A stretch of DNA of 64,000 bases, taken from contig CACZKE010000005.1 of the NCBI GenBank assembly GCA_902781705.1, positions 62,001 through 126,000 on the forward strand, given 5' to 3'. Below are positions 1 to 64,000 of the stretch, in pieces. The stretch's first letter is position 1, and each line of letters opens with the position of its first letter. The translations under genes and the position numbers were made by a program. Below the pieces are notes generated by a model. The model saw nothing but the letters and a program-made list of their open reading frames with translations, did not search any database and had not been told where the DNA came from. The DNA is from an uncultured Bacteroidia bacterium. Its GTDB lineage: Bacteria > Bacteroidota > Bacteroidia > Bacteroidales > UBA932.

Positions 1-3000
1 GCGTCGATCTGCATCGTGGCGGCAGGGACCATGTACGGCGGCTTGCGCTCCTTGATGAAGGCGTTCAGCGCCTGTACGTCCACCTTTTCGTCGCTGACGA
101 TGTAGGCAGCGATGAATTTTCCGCCGTTCGGATAATCGAAGGCCTGGACGGTGGCGTCCTTGATGCCCTTGAATTCCCGGATCACCGCTTCCACTTCCTT
201 GAGTTCGATGCGGAAGCCGCGGATCTTCACCTGGCCGTCGCTGCGGCCCACGAACTGGATGTTGCCGTCCGGGAGATAGCGGACCACATCGCCCGTCCGG
301 TAACAGCGGAGGCCGTTCCACTCGATGAAGGTCGCGGCCGTCTTTTCCGGAAGATTCAGGTAGCCGCGGCCCACCTGGGGACCCGATACCAGCAGTTCGC
401 CCACGGCACCGAGCGGGAGGCGGTTCATATCCTTGTCCACGACGAAAAGACGCAGGTTGTCCAGCGGTTTGCCGATGGGAGCGTTCTGCTCGAACTCCTT
501 CATCGGATAGGTGGTCGTGAAGATGGTGCATTCGGTAGGACCGTAGCCGTTGTGGAACTGATAGCCGGTCGGAGGGTTGAGCGGCAGCACCTTCTCTCCG
601 CCCACGGAGAGGTGGCGGAGGGAATGGTTCTCGCAGTTCATGGCGAACTGGCAGCCCACCTGCGTGGTCATGAAGGAGTGCGTAACCCCTTCTTCGTCAA
701 AGTATTTGTTCAAATCCGGGAGGTTCAGGCGGATGTCGTCGCCGACGATGACGACGGCCGCGCCCGTGGTGAGCGCCGGATACATGTCCATCATGCAGGC
801 GTCGAAGCCGAAGGAGGCATAGGCGGCCACCTTGTCACCCGGCTTGAGCCCGTAGTAACGCCGGTACCAGTGACAGAAAGCCACGAGGTTCCGATGCTCC
901 AGTTGGCAGCCCTTGGGCTGGCCGGTGGAGCCGGATGTGTACAGCAGGATGAAGAGGTCCTCCGGCCTGGGGTCGCGCCCCGCAACACCGGGCTCCGGCC
1001 GGACATCGGCCAAGTCCTTCGTCAGCAGCACCGGTCCCTGGTAATCCACCTTTTCCAGCAATTCCTCCTCGGCGATGAGGAGTTTGGCGGAGGCGTCCTG
1101 CATCATGAAGTTCAGGCGCTCGGCGGGGTAACTGGGATCCAGCGGCTGGTAGGCGCAGCCGGACTTGAGTACGCCCAGGGCGGAGAGGACCATCCATTCG
1201 CTGCGGCCGATGAGGATGGACACCACGGTCTCGGGGCCCTCGCCGGCGATCTTCCGGACCTGCGCCGCAATGGCGTCGGTCTTTTCGTCCACCTCCTTGT
1301 ACGTAAGCCGTACGTCATGATACACGACGGCCAGGTTGTCCGGCGTCTCGGCGGCCTGGGCACGGAACAGGGAAACGATGGTCTGCGCGGCGTCATAGTC
1401 CACGTCCGTGACGTTGAAGCCGTCCAGCAGGGCCGTCTGCTTCTTGTCCACCAGGGACAGGCCGCGAAGCGGGGCCTCGGCATCGGCGGCAAAGGTGCTG
1501 ACGGCCTTCACCACGCTCCGGGCGAGACTCTGCATCATGGCCTCGCTGTACTTGCCGTTGTCATATTCGATAGCCACGGAGGGCTTGCCCTCCACCTCGG
1601 TGATATAGAAGGCAATCTTGAACTTGGGAACGTTGAGTTCCATGGTTTCGTCGACCTGGACCGGTTTTCCGCCCACGCGGTACTCGCTGAGGACGCCGAT
1701 CTGGTAGGCGAACATGATGTCGGCCTTGAGGTCGTAGTCGGCGGCGATGCGGGCGAAAGGATAGTTCTCATGGGCGAGGGTCTGTTCGAAGGTTCCCGCG
1801 CTCTCGTGCAGGAACTCCTTCACGCTCTGCGTGCCGATCTTCGAACGGAGCGCCAGGGTGTTCACGAACATGCCCATGGTATTGGAAACCTTCAGGTTGC
1901 TGCGGCCGTTGGAGATGGTGGTGATGCACACGTCGTCGCTGCCCGAGAAACGGGCCAGACTGTAGAAGACGGCGCTCAGCAGGACGGCGGAAGGATTGAC
2001 GCCCTGGGCCTTGGCCAGCTGTTCGGCGTCTTTCCAGACGAGGGGCTCGAACACGCGGCCGTTTTCTCCCTGCGGACGGGGATTGGTCAGGTCCGGCGCA
2101 AGTTCCGTCACGTTCTCCACGTCGGCGAGGCGCTCCCGGAAGAAATCGGCGGAAGCGGCGAAGTCCTCACCCTGCTCGGCCGCTTTCTGTTCGGTGACGA
2201 ACTGCGCGTAACTGCACATTTCGGGCTCGATCTCCTTACCGTCCAGAAGGTCGCAGAGTTCATGGATGAACAGGTCGTAGGAATAGCCGTCGCACACCAG
2301 GTGATGGATGTCGCAGTACAGGTACAGGTCCTTTCCGGTCTTGACGATGGCATAGCGGAAGAGACGCTCCTTCGCGAGGTTGAAGGGACGGACGAAGCCC
2401 TGGCGGAAAGCGAGGGCCTCCTCGTCGGTCATCGTGTACTCCTCCACCTCCACCGGCGCCTCGCGGTCGCCCATGACCTGGACAACGCCCGTTTCGTCGG
2501 TGACGAACTGGACGAAGAGGGCCGGATGGTTCGCCACGGCCTTCTGCACGGCCGCCCGGAGGGTATCGACAGGGATATCCTCGGGAAGATGCAGGCACAT
2601 CGGCGTATTGTACAGCGTGGACGTCGGGTTCTTCATGCAGTCGAAATACACGCCCGTCTGGGAGTAGGACAGCGGAACGGCGGAAGGAACGTCCGTGGCG
2701 GCGGCCGCCTCCTGAGGTGCGCCGGGAGCAGCGGAAACGCCGGCCAGGACGGTCTGCGCGAGGATTTCATTCTCGATTGTCTGGATGCTTCCGCCGCCGG
2801 CGAGGAGTTTGGAATCCAACTGCACGCCGAAGCGCTTGTATATCTGGGTGGCCAGTTTGATCGCCAGGATGGAGGTAAGTCCGGCCATGCGGAGGTCCGT
2901 CGTCAGGCCGAAAGCATCGGTGTTCACGACGGAAGCGACCATTTCCTTGAGTTGCTGTTCCAGGACATTGAGCGGAGCGTTCGATTCTTCCTCCGCCTCG

Positions 3001-5651
3001 ACGCCGGCGCCGATGACCGGCTCGGGCAGGGCGCGGCGGTTCACTTTCTGGTTCTGGTTCAGCGGGATGGCGTCGATCTGCATCGTGGCCGCCGGCACCA
3101 TGTAGGGCGGCTTCCGGTCCATGATGAAGGCGTTCAGGGCCTTGACATCGACCTTCCCGTCGGACACGACATAGGCGGCGATGTATTTGCCGCCGGTGGG
3201 ATACTCGAAGGCCTGCACCGTGGCATCCTTGATGCCCGGGAATTCCCGGATGACCGCCTCCACTTCCTTGAGTTCGATGCGGAAGCCGCGGATCTTCACC
3301 TGGCCGTCTTTCCGGCCCACGAATTCGATGTCCCCGTTCTCGCGGTAGCGGACGACGTCGCCGGTGCGGTACACCCGCTTTCCGTTCCATTCCACAAAGG
3401 CGGCGGCCGTCTTCTCCGGCTGATTCAGATAGCCGACGGCCACCTGCGGTCCGGCGATGATCAGTTCGCCCGAGGCGCCCCAGGGGAGCTGCTTCCCATA
3501 GCGGTTGACGATGAACAGTTCCACGTCGCCATTGGACTTGCCGATGGGGATATTGGGTTCGTTCTTATCGACATAGTGGCTGCACACGTACACGGTCGCT
3601 TCCGTGGGTCCGTAGGCGTTGAGCAGGGCATAGGACGGCGGATCCAGGCTCATGAGCTTCTCTCCGCCCGTTCCCAGCCACTTCAGGCCCGGGATGTCGG
3701 GGAAATTGAGCGCCAGCTGGGTGGCCATCTGGGTAGTCATGAAAACGTGGGTTATCCCTTCCTTCGCCAGATAGTCGTTGAGCCCCGCAAGATCGAAGCG
3801 GATGTCGTCCTGGATGATGTATATGGTCGCGCCGGCCCAGACGCAGCTCCAGAGGTCCATCTGGAAGGCGTCGAAACCGTAACCGGCATAGGTGGCGTAG
3901 CGCGAGCCGGGCTTCAGTTGAATGTTCCGGGTGTTGTAGTCGGCGAAACACCGGAAGTTCTTCTCGCTGAGCATCACGCCCTTGGGCGTCCCCGTGGTGC
4001 CGCTGGTATACAGGATCACGAGGGCGTCGTCGCCGTCATAGGCCGAGGCGTCCTCCTTCATGAAGGAGAGCCGCTCCTCGGGATAACTGCTGTCCAGCGG
4101 AAGGGAAGTCAGGCCCGCCTTGGCGATGGCGATGGGAGCCAGCACCATCTTCTCGTCCCGGGGAACGGCGAAGCCCACCACGCGCTCGCCGCAGCGGACG
4201 GTGTAGGACGGGTCGATGCTGTCGGTGAGCCGGTCCACCTCCGCGAAGGTGAGCCGCTTGTCGCCGGCTACGCAGAAAATGTCGTCCGGGCGCTCGGCCA
4301 CATGCTGGCGGAAGCGTTCCACCAGGGTCGGGAGGGCGTCCGGGGACTGGGGCACGGGATTCAGGCCGTCCAGCCACTGCACTTGCTCCGGCGTGGCATA
4401 TTCCAGTTCCTTCACCGTTTCCGCCGTCATCATCGAATGGAGGACAGCCCCGTAACCCTTAGCCAATTCCTCCATGAACGCATCCGCGTAATCCGCACTG
4501 TCATAGGCGATCTTGAGGGAATAGACGCCGTCGGTCTCGAACAGTTCGGCGCAAAGTTTCCAGCCCGGCGCCGGCTGCCGCAGGTCCTCGTAATGCACGG
4601 GACTCTCCCCGAAGTGCAGGCCGCGCTTGCTGTTCAGGACGGATCCCTGATAGACGAAGGCGACCTGGTTGTTCAGGCCGAGGTCCTTCACGGCGTCCTG
4701 ATAGGCATAGAACTGCAGCTCCTGGGTCTTGTTCATCTGGGCGGAGAGGGCGGAGAACACGTCGCCCAGCGTCTGATCTCCTCCGGCCTGGACGAACACG
4801 GGCAGGGTATGGACCATCATCGTGACGGTGGACAGGGTACGGCGCTCGCCGCGGCCGAAATAGACGGTGCACCAGGAGGCCTTGTCCTCGGCGCTGTAGG
4901 CCGCAAGGAGCAGGCCCCAGGCCGCCTGCATCAGCGTACTTTCACCCACGTCCCATTTGCGCATGATCTCCTGGATATCTTCCTTGGTGATGCTCAGCGG
5001 GAAATGGACATAATTCATCCGGGACGGCGTACCGGCCTGCGTGCTCTGCGGAAGCGGCAGGGAGTCCGTCTCGGCCGCGTCGCAGAAGGTCTTCGCATAC
5101 CAGTCCCGGGCCTCGGCCATCCTGGCCTCGTCAGCGCGCAGGGCTTCTTCCTCCTGGGCGACGGTTCCGCCATCGACCCATTCGCCGGCGGGTTTCTTCC
5201 CGTTGAAACAGCGCTCGATCTCCCGAAGCATCAGCACGAGGGAGAAGCCGTCGCAAAGCACATGGTGGAAATCGACATAGAGCCAGGATTTCCCTTCGGC
5301 TCCCTGATAGACGGCGCAGCGGTACAGCCGCTCCCCGTGGATGTCCATGGCGGCGCCCAGGGCGGGCTCCACCTCGTCCAGCGTACGGACCTTGACCACC
5401 GGTACCGTCTCTTCCTTGGACAGGAAGCCGCCGCTTTCCACCCAGGGCGTACCCTCCTCGTCCACAACGATGCGGGATGCCAGGGAAGGATGGGCACAGA
5501 GGGCATCATAGACGGCGCTCCGCACTTTTTCCAGGTCCAGGTCCGAAGGAAGGTCGAACAGGACCGGGTTCTGATAATTGATCGGGGTGCCGGAAGAGGC
5601 CACGCAGACATAGTAGATGCCTTGCTGGCTTTGGGAGAGGGGAAATCTCAT
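1..5651 (-). CDS. Non-ribosomal peptide synthetase, C-A-T-C-A..., 3' end beyond the window
   Basis: The minus-strand frame is open from ATG 5651 to the left edge (about 1883 codons), so the C-terminus is missing. Domains by residue: condensation 1-430 with HHVLCDG at 129; adenylation about 437-880 with YTSGTTGTPKG near 545; carrier domain with the pantetheine Ser in AGLTS at 927; second condensation about 980-1400 with HHLVCDG at 1116; second adenylation from about 1430 with YTSGSTGQPKG near 1570, cut in its C-terminal subdomain. Hand-aligned specificity residues are D-A-M-F-G-G-A-V-Y-K (first) and D-A-M-F-S-G-G-I-F-K (second); I cannot assign substrates. The N-terminal C domain suggests an acylated first residue or loading from another protein (inference). 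The divergent phosphopantetheinyl transferase is the likely activator. The release domain is outside the window. Confidence 0.93.
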   Translation of the reverse strand, partial: MRFPLSQSQQGIYYVCVASSGTPINYQNPVLFDLPSDLDLEKVRSAVYDALCAHPSLASRIVVDEEGTPWVESGGFLSKEETVPVVKVRTLDEVEPALGAAMDIHGERLYRCAVYQGAEGKSWLYVDFHHVLCDGFSLVLMLREIERCFNGKKPAGEWVDGGTVAQEEEALRADEARMAEARDWYAKTFCDAAETDSLPLPQSTQAGTPSRMNYVHFPLSITKEDIQEIMRKWDVGESTLMQAAWGLLLAAYSAEDKASWCTVYFGRGERRTLSTVTMMVHTLPVFVQAGGDQTLGDVFSALSAQMNKTQELQFYAYQDAVKDLGLNNQVAFVYQGSVLNSKRGLHFGESPVHYEDLRQPAPGWKLCAELFETDGVYSLKIAYDSADYADAFMEELAKGYGAVLHSMMTAETVKELEYATPEQVQWLDGLNPVPQSPDALPTLVERFRQHVAERPDDIFCVAGDKRLTFAEVDRLTDSIDPSYTVRCGERVVGFAVPRDEKMVLAPIAIAKAGLTSLPLDSSYPEERLSFMKEDASAYDGDDALVILYTSGTTGTPKGVMLSEKNFRCFADYNTRNIQLKPGSRYATYAGYGFDAFQMDLWSCVWAGATIYIIQDDIRFDLAGLNDYLAKEGITHVFMTTQMATQLALNFPDIPGLKWLGTGGEKLMSLDPPSYALLNAYGPTEATVYVCSHYVDKNEPNIPIGKSNGDVELFIVNRYGKQLPWGASGELIIAGPQVAVGYLNQPEKTAAAFVEWNGKRVYRTGDVVRYRENGDIEFVGRKDGQVKIRGFRIELKEVEAVIREFPGIKDATVQAFEYPTGGKYIAAYVVSDGKVDVKALNAFIMDRKPPYMVPAATMQIDAIPLNQNQKVNRRALPEPVIGAGVEAEEESNAPLNVLEQQLKEMVASVVNTDAFGLTTDLRMAGLTSILAIKLATQIYKRFGVQLDSKLLAGGGSIQTIENEILAQTVLAGVSAAPGAPQEAAAATDVPSAVPLSYSQTGVYFDCMKNPTSTLYNTPMCLHLPEDIPVDTLRAAVQKAVANHPALFVQFVTDETGVVQVMGDREAPVEVEEYTMTDEEALAFRQGFVRPFNLAKERLFRYAIVKTGKDLYLYCDIHHLVCDGYSYDLFIHELCDLLDGKEIEPEMCSYAQFVTEQKAAEQGEDFAASADFFRERLADVENVTELAPDLTNPRPQGENGRVFEPLVWKDAEQLAKAQGVNPSAVLLSAVFYSLARFSGSDDVCITTISNGRSNLKVSNTMGMFVNTLALRSKIGTQSVKEFLHESAGTFEQTLAHENYPFARIAADYDLKADIMFAYQIGVLSEYRVGGKPVQVDETMELNVPKFKIAFYITEVEGKPSVAIEYDNGKYSEAMMQSLARSVVKAVSTFAADAEAPLRGLSLVDKKQTALLDGFNVTDVDYDAAQTIVSLFRAQAAETPDNLAVVYHDVRLTYKEVDEKTDAIAAQVRKIAGEGPETVVSILIGRSEWMVLSALGVLKSGCAYQPLDPSYPAERLNFMMQDASAKLLIAEEELLEKVDYQGPVLLTKDLADVRPEPGVAGRDPRPEDLFILLYTSGSTGQPKGCQLEHRNLVAFCHWYRRYYGLKPGDKVAAYASFGFDACMMDMYPALTTGAAVVIVGDDIRLNLPDLNKYFDEEGVTHSFMTTQVGCQFAMNCENHSLRHLSVGGEKVLPLNPPTGYQFHNGYGPTECTIFTTTYPMKEFEQNAPIGKPLDNLRLFVVDKDMNRLPLGAVGELLVSGPQVGRGYLNLPEKTAATFIEWNGLRCYRTGDVVRYLPDGNIQFVGRSDGQVKIRGFRIELKEVEAVIREFKGIKDATVQAFDYPNGGKFIAAYIVSDEKVDVQALNAFIKERKPPYMVPAATMQID

Positions 5652-5669
5652 GACTATTTGTGTCTAAAA

Positions 5670-5683
5670 ACTAACGGGTTAGT
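5670..5683. promoter_or_regulatory. Short palindrome upstream of the NRPS start
   Basis: Six-base arms ACTAAC and GTTAGT are separated by GG, 19 bases upstream of the NRPS start codon in the 84-bp divergent gap. It could be an operator. No convincing TAnnTTTG box is visible for the NRPS side. Confidence 0.25.
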
Positions 5684-5723
5684 CGTCGTGGCGATATATT
5701 TCGTAAAAGTAGAGATAAATTTT

Positions 5724-5731
5724 TATTTTTG
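5724..5731 (+). promoter_or_regulatory. -7 box TATTTTTG for the phosphopantetheinyl transferase
   Basis: This is an exact TAnnTTTG match. It ends four bases before the GTG start at 5736, so the transcript is expected to begin at or next to the start codon (leaderless). Confidence 0.55.
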
Positions 5732-5735
5732 CAAT

Positions 5736-6320
5736 GTGATTTATCTGAACGAACACCCCGAAGATCTGAATATCGCTCTGGCGCTCAAACAAGTAGGCCC
5801 GCAGCGCCGTGAGGCCGCACTTCGTTATATGCGCGACATCGACCGAAAACTTTCCCTCGCCGCTTTCCTGCTGCTGATGGAAGGGCTGGAGAAGGAGTAC
5901 GGGATTTCGGAACCGCCGGTACTCGCCTTCGGCCCCCACGGGAAACCTTTCCTCCGGGATTACCCCGGGATCCATTTCAACCTGAGCCACTGCGCCCGGG
6001 CGGTCCTCTGTGTCATCAGCGACGCTCCGGTCGGGTGCGATGTCGAGGCGGTGGTGTCTCCCCTGGACATGGACCTGGTCAACCACTGCTGCAGCCCGGA
6101 GGAACAGGCCGTGATCCTGGCTTCAGCGCGTCCCGAAGTGGCTTTCTACTCGCTCTGGACCCGTAAGGAGGCCTTCCTCAAATGGACTGGAGAAGGGCTC
6201 GCCGACCACCTTCCGGAACTGCTCTCGTCCCCCGAAGCCGCGGCAGCCCGCTTCGAAAGCCAGGTCTCTCCGGACGGATCCTTCGTCCATACTCTTTGCC
6301 GGGGGAATTTAAATGAGTAA
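5736..6320 (+). CDS. Sfp-type 4'-phosphopantetheinyl transferase
   Basis: This enzyme would transfer phosphopantetheine from CoA to the carrier-domain serine of the divergent NRPS. The 194-residue protein carries the family signatures NLSHC near the middle, GCDVEAV (Mg binding) and WTRKEAFLKWTGEGL (catalytic W-x-x-KEA). The open frame extends far upstream, but that part is antisense to the NRPS. I chose GTG 5736 because homology begins there and a -7 box ends four bases before it; ATG 5734 is out of frame and meets a stop at once. The role in carrier activation is a family assignment. Pairing with the NRPS is inferred from position; it may also serve other carrier proteins. Confidence 0.88.
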   Translation: MIYLNEHPEDLNIALALKQVGPQRREAALRYMRDIDRKLSLAAFLLLMEGLEKEYGISEPPVLAFGPHGKPFLRDYPGIHFNLSHCARAVLCVISDAPVGCDVEAVVSPLDMDLVNHCCSPEEQAVILASARPEVAFYSLWTRKEAFLKWTGEGLADHLPELLSSPEAAAARFESQVSPDGSFVHTLCRGNLNE

Positions 6321-6325
6321 CTTTG
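6318..6325 (+). promoter_or_regulatory. -7 box TAACTTTG for hflX, overlapping the upstream stop codon
   Basis: The TAA stop of the phosphopantetheinyl transferase gene is the first three bases of this TAnnTTTG match. It lies 34 bases before the hflX start, giving a leader of about 30 bases. Confidence 0.5.
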
Positions 6326-6359
6326 CAAGATTGGACCAGGTTTAAGATTTAAGGAAAGA

Positions 6360-7544
6360 ATGAGTCAATTCAAGACAGAGAAAGCAGTATTCGTCGGTGT
6401 CGTCCTCGAGAAAGGGGGAGAGCGGAAAGTCCAGGAGTACCTGGATGAACTTCAATTCCTTGCGGAGACGGCCGGCGCCGTCGGCGACAAGATGTTCATG
6501 CAGCGGATGGACCGCCCCGACAAGGCGACGTACATCGGCACGGGCAAACTTCAGGAAATCAAGGAGTACTGCGAGGAGAACGAGATTCAGTACGTCATCT
6601 TCGACGACGAACTCACCGGCACGCAGCAGCGCAACATCGAGAAACTCATCGAGTGCAGCGACGTCATCGACCGCACCAGCCTGATCCTGGAGATCTTCGC
6701 CCAGCGGGCCAAGACTTCCTATGCGAAGATGCAGGTGGAACTGGCTCATTATCAATATATGTTGCCACGGCTCGCCGGCATGTGGACGCACCTGGAACGG
6801 CAGCGGGGCGGCATGGGCACCCGCGGCGGTATGGGCGAAACCCAGATTGAGGTGGACCGCCGGATCGTCAAGCAGCGGATCTCCAAGTTGAAGGAGGACC
6901 TCAAGAAGGTGGACCGCCAGATGGCCACCCAGCGGAGCAACCGCGGCAGCCTCGTGCGCCTGGCGCTTGTGGGTTACACCAACGTGGGCAAGAGCACCCT
7001 GATGAACCTTCTCGCCAAATCCGACGTCTTCGCGGAGAACAAACTTTTCGCCACCCTGGACACGACCGTCCGGAAGGTGGTCATCGAGAACGTCCCCTTC
7101 CTGCTGAGCGACACCGTCGGCTTCATCCGGAAACTGCCCACGCAACTGGTCGAGGCCTTCAAGAGTACCCTGGACGAGGTCCGGGAGGCCGATATCCTCG
7201 TCCATGTGGTGGACATCTCGCACCCCGACTTCGAAGAGCAGATGCAGGTGGTGGAGCAGACGCTCCGCGACATCGGCGCGGCGAACAAGCCCGTCTTCGT
7301 GGTCTTCAACAAGGTCGATGCCTACACCTACGAACCCTACGACGAGTTCTCCCTCACGCCCAAGGAGGCGAAGAACCGCACCCTGGACGAACTCAAGAAC
7401 AGTTGGATCGCGCAGGAGAAGACCCCCTGCATCTTCATCTCCGCCAAGGAGAAGATTGGGATCGACAAATTGAGGAACGACCTGTACAAAATGGTGGCGG
7501 AAATCCACGCAGGCCGGTATCCTTTCAATAATTTTTTATGGTAA
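6360..7544 (+). CDS. hflX: GTPase HflX
   Basis: HflX is a ribosome-associated GTPase that splits stalled ribosomes under stress. The 394-residue protein has the N-terminal HflX domain (1-185, including the glycine-rich GGMGTRGGMGETQIE stretch at 150-164), then a GTPase domain: G1 GYTNVGKST at 204-212, G3 DTVGF at 251-255 and G4 NKVD at 317-320. Length and order match the family. It appears to have its own promoter overlapping the end of the preceding gene and is followed by a clear terminator, so it is probably monocistronic. Nothing is abnormal in the sequence. Confidence 0.96.
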   Translation: MSQFKTEKAVFVGVVLEKGGERKVQEYLDELQFLAETAGAVGDKMFMQRMDRPDKATYIGTGKLQEIKEYCEENEIQYVIFDDELTGTQQRNIEKLIECSDVIDRTSLILEIFAQRAKTSYAKMQVELAHYQYMLPRLAGMWTHLERQRGGMGTRGGMGETQIEVDRRIVKQRISKLKEDLKKVDRQMATQRSNRGSLVRLALVGYTNVGKSTLMNLLAKSDVFAENKLFATLDTTVRKVVIENVPFLLSDTVGFIRKLPTQLVEAFKSTLDEVREADILVHVVDISHPDFEEQMQVVEQTLRDIGAANKPVFVVFNKVDAYTYEPYDEFSLTPKEAKNRTLDELKNSWIAQEKTPCIFISAKEKIGIDKLRNDLYKMVAEIHAGRYPFNNFLW

Positions 7545-7620
7545 GCACCACGTAGCAGTCGTACACCGGCTAATTGATGTATTCCGGTCGAAGAAGAAGT
7601 AACAATTCAAAGGATAATGT

Positions 7621-7651
7621 AAGAAACCGTGGCTTATAACCGCGGTTTCTT
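7621..7651 (+). terminator. Hairpin terminator after hflX
   Basis: Twelve-base arms AAGAAACCGTGG and CCGCGGTTTCTT pair with one G-U wobble around a 7-base loop, 76 bases after the hflX stop. Confidence 0.65.
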
Positions 7652-7942
7652 TCGTTAAATACCATATTCTATTAATAATTAAAAATTTTGTGTTTTACAT
7701 TTTAAACAAGGATATGCTTTTAATTTAAAAGCAATTACATAATGATATCTTAAACATTATCATTTCCGATGTCTGTATTTGATACTTTTTTCAAACTTTG
7801 AATATATTATGTGATTTGCATATTTCGTTTTTGTTTTTAATCTTTGCAGTTACATATGTAGTGTATATTGCTGTTTTTAACGGTGAATTTCCACCTATGA
7901 AAGAAATCAAAACTATTCACAAATAATGTTTAACCAAAGTTT
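7652..7942 (+). promoter_or_regulatory. AT-rich leader and promoter region of the susC operon
   Basis: This stretch of about 290 bases is much more AT-rich than its surroundings and holds no convincing gene. A TAATCTTTG near 7837-7848 resembles a -7 box with one extra base. A nine-codon frame (7897-7926, MKEIKTIHK) ends 16 bases before the susC start. A dedicated sigma/anti-sigma or hybrid sensor gene, often next to such loci, is not present. Confidence 0.4.
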
Positions 7943-10900
7943 ATGCTTATGAAAAAAGTAAAACTGTTCTTGGCGTGCCTTCTGGCTGTCATTACGGCAG
8001 CTTACGCACAGGGACAGCAGGTTACCGGTACCATCACCGATACGAAAGGTGAACCGGTGGCCGGCGTCTCTGTTGTTGTCGATGGCACGACGCTGGGCGT
8101 TGTCACGGGATCCGATGGTGTCTTCACCATCAGCGCAAGACCGGGACAGACCCTCTCCTTCTACCTCTTCGGTATGAAGTCCGTCAAGGCCCCCGTCACG
8201 GGAAACAAGATGGACATCACCATGGAGGAAGATGCCATGACGCTCGACGAAGTCGTCGTGACGGCCATGGGCATTACAAGGTCCGAAAAGACCCTCGGTT
8301 ATGCCGCAACGACCGTGAAGAATGAAGAGCTGGCCGGCCAGCATGCCACCAACGTCACCACCGCCCTTTCCGGTAAGGTGGCCGGTATGCAGGTTTCGAC
8401 GACCACGACCGACCCGGGCGCTTCCGTGAACGTGGTCATCCGTGGTTACAGCTCCATCAACGGTAACAACCAGCCTCTGTATGTCATCGACGGCATCGTG
8501 GTCGGTGGCATGGGCACCCTCGCCAGCGAGGATATCGAGAGCCTGACCGTCCTGAAGGGCGCGGCCGCTACCGCTCTCTATGGTTCCCGTGCAGCAAATG
8601 GTGTCATCGTCATCACCACCCGTCAGGGTAAGCGTGGTTCTGACCGCAACTTCACCATCGAATACAGCGGTGGTATCGAGGCCCGTCAGGTTTCCCTCCT
8701 CCCGATCTTCCAGAACGATTTCGGTCAGGGTTGGAACGGTACCCAGACATTCATTGAAAACGGTTCCTGGGGTCCGCATTTCGACGGTTCCATGCAGCTC
8801 TACGGTCCTATCTGGAATGGCCAGCAGCTGATCCACAAATTCGAAGCCGTTCCCGACAACATCAAGGACTTCTTCGAGATTGGCATGAACCAGAAGCATT
8901 CCATCTCCATGAGCGGTGCCTCCAAGGATCAGAGCATGACCTACTATCTCTCCTACTCCCTGGCTGACGATGACGGTATCATCCCGAGCAACAAGGACCA
9001 CTACCGCCGCAACACCATCGCGATGCGCAACAGCTACACGCCGGTCGATTGGCTCAAGCTCTCCTCCCAGATCAACTTCGCCACTTCCCAGACTCAGTCT
9101 GTGGGAATGTTCTCGGGTACTTCCGTGATCGACGGTCTGTACGAGTTCCCGCGTGACATTTCCATGGTCGACCTGAAGGACCTCCCGGCCGCGTTCAACT
9201 CCCCGGAAGCCTACCTGACTCCTTACGGCATCACCAGCCCGTACTGGGCTATCGAGAACCGTTACAACAATACGGCCCAGAATAACATCTTCGGCAAGAT
9301 CCAGCTGGATGTGAAGCCTGTGAAGCCTGTCACCCTGACCTATCGTTACAGCTTCTACCACCGCGACTATGACTACAAGTCCGGCGCCCCGCAGATTGCA
9401 CTGGATGACTCCAAGATCTGGGACAATATGGGTTATGCCCCGAAGAACATGAACGAGGATGGTTCCGTCTATGCGCAGTACTACCGCCAGTACGAAATCA
9501 ACCACGACTTCATGGCCTCCTACAGCGACAAGTTTGTGGACGAGCGGTTCAGTGTCGATGCGGTGACCGGTCTCAACATCAACGAGCGCTATAACACCTC
9601 GATGACCGGTCAGGCCGACATCCTGACCATCAACACCGGCTTCTGGAACCTCTCCAACGGTGCCACGAAGACCACCCTCAGCGACAGCCAGTCCAAGCGC
9701 CGCCTCATCGGCCTGTTCGGTGACGTCACCCTCGGCTGGGACGAAACGCTCTTCCTCGAACTTACCACCCGTAACGACTGGTCCTCCACCCTCCCGCTGG
9801 ACAACAACAACTATTTCTATCCGGGTGCGACCCTGAGCGCGATCTTCACCAACTGGCTCCCGAAGAACGATGTTCTCTCTTTTGGTAAGATCCGTCTCGC
9901 CTATGGTAAGACCGGTAATGATGCCGGCGTTTACAACACGTATCCTACCTTCACCCAGGCTGGTTTCGCCGGAACCTATGGTTCTGACATCCTGCGCTTC
10001 CCTATCAATTCAGTCAACGCTTTCCGCCGCGGTTATTCCCTGGCCAGCCAGACCCTGAAACCGGAAATGACCACCGAGTTTGAAGTGGGTGCAAATCTGC
10101 AGTTCTTCAACGGCCGCATCGGAGTGGACGCCGCCTTCTACAACCGGCTCACCTCCGACCAGATCTTCTCCATCTCGATGGAACCCGCCACGGGTTACTC
10201 CTCGATGGTCGCCAACGCCGGTGACGTCCGCAACAAGGGTGTCGAGCTGCTCTTCGACTTCATCCCGGTGCAGACCCGCGACTTCAAGTGGGATCTCTCC
10301 GTGAACTGGGCCAAGAACTGGAGCAAGGTTGAATCCTTGCCTGAGGAAATCGGCGGCAAACTCCAGCTGGACGGTTTCTCCACTTCTGCCGTTAAGGACC
10401 AGGTGTACATGTACGCCGAGGTGGGCCAGCCGTTCGGTACCTACTGGACCTATGTTCCGAGATATGTCTCCGACCAGCAGTACCTGGGTACGGACGAGAC
10501 CACGGGAAAGCCTATTCCGAACCCCGACTACGATCCCACCGGAAAGAATGTCGGCAAGCTCATCGTGGATGAGAATGGTCAGATCGTGATGTCTGATGCG
10601 CTGACTCCGACCGGATACAACGCCAACTACGACTGGACCGGTGGTATCACCACCAGCCTCACCTACAAGAACTTCTCGTTCAGCGCTGCGCTCGATATCC
10701 GCAAGGGTGGCAAAATGTTCTCCCGTTCGAAGAATATCATGGAGTTCACCGGTAACGGTTTCGTCACCACTTACAACGAGCGTCGTCCGTTCGTGATTCC
10801 GAACTCCGTACAGATGATCGAAGACAACACCTTCGTTGAGAACACCACTCCGATCTACCTCAGCGACAGTTCCTATCAGAACTATTTCGACGATTACGGC

Positions 10901-11179
10901 GGAACAGAAGGTCGTCTGTTCTACTTCATCGATCGTGACTTCGTGAAGATCCGCAACATCTCCCTGACCTATTCGCTGCCTAAGAAGTGGATCGGCCCGT
11001 TCACGGGCGTCTCTCTGTCCGCCTTTGTGAACAATGCGTTTACCTGGACCGCGAAGAACAACTACTACGTCGATCCTGAAACCACCAACGAAGGTACCGA
11101 CGTCGGCGGTCTGTTCGGTGAGACCTACGTCAACCCGACCTGCCGCATCTACGGTTTCAACCTCAACATCAAATTCTAA
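7943..11179 (+). CDS. SusC/RagA-family TonB-dependent outer-membrane transporter
   Basis: This is the beta-barrel that imports a substrate captured by the partner SusD lipoprotein. The 1078-residue protein starts with a signal peptide ending near AYAQ, then a carboxypeptidase-D-like regulatory domain (about 25-95), the DEVVVTAMG segment typical of SusC TonB-box/plug boundaries, a plug domain (to about 230) and a long barrel ending in NLNIKF with an aromatic last residue. ATG 7943 and ATG 7949 are both possible; the second gives a more standard signal peptide. It heads a four-gene operon with 14, 12 and 13 base gaps. No glycoside hydrolase or protease lies nearby, so the substrate is unknown. 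Confidence 0.95.
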   Translation: MLMKKVKLFLACLLAVITAAYAQGQQVTGTITDTKGEPVAGVSVVVDGTTLGVVTGSDGVFTISARPGQTLSFYLFGMKSVKAPVTGNKMDITMEEDAMTLDEVVVTAMGITRSEKTLGYAATTVKNEELAGQHATNVTTALSGKVAGMQVSTTTTDPGASVNVVIRGYSSINGNNQPLYVIDGIVVGGMGTLASEDIESLTVLKGAAATALYGSRAANGVIVITTRQGKRGSDRNFTIEYSGGIEARQVSLLPIFQNDFGQGWNGTQTFIENGSWGPHFDGSMQLYGPIWNGQQLIHKFEAVPDNIKDFFEIGMNQKHSISMSGASKDQSMTYYLSYSLADDDGIIPSNKDHYRRNTIAMRNSYTPVDWLKLSSQINFATSQTQSVGMFSGTSVIDGLYEFPRDISMVDLKDLPAAFNSPEAYLTPYGITSPYWAIENRYNNTAQNNIFGKIQLDVKPVKPVTLTYRYSFYHRDYDYKSGAPQIALDDSKIWDNMGYAPKNMNEDGSVYAQYYRQYEINHDFMASYSDKFVDERFSVDAVTGLNINERYNTSMTGQADILTINTGFWNLSNGATKTTLSDSQSKRRLIGLFGDVTLGWDETLFLELTTRNDWSSTLPLDNNNYFYPGATLSAIFTNWLPKNDVLSFGKIRLAYGKTGNDAGVYNTYPTFTQAGFAGTYGSDILRFPINSVNAFRRGYSLASQTLKPEMTTEFEVGANLQFFNGRIGVDAAFYNRLTSDQIFSISMEPATGYSSMVANAGDVRNKGVELLFDFIPVQTRDFKWDLSVNWAKNWSKVESLPEEIGGKLQLDGFSTSAVKDQVYMYAEVGQPFGTYWTYVPRYVSDQQYLGTDETTGKPIPNPDYDPTGKNVGKLIVDENGQIVMSDALTPTGYNANYDWTGGITTSLTYKNFSFSAALDIRKGGKMFSRSKNIMEFTGNGFVTTYNERRPFVIPNSVQMIEDNTFVENTTPIYLSDSSYQNYFDDYGGTEGRLFYFIDRDFVKIRNISLTYSLPKKWIGPFTGVSLSAFVNNAFTWTAKNNYYVDPETTNEGTDVGGLFGETYVNPTCRIYGFNLNIKF

Positions 11180-11193
11180 AGGAGGATCCGAAC

Positions 11194-12681
11194 ATGAAAA
11201 AGATATATACCATCATTGCAACGGTTGCCGTCCTTTTCCTCACTTCCTGCAAGGATTATCTGGATATCAACCACTCCCCGAACGCTCCTGAAGAGAGCCA
11301 GGCGACCATGGACATGGCCCTTCCTGCGGCCGAAATGGCGCTTGCCGACCGGTATGGAGACGTGCTCCGTATCCTCGGCGGTTACTTCTCCGAGCAATAC
11401 GCTCACTTCTTCGGAACGAGCAATTATGTCACCTACAGCCAGTTCAAGGTTGCCACGACCAGTACGAACGGCGCTTATTCGGATCTGAACCGCGCCGCCA
11501 TCGGCAACGCCACATTCGTCCGGAACAAGGCTGTCGAACAGGAAATCTGGGGATCTTACCTGGCCGCCACGGTCATTCGCGTGTTCTCCTATCAGGTTCT
11601 GGTCGACGCTTATGGCGAGACACCTTACACCGAGGCTCAGCTGGGTCTGGAGAACCTGAATCCGAAGTTTGACGATGGAAAAGACATCTATGCCGGCCTT
11701 ATCGCCGAACTGGACGAAGCTCTTGCCAAGGTTACGAGCGAAAGCATGCCCGTTGCCACGAACATGCTGTATCCAGGCGAAGGTGCCGGTCCTTGGATCC
11801 GGTTTGCAAACGCCCTCAAACTCAAGCTCCTCATGCGTGAGCGCGCTGTCGTCAATGTCGATGCGCAGTTGAAGGCACTTGTCGCCGAAGACAAGTTCCC
11901 GACCGCTGACGTCGCTTATACCTGCTTCGTCGAGAACGCTTCCGGTAAGGCCAATCCTTTCTATCAGGAAGAGTTTGCTTCCTACTTCGGATCCACCCAG
12001 AAAAACGTTGCCTTGAACGTCGCCCTGTACCGGGCCATGGAAGCTTTCGGTGATCCCCGTCTCTCTGCCTTCTTCAGCGCGAATAGCAACAAACAGTACT
12101 GGGGCAGCATCTCCGGCTACAACATGAGCGTTTCCAACAAATACAAGGAAGCTATGTTCTGCCGTCCGAAAGTGAACTACGACGACCCTGTTTATCTGAT
12201 TTCGCTTTCTGAGATTTACTTCCTGCTCTCCGAGTATTATTCGAAGGTTGACAAGGACGCTGCGAAGGCCAAGGCTTATTACGAAGCGGCCATCGAGGCC
12301 TCCTTTGAGTCCGCCGACATCAGCGGAGCCAGCGACGTCATCGAGGCTTGCCCGTTCGACGGTACCGACAAGACCCTCGGCATCCAGAAGTGGATCGCCC
12401 TCAGCGGTATAAACAACTTCGAGGCCTGGTGCGAAATGCGCCGTCTCGGCTATCCTACTTTCGGTGGCAAGAAGGCGGAAGATGTGTACAGCTTCGGTTC
12501 CGATAACATGGATCCCTCCGTACTCGAACCCGGTGACCTCTACACTCCTTACCAGGTAAACAGCGAAGTGGGAGCCAACAAACTCGTCCAGCGCTTCCCG
12601 TATGCCAATTCCTCGGTTCTCTACAATTCCAATTGTCCGGCGGAGAAGCCGCTGACCGACAAGGTTTTCTGGGCTAAATAA
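11194..12681 (+). CDS. SusD/RagB-family outer-membrane lipoprotein (SusD-like_2 type)
   Basis: This surface lipoprotein would cap the SusC barrel and bind its ligand. The 495-residue protein has a lipobox (LTSC, Cys at about 19) followed by KDYLDINHSPN, a sequence typical of the SusD-like_2 group. The helical repeat region includes YLISLSEIYFLLSEYY near 330, and a late segment NNFEAWCEMRRLGYP resembles the conserved SusD region. The start is 14 bases after the susC stop with a GGAGG-like sequence between. The ligand cannot be deduced. Confidence 0.93.
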   Translation: MKKIYTIIATVAVLFLTSCKDYLDINHSPNAPEESQATMDMALPAAEMALADRYGDVLRILGGYFSEQYAHFFGTSNYVTYSQFKVATTSTNGAYSDLNRAAIGNATFVRNKAVEQEIWGSYLAATVIRVFSYQVLVDAYGETPYTEAQLGLENLNPKFDDGKDIYAGLIAELDEALAKVTSESMPVATNMLYPGEGAGPWIRFANALKLKLLMRERAVVNVDAQLKALVAEDKFPTADVAYTCFVENASGKANPFYQEEFASYFGSTQKNVALNVALYRAMEAFGDPRLSAFFSANSNKQYWGSISGYNMSVSNKYKEAMFCRPKVNYDDPVYLISLSEIYFLLSEYYSKVDKDAAKAKAYYEAAIEASFESADISGASDVIEACPFDGTDKTLGIQKWIALSGINNFEAWCEMRRLGYPTFGGKKAEDVYSFGSDNMDPSVLEPGDLYTPYQVNSEVGANKLVQRFPYANSSVLYNSNCPAEKPLTDKVFWAK

Positions 12682-12693
12682 ATTGGTAAGATT

Positions 12694-13380
12694 ATGAAAA
12701 AGCATTTGATATTCCTCCTTTCTGCGGCACTTCTGGTGTTGGCTACGGGCTGTGAAAAGACTTCGAAAGGTCATACCCAAATCGTCAACTATCCTATCAT
12801 CACGCTGTTGGGAGACAATCCTTATGTCATCCAGTTAGGTGGTGACTACAAAGAACCCGGTTATACGGCTACGCTCGAAGGCGATGACTACACTTCTCAC
12901 GTAACCGTCAATTCGAATGTAAATCCGAAAATTCCCGGCATTTATTCCGTGAGCTACAGCGCTTCGAATAGTGATGGTTATTCCTGGACCCTGAACCGTG
13001 ACGTATATGTTCTGAATCCGGGCGGTGTTGCCAATGTGTATATAAGTAACTGCTGGAATAACAGTGGATCCCGCAATTACAAGAACATCCCCATCGTCAT
13101 CAGTCCAGTTTCGGACGGTGTTTACGAAATTGAGGACCTCCTCGGCGGTTTCTATTTTGCCGGTGTGTATCCGGGTTACGAGCCTACTTATAATTTTCAT
13201 GCGACGGTTCAGTTCTCCCTCAATGAGGATGGAACCTTCAATATCCTGAAAAAATCTGAATGGTACTTTATGAGTAGTTTCAATTACTCGAACATCACGG
13301 GCGGTTACAATCCTGAAACGGGTGAGTTCAAATACAACTTTGACGGAATCAATGTAGCCCTGACTCCTTTCGAACCTTAA
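12694..13380 (+). CDS. Surface lipoprotein with a DUF5011-like Ig-fold domain
   Basis: The 228-residue protein has a signal peptide with lipobox ATGC. Next comes a segment PIITLLGDNPYVIQLGGDY followed by EPGYTA, the pattern of DUF5011/BT_2262-type immunoglobulin-like domains found in lipoproteins of SusCD loci. The C-terminal half (from about 110) is beta-rich without a recognised catalytic motif. As the third gene of the operon it is probably an accessory ligand-binding or scaffold protein on the cell surface (inference from context). Base composition is more AT-rich than the flanking housekeeping genes. Confidence 0.8.
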   Translation: MKKHLIFLLSAALLVLATGCEKTSKGHTQIVNYPIITLLGDNPYVIQLGGDYKEPGYTATLEGDDYTSHVTVNSNVNPKIPGIYSVSYSASNSDGYSWTLNRDVYVLNPGGVANVYISNCWNNSGSRNYKNIPIVISPVSDGVYEIEDLLGGFYFAGVYPGYEPTYNFHATVQFSLNEDGTFNILKKSEWYFMSSFNYSNITGGYNPETGEFKYNFDGINVALTPFEP

Positions 13381-13393
13381 AAACGAAACAGTT

Positions 13394-13912
13394 ATGAAAA
13401 AAGTATTCTATATTTTAGGTGTTCTTTCCGTCTGCCTGCTTGCTTCCTGCAAGAAAGACCCGGTCGAGATGACAGCCACCGTCGACATGGCTGGAGACTG
13501 GTATGTAATCGTTGACGCCGCGAAGGGTGGTCAAGTGGTTTACGAAGACGTGTATGACTATGGTAATATCCATATGTTCACGTCCAATACTTCCGCGAAC
13601 ATCGCCACGGAAATGCTTCTCACCGACAACCGCGACGATCCTTTCTGGAAATTCAAGGTAAAAGTGACTGCCGATCCGGCTACATTGACTTTCTCTAGCC
13701 AGAATGCGGACAACCTCTATGGAGACGGCTGCGTGATTAACGTGACCGGTGGCAAGATTGTCAAGGGTGGTGCCCAGACTCCGAGCGGTATGCCTGCAGA
13801 TTCCATCGAATTCTACATCACCTTCTCCGATGATACAGACGGTCCCAAATACGGCTGGGATTCCTTCTACATCCATGGCTATCGTTACACCGGCTTTGCA
13901 GGTGACGAGTAG
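13394..13912 (+). CDS. Small lipoprotein of the Bacteroidota lipid-binding (lipocalin-like) type
   Basis: The 172-residue protein has a lipobox (LLASC) followed by KKDP, a charged stretch common in exported surface lipoproteins. The mature part begins ATVDMAGDWYV, like the Bacteroidota family annotated as putative lipid-binding proteins of lipocalin-like fold; that assignment is by remembered pattern only. It is the last gene of the susC operon and is followed directly by a strong hairpin terminator. No catalytic motif is visible. It probably sits at the outer membrane together with the SusCD complex. Confidence 0.65.
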   Translation: MKKVFYILGVLSVCLLASCKKDPVEMTATVDMAGDWYVIVDAAKGGQVVYEDVYDYGNIHMFTSNTSANIATEMLLTDNRDDPFWKFKVKVTADPATLTFSSQNADNLYGDGCVINVTGGKIVKGGAQTPSGMPADSIEFYITFSDDTDGPKYGWDSFYIHGYRYTGFAGDE

Positions 13913-13932
13913 TCGATAGACTTCTTATAACG

Positions 13933-13962
13933 AATCAGGCGGCCCTTTCGGGTCGCCTGATT
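13933..13962 (+). terminator. Terminator of the susC operon
   Basis: Thirteen-base arms (AATCAGGCGGCCC and GGGTCGCCTGATT, one wobble) surround a TTTC loop and are followed by TTCTTTG. A second small hairpin (GGCCGC-TT-GCGGCC, 13981-13994) followed by a T run lies just before the convergent ATPase gene. Confidence 0.8.
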
Positions 13963-14001
13963 TCTTTGTCATTCTGAGGAGGCCGCTTGCGGCCGACTTT
14001 T

Positions 14002-15126
14002 TTATAGATATTCCAAATATCTGGAAAAGAATACGTTATAAACACTGTAAACACTTCCCTCCAAAGTCACGGTTTCCAGAATCAGTTCTTTCTCGACCAA
14101 AGATTTCAAACTCTTCAGGACGGCCGGACCGGAAGCAAGTCCGTACTTGGACAGGAAAGCGGCCGAGGTGGGTTTCAGTACTTCTCCTTCCTTTGCAACG
14201 GCTTTCAGAAGTTTCCACTGGGACGGAGTCGTCATTCGCTTGATTTCCAGGAAACGGTCGGTATTGGACTGCAAGATGGTCAGTTTCGCCTTCCGGACAT
14301 GATCGGCGGTCACTTGCTTTCCGGAAATGTTGAATACCTCATTACAAAGCGACTGGGTATAATAGGTATGGTCTTTCGTCCAATGAATGATGTTTTCAAC
14401 CAGGTCAGGTTCTATCGACTTTCCGTATTCATTGAAAAGTCCGGTAATGAATCCGGCATAGGTCGTTTCATCCAATTTACCGAGCGGAACATTCGTCGTA
14501 CTTTCATAAAAAGGCCTTTTCGCATTCGTAAACATATCCGACATCACGTGTTTTTTGCTGCCGCAGAAAATGAATCGGACATGGTGCAGCGGCTGGATGC
14601 AGGTTCTGAGCATAGCCTCCATCTGAACATCCGGATATTCCCTGATCTGCTGAAATTCATCAATGGCGACCACAACCTCTTTTCCACAGTCTTCCATATA
14701 TGAGAACAACGAACTCAGCGTCATTTTTTTATCCTCTTCCGTCCGATAAGTGAAAGACAGCTGGGGCTGTCCCGTCAATTCATCATAGCTGATCAAAGGC
14801 CGGATTCCTCCGATGGCCTTGAATATATCCTTGATTCTGTTCTTTCTATGAAGGACCTTTGCCACGGATTCCGAAAGAATTTTGATGAAATCTTCCAGAT
14901 TCTGACTGGAACTCATATCGGCATAAACGGTCTCAAAAGGCAGTTTATTCTCCTTCATTTCATCAAAAACACGGTATATCAACCCAGTTTTTCCCAGTCT
15001 TCTCGGAGAAATCAGCGTAATATTCCGTCCGTTTTCCAAACAATCGATGATACGAGCTGTTTCTTTTTCCCGATCACAGAAAAAGCGGCTGGAAACATAA
15101 GGCTCTATAACAAAAGGATTTTTCAT
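14002..15126 (-). CDS. AAA ATPase of the archaeal-type/ATPase_2 family
   Basis: The 374-residue protein has Walker A PRRLGKTG near residue 45, Walker B EVVVAIDEFQQ near 150, a sensor region FIFCGSKKH, and a C-terminal winged-helix-like part (about 290-374). Such ATPases are common, often multicopy, in Bacteroidales and are of uncertain function; some are linked to mobile elements. ATG 15126 is preferred over the upstream TTG because a -7 box overlaps that TTG. It has visibly lower GC content than the genes on both sides and sits alone between two terminators, consistent with horizontal acquisition. Confidence 0.85.
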   Translation of the reverse strand: MKNPFVIEPYVSSRFFCDREKETARIIDCLENGRNITLISPRRLGKTGLIYRVFDEMKENKLPFETVYADMSSSQNLEDFIKILSESVAKVLHRKNRIKDIFKAIGGIRPLISYDELTGQPQLSFTYRTEEDKKMTLSSLFSYMEDCGKEVVVAIDEFQQIREYPDVQMEAMLRTCIQPLHHVRFIFCGSKKHVMSDMFTNAKRPFYESTTNVPLGKLDETTYAGFITGLFNEYGKSIEPDLVENIIHWTKDHTYYTQSLCNEVFNISGKQVTADHVRKAKLTILQSNTDRFLEIKRMTTPSQWKLLKAVAKEGEVLKPTSAAFLSKYGLASGPAVLKSLKSLVEKELILETVTLEGSVYSVYNVFFSRYLEYL

Positions 15127-15144
15127 TGTTTTCCGTCTTTTCAG

Positions 15145-15152
15145 CAAAGATA
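15145..15152 (-). promoter_or_regulatory. -7 box TATCTTTG for the ATPase gene
   Basis: This exact TAnnTTTG match on the minus strand lies 18 bases before ATG 15126. Confidence 0.5.
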
Positions 15153-15173
15153 GAATGAAAAAAACAATTAACC

Positions 15174-15200
15174 AAAAGTTATTAACAAAAGGTTATTAAC
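15174..15200. repeat. Tandem pair of AAAAG(G)TTATTAAC
   Basis: Two head-to-tail copies of a 13-14 base unit lie 22 bases upstream of the ATPase -7 box. They are placed where an activator or repressor could bind. Confidence 0.45.
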
Positions 15201-15210
15201 TTTAAGTTTA

Positions 15211-15247
15211 TAAAAACATCGCAGGAACCGGATGGATTCCTGCGATG
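15211..15247 (-). terminator. Terminator of the frdAB operon
   Basis: A perfect 11-base stem (CATCGCAGGAA with TTCCTGCGATG) with a 9-base loop is followed, in the minus direction, by TTTTTA. It starts 35 bases after the frdB stop. Confidence 0.8.
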
Positions 15248-15281
15248 GGAGATTCTTTCGCTTCGCTTAGAATAACGAAGC

Positions 15282-16025
15282 CTACTCGCTGAAGCGGGCA
15301 GCGAGATACTCGCGGTTCAGGCGGGCGATGTGGTCGATGGTGACGTGCTTCGGGCACTCCATCTCGCAGGCGCGGGTGTTCGTGCAGTTGCCGAAGCCCA
15401 GTTCGTCCATCTTGGCGACCATGGCGCGGGCGCGGCGGGCGGCTTCCGGCTTACCCTGCGGCAGCAGGGCGAGGGAGCTCACGCGGGCGGCCACGAACAG
15501 CATGGCGGAGCCGTTCTTGCAGGTGGCGACGCAAGCACCGCAACCGACGCAGGCGGCGGCATCCATGGACAGTTCCGCGTCATCGTGGGGGATGAGGATG
15601 GTGTTGGCATCCTGCGCGGCACCGGTGCGGACGGACACGAAACCGCCGGCCTGGAGGATCTTGTCGAAGGCCTGACGGTCCACGACGAGGTCCTTGATCA
15701 CCGGGAAGGCGGCGGAGCGCCAAGGCTCCACGGTGATGGTGGCACCCGGCTTGAAATGACGCATAAAGAGCTGGCAGGTAGTCACCTGGTCGTCCGGACC
15801 ATGCGCACGGCCGTCCACATACAGGGAGCAGGCGCCGCAGATGCCCTCACGGCAGTCGTGGTCGAAGGCGATGGGCTCCACACCCTGGCGGATGAGCTGG
15901 TCGTTCAGGATGTCCAGCATCTCGAGGAAGGAGGCATCCTCCTCCACGTCGGTGACATGATAGGTCTCGAAGTGACCCTTGGCCTTGGCGTTCTTCTGAC
16001 GCCACACTTTCACGTTATATTCCAT
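15282..16025 (-). CDS. frdB: Fumarate reductase/succinate dehydrogenase iron-sulfur subunit
   Basis: FrdB carries electrons between the membrane quinol site and the FrdA flavin in anaerobic fumarate respiration. The 247-residue protein shows the [2Fe-2S] cysteines in [11 protein letters not shown] plus a later TTC, and the two C-terminal cluster motifs [11 protein letters not shown] and [12 protein letters not shown]. It follows frdA after an 8-base gap and ends before a strong terminator. The sequence type is that of Bacteroides fumarate reductases. In this phylum the complex generally runs toward succinate formation (family knowledge). Confidence 0.95.
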
Positions 16026-16033
16026 AATCGTCG

Positions 16034-17983
16034 TTAGTCTTTATAGTTACGGGTCGCAATCTTGATGTTCTCATACTTGAGCGGCTCCTTGTGGAGTTCC
16101 GGCTCCTTGCCTTCGCCCTTGTATTCCCAGGCGCCCACATACATGAAGTTCTCGTCATCACGCTTGGTCTCGCCTTCTTCCGTCTGCATTTCCTCGCGGA
16201 AGTGGCCGCCGCAGGATTCCCGGCGGTGCAGGGCGTCGCGCGCCATCAGTTCGCCGATGTCGAAGAAGTCCACCAGACGGAGAGCCTTCTCGAGTTCCTG
16301 GTTGAATTCCTCGTTCGTTCCGGGAACGCGGACGGTCTTCCAGAATTCCTGGCGGAGGGCTTCGATTTCCTCGATGGCCTTCTTCAGGCCGGCCTCGTTG
16401 CGGGCCATGCCCACATACTCCCACATGATGTGGCCGAGTTTCTTGTGGATGCTGTCCACGGTCTCGGTACCCTTGACGGCAAAGATCTTGTCGATACGCT
16501 CGCGGACCTTCTTTTCGGCCTCGGCGAACTCAGGGGCGTTGGTGTCGGTCTTGGGCTCCGCGAACTTGTGAGACAGGTAGTCGCCGATGGTGTACGGGAG
16601 GATGAAGTAACCGTCGGCCAGACCCTGCATGAGGGCGGAGGCGCCGAGACGGTTTCCGCCGTGGTCGGAGAAGTTGGCCTCACCGATGGCGTACAGGCCC
16701 GGAATCGTGGTCTGGAGGTCATAGTCGACCCAGAGACCGCCCATGGTGTAGTGGATGGCCGGATAGATCATCATCGGCTCCTCCCAAGGGGAAGAGGAAG
16801 TGATCTTCTCGTACATCTGGAAGAGGTTGCCGTAGCGTTCCTCCACGCGCTGGTGACCCAGACGCTTGATGGCGTCGGCGAAATCCAGGAAGACGGCGAG
16901 GCCGGTCTCGTTCACGCCGTAGCCGGCATCGCAGCGCTCCTTGGCGGCGCGGGAGGCGACGTCACGGGGAACCAGGTTTCCGAAGGCCGGATAACGGCGC
17001 TCCAGGTAGTAGTCGCGGCGCTCCTCAGGGATCTGGGAAGGCTTGATTTCGTGCTTGCGGAGTTTGATGACATCCTCCATGTTGTTCGGAACCCAGATAC
17101 GGCCGTCGTTACGGAGGGACTCGGACATCAGCGTAAGTTTGCACTGCTGGTCACCGTGGACCGGAATACAGGTCGGGTGGATCTGCGCGAAGCAGGGGTT
17201 CGCGAAGAAAGCGCCCTTGCGGTAGGCCTGCATGGCGGCGGAACCGTTGGAATTCATCGCGTTGGTGGAGAGGAAGTAGGTGTTTCCGTAACCACCGGTG
17301 GCGAGGACCACGGCATGGGCGCCGAAGCGCTCCAGTTCACCGGTCACGAGGTTGCGGGCGATGATACCCTTGGCCTGGCCGTTGATCACGACAAGGTCCA
17401 GCATCTCGTGGCGCGGATAACTCTTCACGGTACCGGCGGCGATTTCCTTGTTCAGGGCCGCATAGGCACCGAGGAGGAGCTGCTGACCGGTTTGTCCACG
17501 GGCGTAGAAGGTACGGGACACCTGCACGCCGCCGAAGGAACGGTTCGCGAGATATCCGCCGTACTCACGGGCGAAAGGAACGCCCTGGGCCACGCACTGG
17601 TCGATGATTGCCGCACTTACCTCGGCAAGACGGTACACGTTGGCTTCGCGGGAACGGTAGTCGCCACCCTTGATCGTGTCATAGAACAGACGGTAGATGG
17701 AGTCGTTGTCGTTCTGGTAGTTCTTCGCGGCGTTGATACCGCCCTGGGCAGCGATGGAGTGCGCCCGGCGCGGAGAATCGGAGATGCAGAAAATCTTGAC
17801 GTTGTATCCGAGTTCGCCCAGGGACGCAGCTGCAGACGCACCGCCAAGACCGGTTCCCACCACGATCACCTCGAGTTTCCGCTTGTTGTTCGGAGAGACG
17901 ATCCGGATCTCGGCCTTGCGCTTCGACCATTTCTCGGCGAGGGGCCCTTCCGGAATCTTGGAGATAAGTTTAGTATCGGCCAT
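16034..17983 (-). CDS. frdA: Fumarate reductase/succinate dehydrogenase flavoprotein subunit
   Basis: FrdA is the catalytic subunit with covalently bound FAD. In the 649-residue protein I see the dinucleotide-binding [13 protein letters not shown] near 42-54, the FAD-attachment region [16 protein letters not shown], the substrate segment HPTCIP and the late GGLWVDYD region. It is the first gene after a terminator hairpin, so the operon is frdA-frdB only. The membrane cytochrome b subunit gene (frdC), which normally precedes frdA in Bacteroides, is absent from this position and from the rest of the window. Confidence 0.96.
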
Positions 17984-18030
17984 ATCGGTTAAGGATTATT
18001 GTTGTAAGTTCCAAATAGTTTGCAATTTTA

Positions 18031-18073
18031 CGCAAAAAACCGGATAAATCCAATTAAATATAGGACTTATCCG
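18031..18073 (-). terminator. Terminator after the Ntn hydrolase gene
   Basis: Twelve-base arms (CCGGATAAATCC and GGACTTATCCGG, one wobble) around an 11-base loop are followed on the minus strand by TTTTTTGC. It lies 7 bases after the stop at 18080, within the frdA upstream region. Confidence 0.75.
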
Positions 18074-18079
18074 GAATTT

Positions 18080-18874
18080 CTACGGTCTCATTCCTTTTTC
18101 CGTATAAGGATGATAAGGATTCTTGTCGGGGAAACCGAGGGAGGCCCACATCGTTCCGTCCTCGAAGACGACGGCGGCGGTGGTGATGGGACGGAGGATG
18201 GGAGCGCCGCTCCGGGAGATCTTGTTGATCAGGAAGTCATGATCCCATTCGGCGATGGGGATGCAGGTTTCCGCCAGGAGTTCGGACGCTTTCTCGTAGC
18301 GGTCCACGCCCTTGCGGTCCGCCTTGCGGCCCTGCCAGGTGAAGTTCGTCACCACGCGATAGCCCTTCTCTTCCTCATTGACATCGTACCGGGCCCGGAC
18401 GCGCCAGTTATCGACCTCGTAATAGACGGCACCGCCCTTCGCGTCGATGACGCCGAAGTTGGCCTCCACGCCCATCGGTTTAGAAAGCGTGTCCAGAAAA
18501 TGGTCGAAATCCTCCACGGTCGCGCACACTTCCAGCGCCCGGAACATCAGGACGCCTTCCTTGTCCATCTTCTCCGCCGGAACGTCGTCCTCCTTGAGGT
18601 CGTACGTCGCCGTGTTCATGATACAGAACCCGGCGCTGTTGGTCCCTGCCCAGGCTTCCCGTTCCGCCGGACCGTCCGTATTGACCAGGGCGATGAAACT
18701 GTACTTCTCCCCCTGGAACCACTTGATATCGTTCGTCTTATGGCTCGTATCCCGATGCTTGAGCATCACCGGTTTTCCATCGGCCCGCACCTTTCCGCTG
18801 ACAATCACCGACGTGCAGCAGAATGCCGGCAGGGCTAAAAATGAAAAGATGGACAGTAAGATTAACTTTTTCAT
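18080..18874 (-). CDS. Secreted Ntn-hydrolase of the acyl-transferase/C45-like type
   Basis: The 264-residue product starts with a signal peptide (MKKLILLSIFSFLALPAF) directly followed by CCTSVIVSGKV. In this fold an N-terminal Cys exposed by signal cleavage is the nucleophile (here probably C20). The next segment, ADGKPVMLKHRDTS, corresponds to the conserved Arg/Asp part. Relatives include choloylglycine hydrolase-like amidases and acyl-CoA:6-APA acyltransferase-like proteins; the substrate cannot be chosen. ATG 18874 was selected because the longer frame upstream overlaps ruvB and lacks a signal peptide. The ATG follows the ruvB stop by one base, so the two genes are probably translationally coupled. 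Confidence 0.75.
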   Translation of the reverse strand: MKKLILLSIFSFLALPAFCCTSVIVSGKVRADGKPVMLKHRDTSHKTNDIKWFQGEKYSFIALVNTDGPAEREAWAGTNSAGFCIMNTATYDLKEDDVPAEKMDKEGVLMFRALEVCATVEDFDHFLDTLSKPMGVEANFGVIDAKGGAVYYEVDNWRVRARYDVNEEEKGYRVVTNFTWQGRKADRKGVDRYEKASELLAETCIPIAEWDHDFLINKISRSGAPILRPITTAAVVFEDGTMWASLGFPDKNPYHPYTEKGMRP

Positions 18875-18875
18875 A

Positions 18876-19916
18876 TCAAAACAAACTTCCGCTTTCTTCC
18901 GGGTTGTATTTCCGCTGGGGCAGGAGGGATTCCAGGCCCATGTGCGCATAGGCGAGTTCGGTGGCGACGCGGCCGCGCTGGGTGCGGACGAGGAATCCTT
19001 CCTTGATCAGGAAGGGTTCGTACACCTCCTCCAGGGTGCCGGCATCCTCGGAGATGGATGTAGCGAGGGTTCCCACGCCCACCGGACCGCCCTTGAACAG
19101 GGTGATCAGCGTCCGGAGGATCTTGTGGTCGATGGAATCCAGACCCCGCTTGTCGATCTTGAGCTTGTTCAGGGCGAACCGGGCGATTTCCACGTCGATC
19201 CGACCGTCGCCGAGCACCTGCGCGAAATCCCGCACCCGCTTGAGCAGGGCATTGGCGATCCGGGCCGTGCCGCGGCTGCGGAGGGCGATTTCCTGCGCCG
19301 CGTCCCCGTCGATTTCGATGCCCAGGATGGTCGCGCTGCGGATGACGATCTTCCGAAGGTCGTCCGTATCATAGTATTCCAGGGCGCAATTGATGCCGAA
19401 ACGGTCGCGGAGGGGAGCCGTCAGCAGGCCGCTCCGCGTCGTCGCCCCCACCAGGGTGAAAGGATTCAGCGAGATCCGGACGCTCCGGGCTCCCGGTCCC
19501 TTGTCGATCATGATGTCGATGACATAGTCCTCCATCGCGGAGTACAGGTATTCCTCCACTTCCGGAGAAAGCCGGTGGATTTCGTCGATGAACAGCACGT
19601 CCCCTTTCTCCAGGGAGGTGAGAAGGCCCGCCAGGTCGCCCGGCTTGTCCAGCACGGGACCGCTCGTCACCTTCATGTTCACGCCCATCTCATTTGCGAT
19701 AATATGCGCCAGGGTGGTCTTTCCGAGTCCCGGAGGACCGTGGAACAGCGTGTGGTCCAGGGCTTCGCCGCGCATCTTCGCGGCCTTGATATAGATCTCC
19801 AGGTTGGAAACGATTTCCTTCTGTCCGGTGAAATCATCCAACTCCTGCGGGCGGATAATTCCGTCCAATTCACTATCTTTGCGGTCAACTGTGCTGCGGG
19901 GATCGAATTCGCTCAT
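18876..19916 (-). CDS. ruvB: Holliday junction branch-migration ATPase RuvB
   Basis: RuvB is the hexameric motor that drives branch migration with RuvA during recombination repair. The 346-residue protein has the RuvB N-terminal region ([11 protein letters not shown]), Walker [11 protein letters not shown] near 60-70, Walker [11 protein letters not shown], a sensor region GATTRSG with [11 protein letters not shown], and the C-terminal winged helix. Its length is normal. It has its own -7 box 25 bases upstream, and the Ntn hydrolase gene starts one base after its stop. Confidence 0.97.
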
Positions 19917-19941
19917 CGTCAGGGTCCGGTCTTTTCAGTTA

Positions 19942-19949
19942 CAAATATA
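19942..19949 (-). promoter_or_regulatory. -7 box TATATTTG for ruvB
   Basis: An exact TAnnTTTG match on the minus strand, 25 bases before the ruvB start. Confidence 0.55.
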
Positions 19950-19994
19950 GTTTAATTTATTTGAAAATGGATGATAATGATGTTTGTGTGAAAA

Positions 19995-20183
19995 TGTTGA
20001 TAACTCCATAAACACCTGATAATCATCCTACATAGCTCCTTGAAAACTGTTGAAAACACTGTTCTTTCCGCCGGGAAAACCGGTGGATAACCGAGGCGGG
20101 ATTTCCTCCCCGGGTTATGAACATCACTGTCAACAGGGTTATCAACAGGTTTTCAACAGGCATTTTGGGCAATATGTTGATAA
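19995..20183. promoter_or_regulatory. Cluster of DnaA-box-like 9-mers between ruvB and mfd
   Basis: Three copies of TTATCAACA (19995 and 20175 reverse, 20139 forward) are joined by two TTTTCAACA (20048 reverse, 20150 forward), one TTATCCACC (20082 reverse) and one TTATGAACA (20115). All fall within 189 bases. They differ by one or two bases from the DnaA consensus TTATCCACA. An AT-rich stretch (about 19940-20000) lies beside the cluster. The last copies overlap the start of the mfd reading frame. It could be a replication origin, a DnaA-regulated region or a DnaA titration site. Confidence 0.45.
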
Positions 20184-23100
20184 GCGCAACATCGACACAA
20201 CTGCTCCGCCGCAGGATGAATTCCGGAAGGGAAACGTTCTGCAGCGGGCTGTTCTTGTCTGCACGCTGGTTTGTAGTTTCCCAAGCGGCGGAAAAAGGCA
20301 TCCACCTGATCGTCCTTCCCACCCGGGAAACGGCGGAATACTGCAGTTCGGATCTATATAACCTGGTCGAAGGCGACCGCGTCTTCTTCCTCCCCGACAG
20401 CGGCGGCGCCGTGGAACGGAGCAATTACAAGTCGTCCCTGGGCGTCCAGCGGACGGCTGCCGTCGGCAAGATCATGGATCCGGGGGAGGATACCCTTTTC
20501 ATCGTCACCTATCCGGAAGCGCTGGAAGAGCTCGTCCCGGAGGAAAAGAAACTTGCCGATGCGCTTTTCACCATCCGGACCGGCGAGGAAATCAGTTACG
20601 AAAAAGTAAAGGAAATCCTTGGAAACCAAGGGTTCGAGCGGGTGGACTTCGTATCGGCACCGGGACAGTATGCCATCCGCGGCGCGGTCATCGACATATT
20701 CTCCTATTCCCTGGAATATCCCTACCGCCTGACTTTCTTCGGAAACGAGGTGGAGAAGATCCATACCTTCGACTGCAATACCCAACTGTCCAAGGAAATT
20801 ATGGACAAGGCCGATATCTATCCGGACATCGTCGCCGGGAATCCGGAGGAAGGTGGCGTGAGTATCCTGACGCTCCTGAAAAAGGATACGACGGTATGGC
20901 TGGATTCGTCCGATATGTACCGTGACCGGGACTTTTTCCCGCAGTTGACGGATTTCCGCCACGTGTATCTGGATATTCCGCTGTCCCGCCAGAACGAGGA
21001 AAGCGTCGCCTTCTACATCACGCCGCAGCCGGTTTTCAACAAGAACTTCGAACTGCTGCTTTCGGATATCCGGACCCGGATGGAAAACGGGTACAAGGTT
21101 CATATTTTCGGTGAAAAGGAGGCGCAGTTGGAACGGCTCCGGTCCATCATCCTCCAGGACGAACATGCGCTTCTTCCGGAATTCGTGAAGGGGAAAGTCA
21201 TCCATGCGGGTTTCATCGACAATCAGGACAAGGTTTGCTGTTATTCCGATCATGAAATATTCGACCGCTTCCACCGGGTACGTCTTCGCCGGACGGTGGA
21301 AAAGTCGGAACAACTCACGCTTAACGACCTCAGCGCCTTTAATATCGGCGATTATATCGTCCATATCGACCATGGCGTGGGGGTGTTCGGCGGTCTGGTG
21401 AAGATGGCCGACGACAAGGGTCGCATCCACGAAGTGGTGAAACTCATGTACAAGGACAACGACGTGGTGTTCGTCTCCGTCCATTCCCTGCACAAGATTT
21501 CCCGCTTCCGCTCCAAGGAAGGGGAGATGCCCCGGATCAACAAACTCGGATCCAAGGCCTGGACGACGATGAAATCATCGGCCAAGTCCCGCGTGAAGGA
21601 CATCGCCAAGGAACTCATCCAGCTCTATGCCCGCCGGAAGGCCTCGAAGGGATACGCCTTCTCGCCGGATAATTATTTGCAGGAGGAACTGGAATCTTCT
21701 TTCATGTACGAAGATACCCCGGACCAGGAAAAGGCGACCAGGGCGGTCAAGGAAGACATGGAGGACAATTGCCCGATGGACCGCCTGGTGTGCGGCGACG
21801 TGGGATTCGGAAAGACGGAAGTGGCCATCCGGGCCGCCTTCAAGGCCGTCTGCGACTCTAAGCAGGTGGCGGTTCTTGTGCCCACGACGATTCTCGCCCT
21901 GCAGCATTTTGAAACTTTCAAGGCGCGTCTGAAAAACCTTCCCTGCAAGGTGGAATATGTGAGCCGCCTCCGGACGGCGAAACAGATTACCGATATCAAA
22001 AAGCAACTGAAAGAAGGGAAGATAGACATCCTGATAGGAACGCACAAGATCCTTGGGGCCGGGTTCGAATTCAAGGATCTGGGCCTGCTTATCATCGATG
22101 AGGAACAAAAGTTCGGTGTCAGCGCGAAGGAAAAACTCCGCCAACTCAAGGCATCGGTCGATACCCTTACCTTGACGGCTACCCCGATTCCCCGGACTTT
22201 GCAGTTCTCGCTTCTCGGTGCCCGCGACCTGTCCATCATCAATACCCCGCCGCCGAACCGGATTCCCGTCCAGACGGAGATCATCCTGTTCGACGAGCAG
22301 GAAATCAAGAGCATCGTCAATTACGAATTGAACCGGGGCGGCCAAATATTCTTCCTGCACAACAAGGTGGAGGAACTGCCGGCCATCCACGACATCCTGC
22401 ACCGGCTGGTTCCGGACATGCGCATCTGTGTCGCCCATGGGCAGATGGAAGCGAAGGAACTGGAAAACAAGATGCTGGACTTCATGCGCGGGGATTACGA
22501 CATGCTCCTTTGCACGACCATCATCGAGAACGGCCTGGATATTCCCAATGCCAATACGATCATCGTGAACCAGGCGCAGAACATCGGCCTGAGCGACCTG
22601 CACCAACTCCGCGGCCGGGTGGGACGGTCCAACCGGAAGGCCTTCTGCTACCTGATCGTTCCGCCGCTGGTGTCCATCACGGACGACGCCCGCCGCCGTC
22701 TCCGGGCCATCGAAGAGTTTTCCGACCTGGGAAGCGGCTTCAACATCGCCATGCAGGACCTGGACATCCGGGGTGCCGGCAACCTGCTGGGTGCCGAACA
22801 AAGCGGTTTCATTACCGACATGGGCTTCGAAACCTATCAGAAAATCCTGTCCGAGGCGATGGAGGAACTGGGTATGGAAACGGGAATAACCACCCGCGGC
22901 AAAGAAGAATCCTTCGTGGAGGACTGTACCGTGGAAACCGACCAGCCGGCCCTCATTCCGGACGATTATATCGATGTCACGGCGGAGAAGATCCGCATCT
23001 ACAAACAGTTGGACAGTCTCACCGACGACCGCGAGATCGACCGCCTGGGCCGCCAGCTCGAAGACCGTTTCGGACCGGTCCCCGTGGAAGTGCGGAATCT

Positions 23101-23365
23101 TTTCAATGTCGTGAAAATAAGGAATTTAGGGGCTGCTTTCGGTTTCGAGAAAATCATTGTCAAGAACGGGATGCAGATCATGTTCTTCATCTCCAATCCC
23201 ATGTCCGGCTTCTACAAATCCAAGCAGTTCGAAAGGATTGTCGGACGGATCAACGACCAGCCCGCGCTGTTCAAGGTGAACCAGGACAAGGGGAAACTCC
23301 GGACGGTGACCCGGGGAGTGGATTCCATGGAAAAAGCCCTCGCCACCCTGCAGCGGTTGCAATAA
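20117..23365 (+). CDS. mfd: Transcription-repair coupling factor Mfd
   Basis: Mfd pushes stalled RNA polymerase off damaged DNA and recruits UvrA. The 1082-residue protein has an N-terminal UvrB-like part, the CarD/RID-type polymerase-interaction domain (IGDYIVHIDHGVGVFGGL near 415-430), translocase motif I VCGDVGFGKTEVAI near 560, the DEEQ box in LLIIDEEQKFGV near 660, and the C-terminal TRCF domain. ATG 20117 gives a normal N-terminus; ATG 20174 is a shorter alternative. The DnaA-box-like repeats run into the first 20 codons. No clear TAnnTTTG box is seen. The gene is slightly shorter than many Mfd proteins but all motor motifs are present. Confidence 0.95.
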   Translation: MNITVNRVINRFSTGILGNMLISATSTQLLRRRMNSGRETFCSGLFLSARWFVVSQAAEKGIHLIVLPTRETAEYCSSDLYNLVEGDRVFFLPDSGGAVERSNYKSSLGVQRTAAVGKIMDPGEDTLFIVTYPEALEELVPEEKKLADALFTIRTGEEISYEKVKEILGNQGFERVDFVSAPGQYAIRGAVIDIFSYSLEYPYRLTFFGNEVEKIHTFDCNTQLSKEIMDKADIYPDIVAGNPEEGGVSILTLLKKDTTVWLDSSDMYRDRDFFPQLTDFRHVYLDIPLSRQNEESVAFYITPQPVFNKNFELLLSDIRTRMENGYKVHIFGEKEAQLERLRSIILQDEHALLPEFVKGKVIHAGFIDNQDKVCCYSDHEIFDRFHRVRLRRTVEKSEQLTLNDLSAFNIGDYIVHIDHGVGVFGGLVKMADDKGRIHEVVKLMYKDNDVVFVSVHSLHKISRFRSKEGEMPRINKLGSKAWTTMKSSAKSRVKDIAKELIQLYARRKASKGYAFSPDNYLQEELESSFMYEDTPDQEKATRAVKEDMEDNCPMDRLVCGDVGFGKTEVAIRAAFKAVCDSKQVAVLVPTTILALQHFETFKARLKNLPCKVEYVSRLRTAKQITDIKKQLKEGKIDILIGTHKILGAGFEFKDLGLLIIDEEQKFGVSAKEKLRQLKASVDTLTLTATPIPRTLQFSLLGARDLSIINTPPPNRIPVQTEIILFDEQEIKSIVNYELNRGGQIFFLHNKVEELPAIHDILHRLVPDMRICVAHGQMEAKELENKMLDFMRGDYDMLLCTTIIENGLDIPNANTIIVNQAQNIGLSDLHQLRGRVGRSNRKAFCYLIVPPLVSITDDARRRLRAIEEFSDLGSGFNIAMQDLDIRGAGNLLGAEQSGFITDMGFETYQKILSEAMEELGMETGITTRGKEESFVEDCTVETDQPALIPDDYIDVTAEKIRIYKQLDSLTDDREIDRLGRQLEDRFGPVPVEVRNLFNVVKIRNLGAAFGFEKIIVKNGMQIMFFISNPMSGFYKSKQFERIVGRINDQPALFKVNQDKGKLRTVTRGVDSMEKALATLQRLQ

Positions 23366-23379
23366 ACGCGTAAAATTCT

Positions 23380-23387
23380 TACATTTG
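23380..23387 (+). promoter_or_regulatory. -7 box TACATTTG for coaX
   Basis: An exact TAnnTTTG match ending six bases before ATG 23394, so a leaderless transcript is expected. Confidence 0.55.
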
Positions 23388-23393
23388 CAGGCT

Positions 23394-24119
23394 ATGTCCA
23401 ATCTGCTGGTAGAAATCGGAAACACCGCCCTGAAAGCGGCCTGGGCCGAGGGGATGACCCTCGGGAAGACTTTCCGTTACCAGGGGGAGAACCGTTTGGA
23501 ATTCATCCTTTCACTGACCCGGAAGGATAAGCCGGAAGTGATGGTGGTTTCTTCCGTCTATCCGCTCGCCAAGGAAGAGATGGACCTGCTGGAAAAAGAG
23601 TGCCGGCATTTTCTCCTGCTGGATAAGGACCACAAGGAAATTCTTCTGAGTCATGGACTTCCGTCCTACCTTTCCTATGACCGGGCGGCGTCGGTCCTGG
23701 CGGCCAGGTACCTTTTCCGCGGGATGCCCTGCACAATCGTGGACTTCGGGACGACGCTCAGCGTGGATTTCACGGACAAGGGCGGGCTCTATACGGGCGG
23801 CAACGTGTCCCTTGGCTGCCGTACCCGATTCAAGGCCCTGAACCGGTATTCCCGGGCGCTTCCGCTGGTCAATACGCCCGCTGCATGCGACGTCGTGGGC
23901 ACTTCGGAACTGTCCTCGATCGAAAGTGGTGTCGTTTCAGGCATACAATTTGAAATAGAGGGATACCTGGCCCTCCATCCGGAGAACGTCCCCGTCTTCA
24001 CGGGCGGAGACGCGAATTATTTTGCAAAACGGATGAAAAGTTCCATCTTTGTAATTTGTAACCTCGTGATGATGGGGTTGGCTTTAATAGCTGACGGATA
24101 TGTCAAGAAAATGGTTTGA
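23394..24119 (+). CDS. coaX: Type III pantothenate kinase
   Basis: CoaX performs the first committed step of CoA synthesis, phosphorylating pantothenate. The 241-residue protein has the N-terminal phosphate-binding segment VEIGNTALKAAW (the usual D of DxGNT is replaced by E here), the TIVDFGTTLSVDF motif near 116-128, GGNVSLGCRTR, and the late GGDANYF. Start ATG 23394 follows a -7 box by six bases. The start of the next gene overlaps its last 20 bases. CoaX proteins normally dimerise and need a monovalent cation (family knowledge). Confidence 0.92.
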   Translation: MSNLLVEIGNTALKAAWAEGMTLGKTFRYQGENRLEFILSLTRKDKPEVMVVSSVYPLAKEEMDLLEKECRHFLLLDKDHKEILLSHGLPSYLSYDRAASVLAARYLFRGMPCTIVDFGTTLSVDFTDKGGLYTGGNVSLGCRTRFKALNRYSRALPLVNTPAACDVVGTSELSSIESGVVSGIQFEIEGYLALHPENVPVFTGGDANYFAKRMKSSIFVICNLVMMGLALIADGYVKKMV

Positions 24120-25404
24120 CAGACTATGGATTACCGTGGCGGCCCTCATAGCGGCCGCTTTGCCTGTGTATGCCCAGAACGGCGCCTACAACGGCTACTC
24201 TCCGTATTCTGTCTATGGAATAGGCGACCTGCATGCAACCGGAACCTCCTTCAACGCCTCGATGGGCGGAGTGGGTGTGGCTACCCGTAACCGCCGCTTT
24301 GTCAATACGGTGAACCCGGCTTCGGCGACCGCCCGCGACTCCCTCTCCTTCATGGCGGATTTCGGCCTGTCCGGCAAGTCTTCCCTGTTTACGGAAGGTG
24401 ACCTGAAGGGAACGAAAACAGTCCTGAATATCAATGACTTCGTGATTTCCTTCCCCATGTGGCGCAAGACCGCTTTCATGGTGGGTGTCGCCCCTTTCAG
24501 CGACACGGGATTTTCGATGTCCTATATTGACAAGATCACTTCCGGCGACCAGAGCATCGGCTATACCGGAAACCGGGCCTACGGCGCTTTTGGGGACGGC
24601 GGCATCTATCAACTGTTCGCCGGCGCGTCCGTCACGCTGTGGAACCGTCTTTCCCTCGGTGCGCATTACAATATGTTCTTTGGCACCATCAGCAAGTATT
24701 CCGCCAGCACTTTCACGGATGCGAGTTACCGGAGCGTGACGCTCGGCGACACCCTCCAGGTGCGGGCTCATACGGCCAAGTTCGGTCTTCAGTATGAGCA
24801 ACCCGTCGGTACCGGAAAATTTACCATCGGCGCCACTTACCGCATGAAAGCCAAGGTTTCGGGCTACGCCATCGAATACAGCAACATCGCGGAAATGGAC
24901 CTCGGAAGCCATTCCCTTTCCAAGGACGATATCTCCTTCGGCGACGAAATCGGCGTGGGACTTTCTTATGGACAGGGTGAAAAATGGGCCGTGGAGGTCG
25001 ATTACCTCCGGGGAGACTGGCGCGGCAGCAACTTCGATTCCGTCCGCGGATTCCGGAACAACGGCACCCACAAGTTCACCTCCGGGGTGGCCCAGTCGGT
25101 GAAGGCGGGCTTCGAAATCACTCCGAACCGGAGCGATATCCGCTACCGCTGGAAGCGCTGCACCTACCGGGTGGGTGCCTACATGGACCAGTCCTATTTC
25201 CAGGTCGATGGACAGAACATCATCTCCGCCGGCATTACTTTGGGAATGACGATTCCGGTCTATCAGGGCTACAACGGCATTACCTTTGCATTGGATGCGG
25301 GACAAAGGGGCATTGGAGCCGGATTCGTGAAGGAAAACTACATCGGATTCCATCTCGGGTTCAACATCTTCGACATCTGGTTCCGGAAGCCGCAATACCA
25401 GTAA
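24100..25404 (+). CDS. Outer-membrane beta-barrel protein, function unknown
   Basis: The 434-residue protein has a signal peptide ending PVYAQ, then NGYSPYSVYGIGDLHATG. A conserved-looking N-terminal GGVGVATRNRRFVNTVNPAS follows, which resembles FadL/OmpP1- or PorV-like outer-membrane proteins of Bacteroidota. Alternating amphipathic strands and a final aromatic-rich strand (NIFDIWFRKPQYQ) fit a barrel. It overlaps the end of coaX by 20 bases and precedes a TPR gene, lptC and ppiD, a grouping that points to envelope biogenesis. No enzyme motif is seen. Confidence 0.7.
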   Translation: MSRKWFDRLWITVAALIAAALPVYAQNGAYNGYSPYSVYGIGDLHATGTSFNASMGGVGVATRNRRFVNTVNPASATARDSLSFMADFGLSGKSSLFTEGDLKGTKTVLNINDFVISFPMWRKTAFMVGVAPFSDTGFSMSYIDKITSGDQSIGYTGNRAYGAFGDGGIYQLFAGASVTLWNRLSLGAHYNMFFGTISKYSASTFTDASYRSVTLGDTLQVRAHTAKFGLQYEQPVGTGKFTIGATYRMKAKVSGYAIEYSNIAEMDLGSHSLSKDDISFGDEIGVGLSYGQGEKWAVEVDYLRGDWRGSNFDSVRGFRNNGTHKFTSGVAQSVKAGFEITPNRSDIRYRWKRCTYRVGAYMDQSYFQVDGQNIISAGITLGMTIPVYQGYNGITFALDAGQRGIGAGFVKENYIGFHLGFNIFDIWFRKPQYQ

Positions 25405-25432
25405 AAACGGACAAATACAAAATTCTGACGAT

Positions 25433-26773
25433 ATGAAAAAGTTAACCTCCATCCTCATGCTCGCCGTCATGGCGGCCTTCCTGGGACACAACGCCTCAGC
25501 CCAGGGAAAGTATGGTGCTGACAGTGCAGAGTGCATCAAGTACCTCTCCTATTACCAGGAGTATTACAAGCAGAAGAATTACGATTCCGCCCTTCCCAAC
25601 TGGAGAAAGGCCTATTCCATCTGCCCGGCTACCGCCTCGCAGAACCTGTTCGTGCACGGTTCCACCCTCATCAACCGGGAAATCAACAAGAACCGCAAGA
25701 ACGCCGCCTACTTCAACGCCCTCGTGGACACCCTGCTCACCCTGCAGGACCAGCGTCTTGAGCACTATCCGCGCACCGCGAAGGGTGTGGACCAGAAGGC
25801 CACCATCCTGAACAACAAGGGCCAGTACATGATCAACTTCCGCGGTGAGGATTCCCAGTACCTGTACGACAACCTCACCCCGATCATCGCCGACCTGGGC
25901 AGTGCCACGAAGGGCGGCATCCTGGTGAACAACCTCCAGGCCGCCATCAATCTCTACCGGGAGAACAAACTCACGGCCGATGACGTGATCAACATGTACG
26001 ACACCGTTTCCGAGGCTATCTCCGGTGCTACCGCCAAGAGCGACGCCGAGGCGGAGGACAACCTCAAGACCAAGGCCACCATCGAGAGCGTCTTCGCGGA
26101 CAGCAAAGTGGCTTCCTGCGAAAACCTCATCAATATCTTCACCCCGCGCTTCGAGGCCGATCCGAACAATATCAGTGTCGTCGCGAACATCGTGAAGCTC
26201 ATGAACAACGCCGAGGATTGCGCCACGAACGACCTCTATTTCAAGGCCGTCACCCAGATGCACAAGCTGGATCCGTCCTATCGCAGCGCCTATGGCCTGT
26301 ACAAGCTGAACGCCGCCCGCGACAATGTGGCCGAGGCTTGCCAGTACCTGGAGGAGGCCATCGACTCCGAGGAATCCGACGAGGCCACCGACGCCCAGTA
26401 CCTGTATGAACTCGCCCGCTTCTGCTATGCGAACAACATGCGCGGCCGCGCCTTCGACGCCGCCGGCAAGGCGGTCCGCCTGGACAACGGCTATGCCGGC
26501 AAGGCCTACATGATCATGGGTAACCTCTGGGCTTCCGCGAGCTGCGGCGGCGACGTGGACAAGTACGCCCGGTACTGGGCCGCCACCGACTACTACCAGA
26601 AGGCCCGTGCGGCGGACGAGTCCCTCGCCGCGGATGCCAATGCCGCCATCGGCAAGGTGAGCATCTACTATCCGGAGGCCAGCGAAATCTTCATGTACGA
26701 CCTGGGCAAGGGTCAGGTGTACACGGTCTCCTGCGGTGGCATGACCACCACCACCACGGTCCGCGTCCGGTAA
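25433..26773 (+). CDS. Exported tetratricopeptide-repeat protein
   Basis: The 446-residue protein has a signal peptide (to about HNASAQ) and helical repeats including YYQEYYKQKNYDSALPNWRK near 37-56 and a cluster of TPR-like helices at 290-400. It is probably a periplasmic or outer-membrane-associated scaffold. The gene lies 28 bases after the barrel protein gene and 4 bases before lptC, so the three are likely co-transcribed. The tail, GMTTTTTVRVR, is low-complexity. A precise function cannot be given. Confidence 0.75.
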   Translation: MKKLTSILMLAVMAAFLGHNASAQGKYGADSAECIKYLSYYQEYYKQKNYDSALPNWRKAYSICPATASQNLFVHGSTLINREINKNRKNAAYFNALVDTLLTLQDQRLEHYPRTAKGVDQKATILNNKGQYMINFRGEDSQYLYDNLTPIIADLGSATKGGILVNNLQAAINLYRENKLTADDVINMYDTVSEAISGATAKSDAEAEDNLKTKATIESVFADSKVASCENLINIFTPRFEADPNNISVVANIVKLMNNAEDCATNDLYFKAVTQMHKLDPSYRSAYGLYKLNAARDNVAEACQYLEEAIDSEESDEATDAQYLYELARFCYANNMRGRAFDAAGKAVRLDNGYAGKAYMIMGNLWASASCGGDVDKYARYWAATDYYQKARAADESLAADANAAIGKVSIYYPEASEIFMYDLGKGQVYTVSCGGMTTTTTVRVR

Positions 26774-26777
26774 GGCT

Positions 26778-27458
26778 GTGAAAGCAAACCGCATATTGAC
26801 GACGATGGCAACCGCGCTTGCGGTTGCTTTCGTTGTCTATTCCTGCAAGGGAAACTTGTCCGAGGCGGAGAAACTGGACCTGTCCGTCACGCCCCTCCAG
26901 GTCGTCGACAGCATGTTCTTCGTCCAGACGGAGAACGGGAAACTGAGAATGCGTGTGGAGGCCCCTGTAATGGAGGTTTACGACCACGACAGCCTGTCCT
27001 ATGAACTGTTCCCGAAAGGGATTTCCGTGTACGGCTATACGGAGGAAGGCTCCCTGGAAACGACCATCAAGTCCCAGAAAGCCCGCCATGATACCCGGAA
27101 GGACAAGGAGGACAAGTGGTCGGCCTTCGGCGCGGTCGTGATCCGGAACATCGTCAAGAACGAGACGATGGAGACGGACACCATCTACTGGGACCAGAAG
27201 AAGAAGGAAATATGGACCGACTGTTATGTCAAGATGTACTCTTCGGCCGGTTATATGCAGGGTTTCGGAATGCGCTCCGACGACATGGCCCGCAACGCCA
27301 TCATCCAGCGTCCTTTCAACAGTTACGGCGTCGTGGAGCAGGATACGACCAAGGTGGTCCTGGATTCTGTCAATTTCATAGGCCCTTTTCCCCGTCCGCG
27401 AGTGGCAAAACGGCCTGATGTGCGAAAAAATAGTGGTAAATTGAAAGAAAATCACTAA
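26778..27458 (+). CDS. lptC: LPS export periplasmic protein LptC
   Basis: LptC links the inner-membrane LptBFG transporter to the LptA bridge that carries LPS to the outer membrane. The 226-residue product begins with GTG (26778), four bases after the TPR gene stop. It has a signal/lipobox region VVYSCKG and the LptC-like beta-jellyroll pattern, including KGISVYGYTEEG, ETTIKSQKARHD and ETDTIYWDQKKKEIWTD. The C-terminal tail is basic. Bacteroidota LptC often carries such a lipobox (family knowledge). Expected partner genes (lptB, F, G) are not in the window. Confidence 0.82.
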   Translation: MKANRILTTMATALAVAFVVYSCKGNLSEAEKLDLSVTPLQVVDSMFFVQTENGKLRMRVEAPVMEVYDHDSLSYELFPKGISVYGYTEEGSLETTIKSQKARHDTRKDKEDKWSAFGAVVIRNIVKNETMETDTIYWDQKKKEIWTDCYVKMYSSAGYMQGFGMRSDDMARNAIIQRPFNSYGVVEQDTTKVVLDSVNFIGPFPRPRVAKRPDVRKNSGKLKENH

Positions 27459-27510
27459 ATTCGCACCCTTGACTGAAAATTGACGAAAATTTTAAAAAAG
27501 TAACGATAAA

Positions 27511-29601
27511 ATGGCAGTTTTAGAGAAACTTCGCGGCTGGGGTATCATCCTCTCCATCCTGGTGGCCCTCCCGCTCCTGTTGTTCATCATCGATCCGAGC
27601 CAGATCATCCAGACGGTCCAGTCCGTCTCGTCCAAGTATGACGTGGGCAAGATCGCCGGCAAGTCCATCTCCTATTCGGACTTCCAGCAGGCCGTGGAAC
27701 AGTATTCCCGCATCAGCGAGCAACTTTCCGGGAACTCCGCTTCCTCCGAGCAGCAGCAACAGCAGATCCGCAATGCCGTCTGGCAGAACTTCGTGGACCA
27801 GAACCTGTTCATCAAGAACGCCCAGGCCGCCGGCCTGAACGTGGGTAAGGACGAACTCCTGGACCTCACGAACGGTGAGCATGTCTCCCCGGTCATCGCG
27901 TCCATCTTCGTGGACCAGAACGGCAATTTCTCCGACGCCCAGCTCCGCGCTTTCCTCGAGAACGTGGCTGACGGCGACGAGAACGCCCGTGCCATCTGGA
28001 ATTACCTCCAGCAGGCCGTGATCACGAGCCAGTACTACAACAAGTACAACAGCCTGTTCACCGGTTCCAACATCCAGAACGCGATCCAGGTGAACCGCAG
28101 CATCGCCGACAACAACACCACGGCCGACGTGGACTTCGTCATGAGCCCGTTCTCCTTCGCCACCGACAGCACCGTCGTCGTGTCCGACAGCGAGATCAAG
28201 GATTTCTACAACAACCACAAGGACTTCTTCAAGCAGGTGGCCACCCGCGACATCGAATATGCCGTCTTCCAGGTGGTTCCTTCCGCTGAGGACATCGCTG
28301 CCACGAACAATGATTTCGTGAAGCAGTACGACGAGTTCGCCGTGACGGACAACATGCGTTCCTTCCTGCAGCGCAACTCCGACGTCCAGTGGAGCGACCG
28401 CTGGTACAAGGCCGGTGACCTGAAGTCCGTGAACACGGAACTCGACACCTTCGTTTCCGAGAATGCCGAGGGCGTTTCCCCGGTGTACACCTCCGGAAAC
28501 ACCTTCTATGCCGGCCGCATCATGGCCAGCGCCACGATGCCCGAAACCGTGACCGTGCGTCACATGATGTTCCAGAGCAACGCGGACGGCCAGCACCTGG
28601 CTGACAGCCTCCTCGGTGTGCTGAAGCAGGGCGGCGACTTCGCCGCGCTTGCCCAGGAGCATTCCCTCGACCGCGGTTCCAACGCGGACGGCGAGTTCGG
28701 CAAGATCGGCCAGATCTCCCAGGCCACCGTGTCCTACCTCCCGACCGGCTTCGACGCCATCTTCACCGCGAAGAAGGGTGAGCCGTTCATCCTCCAGTCC
28801 AACGTCGCCACCCACATCGTGGAGGTGACCGAGACCGGCGCTCCCGCCCTGTTCAAGCAGGTCGCCGTCTTCCAGAAGGAGGCCCTCGCCAGCAAGGAGA
28901 CCTTCAACAAGTTCTACAACGACGCGAACCGTCTCGCCACCCTCGCCGGCGGCAAGTATGCGAACTATCGCGCCGCCTGCGACTCCATCGGCACCTACTC
29001 CCACAACCTGACCATCAACGAGGCCACCGATACCTACGGTTCCATCGGCCATGCGAAGGAAGTCACCCGCTGGGCTTTCGACAACAAGCCGGGCAAGGTG
29101 TCCAACATCATCACCGTGGACAACAACTACTTCTTCGTCGTCGCCGTGAAGGGTGCGCACAAGGAGGGTTATGCCGAGGTTTCCGAGGTCGCCGACCAGA
29201 TCAAGAACCAGCTCTACTCCGAGAAGTACGCCGAGAAGCGTCAGGGTGAGGTGGCCGCCCAGATCTCCGGCATGGAAGACCTCGAGGCCATCGCCGAGAA
29301 GCTCGGAACGACCGTGAGCCATCAGAACGACGTCGCCTTCGCCGCGATGTCCGCCCGCAGCCTGGATCCGAAGTTCGTCGGTGCCATCGCCGCCGCTCCG
29401 GAAGGAAAGGTCTGTGGCCCGGTCGCCGGTTCCTACGGTGTGTATGTGTTCAAGGTGCTCGGCCGTGAGACCGGTTCCTTCTACACCGATACCGATGCCA
29501 AGAACGCCAACGCCGACATCCTGAACTACGCCGTCCAGATGATCGTCCCCGTGATGATGCAGGACGCCGACGTGAAGGATAACCGCGCGAGATTCTATTA
29601 G
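27511..29601 (+). CDS. PpiD/SurA-like periplasmic folding factor with parvulin domain
   Basis: This is an inner-membrane-anchored chaperone for exported proteins. The 696-residue protein has an N-terminal membrane helix (about 10-28), a SurA_N-like helical region (45-200), and a parvulin PPIase domain beginning TVRHMMFQSNADGQHLADSLL near 348, with ALAQEHSLDRGSNADGEFGKIG following. A second parvulin-like part may lie near 500-600, and the tail resembles PpiD. It is separated from lptC by 52 bases and followed after 6 bases by ychF. Confidence 0.85.
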   Translation: MAVLEKLRGWGIILSILVALPLLLFIIDPSQIIQTVQSVSSKYDVGKIAGKSISYSDFQQAVEQYSRISEQLSGNSASSEQQQQQIRNAVWQNFVDQNLFIKNAQAAGLNVGKDELLDLTNGEHVSPVIASIFVDQNGNFSDAQLRAFLENVADGDENARAIWNYLQQAVITSQYYNKYNSLFTGSNIQNAIQVNRSIADNNTTADVDFVMSPFSFATDSTVVVSDSEIKDFYNNHKDFFKQVATRDIEYAVFQVVPSAEDIAATNNDFVKQYDEFAVTDNMRSFLQRNSDVQWSDRWYKAGDLKSVNTELDTFVSENAEGVSPVYTSGNTFYAGRIMASATMPETVTVRHMMFQSNADGQHLADSLLGVLKQGGDFAALAQEHSLDRGSNADGEFGKIGQISQATVSYLPTGFDAIFTAKKGEPFILQSNVATHIVEVTETGAPALFKQVAVFQKEALASKETFNKFYNDANRLATLAGGKYANYRAACDSIGTYSHNLTINEATDTYGSIGHAKEVTRWAFDNKPGKVSNIITVDNNYFFVVAVKGAHKEGYAEVSEVADQIKNQLYSEKYAEKRQGEVAAQISGMEDLEAIAEKLGTTVSHQNDVAFAAMSARSLDPKFVGAIAAAPEGKVCGPVAGSYGVYVFKVLGRETGSFYTDTDAKNANADILNYAVQMIVPVMMQDADVKDNRARFY

Positions 29602-29607
29602 TAGTCT

Positions 29608-30711
29608 ATGGCACTGAAATGTGGAATAGTCGGACTTCCCAATGTTGGGAAGTCCACTTTATTTAACTGCGTCAGTTCCGGGAAGGCCCAGAGCGCCAAT
29701 TATCCGTTCTGCACCATCGAACCGAATGTCGGGTCCACCAACGTGCCGGACAAGCGCCTGGAGGTCCTGACGGAGATCTGCCAGCCCAAACGCACCATTC
29801 CCGCCACGGTGGAAATCGTGGACATCGCCGGTCTGGTGAAGGGCGCTTCCAAGGGAGAGGGTCTCGGAAACCAGTTCCTCGCGAACATCCGGGAAACCGA
29901 CGCCATCCTGCACGTCCTCCGCTGCTTCGACGACGGAAACATCACCCATGTCGATGGTTCCGTGGACCCGGTCCGGGACAAGGAAGTCGTGGACATGGAA
30001 CTGCAGATCAAGGACCTGGAAACGGTGGAAAACCGGATCAAGAAGGTGGAGAAGCAGGCCACGACAGGTGGGGACAAGGAAGCGAAGAAACTGCTGGCGC
30101 TGCTCCAGCGGTACCGCGAGGCGTTGCTGCAGGGTCATTCCTGCCGGACCGTCGTTCCCGAGAACGCGGAAGAGGAGCAGATGGCCCATGACCTGTTCCT
30201 CCTGACCAACAAACCGGTCATGTACATCTGCAATGTCGATGAGGCCTCCGCCGTATCCGGCAATGCCTATGTCGATGCCGTCCGCGCCGCCGTCGCCGCC
30301 GAGAATGCGGAGATCCTCGTCATCGCCGCCAAGACTGAGTCCGAAATCGCCGAGATCGAAGAATACGAGGACCGTCAGATGTTCCTCGAGGAGATGGGCC
30401 TGGAAGAGTCCGGCGTCGTCCGCCTCATCCAGGGCGCCTACCGCCTCCTTGGCCTCCGCACCTTCTTCACGGCCGGTGCCGACGAATGCCGCGCCTGGAC
30501 CATCCACGTGGGCGACAAAGCCCCCCGCGCCGCCGGTGTCATCCATACCGACTTCGAACGCGGCTTCATCCGTGCCGAGGTCATCAAGTACGAAGACTTC
30601 GTGCAGTACAAGACCGAAGCCGCCGTCCGCGCCGCCGGCAAGATGGGCATCGAAGGCAAGGACTACGTCGTCCAGGACGGTGATATCATGCACTTCCTGT
30701 TCAACGTGTAG
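29608..30711 (+). CDS. ychF: Redox-regulated ATPase YchF (OLA1 family)
   Basis: YchF is an Obg-family P-loop protein that prefers ATP and binds ribosomes. The 367-residue protein has G1 GLPNVGKST at 8-16, the G3-like DIAGLVKGASKGEGLG near 70-85, the NVDE motif that replaces NKxD (family hallmark for ATP use) near 209, and the C-terminal TGS domain ending DYVVQDGDIMHFLFNV. It starts 6 bases after ppiD and is followed by an array of short repeats and then a strong terminator. Confidence 0.97.
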   Translation: MALKCGIVGLPNVGKSTLFNCVSSGKAQSANYPFCTIEPNVGSTNVPDKRLEVLTEICQPKRTIPATVEIVDIAGLVKGASKGEGLGNQFLANIRETDAILHVLRCFDDGNITHVDGSVDPVRDKEVVDMELQIKDLETVENRIKKVEKQATTGGDKEAKKLLALLQRYREALLQGHSCRTVVPENAEEEQMAHDLFLLTNKPVMYICNVDEASAVSGNAYVDAVRAAVAAENAEILVIAAKTESEIAEIEEYEDRQMFLEEMGLEESGVVRLIQGAYRLLGLRTFFTAGADECRAWTIHVGDKAPRAAGVIHTDFERGFIRAEVIKYEDFVQYKTEAAVRAAGKMGIEGKDYVVQDGDIMHFLFNV

Positions 30712-30719
30712 GATTTCCT

Positions 30720-30829
30720 GTCGTTTCGATCGGAGCACACTTTGTCATTCCGATCGAAGCGCCCTTTGTCGTTCTGAACTAAGTTGCCCTTTGTCATTTC
30801 GAGCGGAGCGAAGCGAAGTCGAGAAATCT
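30720..30829. repeat. Array of a dispersed palindromic repeat: three degenerate half-units plus one full copy
   Basis: Units start at 30720, 30744, 30768 and 30793 (spacing 24-25 bases), each like GTCATTTCGAGCGGAGC. The last copy is complete, running on through GAAGCGAAGTCGAGAAATCT. The same element recurs at 41438, 51339 and 55201. Confidence 0.8.
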
Positions 30830-30838
30830 ATTTTGTTG

Positions 30839-30870
30839 AATCGCCATCTGACGCATGTCAGATGGCGATT
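30839..30870 (+). terminator. Terminator after ychF
   Basis: A perfect 14-base stem (AATCGCCATCTGAC with GTCAGATGGCGATT) closes a GCAT loop. It is followed by TTCCGTT rather than a long U run. Confidence 0.7.
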
Positions 30871-30963
30871 TCCGTTATCTTTCTTTGAAACAACCAGAAA
30901 AGATTCCGCCACATTTTTACGTTTCCGGTCCTGTGATCCGTTCCGCCGTCCTATCTTGGGCGC

Positions 30964-32361
30964 ATGAGAACGCACTTTCCTTGCTCCGGGCCGTTCCGCC
31001 CGGTATTCCATTTACGGAGAAAACTGCTCTCCGTTTTCCTTCTCCTTGTACATATCTCGGTTGTACAGGGAAATCCTTGTCTGGGTGCCTCAGACTGTTC
31101 AAATCAAAAGGAAAAGGCCAAAGACAAGCCTATTTCGGGAGATTTGTACACGAACAGTTCGATTGAAGGCCAAAAACCTGTTCAAACCACATTTGTACAA
31201 GGTGGGGATGGAGAGCCGGGGAGAACGCTGTCCGTGATGTTCTGGAATGTGGAGAATTTCTTCGACTGGCGGAAGGATTCGACGACGGTATCGGATGCGG
31301 AGTTTTCGGCGGCGGGGGAGCGGCATTGGACCTGGAAACGATTCCAGGCCAAGGCGAACGCTTTCGCGAAGGCCCTGCTGTGGGTGAGTGCCGATACGGG
31401 CCGACTGCCGGATATTGTGGGCCTGGCGGAGGTGGAGAATGCCTTTGTGCTGCGGCAGGTATTGACAAAGACCCTTCTCCGGAAGCTGGACTACAAGTAT
31501 GTCCATTACGATTCCCCGGATCGCCGCGGCATCGACGTCGCCCTCCTGTACCGGAGTTCGATTCTGGAACTGCTTGATTCCAAGCCCTGTCACCTGTATG
31601 CCGATGCCGGTCCTCCCGGTGCTCCCGGCGTTTCCGGCACACCTGGCGCGGCGGCCGATTCCGTAATGGAGACCCGGGACATCCTCCTGTGCATATTCCG
31701 GGAAAAGCGCTCCGTCATTCCTGGCTCGACCGGGGATCTCCCGGAAATAGAGAACAGTCCCCCATTCGAAGGCGCTTGTGGCGGGAAATTCGCGGTGTTG
31801 GTGAACCATCATCCCTCCAAATATGGAGGCGCTTCCGAGTCGGATTCGCGTCGGCGTTTGGCGGTGCAGCGCCTGCGCTTCCTGGCGGATTCCCTGTCGG
31901 CGGCGGGCATCGACCGGATCATCGCCTGCGGTGACTTCAACGACACCCCGGACAATCCCGTCTTCCAGTTGCTGGAACCAGCCTTAGTGCCCATGCACAC
32001 GGACCTTTTCCGTCGCGGGGAAGGAACCATCAAGTATGAAGGCAAGTGGGACCTTATTGACCACATCTATGTTTCGCCGGGATGGCTGTCGGACCGGACG
32101 GGAACTGCTTCCGGACCTGCAGGAAAACTGCCTTCTTCCGGACCTGCAGGAAAACAACTATCTACCAGACCGGCAGGACAGCAACCGTTGATGCGCATCC
32201 TCCGGATACCTTTCTTACTTACCCGCGATACGGCCTACACCGGCGAAAAGCCCCTGCGCACCTATGTCGGCCCTCGCTACACCGGCGGAGTCTCCGATCA
32301 TCTGCCAGTCCTGGTGGTAGTGAGGCTCCCTGGACAGGATGTGGCTGCCGAGCCGCCATGA
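30964..32361 (+). CDS. Endonuclease/exonuclease/phosphatase-family protein carrying several inserted repeats
   Basis: The 465-residue frame has the EEP-family core: FWNVENFFD near 94-102, GLAEVEN near 153, VNHHPSK near 282, CGDFNDTPD near 321, and the terminal VSDHLPV. These are the usual Asp/His/Asn metal and catalytic positions. Three pieces are repeat-derived. Residues about 28-78 come from a REPIN-like element; about 250-270 come from a mobile palindrome (SVIPGSTGDLPE); about 382-408 are a 9-residue tandem (SGPAGKLPS...). The signal-peptide-like N-terminus just upstream of the REPIN may be original or fortuitous. The product may be inactive or simply enlarged. Confidence 0.75.
   Translation: MRTHFPCSGPFRPVFHLRRKLLSVFLLLVHISVVQGNPCLGASDCSNQKEKAKDKPISGDLYTNSSIEGQKPVQTTFVQGGDGEPGRTLSVMFWNVENFFDWRKDSTTVSDAEFSAAGERHWTWKRFQAKANAFAKALLWVSADTGRLPDIVGLAEVENAFVLRQVLTKTLLRKLDYKYVHYDSPDRRGIDVALLYRSSILELLDSKPCHLYADAGPPGAPGVSGTPGAAADSVMETRDILLCIFREKRSVIPGSTGDLPEIENSPPFEGACGGKFAVLVNHHPSKYGGASESDSRRRLAVQRLRFLADSLSAAGIDRIIACGDFNDTPDNPVFQLLEPALVPMHTDLFRRGEGTIKYEGKWDLIDHIYVSPGWLSDRTGTASGPAGKLPSSGPAGKQLSTRPAGQQPLMRILRIPFLLTRDTAYTGEKPLRTYVGPRYTGGVSDHLPVLVVVRLPGQDVAAEPP
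31047..31199. repeat. REPIN-like element, copy 1, inside the 5' part of the EEP frame
   Basis: This 153-bp element has inverted 21-base ends: the left end matches the 44-kb copy at 19 of 21 positions and the right end at 18 of 21. Internal boxes TGTTCAAAT (31096) and TTTGTACA (31143) lie at offsets 49 and 96, as in the other copies. Confidence 0.8.
31714..31744. repeat. Short mobile palindrome in frame inside the EEP gene
   Basis: GTCATTCCTGGCTCGACC continues as GGGGATCTCCCGG, a dispersed-repeat pattern familiar in bacteria. It encodes SVIPGSTGDLPE, which looks foreign to the EEP fold. Confidence 0.55.
32108..32188 (+). repeat. Three 27-bp tandem repeats in the EEP gene
   Basis: Units begin at 32108, 32135 and 32162, each like CTTCCGGACCTGCAGGAAAA. 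The period of 27 keeps frame and yields a repeated SGPAGK-type peptide. Confidence 0.75.
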
Positions 32362-32403
32362 CGGGATCCTTTATTTCGGCCGTGAATAATCCGGAGGCCT
32401 CCC

Positions 32404-32557
32404 CGTACGAGTCTCGTTTGTACAAGCAATTGTGCTTGATAGGCCGAAATCCTGTTCAAATCTCGGAGAAAACGCAGGTATCTGTACTGTTCGTTTGAGG
32501 TTTGAACAAATAAACGGTGTTTCAGTTGGAGTTGGCTGTACAAACCCAATTTGAATT
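32404..32557. repeat. REPIN-like element, copy 2, immediately upstream of the Y1 transposase gene
   Basis: This 154-bp element has inverted ends related to the 44-kb copy (18/21 left, about 15/21 right). Internal boxes TGTTCAAAT (32453, offset 49) and TTTGAACA (32501, offset 97) are in place. It ends 17 bases before the transposase start codon. Confidence 0.75.
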
Positions 32558-32574
32558 TGTCAATAAACCATAGT

Positions 32575-33510
32575 ATGCTCAAGACTTATCACCTTTGTTT
32601 CAGTTCCCATCGGGAAGTAATGTATCGGAATGCCGAGGATATGAACCATTCCTTCAATTGTTTATGCTCCGCATTATATAAGACGGGAAGCCGTTGCCTG
32701 GCGGAGAATGACATGCCGTCCCATCATCATGGATGTTATGAGACGGAGTGTCCGGATGAATTGATCCGGACCAAACGCCACGCCTACACCCTTTATTTCA
32801 ATGAGAAGTATGACCGCAAAGGACCTCTTGGGGACCCGGGATACTTTTCCATCGTGCTGGAAGGCCTGCGGCATTTGTTGGCGGCCTTGTCCTACATCAT
32901 CAGAAATACAGTCCATCATGGCATTACATCCACGCCGTTCGAGTGGCCCTATTGCTCGGCCAATGCGTTCTTCCGCAAAGAGTTGGGAAAGTTGTATTCT
33001 CCTGATATCCTGTTATCTCCGGCACAGATCGAGCGAACTTTGCCACGCCGTGCCGCTTTCGATCCGCAATGGAAGATGGGGGTCGAGGGGGTCTTTCTGC
33101 GCGAGTCCGTCCTGGAAGTGCCCATGGTGGAGAACCTGTACGCGACTCCCAAGGCCTTCAACTACTTGATCACCCGACTCAGTGGGGAGGATTGGTCCAA
33201 GGAACAGGAGGCCGACGGCAACGGCCTTCCGCCCATTACGCTGGAGAACATGGAGTCTTTGATTCTTCAGCATGCCGTTTCCCGGGAGCAAGTCATCGCA
33301 GATATGCTCCGTAACGAAAAAGCCCGCTATGCGCCAGCCCGTCTGAATGATTTACAACTATGTGAAATCATAGACAATCAATATGTTACAAAATACCATG
33401 CCTATTCCGTCTATCATCTTACAGACTTCCAGAAAAACGAAATTGCCAATGAATTGTACCGCCGCCATCATGCAGGCGTCGCCCAGATCCGTCGTTGTCT
33501 GGTCATGTGA
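32575..33510 (+). CDS. Y1 (HUH) transposase of the RAYT/REP-associated type
   Basis: The 311-residue protein begins LKTYHLCFSSHREVMYRNAED, matching the start of IS200-like Y1 transposases (usual YHVxxRGxxR...IFRDxED). The metal-binding HxH motif is MPSHHHG at 47-53. The catalytic Tyr is in ALSYIIRNTVHHGI (Y107), followed by STPFEWPYCS, equivalent to the family's YIHxNPVRAGL...PWSS block. Residues 145-311 form an added C-terminal part whose end (DFQKNEIANELYRRHHAGV) may be a helix-turn-helix. No insertion-sequence ends surround it. Instead palindromic REPIN-like repeats lie 17 bases upstream and 13 bases downstream, the arrangement expected of a RAYT gene. Start ATG 32575; the frame reaches slightly further to a TTG. 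Confidence 0.82.
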   Translation: MLKTYHLCFSSHREVMYRNAEDMNHSFNCLCSALYKTGSRCLAENDMPSHHHGCYETECPDELIRTKRHAYTLYFNEKYDRKGPLGDPGYFSIVLEGLRHLLAALSYIIRNTVHHGITSTPFEWPYCSANAFFRKELGKLYSPDILLSPAQIERTLPRRAAFDPQWKMGVEGVFLRESVLEVPMVENLYATPKAFNYLITRLSGEDWSKEQEADGNGLPPITLENMESLILQHAVSREQVIADMLRNEKARYAPARLNDLQLCEIIDNQYVTKYHAYSVYHLTDFQKNEIANELYRRHHAGVAQIRRCLVM

Positions 33511-33523
33511 CGGATTCCGCTCA

Positions 33524-33940
33524 GGAACAAACCTCGTTTGTACATCTTTTGCACAGAGGTGAATGGCTTTCATGTTCAAATCTCCTGTTTAAGCCCGATT
33601 TTTCCGGTGATTCTCGCGGTTTGTACACGTAATCAATGTTTGAGGGGCAAATCGTTGTTCAAACGGGGTTTGTACATCTTGAGTACAGTGGCGAATGGAA
33701 ATTTTGTTCAAATCTCCTGTTTAAGCCCGATACGTCCACGGATTCTCACGGTTTGTACACGTAATCAATGTTTGAGGGGCAAATCGTTGTTCAAACGGGG
33801 TTTGTACAACTTGAGCACATTGACGAATGGATTTCGTGTTCAAGTCTCCTGTTTTAGCCCGATTTTTCCGGTGATTCTCGCGGTTTGTACACGTAATCAA
33901 TGTTTGAAGGGCAAATCGTTGTTCAAACGAGGTTTGTACA
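33524..33940. repeat. REPIN-like array, copy 3: three elements head to tail sharing their ends
   Basis: GTTTGTACA recurs at 33536, 33668, 33800 and 33932, an exact 132-base period. The total of 417 bases equals one 153-base element plus two extra units of 132 (153 minus one shared 21-base end). Boxes TGTTCAAAT and GTTTGTACA keep fixed places in each unit. A 28-base segment beginning CGTAATCAATGTTTGA is nearly identical in all three units, while the first 28-base segment varies. The array begins 13 bases after the transposase stop. Confidence 0.9.
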
Positions 33941-34019
33941 AAAGATGGCTGGGCTCGTGATGTACTTCCATCAAGATATAGCGGATCGGAAACCCGAAAC
34001 TCCGAAAAAAATACGGAAT

Positions 34020-34040
34020 ACTCCTAAAAAAATTAGGAGT
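34020..34040. promoter_or_regulatory. Palindromic operator in front of blaI
   Basis: Arms ACTCCTAA and TTAGGAGT are separated by five A. It covers the place where the -33 element should be, 16 bases before the -7 box, so BlaI autorepression is a reasonable inference. Confidence 0.6.
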
Positions 34041-34055
34041 TAGGGAAACTTTGTT

Positions 34056-34063
34056 TATATTTG
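34056..34063 (+). promoter_or_regulatory. -7 box TATATTTG for the blaI operon
   Basis: An exact TAnnTTTG match ending four bases before ATG 34068, predicting a leaderless mRNA. Confidence 0.6.
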
Positions 34064-34067
34064 CACA

Positions 34068-34433
34068 ATGAAACAGAAACTGACAGCCAAGGAAGAGCAA
34101 CTGATGACCCTTTTCTGGGAGCATGGCGACCTCTTCATCCGCGACCTAGTGGCGCTGCTGCCGGAGCCGCGACCTCATTACAACACGGTGGCGACCCTGG
34201 TCAAGTTCCTGGAGGAGAAAGGCTTCCTGGAGCGTGAACCGATGGCGAACACTTTCCGCTACCACGTGAAAGTCTCCGAGAAGCAGTACCGCGGGGATAC
34301 CGTGGGCGAGGTCGTAGCTCAGTACTACAACAATTCTTACGCGAGCCTTGTATCGCAGTTCGTGGAGGAAGACCGCATGGACCTGCAGGAACTCAAGGAC
34401 CTGATTGCCCGGATTGAAAGCGCAAGGAAATGA
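34068..34433 (+). CDS. BlaI/MecI/CopY-family repressor
   Basis: The 121-residue protein has the family winged-helix: KLTAKEEQLMTLFWEHGDLFI, then HYNTVATLVKFLEEKGFLERE as recognition helix and wing. The C-terminal dimerisation helix (about 75-121) is present. In the classical system the membrane protease BlaR1/MecR1 senses a ligand and relieves repression. Here the next gene (ATGA overlap) encodes an M56 protease, so the same logic is likely. A perfect palindrome at 34020-34040 upstream is the probable operator. The inducer is unknown and no beta-lactamase gene is nearby. Confidence 0.9.
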   Translation: MKQKLTAKEEQLMTLFWEHGDLFIRDLVALLPEPRPHYNTVATLVKFLEEKGFLEREPMANTFRYHVKVSEKQYRGDTVGEVVAQYYNNSYASLVSQFVEEDRMDLQELKDLIARIESARK

Positions 34434-35971
34434 CGCCCTTCCTTTTATACATCGCCCGGAGCAGCCTGTATTTGGCCCTTTTCTACGCATTCTTCCTGCT
34501 GGTGATGCGGAGGACATCCTTCTTTCGTCTGAACCGAATCCTGCTGCTGGCGGGGACGCTGTTGTGCTTCCTGCTGCCATGGCTGCGAATCAGGACGGTG
34601 GAGGTTCCGCTTCTTGCGGCCGATCTCCTGACGGAGACGGCTTCCGAGCCGTCCCTGACGCCCGTTCCTTCCGCCACCCCGTTCCCCTACCTGGAAATTC
34701 TGTACGGCATCGGTTTCCTGGCCGTGCTGGGATGGACCCTGATGGCAGCGGTCCGGATGCACCGGACTATCCGGAAAGGCACCGCCACACGCCTGGAAGA
34801 CGGTACGAGGATCGTATTGACGGAGGACGGAATTTCCTCCTTCAGCTGGGGCCGCACCATCGTCATGAGCCGGAAAGACGCAGAAACGAATCCCGCCATC
34901 CTGCTGCATGAAAAGGCCCATGTCCAAAAAAGACACACACTGGATATCCTGCTGTTTACGGCCGTCACCCTGGTCCATTGGTTCAATCCCCTCGTCTGGA
35001 TCACCCTCAGCGAACTCAAACTCCTGCACGAGTATGAGGCCGATGACGCCGTCCTCCATCATGGCATCGATGCTACCCAATACCAACTGCTGCTGGTCCG
35101 GAAGGCCGTCGGGGAAAAGCGCTTTTCCCTGGCCAACGGATTCCAGCACGCCAAACTCAAAAATCGAATCGACATGATGCTCCAAGCCCCTTCTTCCGGA
35201 TGGAAGCGCCTCTCCTGGCTTGCCCTCCTTCCCTTCCTCGCCGGGACCATGTTCCTGTGCAATCCCGTCCGTGCCAAGGTCGTCTCCGTCGATCAGCCCG
35301 AGACGGTCCTCTCTGAAACGGTTCCGGCCGCTCTCCCCGACACGACCAAGGGTCTCCCCTACAGTCTCGTCGAAGTCAAGCCGACCTTCAACGGCGGCGA
35401 AGCCGGCGCAGCATTCTCCAAATGGGTCAATGAAAACCTTCAGTACCCGCAGGCGGCCAAAGATGCTGGCGCCCAGGGGCGCATACTACTGCAATTCACC
35501 GTCTATCCCGACGGCTCAGTCCGTGATGCCCAAGTCCTTCGCGGTGTGAACCCCGACCTGGATGCCGAGGCGCTCCGCGTCGTTTCCGCCTCCCCGGATT
35601 GGACGCCCGGCTACGTTAATGGCAAACCGGTAATGGTCACTTACAACTTTCCGGTCATCTTTAAATTGAAGGGAGGCGAATCTGGCCCCAACACCTCTAA
35701 AAAGGATCAAACCGTTAACGTAGTCAACATCACCGACGGCATCTATACCATCGAAGGCTTGCCGCAGGGGGAGGGAGTCTTCTTAGTAGGTCCCGACTCC
35801 GAGTCCGCGTTGTTCATCTTGGACGGAAAAGAAATCACGAAAGCACAATTGAAAGAAATCAATCCGGCAACCCTTGAATCTATCCAGATTCTGAAAGACG
35901 AAAAAGCCGTTGAGAGATATGGTGAGAAAGGCCGTAACGGCGTCGTTATTATTACTTCCATGAAACAATGA
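34430..35971 (+). CDS. BlaR1-like M56 membrane metallopeptidase with TonB-like C-terminal domain
   Basis: The 513-residue protein has four likely membrane helices (about 5-25, 35-52, 88-108, 258-275). The zinc site HEKAH is at 160-164 with a downstream ELKLLHEYEADDA supplying the third ligand. After the last helix comes a TonB C-terminal domain (about 330-410, NENLQYPQAAKDAGAQGRIL). A final segment ends SIQILKDEKAVERYGEKGRNGVVIIT, which resembles the plug start of TonB-dependent receptors. Penicillin-sensor motifs of classical BlaR1 are absent. It would cleave the BlaI partner after a periplasmic signal (inference). The gene overlaps both neighbours by four bases. Confidence 0.88.
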   Translation: MTPFLLYIARSSLYLALFYAFFLLVMRRTSFFRLNRILLLAGTLLCFLLPWLRIRTVEVPLLAADLLTETASEPSLTPVPSATPFPYLEILYGIGFLAVLGWTLMAAVRMHRTIRKGTATRLEDGTRIVLTEDGISSFSWGRTIVMSRKDAETNPAILLHEKAHVQKRHTLDILLFTAVTLVHWFNPLVWITLSELKLLHEYEADDAVLHHGIDATQYQLLLVRKAVGEKRFSLANGFQHAKLKNRIDMMLQAPSSGWKRLSWLALLPFLAGTMFLCNPVRAKVVSVDQPETVLSETVPAALPDTTKGLPYSLVEVKPTFNGGEAGAAFSKWVNENLQYPQAAKDAGAQGRILLQFTVYPDGSVRDAQVLRGVNPDLDAEALRVVSASPDWTPGYVNGKPVMVTYNFPVIFKLKGGESGPNTSKKDQTVNVVNITDGIYTIEGLPQGEGVFLVGPDSESALFILDGKEITKAQLKEINPATLESIQILKDEKAVERYGEKGRNGVVIITSMKQ

Positions 35972-37197
35972 AACGCCTCCTCCTGACCGCCGCCCTGCTG
36001 GTCTGCGCCGCCACCCTTCAGGCGCAGACCAGGGGCGATCTGGCGCGTCTGGACAGCCTCCTGTCTGCCGCCGAACCCCGTGAAGTACGGGAGTTGACCC
36101 TCCGGAAAGCTTCCATGCTCAAGCGGATGTACCGATTCGACGAGGCGGCGGAAGTATTGGCGAACCTGCTGGAGCCGGGTCGCATGGACCCGGAGATCCT
36201 GGGAGAGATTGCCGACAATCACTACCAGGCCGGCAATGCGGAGGAGGCATCGGCCCTATACGGCATCCTGACGCAGTTGCAACCGCACAACATCGGATTC
36301 CGGGTCCGGTACCTGAATCTCGCTTTCCGGGCGAAGGCGTATAAGGACGTGGTTTCGGACGGCCGGGACATCCTGCAGCGGGATACGCTGCTACCCGTAT
36401 TGACCCTGGTTGCCGATGCGTTCCAGAAACTGGAACAGCCGGATTCCGCCCTGGTTTACTACCGGGCCGCCCTTCGGAAAAAGCCCAAGAACGCTTCCGT
36501 CGTCAGCAAGGTGTCCGACATCCTGCTGACCCGGAAACTTTATGACGAAGTGCTTTCCCTGGCGGAAAACTACCTGTCGATGGATCCGGACAACATCCCG
36601 GTCGGGAAGGTCAAGGGCCTGGCGCTCTACCTGAAAAAAGAGTACAAACCCTCCAGCGAAGCCTTCGAACATGTCCTGGCCGTGGGGGACGATTCCTATG
36701 GCTCTCACTATTATCTGGGACGGGACTTTCACGAGCTGCGTTTGCACAAGGAGGCGGACGAACACTATCTGAAAGCTTGGCAGATCGATTCGTCCGACGT
36801 TTTCCTGGCGACCGCCATCGGCACGAACCGGTCCACGGGTTATTATCCCGATTTCGAAAGAATGGTCGAGCCCTGGTTCCGGAAGGCCCTTGAAATGATG
36901 GAACCGGACCAGGACAAGCTGGCGGTCATCTACCAAAGTTACGGCGAAGCGGCCTATGTCTGGAACCGCTGGGACGACGCGCTTCCGCTTTACCGGAAGG
37001 CGGCCCAATATAACCCGAAGAACCTGTCCTTCCTTTCCACGATCGGCTATATCTATGAGCAGAAAAAGGACTACAAGTCGGCCCTGGAATGGTATGAGCG
37101 CTATCTTGCTCTCGGAAAACCGGGGACGAAGGCCTATCGGTTCGTCGAAGAATCGGTCCGGTATCTCAAGGCCGAGAAATTCATGACGCAGGAGTGA
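35968..37197 (+). CDS. Exported tetratricopeptide-repeat protein of the blaI operon
   Basis: The 409-residue protein has a signal peptide ending TLQAQ and TPR units through most of its length, for example EEASALYGILTQLQPHN, PDSALVYYRAALRKKPKN, EAFEHVLAV and YKSALEWYERYLALGKPG. The ATG overlaps the M56 stop (ATGA), so the three genes form one operon. It is probably periplasmic, perhaps the effector or a partner of the M56 sensor; this is inference from position only. Confidence 0.85.
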   Translation: MKRLLLTAALLVCAATLQAQTRGDLARLDSLLSAAEPREVRELTLRKASMLKRMYRFDEAAEVLANLLEPGRMDPEILGEIADNHYQAGNAEEASALYGILTQLQPHNIGFRVRYLNLAFRAKAYKDVVSDGRDILQRDTLLPVLTLVADAFQKLEQPDSALVYYRAALRKKPKNASVVSKVSDILLTRKLYDEVLSLAENYLSMDPDNIPVGKVKGLALYLKKEYKPSSEAFEHVLAVGDDSYGSHYYLGRDFHELRLHKEADEHYLKAWQIDSSDVFLATAIGTNRSTGYYPDFERMVEPWFRKALEMMEPDQDKLAVIYQSYGEAAYVWNRWDDALPLYRKAAQYNPKNLSFLSTIGYIYEQKKDYKSALEWYERYLALGKPGTKAYRFVEESVRYLKAEKFMTQE

Positions 37198-37232
37198 GTT
37201 TTTTTCCGTAACTTCGCGGAAAAGAACGGACA

Positions 37233-38057
37233 ATGAACAAGAATACGAAATCCCTTCTTTCCGCCGCGGCGCTGGTCGTGATTTTCGCCGCCTGGCTGAT
37301 CCTTCAGCGGACAGGGGGAAGCGGTGGCCGCATGGCGACGCCGGTGGCGGACCTGGATCCGGGCGAACAGATCGAACTTCCGGCGCAGAAGCCGACCGAC
37401 AGGATCAAGCGCTACCAGGGCTATGTGACGTCCTATAATACGGAAACGCTCATCCCGGACTGGGTGGCCTATGAGCTCACCAAAGAGGAGACCCGGGGTG
37501 ACGCGACCCGGGATGACAAGAATTTCTCCATGGACCTGAGTTTCAAGGGGAAACAGGCGATGCGGGAGGATTACATGGGCTCCGGGTGGACCCGGGGGCA
37601 CATGGCGCCGGCGGGGGACTTCTTCTGGAGCGACGAGGCGATGGCGGAGACCTTCTATTTCCTGAACATCTGCCCGCAGCGGGAAGAACTCAACAACAAG
37701 GACTGGCAGTACCTAGAAAAACAGGTGCGCGAGTGGGCGAACCGCTACGGAAAGGTCTGGGTTGTGTCCGGGCCCATCATCGGTGACAATATCTACGGAA
37801 CCATTGGCAGGGACCATGTGGTCGTGCCGGATGCCTTCTTCAAGGCGGTCATGGTCCATGACGGGCGCCGCTACCAGAGCATCGCCTTCGTGATGGGCAA
37901 TGACGCGGAGCGGTACTGGCTGCAAGACTGTGCACTGACCATCGACGAACTGGAACAGCGCACCGGCATCGACTTCTATCCGGCCCTCCCGGACGACGTG
38001 GAGGAAGATGCCGAGTCCCGCTACGATTTCTCCGTCTGGGGCATCCGCAAGCGGTAA
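37233..38057 (+). CDS. Secreted DNA/RNA non-specific endonuclease (NUC1 family)
   Basis: The 274-residue protein has an N-terminal membrane/signal helix (about 8-26). The nuclease motif is TRGHMAPAGDF near 118-128, where the family usually has DRGH, so the Asp is replaced by Thr. The metal-binding Asn region NICPQREELNNKDWQYLE near 147-164 is present. It should degrade DNA and RNA outside the cytoplasm. A small hairpin (TTTTCCG and CGGAAAA, 37202-37223) lies just before the gene. Confidence 0.9.
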   Translation: MNKNTKSLLSAAALVVIFAAWLILQRTGGSGGRMATPVADLDPGEQIELPAQKPTDRIKRYQGYVTSYNTETLIPDWVAYELTKEETRGDATRDDKNFSMDLSFKGKQAMREDYMGSGWTRGHMAPAGDFFWSDEAMAETFYFLNICPQREELNNKDWQYLEKQVREWANRYGKVWVVSGPIIGDNIYGTIGRDHVVVPDAFFKAVMVHDGRRYQSIAFVMGNDAERYWLQDCALTIDELEQRTGIDFYPALPDDVEEDAESRYDFSVWGIRKR

Positions 38058-38065
38058 AAAATCGC

Positions 38066-38073
38066 TATATTTG
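38066..38073 (+). promoter_or_regulatory. -7 box TATATTTG for galK
   Basis: An exact TAnnTTTG match 27 bases before ATG 38101. Confidence 0.55.
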
Positions 38074-38100
38074 TGAATCGACACTAAACGAACCACTGAT

Positions 38101-39246
38101 ATGATGAAAGAAAAGATCCAGGAAAAATTCAAGGCCCTGTTCGGCGAGCACGGTGACGTGTACGCCTCCGCCGGCCGTATCAACCTCATCGGCGAACACA
38201 CCGACTACAACGGCGGTTACGTGTTCCCGGGCGCCATCGACTGCGGCATCATGGCCGAGATCAAGGTCAACGGGACTGCCAAAGTGAAGGCGTTCGCCCT
38301 CGACAAGGACGAATTCGTGGAGTTCGGCCTCAATGAGGAGGACAAGCCCGAACAGTCCTGGGCCCGCTATATCTTCGGCGTCTGCCGGGAGATGATCAAG
38401 CGCGGCGGCAAGGTGGAGGGCTTCAACACCGTCTTTGCGGGTGACGTGCCCCTGGGCGCCGGCCTGAGTTCCAGCGCAGCCCTCGAAAGCACCTATGCGT
38501 TCGCCCTGAACGAGATCTTCGGCAACGGGATCGACAAGTTCGAACTCGCGAAGATCGGCCAGGCCACCGAACATAACTACTGCGGCGTGAAGTGCGGCAT
38601 CATGGACCAGTTCGCCTCCATCTTCGGAAAGGAAGGATCCCTGATCCGTCTGAACTGCAAGACGCTGGAGTACAAGTATTTCCCGTTCAAGCCCGAGGGA
38701 TACCGCCTCGTTCTCATCGACTCCTGCGTGAAGCATGAACTCGCTTCCAGCGCCTACAACAAGCGCCGCGAGTCCTGCGAGAACGCTGCGGCCGCCATCC
38801 GCAAGAACCACCCCGAGGTGGAATTCCTTTCCGACGCCAAGCGCGTCTGGCTGGACGAGGTCCGTGAAGAGATTCCCGAGGAGGACTTCCTCCGCGCGGA
38901 ATACGTCATCGGCGAAGTCCAGCGCGTCCTGGACGTCTGCGACGCCCTGGAGCGTGGCGATTACGAGACCGTGGGCGAGATGATGTACCAGACCCATTTC
39001 GGCCTGAGCCGTCTCTATGAGGTTTCCTGCGAGGAACTCGACTTCTTGAACAAGCTGGCCCGCAAGATGGATGTCACCGGCTCCCGCGTCATGGGCGGCG
39101 GCTTCGGCGGCTGCACGATCAACCTGGTGAAGGACGAACTCTACGACAGCTTCATCAACGCGGCCGTGGGCAAGTTCACCGAGAAGTTCGGCCACGCCCC
39201 GAAGATTTACAACGTGGTCATTTCCGATGGTGCCCGCAAACTGTAG
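38101..39246 (+). CDS. galK: Galactokinase
   Basis: GalK phosphorylates alpha-galactose to galactose-1-phosphate (Leloir pathway). The 381-residue GHMP kinase has the galactokinase signature GRINLIGEHTDYNGGYVFP near 25-43, the ATP-binding PLGAGLSSSAAL near 118-129, and the third motif MGGGFGGCTI near 333. The start is MMKEK (ATG 38101 or 38104). A galactose mutarotase gene lies elsewhere in the window (54139). A CpXC-domain gene overlaps its 3' end by 20 bases. Confidence 0.96.
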   Translation: MMKEKIQEKFKALFGEHGDVYASAGRINLIGEHTDYNGGYVFPGAIDCGIMAEIKVNGTAKVKAFALDKDEFVEFGLNEEDKPEQSWARYIFGVCREMIKRGGKVEGFNTVFAGDVPLGAGLSSSAALESTYAFALNEIFGNGIDKFELAKIGQATEHNYCGVKCGIMDQFASIFGKEGSLIRLNCKTLEYKYFPFKPEGYRLVLIDSCVKHELASSAYNKRRESCENAAAAIRKNHPEVEFLSDAKRVWLDEVREEIPEEDFLRAEYVIGEVQRVLDVCDALERGDYETVGEMMYQTHFGLSRLYEVSCEELDFLNKLARKMDVTGSRVMGGGFGGCTINLVKDELYDSFINAAVGKFTEKFGHAPKIYNVVISDGARKL

Positions 39247-39841
39247 CCGCTGCGGCGGAACCCATTCCGTCGAGACTTTTCCGAGTATCAACACCGCCCT
39301 GGATCCGACCCTCAAGGCCCGGGTCCGGGACGGTTCCTTATTCGTCTGGGAGTGCCCCTATTGCGGTACCCGGAACCTCCTGAAATACGAAACGTTATAC
39401 CACGACCCGGCCGAGCGCCTGATGGTCTGGCTCCTGCCCGGCGACGCCCTTCCGCCCGCCGCAGTGGCCGACGCCGTGAAGGAACTGGACGGCTACACCC
39501 TCCGCCTCGTCCGCGAAGTGGGCGACCTGGTGGAGAAGGTGAATATCCATGCCGCCGGCCTGGACGACGTCCTCGTGGAGATGTGCAAGTATGTCACCCG
39601 GATGGAACTCTCTGAAAAACAGGGAAGTGTCGTGGAGGCCCCGCTCAAGTTCTATAAGTTGGACGGCCCCGACAACGACCTCCTCTTCTCCTTCCCCCAG
39701 GACGGCGAAATGAAAGTCGTGAACGTGGGCTTCCATGTATACGAAGACGCCCGGGGAATCCTCGGGCGCCATCCATCGGTCCGTCCCGAACCCGGCTTCG
39801 CGCAAGTGGACGCGGCCTGGCTGGGACAGTATTTCCGTTAG
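39227..39841 (+). CDS. CpXC-domain protein
   Basis: The 204-residue protein has two zinc-ribbon-like CxxC pairs, CSRCGG at 6-11 and CPYCGT at 43-48, in the layout of the CpXC family (function unknown). The rest is mixed alpha/beta and ends in WLGQYFR. The start lies within the last 20 bases of galK, suggesting coupled translation. Its stop overlaps the stop of the convergent gene (TTAG shared at 39838-39841). No enzymatic role is apparent. Confidence 0.78.
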   Translation: MVPANCSRCGGTHSVETFPSINTALDPTLKARVRDGSLFVWECPYCGTRNLLKYETLYHDPAERLMVWLLPGDALPPAAVADAVKELDGYTLRLVREVGDLVEKVNIHAAGLDDVLVEMCKYVTRMELSEKQGSVVEAPLKFYKLDGPDNDLLFSFPQDGEMKVVNVGFHVYEDARGILGRHPSVRPEPGFAQVDAAWLGQYFR

Positions 39842-40404
39842 AATTTGGGCAGTTCGAACAGGGAAGCGTCCACGGGGCCTTCCTTGAGTTCGACGACAGT
39901 GGCCGTGACATTCAGGCCCATCGCTTCCGTGACGGTCTTCATCGGGATGCCTTCCCAGACGGAGGCCTTGGATTTCGCGGTCTGGCCCTGCTGGGAGACC
40001 TCGAGGGAGAAGACGACGCAACTCTTGCCGGCGACCTCTTCCACGCCTTCGCTCTTGACCTTGTATTTCTTGACGGTCTCGTCGCTCAGGTCCATGTAGT
40101 TGATGGTCTCCTGGGCGGGCATTTCCTGGACCTGTTTGTCACCATAGTTGATCATGTAGGTCTTGCCGCCTTTCATGAGCGTGCCCATGTCCATGTCCAT
40201 GCCCATCATGCTCATCTTGGTCTTGGTGAGCTGGGTGTTGCCGTAGTCGTCGAAATACGTCGTGGCCACGATTTTCTGGCCCATCATGTTGGTTTCGGTC
40301 TTGAACTGACCGGACTTGATGCCGTAACGCTTGGGAGCGTCTTGGGCGAGCGCCGCCACCGTGATGAGCAGCATGGCGCAGAGGGTTGTAAGAATCCGTT
40401 TCAT
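39838..40404 (-). CDS. Secreted protein, possibly DUF4412-like
   Basis: The 188-residue protein has a signal peptide ending AALAQD. Its body contains GIKSGQFKTETNMMGQKIV, a Met-rich patch (MSMMGMDMDMGTLM near 65-78) and VEEVAGKSCVVFSLEVS. The pattern resembles Bacteroidota DUF4412-type secreted proteins, but I cannot confirm this by eye. It has its own -7 box (40424-40431) and is monocistronic. The Met-rich patch might bind metal, which is speculation. Confidence 0.6.
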   Translation of the reverse strand: MKRILTTLCAMLLITVAALAQDAPKRYGIKSGQFKTETNMMGQKIVATTYFDDYGNTQLTKTKMSMMGMDMDMGTLMKGGKTYMINYGDKQVQEMPAQETINYMDLSDETVKKYKVKSEGVEEVAGKSCVVFSLEVSQQGQTAKSKASVWEGIPMKTVTEAMGLNVTATVVELKEGPVDASLFELPKF

Positions 40405-40423
40405 ATTCAGTGTCTTTGTGATG

Positions 40424-40431
40424 CAAATATA
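40424..40431 (-). promoter_or_regulatory. -7 box TATATTTG for the secreted protein gene
   Basis: An exact TAnnTTTG match on the minus strand, 19 bases before the start at 40404. Confidence 0.5.
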
Positions 40432-40440
40432 AACATTATT

Positions 40441-42909
40441 CTATAAATACCTACCGGTCACGCTGTCCGGATTGGCGGCAATCTCCGCCGGGGTGCCCGA
40501 GGCGACGATCCGACCGCCCTGCAGTCCGCCGCCGGGGCCCATGTCCACGATCCAGTCGGCACTCCGGATGACGTCCAGGTCATGCTCGATGACGATGACG
40601 GTGGCGCCGAGGCCGATCAGGTGGCGGAAGACGCCGAGGAGCGTCTGCACGTCCAACGGGTGAAGGCCGATGGTGGGCTCGTCGAAGACGAAGACCGTGT
40701 CGCCCTGGCCGCGGCCCATTTCGCTGGCGAGTTTGAGCCGCTGCGCTTCGCCGCCGGAGAGACTGGGTGTCGCTTCGCCGAGGGTCAGATACCCGAGGCC
40801 CAGGTCGTGGAGAACCTGCAGCCGGCTCCGGACGAGGGAGAGGTCATCACATTCCGTAAGCGCCTCATCGACCGAGAGGTCCATTACTTCCGGAAGGGAG
40901 AGGTCCTTGTTTTTCCGATGCACGCGGAAGGCCTCGCGGGCGTAGCGCGAGCCGTGGCAGTCCGGGCAGGGGATATCCACATCGGGCAGGAACTGGACAT
41001 CCAGGCTGATGGAACCGGTGCCGTCACAGGTGGGGCAGCGCAGGTTGCCGGTGTTGTAGGAGAAGTCGCCGGCCTTGAAGCCCTTCGCCTTCGCCTCTTC
41101 GCTCCGTGCATAGACCTTGCGGAGTTCGTCATGGACATTGCTGTAAGTCGCGACGGTGGAGCGCACGTTGATTCCGATCGGGGTCGCATCGATGAGCTTG
41201 ACCTGGCCGATGCCCTCGGCCTCGAGGCTCAACACATGCCCAGGCAGCCTTTTTCCGGCGATTTGGGCCTGCAATCCGGGGATGAGGCTCTCCAGTACCA
41301 TCGTCGTCTTTCCGGACCCGGAAACGCCCGTTACGACGCTCAGCCGCCCCTTCGGGAACGCCACCTCCAACGGCTTCACCGTATGGATCTCCCCCGTCCG
41401 CATCCTCACCGCCCCGTAGGCGAACACTTCGTCTTTTGTCATTCCGAGCGAAGCGAAGGAATCTCTTCCTCCCAGGAACGCCCCGATCCTCGACACCGGA
41501 TTCCGGCAAATCTCGGCCACAGACCCTTCTGCAATGACGTTTCCGCCCTTCGCCCCCGCTTCCGGACCCAGTTCGATGATCCAGTCCGCATGGGCCAGGA
41601 CCTGCGTGTCATGGTCCACCAGAACGACGGAATTGCCGTCGGCCACGAGATCGTCCATCACGCCCGTAAGCCCTTCCAAATTAGAAGGATGCAGGCCGAT
41701 GGAAGGCTCGTCCAGCACATACAGTACGCCCGTCGTCCGGTTCCGGACGGAACGGGCCAGCTGCACCCGCTGGCGCTCCCCCGTAGACAGGGTCGAGGCG
41801 GCCCGGTCCAGCGACAGGTAGGAAAGGCCCAGGTCCACCAGCCGCTTGGCCGTATCCTGGAAGGATTCGCAGATGCGCTCGGCCATCGGCCGCATGGGCT
41901 CCGGCAGGGAGGCCGGGACGCCATCGACCCAGTCGATGAGTTCGGACAGGGTCATCCGGCAGGCCTCGGCGAGGGAAATCCCGCGGAGACGCGGCGCCCG
42001 GGCGGCCTCCGACAGGCGCGTCCCGTGGCAATCGGGGCAGGGGTCTTCCTTGAGGAACTTCTCCACGCGCTTCATGCCGGTCTCGTCCTTGACCTTGGCG
42101 AGGGCGTTCTCCACACTGTAAACGGCGTTGTAGTAGGTGAAATCCATCTCCGCGAAGTTGTTCGTCTTCTCGTTGCGGTACAGGATATGCTTCTTTTCGG
42201 CCGGGCCGTGATAGACGATCTCCTTCTCTTCCGGCGTTAAATCCTTGAAGGGGACGTCGGTCCGGACGCCCATCTCCCGGGCGATGTCCTTCATCAGGGA
42301 CCACATCAGCGTTCCCCAGGGCAGGACCGCCCCTTCGTCGATGGTCAGGTTCTCGTTGGGCACGAGGGTCGATTCGTCCACGGTGCGGACGATTCCCGTT
42401 CCCCCGCAAGTGCGGCACGCGCCTTGGCTGTTGAAAGCAAGTTCCTCAGCGCCAGGTGCATAGAAGTGCGCTCCGCAGACAGGGCACACCTGCTCCTGCT
42501 CGGCGGCGACAGCGAGGGACGGCTCCAGATAGTGCCCGTTGGGACACCGGTGGCTGGCGAGGCGGGAGAACATCAGCCGCAGACTGTTCAGCAGTTCCGA
42601 CATCGTCCCGAACGTGCTCCGGATCCCCGGCACTCCCGGCCGCTGATGCAGCGCCAAGGCCGCCGGCACATAGCGCACGTCATCGACCTGCGCCCGCGCC
42701 GCCTGCGTCATCCGGCGCCGCGTATAGGTGGACAGCGACTCCAGGTATCGCCGCGACCCCTCGGCATACAGCACTCCCAGCGCCAGCGAACTCTTTCCCG
42801 AGCCCGACACCCCGGCGATCCCCACGATCTTCCCCAGGGGAATGTCCACATCGATATTCTTCAGGTTGTGCGCCCTTGCCCCGCGCACCTCGATACAGTC
42901 CTTTTTCAT
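40441..42909 (-). CDS. UvrA paralogue of the short (UvrA2-like) class
   Basis: The 822-residue double ABC ATPase has Walker A GVSGSGKSSLALG near 28-40 and a second GVSGSGKTTMVLE near 515. ABC signatures include LSTGERQRVQLA and LSGGEAQRLKLA, and zinc-finger pairs include CPVCG, CRTCGG, CPTCDG and CPDCHG. It lacks the UvrB-binding insertion that canonical UvrA (about 940 residues) carries after the first Walker A, so it is probably UvrA2-like (DNA-damage tolerance or drug resistance). Start ATG 42909 is fixed by a -7 box eight bases upstream. Residues about 482-491 (RDSFASLGMTK) come from a mobile palindromic repeat inserted in frame. Confidence 0.9.
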   Translation of the reverse strand: MKKDCIEVRGARAHNLKNIDVDIPLGKIVGIAGVSGSGKSSLALGVLYAEGSRRYLESLSTYTRRRMTQAARAQVDDVRYVPAALALHQRPGVPGIRSTFGTMSELLNSLRLMFSRLASHRCPNGHYLEPSLAVAAEQEQVCPVCGAHFYAPGAEELAFNSQGACRTCGGTGIVRTVDESTLVPNENLTIDEGAVLPWGTLMWSLMKDIAREMGVRTDVPFKDLTPEEKEIVYHGPAEKKHILYRNEKTNNFAEMDFTYYNAVYSVENALAKVKDETGMKRVEKFLKEDPCPDCHGTRLSEAARAPRLRGISLAEACRMTLSELIDWVDGVPASLPEPMRPMAERICESFQDTAKRLVDLGLSYLSLDRAASTLSTGERQRVQLARSVRNRTTGVLYVLDEPSIGLHPSNLEGLTGVMDDLVADGNSVVLVDHDTQVLAHADWIIELGPEAGAKGGNVIAEGSVAEICRNPVSRIGAFLGGRDSFASLGMTKDEVFAYGAVRMRTGEIHTVKPLEVAFPKGRLSVVTGVSGSGKTTMVLESLIPGLQAQIAGKRLPGHVLSLEAEGIGQVKLIDATPIGINVRSTVATYSNVHDELRKVYARSEEAKAKGFKAGDFSYNTGNLRCPTCDGTGSISLDVQFLPDVDIPCPDCHGSRYAREAFRVHRKNKDLSLPEVMDLSVDEALTECDDLSLVRSRLQVLHDLGLGYLTLGEATPSLSGGEAQRLKLASEMGRGQGDTVFVFDEPTIGLHPLDVQTLLGVFRHLIGLGATVIVIEHDLDVIRSADWIVDMGPGGGLQGGRIVASGTPAEIAANPDSVTGRYL
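41438..41465. repeat. Dispersed palindromic repeat inserted in frame in the uvrA paralogue
   Basis: GTCATTCCGAGCGAAGCG continues as AAGGAATCTC. On the coding strand it reads DSFASLGMT, between the two ATPase halves. Confidence 0.85.
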
Positions 42910-42917
42910 AACGGGGA

Positions 42918-42925
42918 CAAAGGTA
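42918..42925 (-). promoter_or_regulatory. -7 box TACCTTTG for the uvrA paralogue
   Basis: An exact TAnnTTTG match on the minus strand that ends eight bases before ATG 42909. It excludes the longer open frame upstream as the protein start. Confidence 0.55.
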
Positions 42926-42997
42926 CGCATTTTTGCGGGGTATGCAGCGGGGAGGCCCGCCCCTAGCCGGTGGCGCGCTACGAAAATGCAGGAAAAC

Positions 42998-43066
42998 GTG
43001 TCCTGCGACGTGCTCCGGCATGTGGCGGGGCACATACAATGCCCGAAATGTGTCCTGCGACGTGCT
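42998..43066. repeat. Direct repeat GTGTCCTGCGACGTGCT in the uvrA-yhfC gap
   Basis: Two identical 17-base copies at 42998-43014 and 43050-43066 lie 52 bases apart, each preceded by an AATGC...GAAA stretch. The 238-base gap (42910-43147) holds nothing else I can identify apart from the uvrA promoter. Confidence 0.6.
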
Positions 43067-43147
43067 ACCGCACCATTACCGTAAAAGGTGAACCAGCAAA
43101 AGGGCAATTGGCTGCGTGATGGGAGTGTGTTTCAAAGAAGATTCTGT

Positions 43148-43933
43148 TTACCGACAGGCCCTCCGGACGAGCAGCCAGGCGAGGGCGGCGACGGCGAGGG
43201 CTTCGGCAAAGACGAGGAGTTCGAGGGCGACCATGCCGGCGGATTTGGAGAGGAGGACGGTGCCGGCATCGACTCCGGCATGGAGGAGGATGGCGGCGGG
43301 GAAGAGCCAGAGCCAGCTGCCGCCTTTGCGGACGGCCAGCCAGACGAGGACGGAAAGGCTCAGTTGCAGGATCAGGGCCGATGCGCGCTCCCATAGGCCC
43401 AGCAGGTAGTCTCCGGGCTTGGAGGCGACGAGTTTGTCGATCTGCTCACTCACCTGCGCCTGCGCCTCGGCGGATGCCTGCCCGAGGATGGTATCGGCCT
43501 GGCCGGCATTGACCATGACCGCCATCGCGAGGGAGGAAACCATCGTCATGCCGAAGACGAAGAGCATCTCCGCGCCCCCGTGGCCGATGCCGTAGGCAAT
43601 CCCCGGCAGGGCGGTCGAGGGCTCCTTCTTCAGGAGGTACTTCATGGCGAGGAACCGGCCGGTTTCCTCAAAGAGGCCCGCCATCAGACCGCCGTACAGC
43701 GCGTAGTACCAGAGATTTCCCTGAATGGCCGCTCCATGCGGCCCCTTCAGGACCACCCCATGCACCAGCGCCTCCAGCACCAGGACGAACACGAAGAACG
43801 TCGCCGCGCCGATGAGGATCGTGGACCATTTGACCCGATATTTCCGGACCATCCACCAGGCCAGGCCGATGGGAACGACGAACCCCAGCACGAGGTTCAG
43901 GACAATCATGAGGAGGGAAGCTGTGGGGACCAT
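43148..43933 (-). CDS. YhfC-family intramembrane metalloprotease-like protein
   Basis: The 261-residue protein has about seven hydrophobic segments. It carries the family polar motifs in or near membrane helices: GLFEETGRF near 85-93, YGIGHGGAEMLF near 113-124 and ILLHAGVDAGTV near 215-226. These are the expected Glu and His positions for a CPBP/YhfC-like protease, though activity is unproven in most members. It is monocistronic, with a -7 box at 43959-43966. Confidence 0.8.
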   Translation of the reverse strand: MVPTASLLMIVLNLVLGFVVPIGLAWWMVRKYRVKWSTILIGAATFFVFVLVLEALVHGVVLKGPHGAAIQGNLWYYALYGGLMAGLFEETGRFLAMKYLLKKEPSTALPGIAYGIGHGGAEMLFVFGMTMVSSLAMAVMVNAGQADTILGQASAEAQAQVSEQIDKLVASKPGDYLLGLWERASALILQLSLSVLVWLAVRKGGSWLWLFPAAILLHAGVDAGTVLLSKSAGMVALELLVFAEALAVAALAWLLVRRACR

Positions 43934-43958
43934 GGTTGTTCAAACAAAGGTTTCTGGA

Positions 43959-43966
43959 CAAAAATA
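43959..43966 (-). promoter_or_regulatory. -7 box TATTTTTG for yhfC
   Basis: An exact TAnnTTTG match on the minus strand, 25 bases before the start at 43933. Confidence 0.45.
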
Positions 43967-44036
43967 ATCATTTTTTATTGAAACACAATAATTGTTTCAG
44001 AATATTCAACAAGTAAAAGCGAGGCTTTCCCTTTCG

Positions 44037-44189
44037 TGTACAAATCTCGTTTGTACAACCACATGCCGCTCTTTCGCAGATTCTTTGTACAAACGGACCG
44101 GGAAACCAAGCAAAGCGCCGGTTTCTTCTGAGATATGAACAGAAAAGGGCGACAGGATGCCGAAACCGTGTACAAACGAGATTTGTACA
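44037..44189. repeat. REPIN-like element, copy 4, the most intact
   Basis: The two 21-base ends (44037-44057 and 44169-44189) are perfect reverse complements. Each is itself a hairpin of TGTACAAA and TTTGTACA around a five-base loop (TCTCG or CGAGA). Internal box TGTACAAAC is at 44086 (offset 49) and a weaker TATGAACA at 44134. It lies between the divergent yhfC and PHP genes in a 350-base gap that otherwise holds only their promoters. Confidence 0.9.
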
Positions 44190-44253
44190 CCGAAAAGGCA
44201 GGACGATGAAGAGGAAAATGCTTCCCAGCGAACGGGGTTTGCCGAATAACCGC

Positions 44254-44261
44254 TATCTTTG
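44254..44261 (+). promoter_or_regulatory. -7 box TATCTTTG for the PHP gene
   Basis: An exact TAnnTTTG match 22 bases before ATG 44284. It rules out the earlier ATG at 44206 as the start. Confidence 0.55.
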
Positions 44262-44283
44262 CAGTCCTAAATTGACAGAAACC

Positions 44284-45000
44284 ATGAAAAAGATAGAACT
44301 GGACATCCATACCCATACCATCGCTTCGGGACATGCGTACAGCACGCTGTCGGAGATGATTGCGGAGGGGCAGCGGAAGGGGCTGAAAATCCTGGGCATT
44401 ACAGAGCACGGGGAGTCTATCCCGGGGACGTGCAACCGTATCTATTTCAGGAACTTGCATGTGATTCCGAGACAATGGGGCGACATGCGCCTCATGCTCG
44501 GCGCGGAACTGAACATCCTGGATACGAAGGGGACGCTGGACATGAACGAGGATACCTGGAAGCGGCTGGATATCCGGATCGCGGGCATCCATCGGCTTTG
44601 CTGGACCGGTGGTACGGTGGAGGAGAATACGGCGGGGATGGTCGCGGCCATCCGGAATCCGTGGACCCATATCATCAGCCATCCCGGCGACGGAACGGCG
44701 GAACTGCTGTTCGAGCCCATCGTCCTGGCGGCGAAAGAGACGCATACCCTGCTGGAAATCAACAGTTCCACGTTCAGGCCGATGCGACATTTCCCCAACG
44801 CGCGGGAGAATAACCTGGAAATCCTCCGGCTATGCAAGCAGTATGACGTGCCGGTTATCCTGGGCAGTGATGCGCATTTTGCCCTGGACATTGCGAATTA
44901 TGAGTACTGCTATCCGCTGCTGGCGGAAACGGAATTCCCTGACGAGTTGATCGTCAATTACGACGAGGAGCGCTTTCTGGCTTATCTGGGGCTGCAATAA
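44284..45000 (+). CDS. PHP-domain phosphoesterase (YcdX-like)
   Basis: The 238-residue protein has the PHP-family metal ligands in order: ELDIHTHTIASG at 4-15, GITEHGES near 38-45, GAELNI, HRLC, ISHPGDG near 134, EINSS and LGSDAHF near 195-201. Relatives are phosphatases using a three-metal centre; the substrate is not predictable. Its last 47 bases overlap, tail to tail, the 3' end of the OstA-like gene on the other strand. Confidence 0.88.
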   Translation: MKKIELDIHTHTIASGHAYSTLSEMIAEGQRKGLKILGITEHGESIPGTCNRIYFRNLHVIPRQWGDMRLMLGAELNILDTKGTLDMNEDTWKRLDIRIAGIHRLCWTGGTVEENTAGMVAAIRNPWTHIISHPGDGTAELLFEPIVLAAKETHTLLEINSSTFRPMRHFPNARENNLEILRLCKQYDVPVILGSDAHFALDIANYEYCYPLLAETEFPDELIVNYDEERFLAYLGLQ

Positions 45001-47761
45001 CCTCCCCTTTCTCGCGGGCCTTTTCGGCGGCGCGGGCTTCCTTCTCAGCGGCACGGGCGGCCTTCTCGGCCTCCTTTGCCGCTTGTTTTTCGGCGCGGAT
45101 GCGTTCCTTTTCCAGATACTTTTCGAAGATCTTGCGCTCCTTGGCGGCCTTCTTTTCCAGTTTCTGCAAGGCCTTGAGTTTGCGCTTGCGCTCCTTCTCG
45201 AGTTTCTTCTGGGCCTTGGCGGCCTGCCGCTCCTCGTCTTTCCTGTTCTCCTCGGCCCATTTCGCTTCGCGGGCGGCCTGTTTCTCGGCGGCGATGCGGG
45301 CTTTTTCCTCCGCCTTCAGGCGTCTCTCTTCGGCCTTGCGGGCCTTTTCGGCATCCCGGGCGGCCCTTTCCTCCGCCTTCCGGGTTTTCTCGATTTCGGC
45401 CTTCTGGGAGAGCGGATCCAGGTTCGAAAAATCCACCTCGGTCATTTCCTGCTCCGGAGCGACCGGCTTATCCGCCGACAGGGAATCCTGCATCGGGGCA
45501 ACGCCCAGGGTGTCGAGTGCCGGGACAACGCCCAGGGAATCAGCCCCCGAAGGCACCAAGGCCGTTTCCAGCGAATCTTTCGCCATTCCCAAGGAATCCA
45601 CTGCCGGCAGGGTTCCCAGGGAATCCAGCGCCACCCGCAGCGAATCGTCTGCGGGACTCAGGGGCGTGACAGGCGCCGTCTCCGCCGGTTTCTCCTTGGC
45701 CTGCCGGGCTTTCACGACCTCCATGGAATCGCGGTAGGCGATGTCCTTGTAGATCTTGTTGATGTGGCCCGGGAAGTACACGTTCGTTTCCTTGAACTGC
45801 GCGTGGGGACGGGCCAGGTAGGACGTCCGCTGGCTCTTGCGGGCCACGAGCGGGGTAATGTCCTGCGGACCGCGCGGCTTCCGCTCGGGATCCCAACGGA
45901 AACCTTTCATATAACGCTCGTCCTTCGGGAGTTGCACCACCGGATAGGCGTCGTTCTTCGCTTCCTCGAAGTAATAGATCTTGTCCAGGTTCCCCTTGTC
46001 GAAGAGGGCGTACAGCATCTTGGATTCCACCTTGTTCACGGTGGCCAGGGCGTCGTTCTCCGTGAGGAAGAACAGGGCCGTCGCCCCGCCCAGCGCATCG
46101 AACCGCCGGAGCGTCCGGGTGCTGTCGAAATAGGCCATCATCTCGGCGCCCTTGATCTGGTCGTAGCAGAGGGTGTCCTCCTGGGTGGTGATAAAGGCGT
46201 TGGACATGAGCCGTGCGCGGTCGGCCTTCCGGTCCTTGATGACGACATAGATGCTGTCCGCGGAGTACTGCCGGTTCCCTTCGTTGAATACGAGCGGGTC
46301 CCGGTATAGCCGCACCAGGGAATCCAAATCGTTGTAAACCAAAGAGTCGCAGGACATCTGGATATCCTGCCGGAACAGTTTCACCCGGCTTGTCGCCCAG
46401 ATGAAGGAAATCTGTGACGTGTCCACGGGGGCGGGAACCGTCACCGTCGTGGAATCCGTCGGTGTACCGGGAACGCCGTCCTTACCCGAAGCCGCGCTAT
46501 CCTTACCCGGAGCCGCACCGTCTTTCCCGGGCGCCGCTCCGGCATCCGGCGGCAACGCCGCCTTGCCGTCCGGTGCCACCGGTCCGCCGTCCTTCTTTGC
46601 AGGCGCACCGCCCTTCGCTCCCTGCGGTCCCATATCCCGTCCCGCCATGGCGTTGGGATCCTTCTTGGCCGCCTCTTCCGCCGCCTTGGCCGCGGCTTCG
46701 GCCGCCTTCCGCCGGTATTCCGTCACCGGGTCGCCCACGAGATCCTTCAGGCGCTTGTCGGCGTCGATCTTCCACAAGGAGTCCACTTTGTGGCGCTTGA
46801 TACCCCGGTACACGATCGTATCGGCCCCGAACCAGACGGTGTCCACCCGTTCCTTCTCCTCGGAAATCCCCATCACGGCGGGCGTACGGGTCATTTTCAC
46901 CCGGGACAGGGTGTCGGTGTATTCCAGCCGGCCGGCAAGGGCGAAGACATTCCGCGTCGTGTCCATCAGTTCCACCTGCCCCAGCATTTCCACGTCATTG
47001 ACGGCGCGGTGGTAGTAGAGCGTATCGGACCATGTTTCCTGGTCCTTCGTGAGCAGGTGCACGTTCCGTCGGAAGAAGAACAGTTCCTTGTCCCGGTCGT
47101 ACCAGCCGTCGTTGGCGGAGAGCATGTTGTCGTCCTGCCACATGTCGGTCCCATAGCCGAAATAGGCCGTATTCAGGTCGCTGCGGTATTCCAGGCGGGA
47201 GGTCTTCACGAAGGTGGTGTCCATGTACATGTTCACCTGGTCGTTGAACACGAACAGCCGGGCCTTGGAGTCGTAGGAACCGTACAGACTCTCGATGATC
47301 TGTCCGTCCTTGTCCCGCATGGACGCGCCGTTCTGGAAGATGGCGACGGAGTCCTTGGTATTATAGTCCAGATACCGCGTGCGGAGGGTATTCTTGTCCT
47401 TGTCCTCGAGTTGGACGATGCCGCCGCGGAACTTCGCCAGGTCGTCGTCCACCACGTATTGGAGCGAGCCCGAAGTAAGCCGGGTCCGGTCCTGGATGAT
47501 CTGGACATGCCCCACGGCGTCGATGATGTTCGTCGAGACGTTCCAGAGGGCCGTGTCGCAGAGGAGGTAGGTATTGTTGTGCAGGAAGCGGGCCGGGCCC
47601 ACGACCTTACGGAAACTCTGCCCGTCCTTCTCGATGAGTTGGGCCGATTTCGCGCTGACCAGCGTCACGAGCGAGTCCTTCTTCTCCTCCTGGGCCCGAA
47701 GCGGCATCGACACCGCCCACAGGGACAGTGCCGACAGGAGATATGGGACGAGACGGCGCAC
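44954..47761 (-). CDS. OstA-like (LptA/LptD-type) envelope protein with a long charged coiled-coil tail
   Basis: The 935-residue product starts at GTG 47761, overlapping the surA stop. A signal peptide (to PLRAQ) is followed by an OstA_2-like beta-jellyroll region (about 30-340: NNTYLLCDTALWNVSTNIIDAVGHV, LTSGSLQYV) as in LPS-transport proteins. A Pro/Ala/Gly/Lys-rich linker (about 355-450) follows, then more OstA-like sequence to about 690. Residues from about 790 are a Lys/Glu/Ala-rich coiled coil. LPS transport is the family role. The coiled-coil tail and linker are unusual additions. It is the last gene of the PpiC-SurA-OstA operon. Confidence 0.85.
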   Translation of the reverse strand: MRRLVPYLLSALSLWAVSMPLRAQEEKKDSLVTLVSAKSAQLIEKDGQSFRKVVGPARFLHNNTYLLCDTALWNVSTNIIDAVGHVQIIQDRTRLTSGSLQYVVDDDLAKFRGGIVQLEDKDKNTLRTRYLDYNTKDSVAIFQNGASMRDKDGQIIESLYGSYDSKARLFVFNDQVNMYMDTTFVKTSRLEYRSDLNTAYFGYGTDMWQDDNMLSANDGWYDRDKELFFFRRNVHLLTKDQETWSDTLYYHRAVNDVEMLGQVELMDTTRNVFALAGRLEYTDTLSRVKMTRTPAVMGISEEKERVDTVWFGADTIVYRGIKRHKVDSLWKIDADKRLKDLVGDPVTEYRRKAAEAAAKAAEEAAKKDPNAMAGRDMGPQGAKGGAPAKKDGGPVAPDGKAALPPDAGAAPGKDGAAPGKDSAASGKDGVPGTPTDSTTVTVPAPVDTSQISFIWATSRVKLFRQDIQMSCDSLVYNDLDSLVRLYRDPLVFNEGNRQYSADSIYVVIKDRKADRARLMSNAFITTQEDTLCYDQIKGAEMMAYFDSTRTLRRFDALGGATALFFLTENDALATVNKVESKMLYALFDKGNLDKIYYFEEAKNDAYPVVQLPKDERYMKGFRWDPERKPRGPQDITPLVARKSQRTSYLARPHAQFKETNVYFPGHINKIYKDIAYRDSMEVVKARQAKEKPAETAPVTPLSPADDSLRVALDSLGTLPAVDSLGMAKDSLETALVPSGADSLGVVPALDTLGVAPMQDSLSADKPVAPEQEMTEVDFSNLDPLSQKAEIEKTRKAEERAARDAEKARKAEERRLKAEEKARIAAEKQAAREAKWAEENRKDEERQAAKAQKKLEKERKRKLKALQKLEKKAAKERKIFEKYLEKERIRAEKQAAKEAEKAARAAEKEARAAEKAREKGEVIAAPDKPESAPRRN

Positions 47762-49140
47762 TAGAGTTTGGTTTTCCAGATATCACGCTTGAAGGCGCAC
47801 TCCTTGAACATCGGGTCGATGACGATGTAGGTGTCCTTGATCTTCTTCTCCAGGAACTCGTCGATCGCCTTCATCTGCCGCTGGTTACGGACACGGTCCT
47901 GCAACTCGGTGTAGTCGTTCGTGAAAGTGGCGCTGTGGGCCGGGACGATCTTGTCCACCCGGATGATCTTGTACACGGTGTTGCCCTGGCGGCCCTGCTG
48001 GTATCCCTCGTTGTCGGTGGATTCCACCGGCTCCGAAATCTCACCCTCCTTCAGATCCTTGATGGCGGCATAGTCGGCCGGCTTGAGCTGGTCGATCTCG
48101 AAATAGGACGAGCCCGTGTTGGGATCGGCCATCTGGCCGCCGTTGGTGCGGGTGGCCGGATCCTCGGAGAAGAAGCGGGCCGCGAGCGGGAACTTGATCT
48201 CGTCTTCCAGGACCTTGGTCCGCAGGCTGTCCAGGCGGGAAAACGCCTTTTCGCGGTCCTCTGCCGTATATTGCGGTTTCAAGAGGATGTGGCGGGCGTT
48301 GAACATGTCGCCCTTCTTCTCGATCACTTCGATGATATGGAAGCCGTCCGGGGTCTCCACGATCTGGGAGATGGTGCCGGGGCGCAGGGCCATGGCGGCG
48401 TCGGAGAACGCCGGCCAGAAGATGGACTTGGAGGCCATGCCCAGTTCTCCGCCCTTGCGGGCGCTGCCCGGGTCCTCGGAATAGATGCGGGCGAGGGTCG
48501 CGAACTTTTCCCCGTTGATGATGCGCTCCCGGAGCGAAAGGAGGCGCTCCTTCACGGCCAGGTTGGCCGCCTCCCGGTCGGGATAGATGCAGATCTGGCT
48601 CAGCTGGTATTTGATCGGAACCACCGGCAGGTCTTCCACGGCGACCGTGTCCAGGAACTGCTGGACGTCATAGGGGGTGATTTCCGGGATGGACTGGGCG
48701 ATGGTGGCCTGCTCCTGCTGGGTGAGGCTCATGTCCTCGAACATCTGGCGCCATTCCTGGCGGAGACGGTACAGGGGCTTGCCGAAGTACTTTTCCAGCT
48801 CTTCGTCGCCGCCCAGCATGGTGCGGGCATTGTCGATGCGGTTGGTCAGTTCTCCCTCCACCATGTCGCTGTTCACGGTCAGGGAGTCGATGCGGGCCTG
48901 CATCAGGAAGATCTTGCTCTCCATCATGCTTTCCAGGATGCTGCAGCGCATGTCCCGGTCGGAGGACCGGCCTTGTATGCGCATCTGCTGCACTTCGCTC
49001 TCGATGTCGGAAATCAGAATCACCTCGTTGCCCACGACGGCGACGGTCTTGTCGATGAGGCCGCCCTCATACTTCTGGGCGGAAAGGGCCGTGCATGCGA
49101 GCAGGGCCGCCGTGAGGACGATCACTCTTGGCTTTGTCAT
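47761..49140 (-). CDS. surA: Periplasmic chaperone/peptidyl-prolyl isomerase SurA
   Basis: SurA escorts outer-membrane proteins to the assembly machinery. The 459-residue protein has a signal peptide ending ALSAQ, the SurA N-terminal domain (VDKTVAVVGNEVILISDIE-like, 28-50), and two parvulin domains: one near 175-270 (QLSQICIYPDRE...FATLARIYSEDPGSARKGGELG) and one near 285-385 (FNARHILLKPQ...AARFFSEDPATRTNGGQM). It starts after the upstream PpiC gene with a TGATATG junction (one base between). Confidence 0.93.
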   Translation of the reverse strand: MTKPRVIVLTAALLACTALSAQKYEGGLIDKTVAVVGNEVILISDIESEVQQMRIQGRSSDRDMRCSILESMMESKIFLMQARIDSLTVNSDMVEGELTNRIDNARTMLGGDEELEKYFGKPLYRLRQEWRQMFEDMSLTQQEQATIAQSIPEITPYDVQQFLDTVAVEDLPVVPIKYQLSQICIYPDREAANLAVKERLLSLRERIINGEKFATLARIYSEDPGSARKGGELGMASKSIFWPAFSDAAMALRPGTISQIVETPDGFHIIEVIEKKGDMFNARHILLKPQYTAEDREKAFSRLDSLRTKVLEDEIKFPLAARFFSEDPATRTNGGQMADPNTGSSYFEIDQLKPADYAAIKDLKEGEISEPVESTDNEGYQQGRQGNTVYKIIRVDKIVPAHSATFTNDYTELQDRVRNQRQMKAIDEFLEKKIKDTYIVIDPMFKECAFKRDIWKTKL

Positions 49141-49141
49141 A

Positions 49142-50002
49142 TCAGTAAATCACAAATTTTTCCTTGTTCCGGGCGTCACTGAGCAACTCCTGTTCCAAAC
49201 CGGAAACAAGTTCGTGCTTTCGCGCGCTCAGGATGATATCCCGGATCCGGTCCGCGCAGTATTCCAGCGGCGCCGGCTCCCCTTTCTTCACCAGGTCCAC
49301 GACGTAGGCCACCCGGAGGTTGCCGTCGTCCCCCTTGAACTCGATGAACTTGTTTTTCAGGGCCTTCATCATGGATTCCTCGTCCGTTCCCAGTTCCCGG
49401 GCCAGCAGCAGGGCGTCCATCCAGCTGTCCGAACTGTCCGCATACCGGACGGCGGCGGTGAAGGCCAGGCTGTCGGCCGCGATGGCGTCCATGGCATCGT
49501 CCGAGCCCATGAGTTCCCGGATGGTCCTGAGATTCCGGGAATCGGCCGGGATGACCATGTACCGGGTCTTCAGGAGGGGACGGGCCAGGGTAAAGCGGTC
49601 GGCATGGGCCTCATAGTAGTTCCGGACTTCGGCGTCGGTGATGAGGGTGTCCAGCCGCTCGTTGATGTAGCGTTCTTCGTAGCGGTACTTCAGGAGCGTG
49701 CGGCGGTATTCCTCCAGCTCCTTGTCCACATTCTTTTCCTCCTTGGAGAGTTGCGCCTCCGCCATGTCCAGGAAAAGGAGTTCCTCCGCCCAGGAATGGA
49801 TGTACTGCTGCGCGAGGGCCAGACTGTCCTCGGACGACGCGCCGGCGGGGATGTATCCCGCCAGTTCCGACCGGAACAGCTTGTGGTCGCCCACGCGGGC
49901 CACGACCTCGTCGCCGAACAGCACGGCCGCCGTGTCGGAAACACGGTGGACAGCCTGGCAGGACGAGACCGCCAGCACGAGAAGCAGCAGACCCTTTTTC
50001 AT
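49142..50002 (-). CDS. PpiC/SurA-related lipoprotein
   Basis: The 286-residue protein (from ATG 50002) has a lipobox VSSC near 15 and a SurA_N-like helical region. A C-terminal part has a degenerate parvulin-like layout (TLARPLLKTRYMVIPADSRN near 140-160). Key parvulin residues are not clearly conserved, so it may be chaperone-only. It is the first gene of an operon with surA and the OstA-like gene, which supports a role in outer-membrane protein or LPS assembly. A -7 box ends six bases before the start. Confidence 0.78.
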   Translation of the reverse strand: MKKGLLLLVLAVSSCQAVHRVSDTAAVLFGDEVVARVGDHKLFRSELAGYIPAGASSEDSLALAQQYIHSWAEELLFLDMAEAQLSKEEKNVDKELEEYRRTLLKYRYEERYINERLDTLITDAEVRNYYEAHADRFTLARPLLKTRYMVIPADSRNLRTIRELMGSDDAMDAIAADSLAFTAAVRYADSSDSWMDALLLARELGTDEESMMKALKNKFIEFKGDDGNLRVAYVVDLVKKGEPAPLEYCADRIRDIILSARKHELVSGLEQELLSDARNKEKFVIY

Positions 50003-50008
50003 AACCTG

Positions 50009-50016
50009 CAAATATA
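50009..50016 (-). promoter_or_regulatory. -7 box TATATTTG for the PpiC-SurA-OstA operon
   Basis: An exact TAnnTTTG match on the minus strand ending six bases before ATG 50002; a leaderless mRNA is expected. Confidence 0.6.
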
Positions 50017-50027
50017 GGAAATATTTC

Positions 50028-53000
50028 CTATATGTCGAAACTGAAGACCATTTCGACGCTCCAGGGGCTCCGGTCGTCGGTGGCGAGGGTGTTGTAATAC
50101 GGGCCGCCGGTCCAGGTGGCGGAGACGCCGACGGAGCAGGGGAAGGGGACCCAGAGGAAGTTCGCGAGTTCCACGGTGAAATCGGCCCCGGCGCTCAGGA
50201 GGGAGGATTTCACGGGCGTGCCCTTTCCGTTCCGGGCACCGCCGAAGGTGGTCCAGTCCACATGCGGGATCAGGAGGAAGTGCGTGATATACGCTACGGG
50301 AGAGAACCACGAGATGTCTCCGAAGTACAGGGGAATGGCATAATCGGCCGTGAGACGGAGCGCCCGGGCGGCATTCCGTCCGATGGCCGTACCGTCGGCC
50401 GCAGCAAAGCCGCGCGGAATGACGGAAACGCCGTATTCCCCGAAGGGTGCGCCCGAGTGGATCTGCTGCGCGCCGATGGCGGAAAGCCGCAGTCCCTGGG
50501 TACGGGTGAATCCCGGCAGGTAGCCGTATAGGTAACCGTAGCAGGCCGGGGAGTAGATGCCTGTCAGGCCGGGCCGGAAACTGCCGCCGAGTTCGGCGCC
50601 GATGCCTAGGCGCGGATATACCTGGCTGTCAGCCGCTTGCTGCACGATGTAGCCCCGGAGCGAGCCGCGGAGATTCTGCATCAGGACGCTCTCCCCCGGT
50701 TCATACCCCAGGAATTCCGCATGGGCCTTGTCCTGGATCAGGTCCTGGTGCATCTCCAGGTAGGTCGTGCCGGTGTCGAAGGGATTGTTCGAAATGCTCC
50801 AGTTCACCTGCGGAATCAGTCCCCGCTGGAGGCCATCCTTGTTGAAGCGGAGAGGAACATAGGCCGACAATTGACCCCTCCAGGTAACGTGGTCAAGGGC
50901 CCGGCGGACCACTGCATAGCCGGTCCGTTCCGCATAGGCGCGGTCCTGGAAGGAATAGAGGGCGCCACCCTTGTCGTAGATGTCGAAACTGGCTTCCAGG
51001 ACGGGATACAGCCCCGCATGGGTGAACTGCAGGTGCCCGCCGTGCCGCCACTCGCCGGCGCGGTCCTCATCCGGATGCGCGGAGTAACCGACTGCCCCCC
51101 AGGTGGTTCCGAGTTCGTTCTGGAACAGGCCGATGAGACCGGGGGACGCCGTGTCATAACTCAGGTCGCCGCTCATGGACTCGATGACGTCATAACTGAA
51201 CCACAGCGGAGCCCAGGAATGGAACTTCATCCAGTGCAGCGGCTTCAGGTACGGCCGCGGCTCGCTGACGGGAATGTCCTCCGTCGTCTCTCCGGTCGTA
51301 CCGTATCCTGTCATTTCGGCCGTCGTGCCGTCCTCTGTCATTTCGACCGAGCGGAGCGAGTGGAGAAATCTCTCCTGCTCCGACAACTTGTCCGCCACCC
51401 GGTACTTGTGTACATCCCGGATATTCACCTCCACCGGCTTCGGAGGCACCGCCTTGAAGATGGCATTTCCTTCCGGAGTCATGGACCGGAACCAGAGTTC
51501 CCCATCGTCTGACATGGAAAAGTCGTTGGCCCCGTAGCGGGTGTTCGTGAGTTGCCAGGCCCTTCCGGTTTCCGGATCATAGCGGTAGAGTTCCTTGACC
51601 CCGTTCCGGTCGCTGACCAGTTCCAGCATGTCCCCGCCGTCCAGGTTTTCCATCATCTGGGCGCTGGGTTCCAGCACGCAGGTCCAGTTCCCGTCCCGGA
51701 GCCGCCAGATGCCGTAGCCACGGTCGTCCAGGCCCAGGCAGTGGATGTCGTTGCCGATCCAGGCCGATTCCGTGAGCTGGATCCCCTCCGGCGCCGGTGT
51801 CCTGCGGAGGATGGAGCCATCTTTTTCGCTGACAATCAGCAGGTTGCATCCGCCTTCCACGGGATATTCCACCACGGCGAGCACGCCGTCCGGACCGGGC
51901 TGGGGGTTGTACATCCGCCCCTTCGTGGTCAGGTCGTGCCGAAGCTTTCCGTCCAGGTCCATCCAGCGGAGGATGGATTCCCCGTCCAGGGTCCACCGCC
52001 GTCCGGGCAGGGTCTCGGACCAGTAAATGCGGTCTTCGCTCACATAGAAGGAACTGGCGCTCCCGGAGAAGGAACCCATGTCGTGCTCGGTGCCGTCCGG
52101 GTCCAGACGGATCATTCGCGGCGCCGTCGTCTTTCCTTCCTTGATAACGTAATACTTCCCGTCCACCCAGGAGCCGCCGGCGTAATCCGTGGCGAAGGCC
52201 GGTTTTCGGGTGACTTGTTCCATCGGCATGAAGGGCCCGCGGGCCTCGGCCTCTTCGGTCCAGATGTCGTGGAATCCTTCCTGAATGGTCCGGAAGGTCT
52301 TTTTGAAGGACTGGCCGGACTGTTTCCGGATATAGCGCTGGAGCGGTGTGACGGGGAAGGGATGACGCGAGACCCAGTTAAAGTAATCGGCCGTGAAGGT
52401 GGGCCGGTCATAGAAATACCGCATGCCCGCGACGGTCATGTAGCCGGTCGTGTAGTAGTCCGGGGCGGCCTTCTTGAAGGAGCCGTACACCCACTTGTAC
52501 CAGTTGCGCCAGTCGCCGTTGTCAAAGGCGACATGGTAATAATTCAGGAAATCCCCGTCCCGGCCCCGGCCGGAAGCCGTCAGGGCTGTTTCGGCGACGA
52601 CGGCATCCCCTTCCAGGAAGGTCTGCGGGGTGAACAGGGCGGAAACGGCGCCCGGCCACATTTCGCCCACCAGGTAGTTGACCCAGCGGAAGGGCCGGCG
52701 GTAGGCGAGTTGCATCTGCGCGACATGGCGGGATTCATGGACCGTGAGTTGGGTCATCCAGGACAGGGCCATGGATCCGTAGGGCTCCGGATGTGTGTAC
52801 AGGTCCATGCGCTTGGGGGCCCATGCCACCGAGCCGTTGGAGTGGGGATAGAAGGGATGGAGGACGACCGGAAGCCGGCCCCACTGGAGGCTGACGGGAT
52901 CCATTTCGGCGCTCACGCCCACGGTGGGCTGCCATTTTTCGAGGTCCAGGACATAGGCCCGGGCCAGGGAATCCATCTTTTCGGGATATACGATGCGGTA

Positions 53001-53132
53001 GTGCGGCGTGCGGAGGGTGGACCAGCGGCCGAACGGGTCGGCCCCGTTCTGGTAGAACTGGGCCCGGGCGGGGAGGCTGGCAAGAAGGCCGGCAAGGAGT
53101 ATGAGGATGCCGGTTTTGCGGAAAGTCGTCAT
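50028..53132 (-). CDS. Large secreted protein: gluzincin-like domain, WD40-like propeller and C-terminal outer-membrane barrel
   Basis: The 1034-residue protein has a signal peptide (to LPARAQ). An N-terminal domain carries a HExxH motif in LTVHESRHVAQMQ (near 129-141), with FLEGDAVVAET about 35 residues later as a plausible third zinc ligand (peptidase_MA-like). A repetitive beta-rich part (about 310-590) resembles TolB/WD40-like propeller blades. A C-terminal part (about 640-1034) looks like an outer-membrane barrel ending WSVEMVFSFDI. Residues about 588-615 (RFLHSLRSVEMTED... with 9-residue repeats) are a repeat insertion between propeller and barrel. Function unknown; a surface protease is possible. 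Confidence 0.72.
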   Translation of the reverse strand: MTTFRKTGILILLAGLLASLPARAQFYQNGADPFGRWSTLRTPHYRIVYPEKMDSLARAYVLDLEKWQPTVGVSAEMDPVSLQWGRLPVVLHPFYPHSNGSVAWAPKRMDLYTHPEPYGSMALSWMTQLTVHESRHVAQMQLAYRRPFRWVNYLVGEMWPGAVSALFTPQTFLEGDAVVAETALTASGRGRDGDFLNYYHVAFDNGDWRNWYKWVYGSFKKAAPDYYTTGYMTVAGMRYFYDRPTFTADYFNWVSRHPFPVTPLQRYIRKQSGQSFKKTFRTIQEGFHDIWTEEAEARGPFMPMEQVTRKPAFATDYAGGSWVDGKYYVIKEGKTTAPRMIRLDPDGTEHDMGSFSGSASSFYVSEDRIYWSETLPGRRWTLDGESILRWMDLDGKLRHDLTTKGRMYNPQPGPDGVLAVVEYPVEGGCNLLIVSEKDGSILRRTPAPEGIQLTESAWIGNDIHCLGLDDRGYGIWRLRDGNWTCVLEPSAQMMENLDGGDMLELVSDRNGVKELYRYDPETGRAWQLTNTRYGANDFSMSDDGELWFRSMTPEGNAIFKAVPPKPVEVNIRDVHKYRVADKLSEQERFLHSLRSVEMTEDGTTAEMTGYGTTGETTEDIPVSEPRPYLKPLHWMKFHSWAPLWFSYDVIESMSGDLSYDTASPGLIGLFQNELGTTWGAVGYSAHPDEDRAGEWRHGGHLQFTHAGLYPVLEASFDIYDKGGALYSFQDRAYAERTGYAVVRRALDHVTWRGQLSAYVPLRFNKDGLQRGLIPQVNWSISNNPFDTGTTYLEMHQDLIQDKAHAEFLGYEPGESVLMQNLRGSLRGYIVQQAADSQVYPRLGIGAELGGSFRPGLTGIYSPACYGYLYGYLPGFTRTQGLRLSAIGAQQIHSGAPFGEYGVSVIPRGFAAADGTAIGRNAARALRLTADYAIPLYFGDISWFSPVAYITHFLLIPHVDWTTFGGARNGKGTPVKSSLLSAGADFTVELANFLWVPFPCSVGVSATWTGGPYYNTLATDDRSPWSVEMVFSFDI
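51285..51372. repeat. Dispersed palindromic repeat with amplified half-units, in frame in the large surface protein gene
   Basis: A full copy begins GTCATTTCGACCGAGCGG (51339) and is preceded by a half-unit GTCATTTCGGCCGTCG (51310) and a more degenerate one. The spacing of about 27-29 bases gives EMTEDGTTA-EMTGYGTTG-ETTED in the protein. Confidence 0.75.
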
Positions 53133-53136
53133 GGTA

Positions 53137-53144
53137 CAAAACTA
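53137..53144 (-). promoter_or_regulatory. -7 box TAGTTTTG for the large surface protein gene
   Basis: An exact TAnnTTTG match on the minus strand, four bases from ATG 53132. It shares a 36-base gap with the divergent gene's promoter. Confidence 0.5.
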
Positions 53145-53156
53145 ATAATTTTTATT

Positions 53157-53164
53157 TAATTTTG
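53157..53164 (+). promoter_or_regulatory. -7 box TAATTTTG for the thioredoxin-like lipoprotein gene
   Basis: An exact TAnnTTTG match ending four bases before ATG 53169. Confidence 0.55.
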
Positions 53165-53168
53165 CGGT

Positions 53169-54125
53169 ATGCGAAAGTATGGAAGCCTCATAGCGGTCCT
53201 TCTCTTGTGCGCCTGCGGGCCCCGGGGAGGGAAAACGGCCGCTCCGGCCCCGGCCGTGCGGGATTTCCCGCAGGCGGAGGTGCCGGCCATGTACACGGAT
53301 GCGATGGACCGCGTGATGTGGGCCACCGGCCATTTCTGGGACCGGTTCACGGACACGTCGGCCGTCTATGCCTGCGACTCGGTGACGGTGAACGGCGTCC
53401 CGGTCGATGCGGTGGAATCGCAGATGGGTATGTTTGCCACCTTGTTGGAGCAACTGCCCCTGGACGAAGGCGGCAAGGCGGTCGCCCGGCTCTATGACCG
53501 GGTCGAGGCCTTTGAACGGAAGTTCCCGGAAACCAATGTGTTCGAGGAACTCTGCCGGCTTACGAAACGCTATCTGTACGACCCCAACTCCCCCGTCCGG
53601 AACGAGGATCTGTACCTTTCCTTCGTGGAAAAACTGGGGCAGTCGGACCTCATTGACAACGGTTACCGGATGGGCTATGAATGGGATGCCCGGATGTGCC
53701 GGCTCAACCGGGTGGGGACGCAGGCGGCGGACTTCTCCTTCACCGACATCCGCGGCCGCGTCCGGACGCTTTACGGCGTAAAGGCGGAATACACCGTCCT
53801 CATCTTCGGCAATCCCGGCTGCAACGCCTGCCAGGAAATCATGCACGCAATGGCTTCCACGCCCGAAATCGCCTCGCTCATCGACGAAGGGCGCCTGCAG
53901 GTCGTGGACATTTACATCGACCAGGAAATCGAGGACTGGAAGGCGCATATCCCCGAGTACCCTGCCGCCTGGATCAATGGTTACGACCACAACTACGCCA
54001 TCCGTACGGACCTTCTGTATAATGTCCGGGGCATCCCGTCCATCTATCTGCTGGACAAGGACAAGACCGTATTAATGAAAGACGCCGTCCAGGAGAAGGT
54101 CCTGACGGCGCTCATGAATCTGTAG
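53169..54125 (+). CDS. Thioredoxin-like lipoprotein (DUF5106-type N-terminal domain)
   Basis: The 318-residue protein has a lipobox LLCAC near 16, an N-terminal helical region (about 40-170) like the DUF5106 domain of Bacteroidota, then a thioredoxin fold. The fold shows TLYGVKAEYTVLIFGNPGCNACQEI (active-site CNAC near 220-223) and the cis-Pro segment RGIPSIYLLDKD near 290. It probably acts as a periplasmic or outer-membrane thiol-disulfide enzyme. The partner is unknown. Confidence 0.85.
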   Translation: MRKYGSLIAVLLLCACGPRGGKTAAPAPAVRDFPQAEVPAMYTDAMDRVMWATGHFWDRFTDTSAVYACDSVTVNGVPVDAVESQMGMFATLLEQLPLDEGGKAVARLYDRVEAFERKFPETNVFEELCRLTKRYLYDPNSPVRNEDLYLSFVEKLGQSDLIDNGYRMGYEWDARMCRLNRVGTQAADFSFTDIRGRVRTLYGVKAEYTVLIFGNPGCNACQEIMHAMASTPEIASLIDEGRLQVVDIYIDQEIEDWKAHIPEYPAAWINGYDHNYAIRTDLLYNVRGIPSIYLLDKDKTVLMKDAVQEKVLTALMNL

Positions 54126-54138
54126 GGCGTTTTCCCGT

Positions 54139-55185
54139 TTAAGCCGTAAAGGCCCAGATGATGGCCTCCTCGTACACTTCGCCGGGGTGGAGAACCGTTG
54201 TGGGGAACTGCGGCTGGTTGGGGGCGTCGGGCGTGTGCTGGCACTCGATGGCGACAGCGTCGTAGTCCTCGTATTCGCGGCCGGATTTGCCCTTCGGGCA
54301 GCCCTTGAGCCAGTTTCCGGTATAGACCTGCACGGCCGGCTGCGTGGTGAAGACCTCCACCTTGCGGCCGGATTTCGCGGCCCAAAGTTCCGCGGCGCTG
54401 GTGAGTTGGCCGGGCATGGCGCCGTCGATGAGCCAGCAATGGTCGTAGCCCTTGCCGATCTTCAGGGCTTCGAAATCCGCGTGGATGTCCTGGCCGATGG
54501 GCTTGGCCTCCACGAAGTCCATCGGGGTGCCGGCGACGTCGGCCGGTTCGCCGAGGGGAATCTGGGTGGGATCCGTCGGAAGGTACTGGGAGGCATTGAG
54601 TTCCAACTTGTGGTCGAGGACCGTTCCGGAGCCTTCGCCGTCCAGGTTGAAATAGACGTGGTTCGTGAGATTCACGACCGTGGTGGCGTCGGTTTCGGCC
54701 GTGAGGATGAGTTTGAGTTCGTTCTCTTCGCTCCACTCGTAATGGGCGATGACCTTCATGTTGCCCGGGTAGCCGGCCTCGCCGTCTTCGGAGAAATACA
54801 TGAATTCCACGGCGTCGCCCTCGATGCGGCTTTCCCAGACCTGGTTCTGGAAGCCCTGGGGGCCGCCGTGCAGGTGATTGGGGCCGTTGTTGATGGGGAG
54901 GGTGTATTCCACGCCTTCCACGGTGATCTTTCCCTTGGCGATGCGGTTCGCAAAACGGCCGGGAACCTTTCCCGCGCAGGGACCGTCGCCGAAATAATCC
55001 AGGGCGTTCGGATAGCCCAGGACGACATCGTCCAGCTTGCCTTCCTTGTCCGGGACGACGATGGAGACGATGGCTGCCCCGACGCTTCCGAGTTGCACAT
55101 ACGCGCCCGACGCGTTTTTCAGGGTGTATTTGTAGATTTCCTTTCCATCCGGGGCGGTGCCCCACAGTTCTTTCGTGATTTCCAT
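54139..55185 (-). CDS. galM: Galactose mutarotase (aldose 1-epimerase)
   Basis: GalM interconverts alpha- and beta-galactose, feeding galactokinase. The 348-residue protein has the conserved NNGPNHLHGGPQGF near 98-111 (first catalytic-site His), NLTNHVYFNLDGEG near 170-183 (second His) and a late Glu in VAIECQHTPDAPNQPQF. ATG 55185 is preferred; the longer open frame upstream (RAKSRNLKSKH) is translation of a dispersed repeat. The galK gene is 15 kb away on the other strand. Confidence 0.95.
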   Translation of the reverse strand: MEITKELWGTAPDGKEIYKYTLKNASGAYVQLGSVGAAIVSIVVPDKEGKLDDVVLGYPNALDYFGDGPCAGKVPGRFANRIAKGKITVEGVEYTLPINNGPNHLHGGPQGFQNQVWESRIEGDAVEFMYFSEDGEAGYPGNMKVIAHYEWSEENELKLILTAETDATTVVNLTNHVYFNLDGEGSGTVLDHKLELNASQYLPTDPTQIPLGEPADVAGTPMDFVEAKPIGQDIHADFEALKIGKGYDHCWLIDGAMPGQLTSAAELWAAKSGRKVEVFTTQPAVQVYTGNWLKGCPKGKSGREYEDYDAVAIECQHTPDAPNQPQFPTTVLHPGEVYEEAIIWAFTA

Positions 55186-55200
55186 ATGTTTGCTTTTTAG

Positions 55201-55255
55201 ATTTCTCGACTTCGCTCGAAATGACAAGGGTTACTCGTTCGAAATGACAAGGGTG
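55201..55255. repeat. Dispersed palindromic repeat plus one extra half-unit upstream of galM
   Basis: ATTTCTCGACTTCGCTCG leads into AAATGACAAGGG. A second TCGAAATGACAAGGGT follows 23 bases later (55216 and 55239). It lies in the galM leader region, in the 125-base galM-thyA gap. Confidence 0.8.
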
Positions 55256-55296
55256 ACCCTTCTGTTACAAATATAAGGATTTTTAGGAATTATTCG

Positions 55297-55304
55297 TACA
55301 TTTG
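55297..55304 (+). promoter_or_regulatory. -7 box TACATTTG for thyA-folA
   Basis: An exact TAnnTTTG match ending six bases before ATG 55311; a leaderless mRNA is expected. Confidence 0.6.
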
Positions 55305-55310
55305 CAACTT

Positions 55311-56105
55311 ATGAAACAATACCTGGATTTACTGAGACATATCCGCGAAAACGGCGTGATGAAGGAGGACCGGACCGGGACCGGCACGCAGAGCGTGTTC
55401 GGTTACCAGATGCGGTTCGACCTGTCGGAGGGCTTCCCGCTCCTGACGACCAAGAAGGTGCACCTGAAGTCCATCATTTACGAACTCCTGTGGTTCATCG
55501 CCGGCGATACGAACGTGAAGTATCTCCAGGACCACGGTGTCACCATCTGGGACGAGTGGGCCGATGAAAACGGCGACCTGGGCCCGGTCTATGGGCACCA
55601 GTGGCGCTCGTGGCCGGCACCGGACGGACGGGCCATCGACCAACTTTCGATGGTCATCGACACGATCCGGCGGAATCCGGACTCCCGGCGGATGCTCGTG
55701 ACCGCCTGGAACCCGGCGGAGGTGGACAAGATGGCGCTGCCGCCCTGCCACTGTCTGTTCCAGTTCTACGTGGCGGACGGAAAACTTTCCTGCCAACTCT
55801 ACCAGCGCAGCGCGGACGTCTTCCTGGGCGTTCCGTTCAACATCGCCTCCTACGCACTCCTCACGATGATGATCGCACAAGTGTGCGGCCTCCAGCCGGG
55901 CGAGTTCGTCCACACGACCGGCGACACCCATATCTACCGGAACCACTTCGACCAGGTGGCGACGCAACTCTCCCGTGAGCCCCGTCCGCTTCCCCGGATG
56001 CACCTGAACCCGGACGTCAAGTCCATCTTTGATTTCACCTACGAGGATTTCACCCTGGAAGGCTACGACCCGTGGCCGGCCATCAAAGCCCCTGTTGCCG
56101 TTTAA
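55311..56105 (+). CDS. thyA: Thymidylate synthase
   Basis: ThyA methylates dUMP to dTMP using methylene-THF. The 264-residue protein has [18 protein letters not shown] near 21-38, [11 protein letters not shown], the catalytic [13 protein letters not shown] (nucleophilic Cys near 146), [20 protein letters not shown] near 165-184 and GDTHIYRNH. All are in the usual order and length. The start is ATG 55311. folA begins one base after its stop, an expected pairing because ThyA produces the dihydrofolate that FolA reduces. Confidence 0.98.
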
Positions 56106-56106
56106 C

Positions 56107-56595
56107 ATGGAAAAGAGCCTTATCGTCGCGATTGCCGACAACAACGCCATCGGCCGCAAGAACGCCCTGCTGTGGAACCTGCCGGGCGACATGAAATACT
56201 TCCGGCAGCAGACGACCGGCTGCGCCGTCATCATGGGCTGGATGACCTACCAGTCCATCGGCCGTCCGCTCCCCAAACGCCACAACATCGTCATCTCCCT
56301 CTTCCCCTGGCCCGAAGCCCCCGCCGAAGTCACGGTCGTGGACTCCCTGGACGCCGCTTTCAAGGCCGCGGACGGTGGAAAAGCGTTCGTCATCGGCGGC
56401 GCCTACACCTACGCCGAGGCGATGGAAGTGGTTGACAGCATGTATATTACCCATGTCCACGATGCACCGGAGGACGCCGATGCCTTCTTCCCTGAGATCG
56501 ACCCGGCCGTCTGGTACGTGGACTCCCGCAGCGAATTGCAGACCGACCCGGAGACGGGCATCACCTACGAATTCGTCGTTTATCGGCGGAAATGA
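56107..56595 (+). CDS. folA: Dihydrofolate reductase
   Basis: FolA regenerates tetrahydrofolate with NADPH. The 162-residue protein has SLIVAIADNNAIGRKNALLWNLPGDMKYF at 4-32, the usual substrate/M20-loop region, then VIMGWMTYQSIG (the family normally has MGRxTxxS; here W replaces R), RHNIVIS and FVIGGAYTYAEAM. It starts one base after the thyA stop. A bulged hairpin follows the gene (56604-56641). Confidence 0.95.
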   Translation: MEKSLIVAIADNNAIGRKNALLWNLPGDMKYFRQQTTGCAVIMGWMTYQSIGRPLPKRHNIVISLFPWPEAPAEVTVVDSLDAAFKAADGGKAFVIGGAYTYAEAMEVVDSMYITHVHDAPEDADAFFPEIDPAVWYVDSRSELQTDPETGITYEFVVYRRK

Positions 56596-56603
56596 CAACC
56601 TCG

Positions 56604-56641
56604 CGGAAAACGGGAGAAGCCCCTGAAACCTCCGTTTTCCG
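56604..56641 (+). terminator. Hairpin between folA and the first NSS gene
   Basis: CGGAAAACGGGAG pairs with CTCCGTTTTCCG with a one-base bulge and a loop of about 12 bases. There is no U run, so it may be a weak terminator or only an mRNA structure. Confidence 0.4.
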
Positions 56642-56659
56642 ACAGAACGAACGAGACAA

Positions 56660-58018
56660 ATGAAACAACGCGAACACTTCGGCGGCCGGATGGCCGTCAT
56701 CATGGCTTTTGCAGGGTCGGCGATCGGCCTGGGGAATCTCTGGCGCTTCCCGTACCTGGTCGGCCAGGACGGTGGTGCGGCCTTTATCGTCGTCTATATC
56801 CTCTCCACCATCATCCTCAGTCTCCCGATCTTTTTTGCGGAGTCCATCATCGGGCGTCGGAGCGGAAAGAACTGCCGCGGAGCGTTCGTGGCCCTGGCTC
56901 CGGATTCCAAATGGCGCTTCCTGGGCTTCCTGATGGTGTTCACGCCCATGTGGATCGTCTCGTACTACAGCGTCGTGGGCGGCTGGTCCCTGGAATACCT
57001 GATGCAGTCGCTCCGGCTGGAGTTCATCCATCAGGCGCCGGAGTCCGTGAGCGGCACCTTCGCCCGGTTCATCGCCCGTCCCAAGATGCCTGTGGCCTGT
57101 CACCTGGCCTTCCTGGCCGCGACCGTGATGATCGTCGCCCTTGGCGTGAAATCGGGCATCGAGAAATTCAGCAAGATATCCCTGCCGGTTCTGTTTATCC
57201 TGGTGGTGCTGATCGCCGTCTATTCCATGTCCCTGCCGGGAGCCCAGAAAGGCGTCGCCTATCTCCTCAAGCCTGATTTTTCCAAACTGACCCTGGACGC
57301 CTGCCTGGATGCCCTGGGGCAGTCCTTCTTCTCGCTGTCGCTGGGCATGGGCATCATCATTACCTATTCCTCGTATGTAAGCAGGAAGGAGAACATCCTC
57401 GTGACCGGGGTGGGAACGGCGGTTTCGGACCTGTTGTTCGCGATGCTGGCGGGCTTTGCCATCATGCCGGCGGTATTTGCCGCGGGCATCGAGCCGGGCA
57501 GCGGTCCGGGGCTGATCTTCGATACGCTGCCGTTCATCTTTGCGCAGATGGGCCAGACCATGCCCTGGCTCAGTTCCATCGCCGCCATCCTGTTTTTCCT
57601 GACCGTCCTCATTTCGGCCCTGACTTCGTCGGTTTCACTGATCGAGGTGGGGGTGGCCTACCTCACGGAAGAACGGGGGATGAAGCGGGGATGGGCCTGC
57701 GCCCTGCTGTTCGTGCTCACCGGCGTGGTGGGTGCGCTCTGCTCCCTGTCCTTCGGCCCGCTTGCGGACCGGACGATCCTCGGCATGAACCTGTTCGAGT
57801 TCTTCGACACCGTCGCGTCCAACGTCCTTCTCACGATCGGCGGTCTCCTTGTGGTCCTGTTCGTGGGCTGGAAGATGTCCCGGGAGGATGTCCGTGACGA
57901 GTTCACCAACGGCGGCACCAAGATCCGGAACGCCCGCCTGTTCGACTTCTTCTACTTTCTGATCCGCTATGTCGCCCCTGTGGGCGTCATCATCCTGTTT
58001 ATTTCCAATCTGTTCTGA
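56660..58018 (+). CDS. Sodium-dependent NSS-family transporter (first of a pair)
   Basis: The 452-residue protein has about 11-12 membrane helices. It has the family start AFAGSAIGLGNLWRFPYLVGQDGGAAF near 15-41, where the unwound helix 1 binds Na+ and substrate, then SYYSVVGGWSLEYL near 105-118. NSS proteins such as LeuT and MhsT import amino acids with Na+; the substrate is not predictable. The second NSS gene begins inside its stop codon (TGATG), so the two are coupled. Confidence 0.93.
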   Translation: MKQREHFGGRMAVIMAFAGSAIGLGNLWRFPYLVGQDGGAAFIVVYILSTIILSLPIFFAESIIGRRSGKNCRGAFVALAPDSKWRFLGFLMVFTPMWIVSYYSVVGGWSLEYLMQSLRLEFIHQAPESVSGTFARFIARPKMPVACHLAFLAATVMIVALGVKSGIEKFSKISLPVLFILVVLIAVYSMSLPGAQKGVAYLLKPDFSKLTLDACLDALGQSFFSLSLGMGIIITYSSYVSRKENILVTGVGTAVSDLLFAMLAGFAIMPAVFAAGIEPGSGPGLIFDTLPFIFAQMGQTMPWLSSIAAILFFLTVLISALTSSVSLIEVGVAYLTEERGMKRGWACALLFVLTGVVGALCSLSFGPLADRTILGMNLFEFFDTVASNVLLTIGGLLVVLFVGWKMSREDVRDEFTNGGTKIRNARLFDFFYFLIRYVAPVGVIILFISNLF

Positions 58019-59379
58019 TGGCCCCGCGCGAGAGTTTCGGCAGCCGCTTTGCGGTGATCATGGCGATGGCGGGAAGCGCCGTCGGCCTGGGCAATATCTG
58101 GCGTTTTCCCTACATGGTGGGGGAGCACGGCGGTGCGGCCTTCATCATCGTGTACATGCTGTCGAGTTTCATCCTGGTCCTCCCCATCTTCTTCGCGGAG
58201 ACGATCATCGGCCGGCGCAGCCGCCAGGGGACCTTCGGAGCGATGGAGAAACTGGCCCCCGGCACGCCCTGGAAATGGCTGGGACTTTTCACGGTCGTCT
58301 CGCCCATCATCATCCTGAGCTACTACAGCGTCGTGGGCGGATGGTCGGTGGAATACCTGTTCAAGGCCGCGTGCCTGGACTTTACCAAAGCGGAACCTGC
58401 TGATATCCAGGGATTTTTCGGACAATTCATCTCCTCCACCGGCGGCCCGATCGCGGTCCATACCATCTTCATGCTCTTGGTCGCGGGCATCGTCCTCGCC
58501 GGCGTGAAGAAAGGCATCGAGGGATTCACGAAAGTGACGATGCCGGTCCTTTTCGTCCTCATCGTCGCCCTTGCCGTCTATTCCGTCACCCTGCCGGGCG
58601 CGTCGGAAGGGGTCAGGTATCTTGTGAGGCCGGATTTCTCCAAGGTCGATGCGCACGCCGTCGCCGCCGCCATGGGCCAGGCCTTCTTCTCGCTGTCGCT
58701 GGGGGTGGGAACCATCCTGACTTATGCTTCCTACATGCGGAAAGACGAAAACATCTTCGCTTCCGGCATGGGCACGGCCGTCTCGGACCTCCTGTTCGCC
58801 ATCATCGCGGGCTTTGCGGTGATGCCGGCCGTCTTCGCCGCGGGGATCGAACCCGGTGCTGGCCCCGGCCTGGTCTTCGACACGTTGCCGTTCATTTTCA
58901 ACAAGATGGGTGCAGGCATCCCTTGGCTCAGCGCCGTCATCGCCATCATCTTTTTCGTGACGATCCTCGTCACCGCCCTCACGTCGGCCATCTCCATGAT
59001 GGAGGTGGGCGTCGCTTACCTGACGGAAGAAAAGGGGATGCGGCGCGGTTCGGCCGTTCTCGTCATCACGGCTTTCGCCTGGACGGTCGGTGTCCTGTGC
59101 AGCCTCTCCTTCGGCCCTCTGTCCGATGTCAAACTCCTGGGAAACAGCATCTTCGACTTCCTGGACAAACTTTGCTCCAACTGGCTTCTCCCGGCCGGCG
59201 GCCTCCTGTTCACGCTGTTCGTGGGCTGGAAAATGTCCCGGGCCGATGTCTATGACGAGTTTACCAACGGCGGCACCCTCAAGGCGAACGTCGCCTTGTT
59301 CGACACCGTCTGGTTCCTGTTGCGTTTTGTCGCTCCGGTGGGAATCGTCGTCGTTTTCCTGACGAATCTCTTTTTGTAA
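58018..59379 (+). CDS. Sodium-dependent NSS-family transporter (second of a pair)
   Basis: The 453-residue paralogue of the preceding gene shows the same landmarks: AMAGSAVGLGNIWRFPYMVGEHGGAAF near 15-41, SYYSVVGGWSVEYLF, GVGTILTYASYM near 230 and the late VSLIEVGVAYL-like block. The two proteins are of nearly equal length and closely similar throughout, so they arose by tandem duplication. Its stop is almost adjacent to the convergent mutS stop (59381). Confidence 0.93.
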   Translation: MAPRESFGSRFAVIMAMAGSAVGLGNIWRFPYMVGEHGGAAFIIVYMLSSFILVLPIFFAETIIGRRSRQGTFGAMEKLAPGTPWKWLGLFTVVSPIIILSYYSVVGGWSVEYLFKAACLDFTKAEPADIQGFFGQFISSTGGPIAVHTIFMLLVAGIVLAGVKKGIEGFTKVTMPVLFVLIVALAVYSVTLPGASEGVRYLVRPDFSKVDAHAVAAAMGQAFFSLSLGVGTILTYASYMRKDENIFASGMGTAVSDLLFAIIAGFAVMPAVFAAGIEPGAGPGLVFDTLPFIFNKMGAGIPWLSAVIAIIFFVTILVTALTSAISMMEVGVAYLTEEKGMRRGSAVLVITAFAWTVGVLCSLSFGPLSDVKLLGNSIFDFLDKLCSNWLLPAGGLLFTLFVGWKMSRADVYDEFTNGGTLKANVALFDTVWFLLRFVAPVGIVVVFLTNLFL

Positions 59380-59380
59380 G

Positions 59381-62011
59381 TTACACCCCCAGTTCGTCCT
59401 TCATCGCCCGGAGGGCATCGAAGGCCTGCAAGGGTGTCATGTTGTTGAGGTCCAGGCCTTTGAGGCGGTCGCGCAAAGACTCCAGAAGCGGGTCGTCCAG
59501 TTGGAACATGGACAGTTGGATGGATCCGTCCTTCTCCACGCGGCCCTCTTTCGTGGTATGCGGCTTCACGGGGGTGAGGGCGCCGATGGCCTCGAGCGCC
59601 TGGGAGTTCTCCAGGGCCTTGAGCGTGCGCTCGGCGCTTTCCAGCACCTGCTGCGGCATGCCGGCCATGCGGGCGACATGGATACCGAAACTGTGGGCCG
59701 TACCCCCTTCCTTGATCTTGCGGAGGAAGATGACCTCCTTGCCCACCTCCTTCACCGTCACATGGAAGTTCTTGACCCGCGGGAAAATGCCCTCCAGGTC
59801 GTTCAGTTCGTGATAATGGGTGGCGAACAGTGTCTTCGCGCCCTTCCCGTACTCGTGGATGTACTCCACGATGCCGCGGGCGATGGACATGCCGTCATAG
59901 GTCGATGTCCCCCGCCCGATCTCGTCCAGCAGCACCAGCGACCGGGCGCTGAGATTGTGGAGGATCATGGAGGTTTCCAGCATCTCCACCATGAAGGTGG
60001 ATTCGCCACGGGAAATGTTGTCCGTCGCGCCCACGCGGGTGAAGATCTTGTCGAAATACCCGATCCGGGCCGATTCCGCCGGGACGAAGGACCCCGTCTG
60101 CGCCAGCAGGACGATGAGGGCCGTCTGCCGCAGGAGGGCCGACTTACCGGCCATGTTCGGACCGGTTAAGATAATGATTTGCTGGGATTTGGAGTCCAGG
60201 AAGACATCGTTCGGGACATACTCCTCACCGGCGGGCATCAGGGTTTCGATGACCGGATGGCGGCCTGCCTTGATGTCCAGCGAGAGGGAATCGTCCACGA
60301 CGGGGCGGCAGTAGTGCCGGTCCACGGCCTGTTCGGCAAAGCCGGCCAGCACGTCCAGTTTCGCCAGGATGCGGCTGTTCTTCTGGATGGCGACGATCCC
60401 GTCCTGGATATGGGCGATGAGGGCGGCGTAGAGCCGGGTCTCGATCTCATAGATGCGGCTTTCGGCCGTGACGATCTTCTCCTCGTATTCCTTGAGTTCC
60501 TCGGTGATGTAGCGCTCGGCGCTCACGAGCGTCTGCTTGCGGATCCACTCCGGCGGAACCTTGTCCCGGAAAGTGTTGCGGACCTCGATATAGTAACCGA
60601 AAACGTTGTTGTAAGCGATTTTGAGCGAAGGGATTCCGGTGCGTTCGGACTCCCGCTGCTGCATCTGCAGGAGATAGTCTTTCCCGCTTCCGGACAGGCC
60701 CCGGAGTTCGTCCAGTTCCTCGTCCACGCCCTCCGCGATGACCGGACCCTTGCCGATCTGGGCGGCCGGCTCCGGATCCAGGGTGTTCACGATTTCCTTC
60801 AGGATTTTCTCGCAGCCCACGAGTCCCTTCATGAGCCGGTCCACGGCGTCGCAACCCTTGCCCAGGCAGTTCTCCTGCAGCGGCTTCATCTGCGCGAGGC
60901 CGCGGCTCAGTTGCAGGACCTCCCGGGGGAGGGCCTTGCCGTTCGCCACGCGGCCGAGGATGCGGTCCAGGTCGCCGAGTTTCCCCAGTTCTTCCTGTAC
61001 GGCGGAGAGGGTCTCCGGCCGCTCCACGAAGAACTGCACGATATCATACCGGAGGTTCAGTTCCTTCCGGTCCATGATGGGCATGGCCAGCCAGCCCCGC
61101 AGCATCCGGGCGCCCATCGGCGAGGAGCAGCGGTCCACCGTCTGTACCAGGGAAACGCCTTCCCGCCCCGATGCTGCCTGGAATACTTCCAGGTTGCGGA
61201 GGGTGAAGGGATCCATCCAGACCACTTTGGCCTCGTCGATGCGGCCGAGGGTGGAGATATTGCGAAGCCCCGCGTGCTGTGTCTGCTCCAGATAGACCAT
61301 CAGGGCCCCGGCGGCGCAGATGCCGAGCGGCATCGTGTCCACGGCGAATCCCTTCAGGGAGTCCACGCGGAGTTGCCGCCTGAGTTTTTCCACCGCGGCA
61401 TCGTACACGAAGGCCCATTCGTCCAGACTCGTCACGTAATAGTCGCCGAAGCGGTCCTTCACGCCCCGTTCGTAACTCCGGGGGACGACCAGTTCCTTGG
61501 GCGAGAGCGACCCCATGAGGGTGCCGATATACTCGAGCGATCCCTGCGCCACCTGGAACTGTCCCGTGGACACGTCCAGGAAGGCGGCGCCGCAGCCGTC
61601 GCGGTCGAAGGCCAGTCCGCACAGGAAGTTGTTCTCCTTGACTTCCAACATGTTCTCGCCGAAGGAAATACCCGGCGTGACAATTTCCGTCACCCCGCGC
61701 TTGACGAGTTTCTTGGCGAACTTCGGATCTTCCAACTGGTCGCAGATGGCGACCTTGAAGCCCGCCCGGACCAGTTTCGTGAGGTAGTTCTCGATGGCAT
61801 GGTGCGGGAATCCGGCCATGGGGATGGGCCCCTTGTCGCCGTTGGATTTCTTGGTCTGTACCAGCCCCAGCACGCGGGAGGCCGTGACGGCGTCGTCCGA
61901 GTAGGTCTCGTAAAAGTCGCCTACCCGGTACAGCAGCAGCGCCTCGGGGTGCTGTGCCTTCACCTCGAAAAACTGTTTGATCAAGGGGGTGTCTTCCGCC
62001 ATTTTCGCCAT
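59381..62011 (-). CDS. mutS: DNA mismatch repair protein MutS
   Basis: MutS recognises mismatches and recruits MutL. The 876-residue protein has the mismatch-contacting FYE in VGDFYETYSDDA (near 36-47), connector and lever domains, Walker A ILTGPNMAGKSALLRQ near 615-630, Walker B LVLLDEIGRGTSTYDG near 690-705, and the C-terminal helix-turn-helix/dimer region. Two start codons are possible, ATG 62011 and ATG 62002. The open frame further upstream is cut by the promoter. It is divergent from the glycosyltransferase gene. Confidence 0.97.
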   Translation of the reverse strand: MAKMAEDTPLIKQFFEVKAQHPEALLLYRVGDFYETYSDDAVTASRVLGLVQTKKSNGDKGPIPMAGFPHHAIENYLTKLVRAGFKVAICDQLEDPKFAKKLVKRGVTEIVTPGISFGENMLEVKENNFLCGLAFDRDGCGAAFLDVSTGQFQVAQGSLEYIGTLMGSLSPKELVVPRSYERGVKDRFGDYYVTSLDEWAFVYDAAVEKLRRQLRVDSLKGFAVDTMPLGICAAGALMVYLEQTQHAGLRNISTLGRIDEAKVVWMDPFTLRNLEVFQAASGREGVSLVQTVDRCSSPMGARMLRGWLAMPIMDRKELNLRYDIVQFFVERPETLSAVQEELGKLGDLDRILGRVANGKALPREVLQLSRGLAQMKPLQENCLGKGCDAVDRLMKGLVGCEKILKEIVNTLDPEPAAQIGKGPVIAEGVDEELDELRGLSGSGKDYLLQMQQRESERTGIPSLKIAYNNVFGYYIEVRNTFRDKVPPEWIRKQTLVSAERYITEELKEYEEKIVTAESRIYEIETRLYAALIAHIQDGIVAIQKNSRILAKLDVLAGFAEQAVDRHYCRPVVDDSLSLDIKAGRHPVIETLMPAGEEYVPNDVFLDSKSQQIIILTGPNMAGKSALLRQTALIVLLAQTGSFVPAESARIGYFDKIFTRVGATDNISRGESTFMVEMLETSMILHNLSARSLVLLDEIGRGTSTYDGMSIARGIVEYIHEYGKGAKTLFATHYHELNDLEGIFPRVKNFHVTVKEVGKEVIFLRKIKEGGTAHSFGIHVARMAGMPQQVLESAERTLKALENSQALEAIGALTPVKPHTTKEGRVEKDGSIQLSMFQLDDPLLESLRDRLKGLDLNNMTPLQAFDALRAMKDELGV

Positions 62012-62036
62012 TTCGTGTGCTTCTGAAGGGTAAATG

Positions 62037-62044
62037 CAAAGATA
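62037..62044 (-). promoter_or_regulatory. -7 box TATCTTTG for mutS
   Basis: An exact TAnnTTTG match on the minus strand, 25 bases before ATG 62011. Confidence 0.55.
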
Positions 62045-62056
62045 CTGTTTTTTTAT

Positions 62057-62064
62057 TAACTTTG
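62057..62064 (+). promoter_or_regulatory. -7 box TAACTTTG for the glycosyltransferase gene
   Basis: An exact TAnnTTTG match ending eight bases before ATG 62073. Confidence 0.55.
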
Positions 62065-62072
62065 TACCTTGT

Positions 62073-63401
62073 ATGAAGCGCGTCCTCGTCATCACCTATT
62101 ACTGGCCGCCCTCCGGCGGTTCCGGCGTCCAGCGCTGGGTAAAATTCGCCAAATACCTTCCTGCGGAGGGGTGGCAGCCGGTCATCTACACGCCGGAGAA
62201 TCCGGAGTACACGGCCATCGACCATACCCTGGAGTCGGAGATCCCGCACAGCGCCGAGATCGTCCGCCGGCCCATCCTGGAACCCTACGGCATCTACCGC
62301 AAACTCATGGGCAAAGGCGCCTCGACCGACATGAAAACCCTGACTGCGGGCGCCTCGAAAGGAGAGGTGACCGAGATTTCCTCCGGCCGGAAGACCTTCA
62401 AGCAGCGCCTATCGCTCTGGATCCGGGGCAACCTGTTCGTCCCCGACCCCCGCGTGGGCTGGGTGCGTCCGAGCGTCCGGTTCCTGAAGGAATATCTCAA
62501 GGAACATCCTGTCGATGTGATCGTTACGACGGGACCGCCCCACTCGATGCACCTTATCGGGCAGCGGCTGCACAAGGAACTCGGCATTCCCTGGATCCCG
62601 GATTTCCGCGACCCCTGGAGCCGGATGTACTACCTCAAGCATCTGCCCATGACGCGCCGCACCTGGCGCCGGCTCCGGGCGATGGAGCAGGCCGTCCTGG
62701 ACGACTGTTCCACGGTCCTTGCCGTCACGCCGCTCGTGCAGGAGGAGTTCCAGGCCCAGACATCGACCCCGGTCGCCATGATCACGAACGGGTACGACGG
62801 GGGCGATTTCGAGCAGGCGGTGGAACCGGACGGGCACTTCAACATTGTCCATACGGGACTCTTTGCCGCCGACGGCAATCCGCTGACTTTCTGGAAAGTA
62901 CTGGGAGTCAAGGCCTGGGCGGAGCCGGACTTCAAAGAGGCCTTGCGCCTTCGGCTCGTGGGCAAGGTGGACCGCGAGGTCTACGACGCCATCGAGGAGG
63001 CCGGGCTCAAGGACAATGTCGTGGACCTGGGTTACAAGGACCACCTGACGGCCGTGCGGGAGCAACTCGCCGCCACGATGCTTGTCCTGCCCCTCAGGAA
63101 TGACCCGGAGTACCGTCCCATCCTTCCCGGCAAACTGTTCGAATATCTGGCGTCCCGGAGACCCGTCCTGGGCATCGGCCAGGAGGACGGCGCCATGGCC
63201 CGCGTGCTGGCGGAAACCGGCGCCGGCGTCACGGCCGGCTGGGACAACATGGACGCGATGCGCTCCTTCGTCGACAAGGCCTGGGAGCAGTTCAAGGCCG
63301 GGGAGGTCCCGCCCGTCGCGGGCGATATCACCCGCTTCTCCCGCCGCAGTCTCACCCACGAACTGGCCGACCTGCTGGAGCAGGTCTCACAAGAACAATA
63401 A
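62073..63401 (+). CDS. Glycosyltransferase, GT-B fold (GT4-like)
   Basis: The 442-residue protein begins KRVLVITYYWPPSGGSGVQRW, the N-terminal donor/acceptor loop common in GT4-like transferases. It has DVIVTTGPPHSMHLIGQRL near 150-168, IPDFRDPWSR, the C-domain nucleotide site region FNIVHTGLFAADGNP near 265-279 and a late PGKLFEYLASRRPVLGIG (E of the E-x7-E type motif). It may act on exopolysaccharide or lipid-linked sugars; no neighbouring pathway genes define the product. Start ATG 62073 follows a -7 box by eight bases. The yfhO-like gene begins six bases after its stop. Confidence 0.88.
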   Translation: MKRVLVITYYWPPSGGSGVQRWVKFAKYLPAEGWQPVIYTPENPEYTAIDHTLESEIPHSAEIVRRPILEPYGIYRKLMGKGASTDMKTLTAGASKGEVTEISSGRKTFKQRLSLWIRGNLFVPDPRVGWVRPSVRFLKEYLKEHPVDVIVTTGPPHSMHLIGQRLHKELGIPWIPDFRDPWSRMYYLKHLPMTRRTWRRLRAMEQAVLDDCSTVLAVTPLVQEEFQAQTSTPVAMITNGYDGGDFEQAVEPDGHFNIVHTGLFAADGNPLTFWKVLGVKAWAEPDFKEALRLRLVGKVDREVYDAIEEAGLKDNVVDLGYKDHLTAVREQLAATMLVLPLRNDPEYRPILPGKLFEYLASRRPVLGIGQEDGAMARVLAETGAGVTAGWDNMDAMRSFVDKAWEQFKAGEVPPVAGDITRFSRRSLTHELADLLEQVSQEQ

Positions 63402-63407
63402 ACAACT

Positions 63408-64000
63408 ATGGACCAGAAGAAACTGTTGAAGAACATCGGAATAGGCCTCGGAGCCATCGTCCTTTTCCTCCTGCTCAGTTATGGGTACGTGCCGCAGGTG
63501 CTGGACGGGAAAATCGTGAACCAGAGCGACATCTCGGGTTATATGGGGATGTCGCACGAGATGAGCGAGTGGAATGCCGCACATCCGGACGATCCGACCT
63601 ATTGGACGGACTCCATGTTCGGCGGGATGCCCACGACGGCCATTTCCACGCAGAACGGCGGGGATTATACGCAATCCATTTATAATCTGCTGCTTACCGG
63701 AAAGCGTCCGGCGACCTACCTGTTCATTGCCCTGCTGGGGGCATTCCTGCTCATGCTGGCCCTCGGAATCAGTTGGCCGCTGGCGCTCGGCGGCGCCGTG
63801 GCCGTGGCGTTCTGTTCGTACAATTTCCAGATCATCCAGGTGGGCCACAACACCAAGATGCAGGCGATCGCCTTCTTCCCGTGGGTGCTGGCGGCGCTGG
63901 TGTACACGTACCGCAGCACGAAGGGGAAGGGCCGGTGGCTGGCGAAAACGCTCCTCGGGGCCGTGCTCTTCGGGGTGGCGCTGAGTATGCAGGTCAAGGC
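63408..64000 (+). CDS. YfhO-family membrane protein, 3' end beyond the window
   Basis: The visible 197 residues begin MDQKKLLKNIGIG, with a first membrane helix (about 10-28). An extracytoplasmic segment contains WNAAHPDDPTYWTDSMFGG, where the DSMFGGMPT stretch is typical of Bacteroidales YfhO proteins. Further helices follow near 103-121, and a loop carries IIQVGHNTKMQAIAFFPWVLAALVY. YfhO proteins are large polytopic GT-C-like proteins (about 800 residues). Co-transcription with the preceding glycosyltransferase is likely. Confidence 0.82.
   Translation, partial: MDQKKLLKNIGIGLGAIVLFLLLSYGYVPQVLDGKIVNQSDISGYMGMSHEMSEWNAAHPDDPTYWTDSMFGGMPTTAISTQNGGDYTQSIYNLLLTGKRPATYLFIALLGAFLLMLALGISWPLALGGAVAVAFCSYNFQIIQVGHNTKMQAIAFFPWVLAALVYTYRSTKGKGRWLAKTLLGAVLFGVALSMQVK

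Follow-up and report, generated by a model that had tools for sequence, protein, structure and literature searches.

A RAYT-like gene and its putative cognate REPIN-like repeats at a conserved locus in rumen Bacteroidales

A gene encoding a RAYT-like (TnpAREP-like) HuH/Tyr nuclease was identified at one conserved locus in an uncultured Bacteroidales bacterium, and together with the REPIN-like elements that it would recognize it probably forms a REPtron-like unit. The stretch of DNA analyzed (the window, 64,000 nucleotides) belongs to a draft genome, designated G000, that comprises 43 contigs and 3.07 Mb. The protein combines a RAYT fold with intact catalytic residues, and the gene is accompanied by lineage-specific inverted repeats of fixed layout. 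Copies of the element are dispersed, one of them (E1) is present in some relatives and absent from others, and the array beside the gene changes in length by whole 132-bp units. The repeats fit the REPIN description, as an earlier sequence-only reading of the window had proposed, because of their inverted hairpin ends, fixed spacing, dispersal and RAYT-lineage specificity.

The sequence-only reading had recognized a Y1 transposase of the RAYT type from HxH and Tyr motifs in the open reading frame at 32575-33510. The coordinates and both motifs, PSHHH (HuH) and SYIIRN (Tyr), were confirmed. The AlphaFold model of the protein was confident (pLDDT 91.7, pTM 0.91), and in the PDB the IS608 and ISDra2 transposases ranked below its top match, 4er8, the E. 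coli RAYT with a REP hairpin. H50, H52 and Y107 were invariant in two alignments of relatives (27/27 and 35/35), and the catalytic residues were unchanged down to approximately 35% identity. A Pfam search with the 311-aa protein returned no match, and the NCBIfam model REP_Tyr_transpos (NF047646) gave 20 bits where its cutoff is 80. Among the 27 aligned family members, NF047646 matched 17 with E values of 1 or less, the best being 1.7e-10, and Pfam Y1_Tnp matched four; E. coli RayT itself does not reach the Y1_Tnp cutoff. Alignment to E. coli RayT with hhalign was of low confidence (probability 3.5, E 0.012) yet placed the motifs in register, pairing PEHMH with PSHHH and YIYINPVKHG with YIIRNTVHHG. 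Sequence models alone are weak support for a RAYT assignment, and it is the predicted fold and the conserved residues that support a RAYT-like protein.

The gene lies between an endonuclease-family gene and a penicillinase-repressor-type gene. Orthologues 75-76% identical were located in genomes G149, G003 and G069, each with the same two neighbors, and these neighbors also flank the gene in Bacteroidales bacterium UBA3289, the closest named relative among those found (97% identical), in a search from which very near records may be absent. Further close relatives were rumen or ruminant-gut MAGs. An apparent inversion of the gene in G149 and G003 was rejected as an artefact of contig orientation. 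The lineage is represented by a single copy in G000, where paralogues are at most 36% identical. With a conserved locus and no near-identical second copy, the gene does not behave as an IS200/IS605 element that moves with its own ends.

Table 1 Coordinates of the RAYT-like gene, the repeat elements and associated features. Positions are those of the window unless a contig (C) is named.
Feature	Position	Strand	Description
Endonuclease/exonuclease/phosphatase-family gene	30964-32361		Frame open, E1 in it
Element E1	31047..31199	.	In frame inside gene 30964-32361; units 31060-31103, 31143-31186
Element E2	32404..32557	.	Right end degenerate; units 32417-32460, 32501-32544
RAYT-like HuH/Tyr protein	32575..33510	+	311 aa; H50, H52, Y107; C-terminal helical region ~190-311
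Element E3a	33524..33676	.	First in array; units 33537-33580, 33620-33663
Element E3b	33656..33808	.	End hairpins common with E3a, E3c; units 33669-33712, 33752-33795
Element E3c	33788..33940	.	Units 33801-33844, 33884-33927
Element E4	44037..44189	.	Intergenic, perfect 21-nt ends; first unit 44050-44093
Copies beyond the window	C3, C5:137.5k, C12, C16, C26, C31, C36		Two on C16, one partial

The elements proved to lie where the sequence-only reading had placed them. E2 stops 17 bases before the gene and E3a begins 13 bases past its stop; the block at 33524-33940, described as a single element, resolved into three with common hairpins and a 132-bp period. The two further copies reported, E1 and E4, were also correct, the former sitting inside an open gene; in-frame REP insertions into genes are described in the part of PMC6006769 available. 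Two more short repeats in the window (30792-30829 and 41432-41473) match several relatives many times at 90-100% and seem to be a different kind of high-copy repeat.

The canonical element spans 153 bp and consists of TGTACAAR-TCTCG-YTTGTACA, 28 nt, TGTWCAAR, approximately 39 nt, a second like unit and an inverted end hairpin. The pattern TTTGTACA-N{20,46}-TGTTCAAA occurred eight times in the window, and its inner stretch was 28 bases long in every case; 100 shuffles gave a mean of 0.00. Across 25 elements, the commonest base averaged a frequency of 0.83-0.89 at the outer half-site and at the arms versus 0.50 in the 28-nt stretch. Distances between TGTACA sites were fixed at 9, 27-29 and 43-44 bp, with a unit repeat of 83-84 bp. 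Single-strand folding was strong (z below -2 in 21/25 elements, mean -4.1), largely because of the inverted ends. The GT[AG]G of canonical REPs (subclasses 2.2, 2.4, 2.5, 2.7 and 2.8) was present at the hairpin foot of 2/25 elements. One 19-bp stem per 44-nt unit, with GGAAA...TTTCC in some units, was considered and rejected: in 56 non-redundant units out of 70 distinct ones, a set that took in a few misregistered units (W44133, L094_634, L103_588), inner pairs 9-20 were Watson-Crick at 0.330, versus 0.342 when the halves were permuted (3857 of 5000 permutations reached or exceeded the observed value). A single inner pair, 17-28, exceeded the shuffles (0.46 vs 0.28, p = 0.0035), and the outermost arm pair covaried clearly (0.82 vs 0.47).

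Genome-wide, the 21-nt end hairpin proposed by the earlier reading was found at 21 sites with up to three mismatches (reversed control, 0), all belonging to these small elements. Complete hairpin pairs were always inverted, as had been claimed, and 132-134 bp apart. The genome contains 14 copies, a low number, six of them in the window; an isolated pattern match at C1:836-879 was excluded. Arms of the TTTGTACA type were found in gene-proximal copies, versus CTTGTACA in several distant ones. By eye, three copies (C5:137.5k, C31 and C3; loci L077, L078 and L080) adjoin apparent tRNA genes or tRNA 3' ends, and two of these are part of a longer duplication whose copies share 90% identity across 368 bp.

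Of 151 genomes taken from the genus, 95 had a homologue of the protein at E up to 1e-5. With palindromic sites counted on both strands, TTTGTACA-N28-TGTWCAAA (one mismatch) was present in 12 of the 151 (G000, 33; G135, 12; ten others, 1-3 each; reversed control, 7 in total). The CTTGTACA version was likewise present in 12 (G149, 27; G069, 18; G000, 11; G003, 9; G098, 6; G064 and G090, 4 each; five others, 1 each; control, 5). Elements were present in all four genomes with an orthologue at least 75% identical, and also in five assemblies without a close orthologue (G135, with the most at 12 matches, G064, G090, G017 and G098). In G064 the contigs end at the RAYT spot, and in G135, G090 and G017 the larger ORFs next to the endonuclease gene include no RAYT. 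The G098 copy lies on a 4.9-kb contig (C3; L107) that is 96% identical over 1.5 kb to C33 of G149 (L091); other compared G098 genes are approximately 80% identical to the window, and the contig or bin may be contaminated. MAGs of Bacteroidaceae and other Bacteroidales encode longer homologues (L188-L195, L197 and L201; 357-378 residues), in which insertions separate the HuH motif from the Tyr motif and also follow the core.

The endonuclease gene of G149, G003 and G064 lacks E1 and that of UBA3289 contains it, while in G069 the element was cut down to one short hairpin that looks like an internal deletion; the exact junctions were unreadable because the stretch has diverged. The array has three units in G000 versus one in UBA3289, the 264-bp gap corresponding to two periods. 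Eight of nine UBA3289 elements were matched, by unit similarity, by a counterpart in G000, and no clean case of recent insertion was found between these two genomes. A C12 copy (L081) considered as a recent insertion was rejected, since neither G151 nor G149 shows a clean empty site for it. No syntenic counterpart of E4 was found in the stretches taken from G149, G003, G069 and G064.

At the conserved locus in several species, the arms of the repeats tracked the RAYT lineage; the layout was the same, the arms differed and TGTACA was constant. A word test, which required two or more occurrences of an 8-letter word per side and per orientation, started from 83 loci (55 of 61 from named genomes and 28 from others). 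L157, L158, L181, L186, L196 and L205 were excluded from the named loci as interrupted or cut off, and L027 and L033 (contig ends) and L013-L015 (distant paralogues) from the others; removal of two loci with short flanks and 23 near-identical ones left 58. The test was passed by 28 of the 58, compared to 121/3226 cross-locus pairs and 1/101 shifted windows, and the words varied between loci (CGTTGACA, GTGTAAAC, TCGTGACA, GGTGTCCA and more). The 30 that failed included L152, L153, L155 and L156, although TGTACA repeats are visible there. In a flank alignment test, 22/32 loci exceeded 95% of cross-locus pairs; in the named set, where related flanks raise the threshold, 12/44 did so (shifted control, 1/41). 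The conclusion of co-variation relies on the word test.

Locus L150 (RUG193; gene 2501-3433) is the exception to smooth co-variation: its RAYT is 93% identical to those of L146 and L147 and has the same neighbors, and its flanks carry short CTGTACGCTGC/GCAGCGTACAG hairpins, not the N28 layout, with TGTACA kept. Four Y1-like paralogues in G000 (L012-L015, on C29, C4, C8 and C13; 36, 24, 21 and 25% identical) each sit among their own, different inverted repeats. Three of the four were searched, and their words were few away from their own gene, which accounted for 6/8 and 5/6 matches (control, 1) and, for the third, 10/20 (control, 6).

The family resembles E. coli RayT (TnpAREP, subclass 2.2) in its HuH/Tyr fold, in the inverted palindromes flanking the gene and in having no IS ends, but E. 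coli RayT has 165 aa rather than 311, and the GTAG foot is missing here. In a weak alignment, its W94, Q95, E100, H101 and R104 fall on L85, D87, S92, I93 and E96. Subclass 2.6, as presented in the available part of PMC6006769, is likewise mostly from Bacteroidetes, with atypical flanks lacking GT[AG]G and copies elsewhere in the genome, and RAYTs with atypical repeats from that phylum have thus been reported already. Its members, however, have approximately 179 aa with NH[LIV]H, WQ and YIH[QN]NP, and our alignments, read against the table of that source, gave xHxH and YxLRNxLHHG. According to the same source, subclass 2.1 shares the length and the extra C-terminal domain, and subclass 1.2 a C-terminal domain and Y---Q--HH spacing matching Y---N--HH here, but both have other HuH and Y motifs and no REP-like repeats were found for them; 1.2 has approximately 148 aa. 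Subclasses other than 2.6 are described there as combining a large C-terminal domain with no REPs, a pattern from which the present Y1 proteins depart. The REPINs of Pseudomonas fluorescens, defined together with their tandem clusters in the part of PMC3116915 available, are similar inverted doublets at set distances with a less conserved spacer; the present elements, which also have two inverted hairpins at a set distance, differ in their 153-bp length, several TGTACA half-sites, unsupported pairing in the inner 28 nt and few copies. GTAG and CGTC repeats are treated in the accessible text of PMC3733652. Among the matches listed in the open-access literature, none dealt with this repeat family or with the RAYTs of these rumen Bacteroidales. 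The protein is judged RAYT-like and its probable cognate repeats REPIN-like; by the motifs compared, the lineage fits none of the published subclasses.

Several observations count against a REPtron-like unit: the copy number is low, five assemblies have elements but no close RAYT, comparison of G000 with UBA3289 gave no clean recent insertion, the repeats of L150 differ, 30 loci fail the word test, and the inner 28 nt do not covary. It is unlikely, though not far-fetched, that the system moved once and that the present repeats are inherited, altered solely by slippage or recombination between hairpins. The shared UBA3289 elements, the CTTGTACA arms frequent in distant copies and the deletion-like G069 hairpin agree with such a relic, which is harder to reconcile with an intact ORF, catalytic residues retained in remote relatives and arms conserved while the interior is not. 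The small size and the terminal inverted repeats of approximately 21 bp would also suit ordinary MITEs derived from a DDE-type insertion sequence that ends in TGTACA, with a RAYT next to them by coincidence; this is very improbable, since all 21 end hairpins of the genome lie in small elements, the arms track the RAYT lineage and the arrangement recurs at family loci with other words.

The elements might instead be duplex binding arrays, with the protein, perhaps via its C-terminal helical region, acting as a regulator or DNA organizer at palindromic TGTACA sites; its nuclease would then be secondary, and recombination would have spread the repeats. Fixed distances, with a unit repeat of about eight helical turns, sequence between the sites that is neither conserved nor covarying as a stem, and a large C-terminal part whose fold was not recognized would suit this, and the same arms are predicted by single-strand hairpins and duplex sites because TGTACA is self-complementary. 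We nevertheless consider it quite unlikely: RAYT and IS200/IS605 enzymes of the same fold bind folded single strands, according to the available part of PMC8266576 on TnpAREP biochemistry, the catalytic residues are retained, and most elements fold strongly as single strands, though any inverted repeat would. A bolder proposal, rather unlikely in our estimation, is that in this RAYT lineage a HuH nuclease, extended by a large additional C-terminal part, recognizes palindromic TGTACA half-sites arrayed in a fixed geometry, as duplex or partly duplex DNA and not as one single-stranded REP hairpin, its words having been rewritten many times in one genus and once with approximately 7% protein change.

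Under the preferred REPtron-like reading, the protein would bind the TGTACA-containing hairpins of a single-stranded element, for example on the lagging-strand template, recognizing the TGTACA core and a few lineage-specific flanking bases. It would cut beside the hairpins with Tyr107 and rejoin the strands, which now and then would move, multiply or delete an element. Movement by the protein is likely, and we infer that the elements are mobilized in trans. Understanding of RAYT-REP recognition and of their joint change has so far been based on a few proteobacterial examples. The repeats described here differ between enzyme lineages and are therefore a useful system for how such enzymes recognize DNA: numerous related RAYT genes, of which several share one conserved locus, have repeat words of their own, with a common TGTACA core in one clade, and offer a natural series for a recognition code, among them nearly identical enzymes whose repeats differ.
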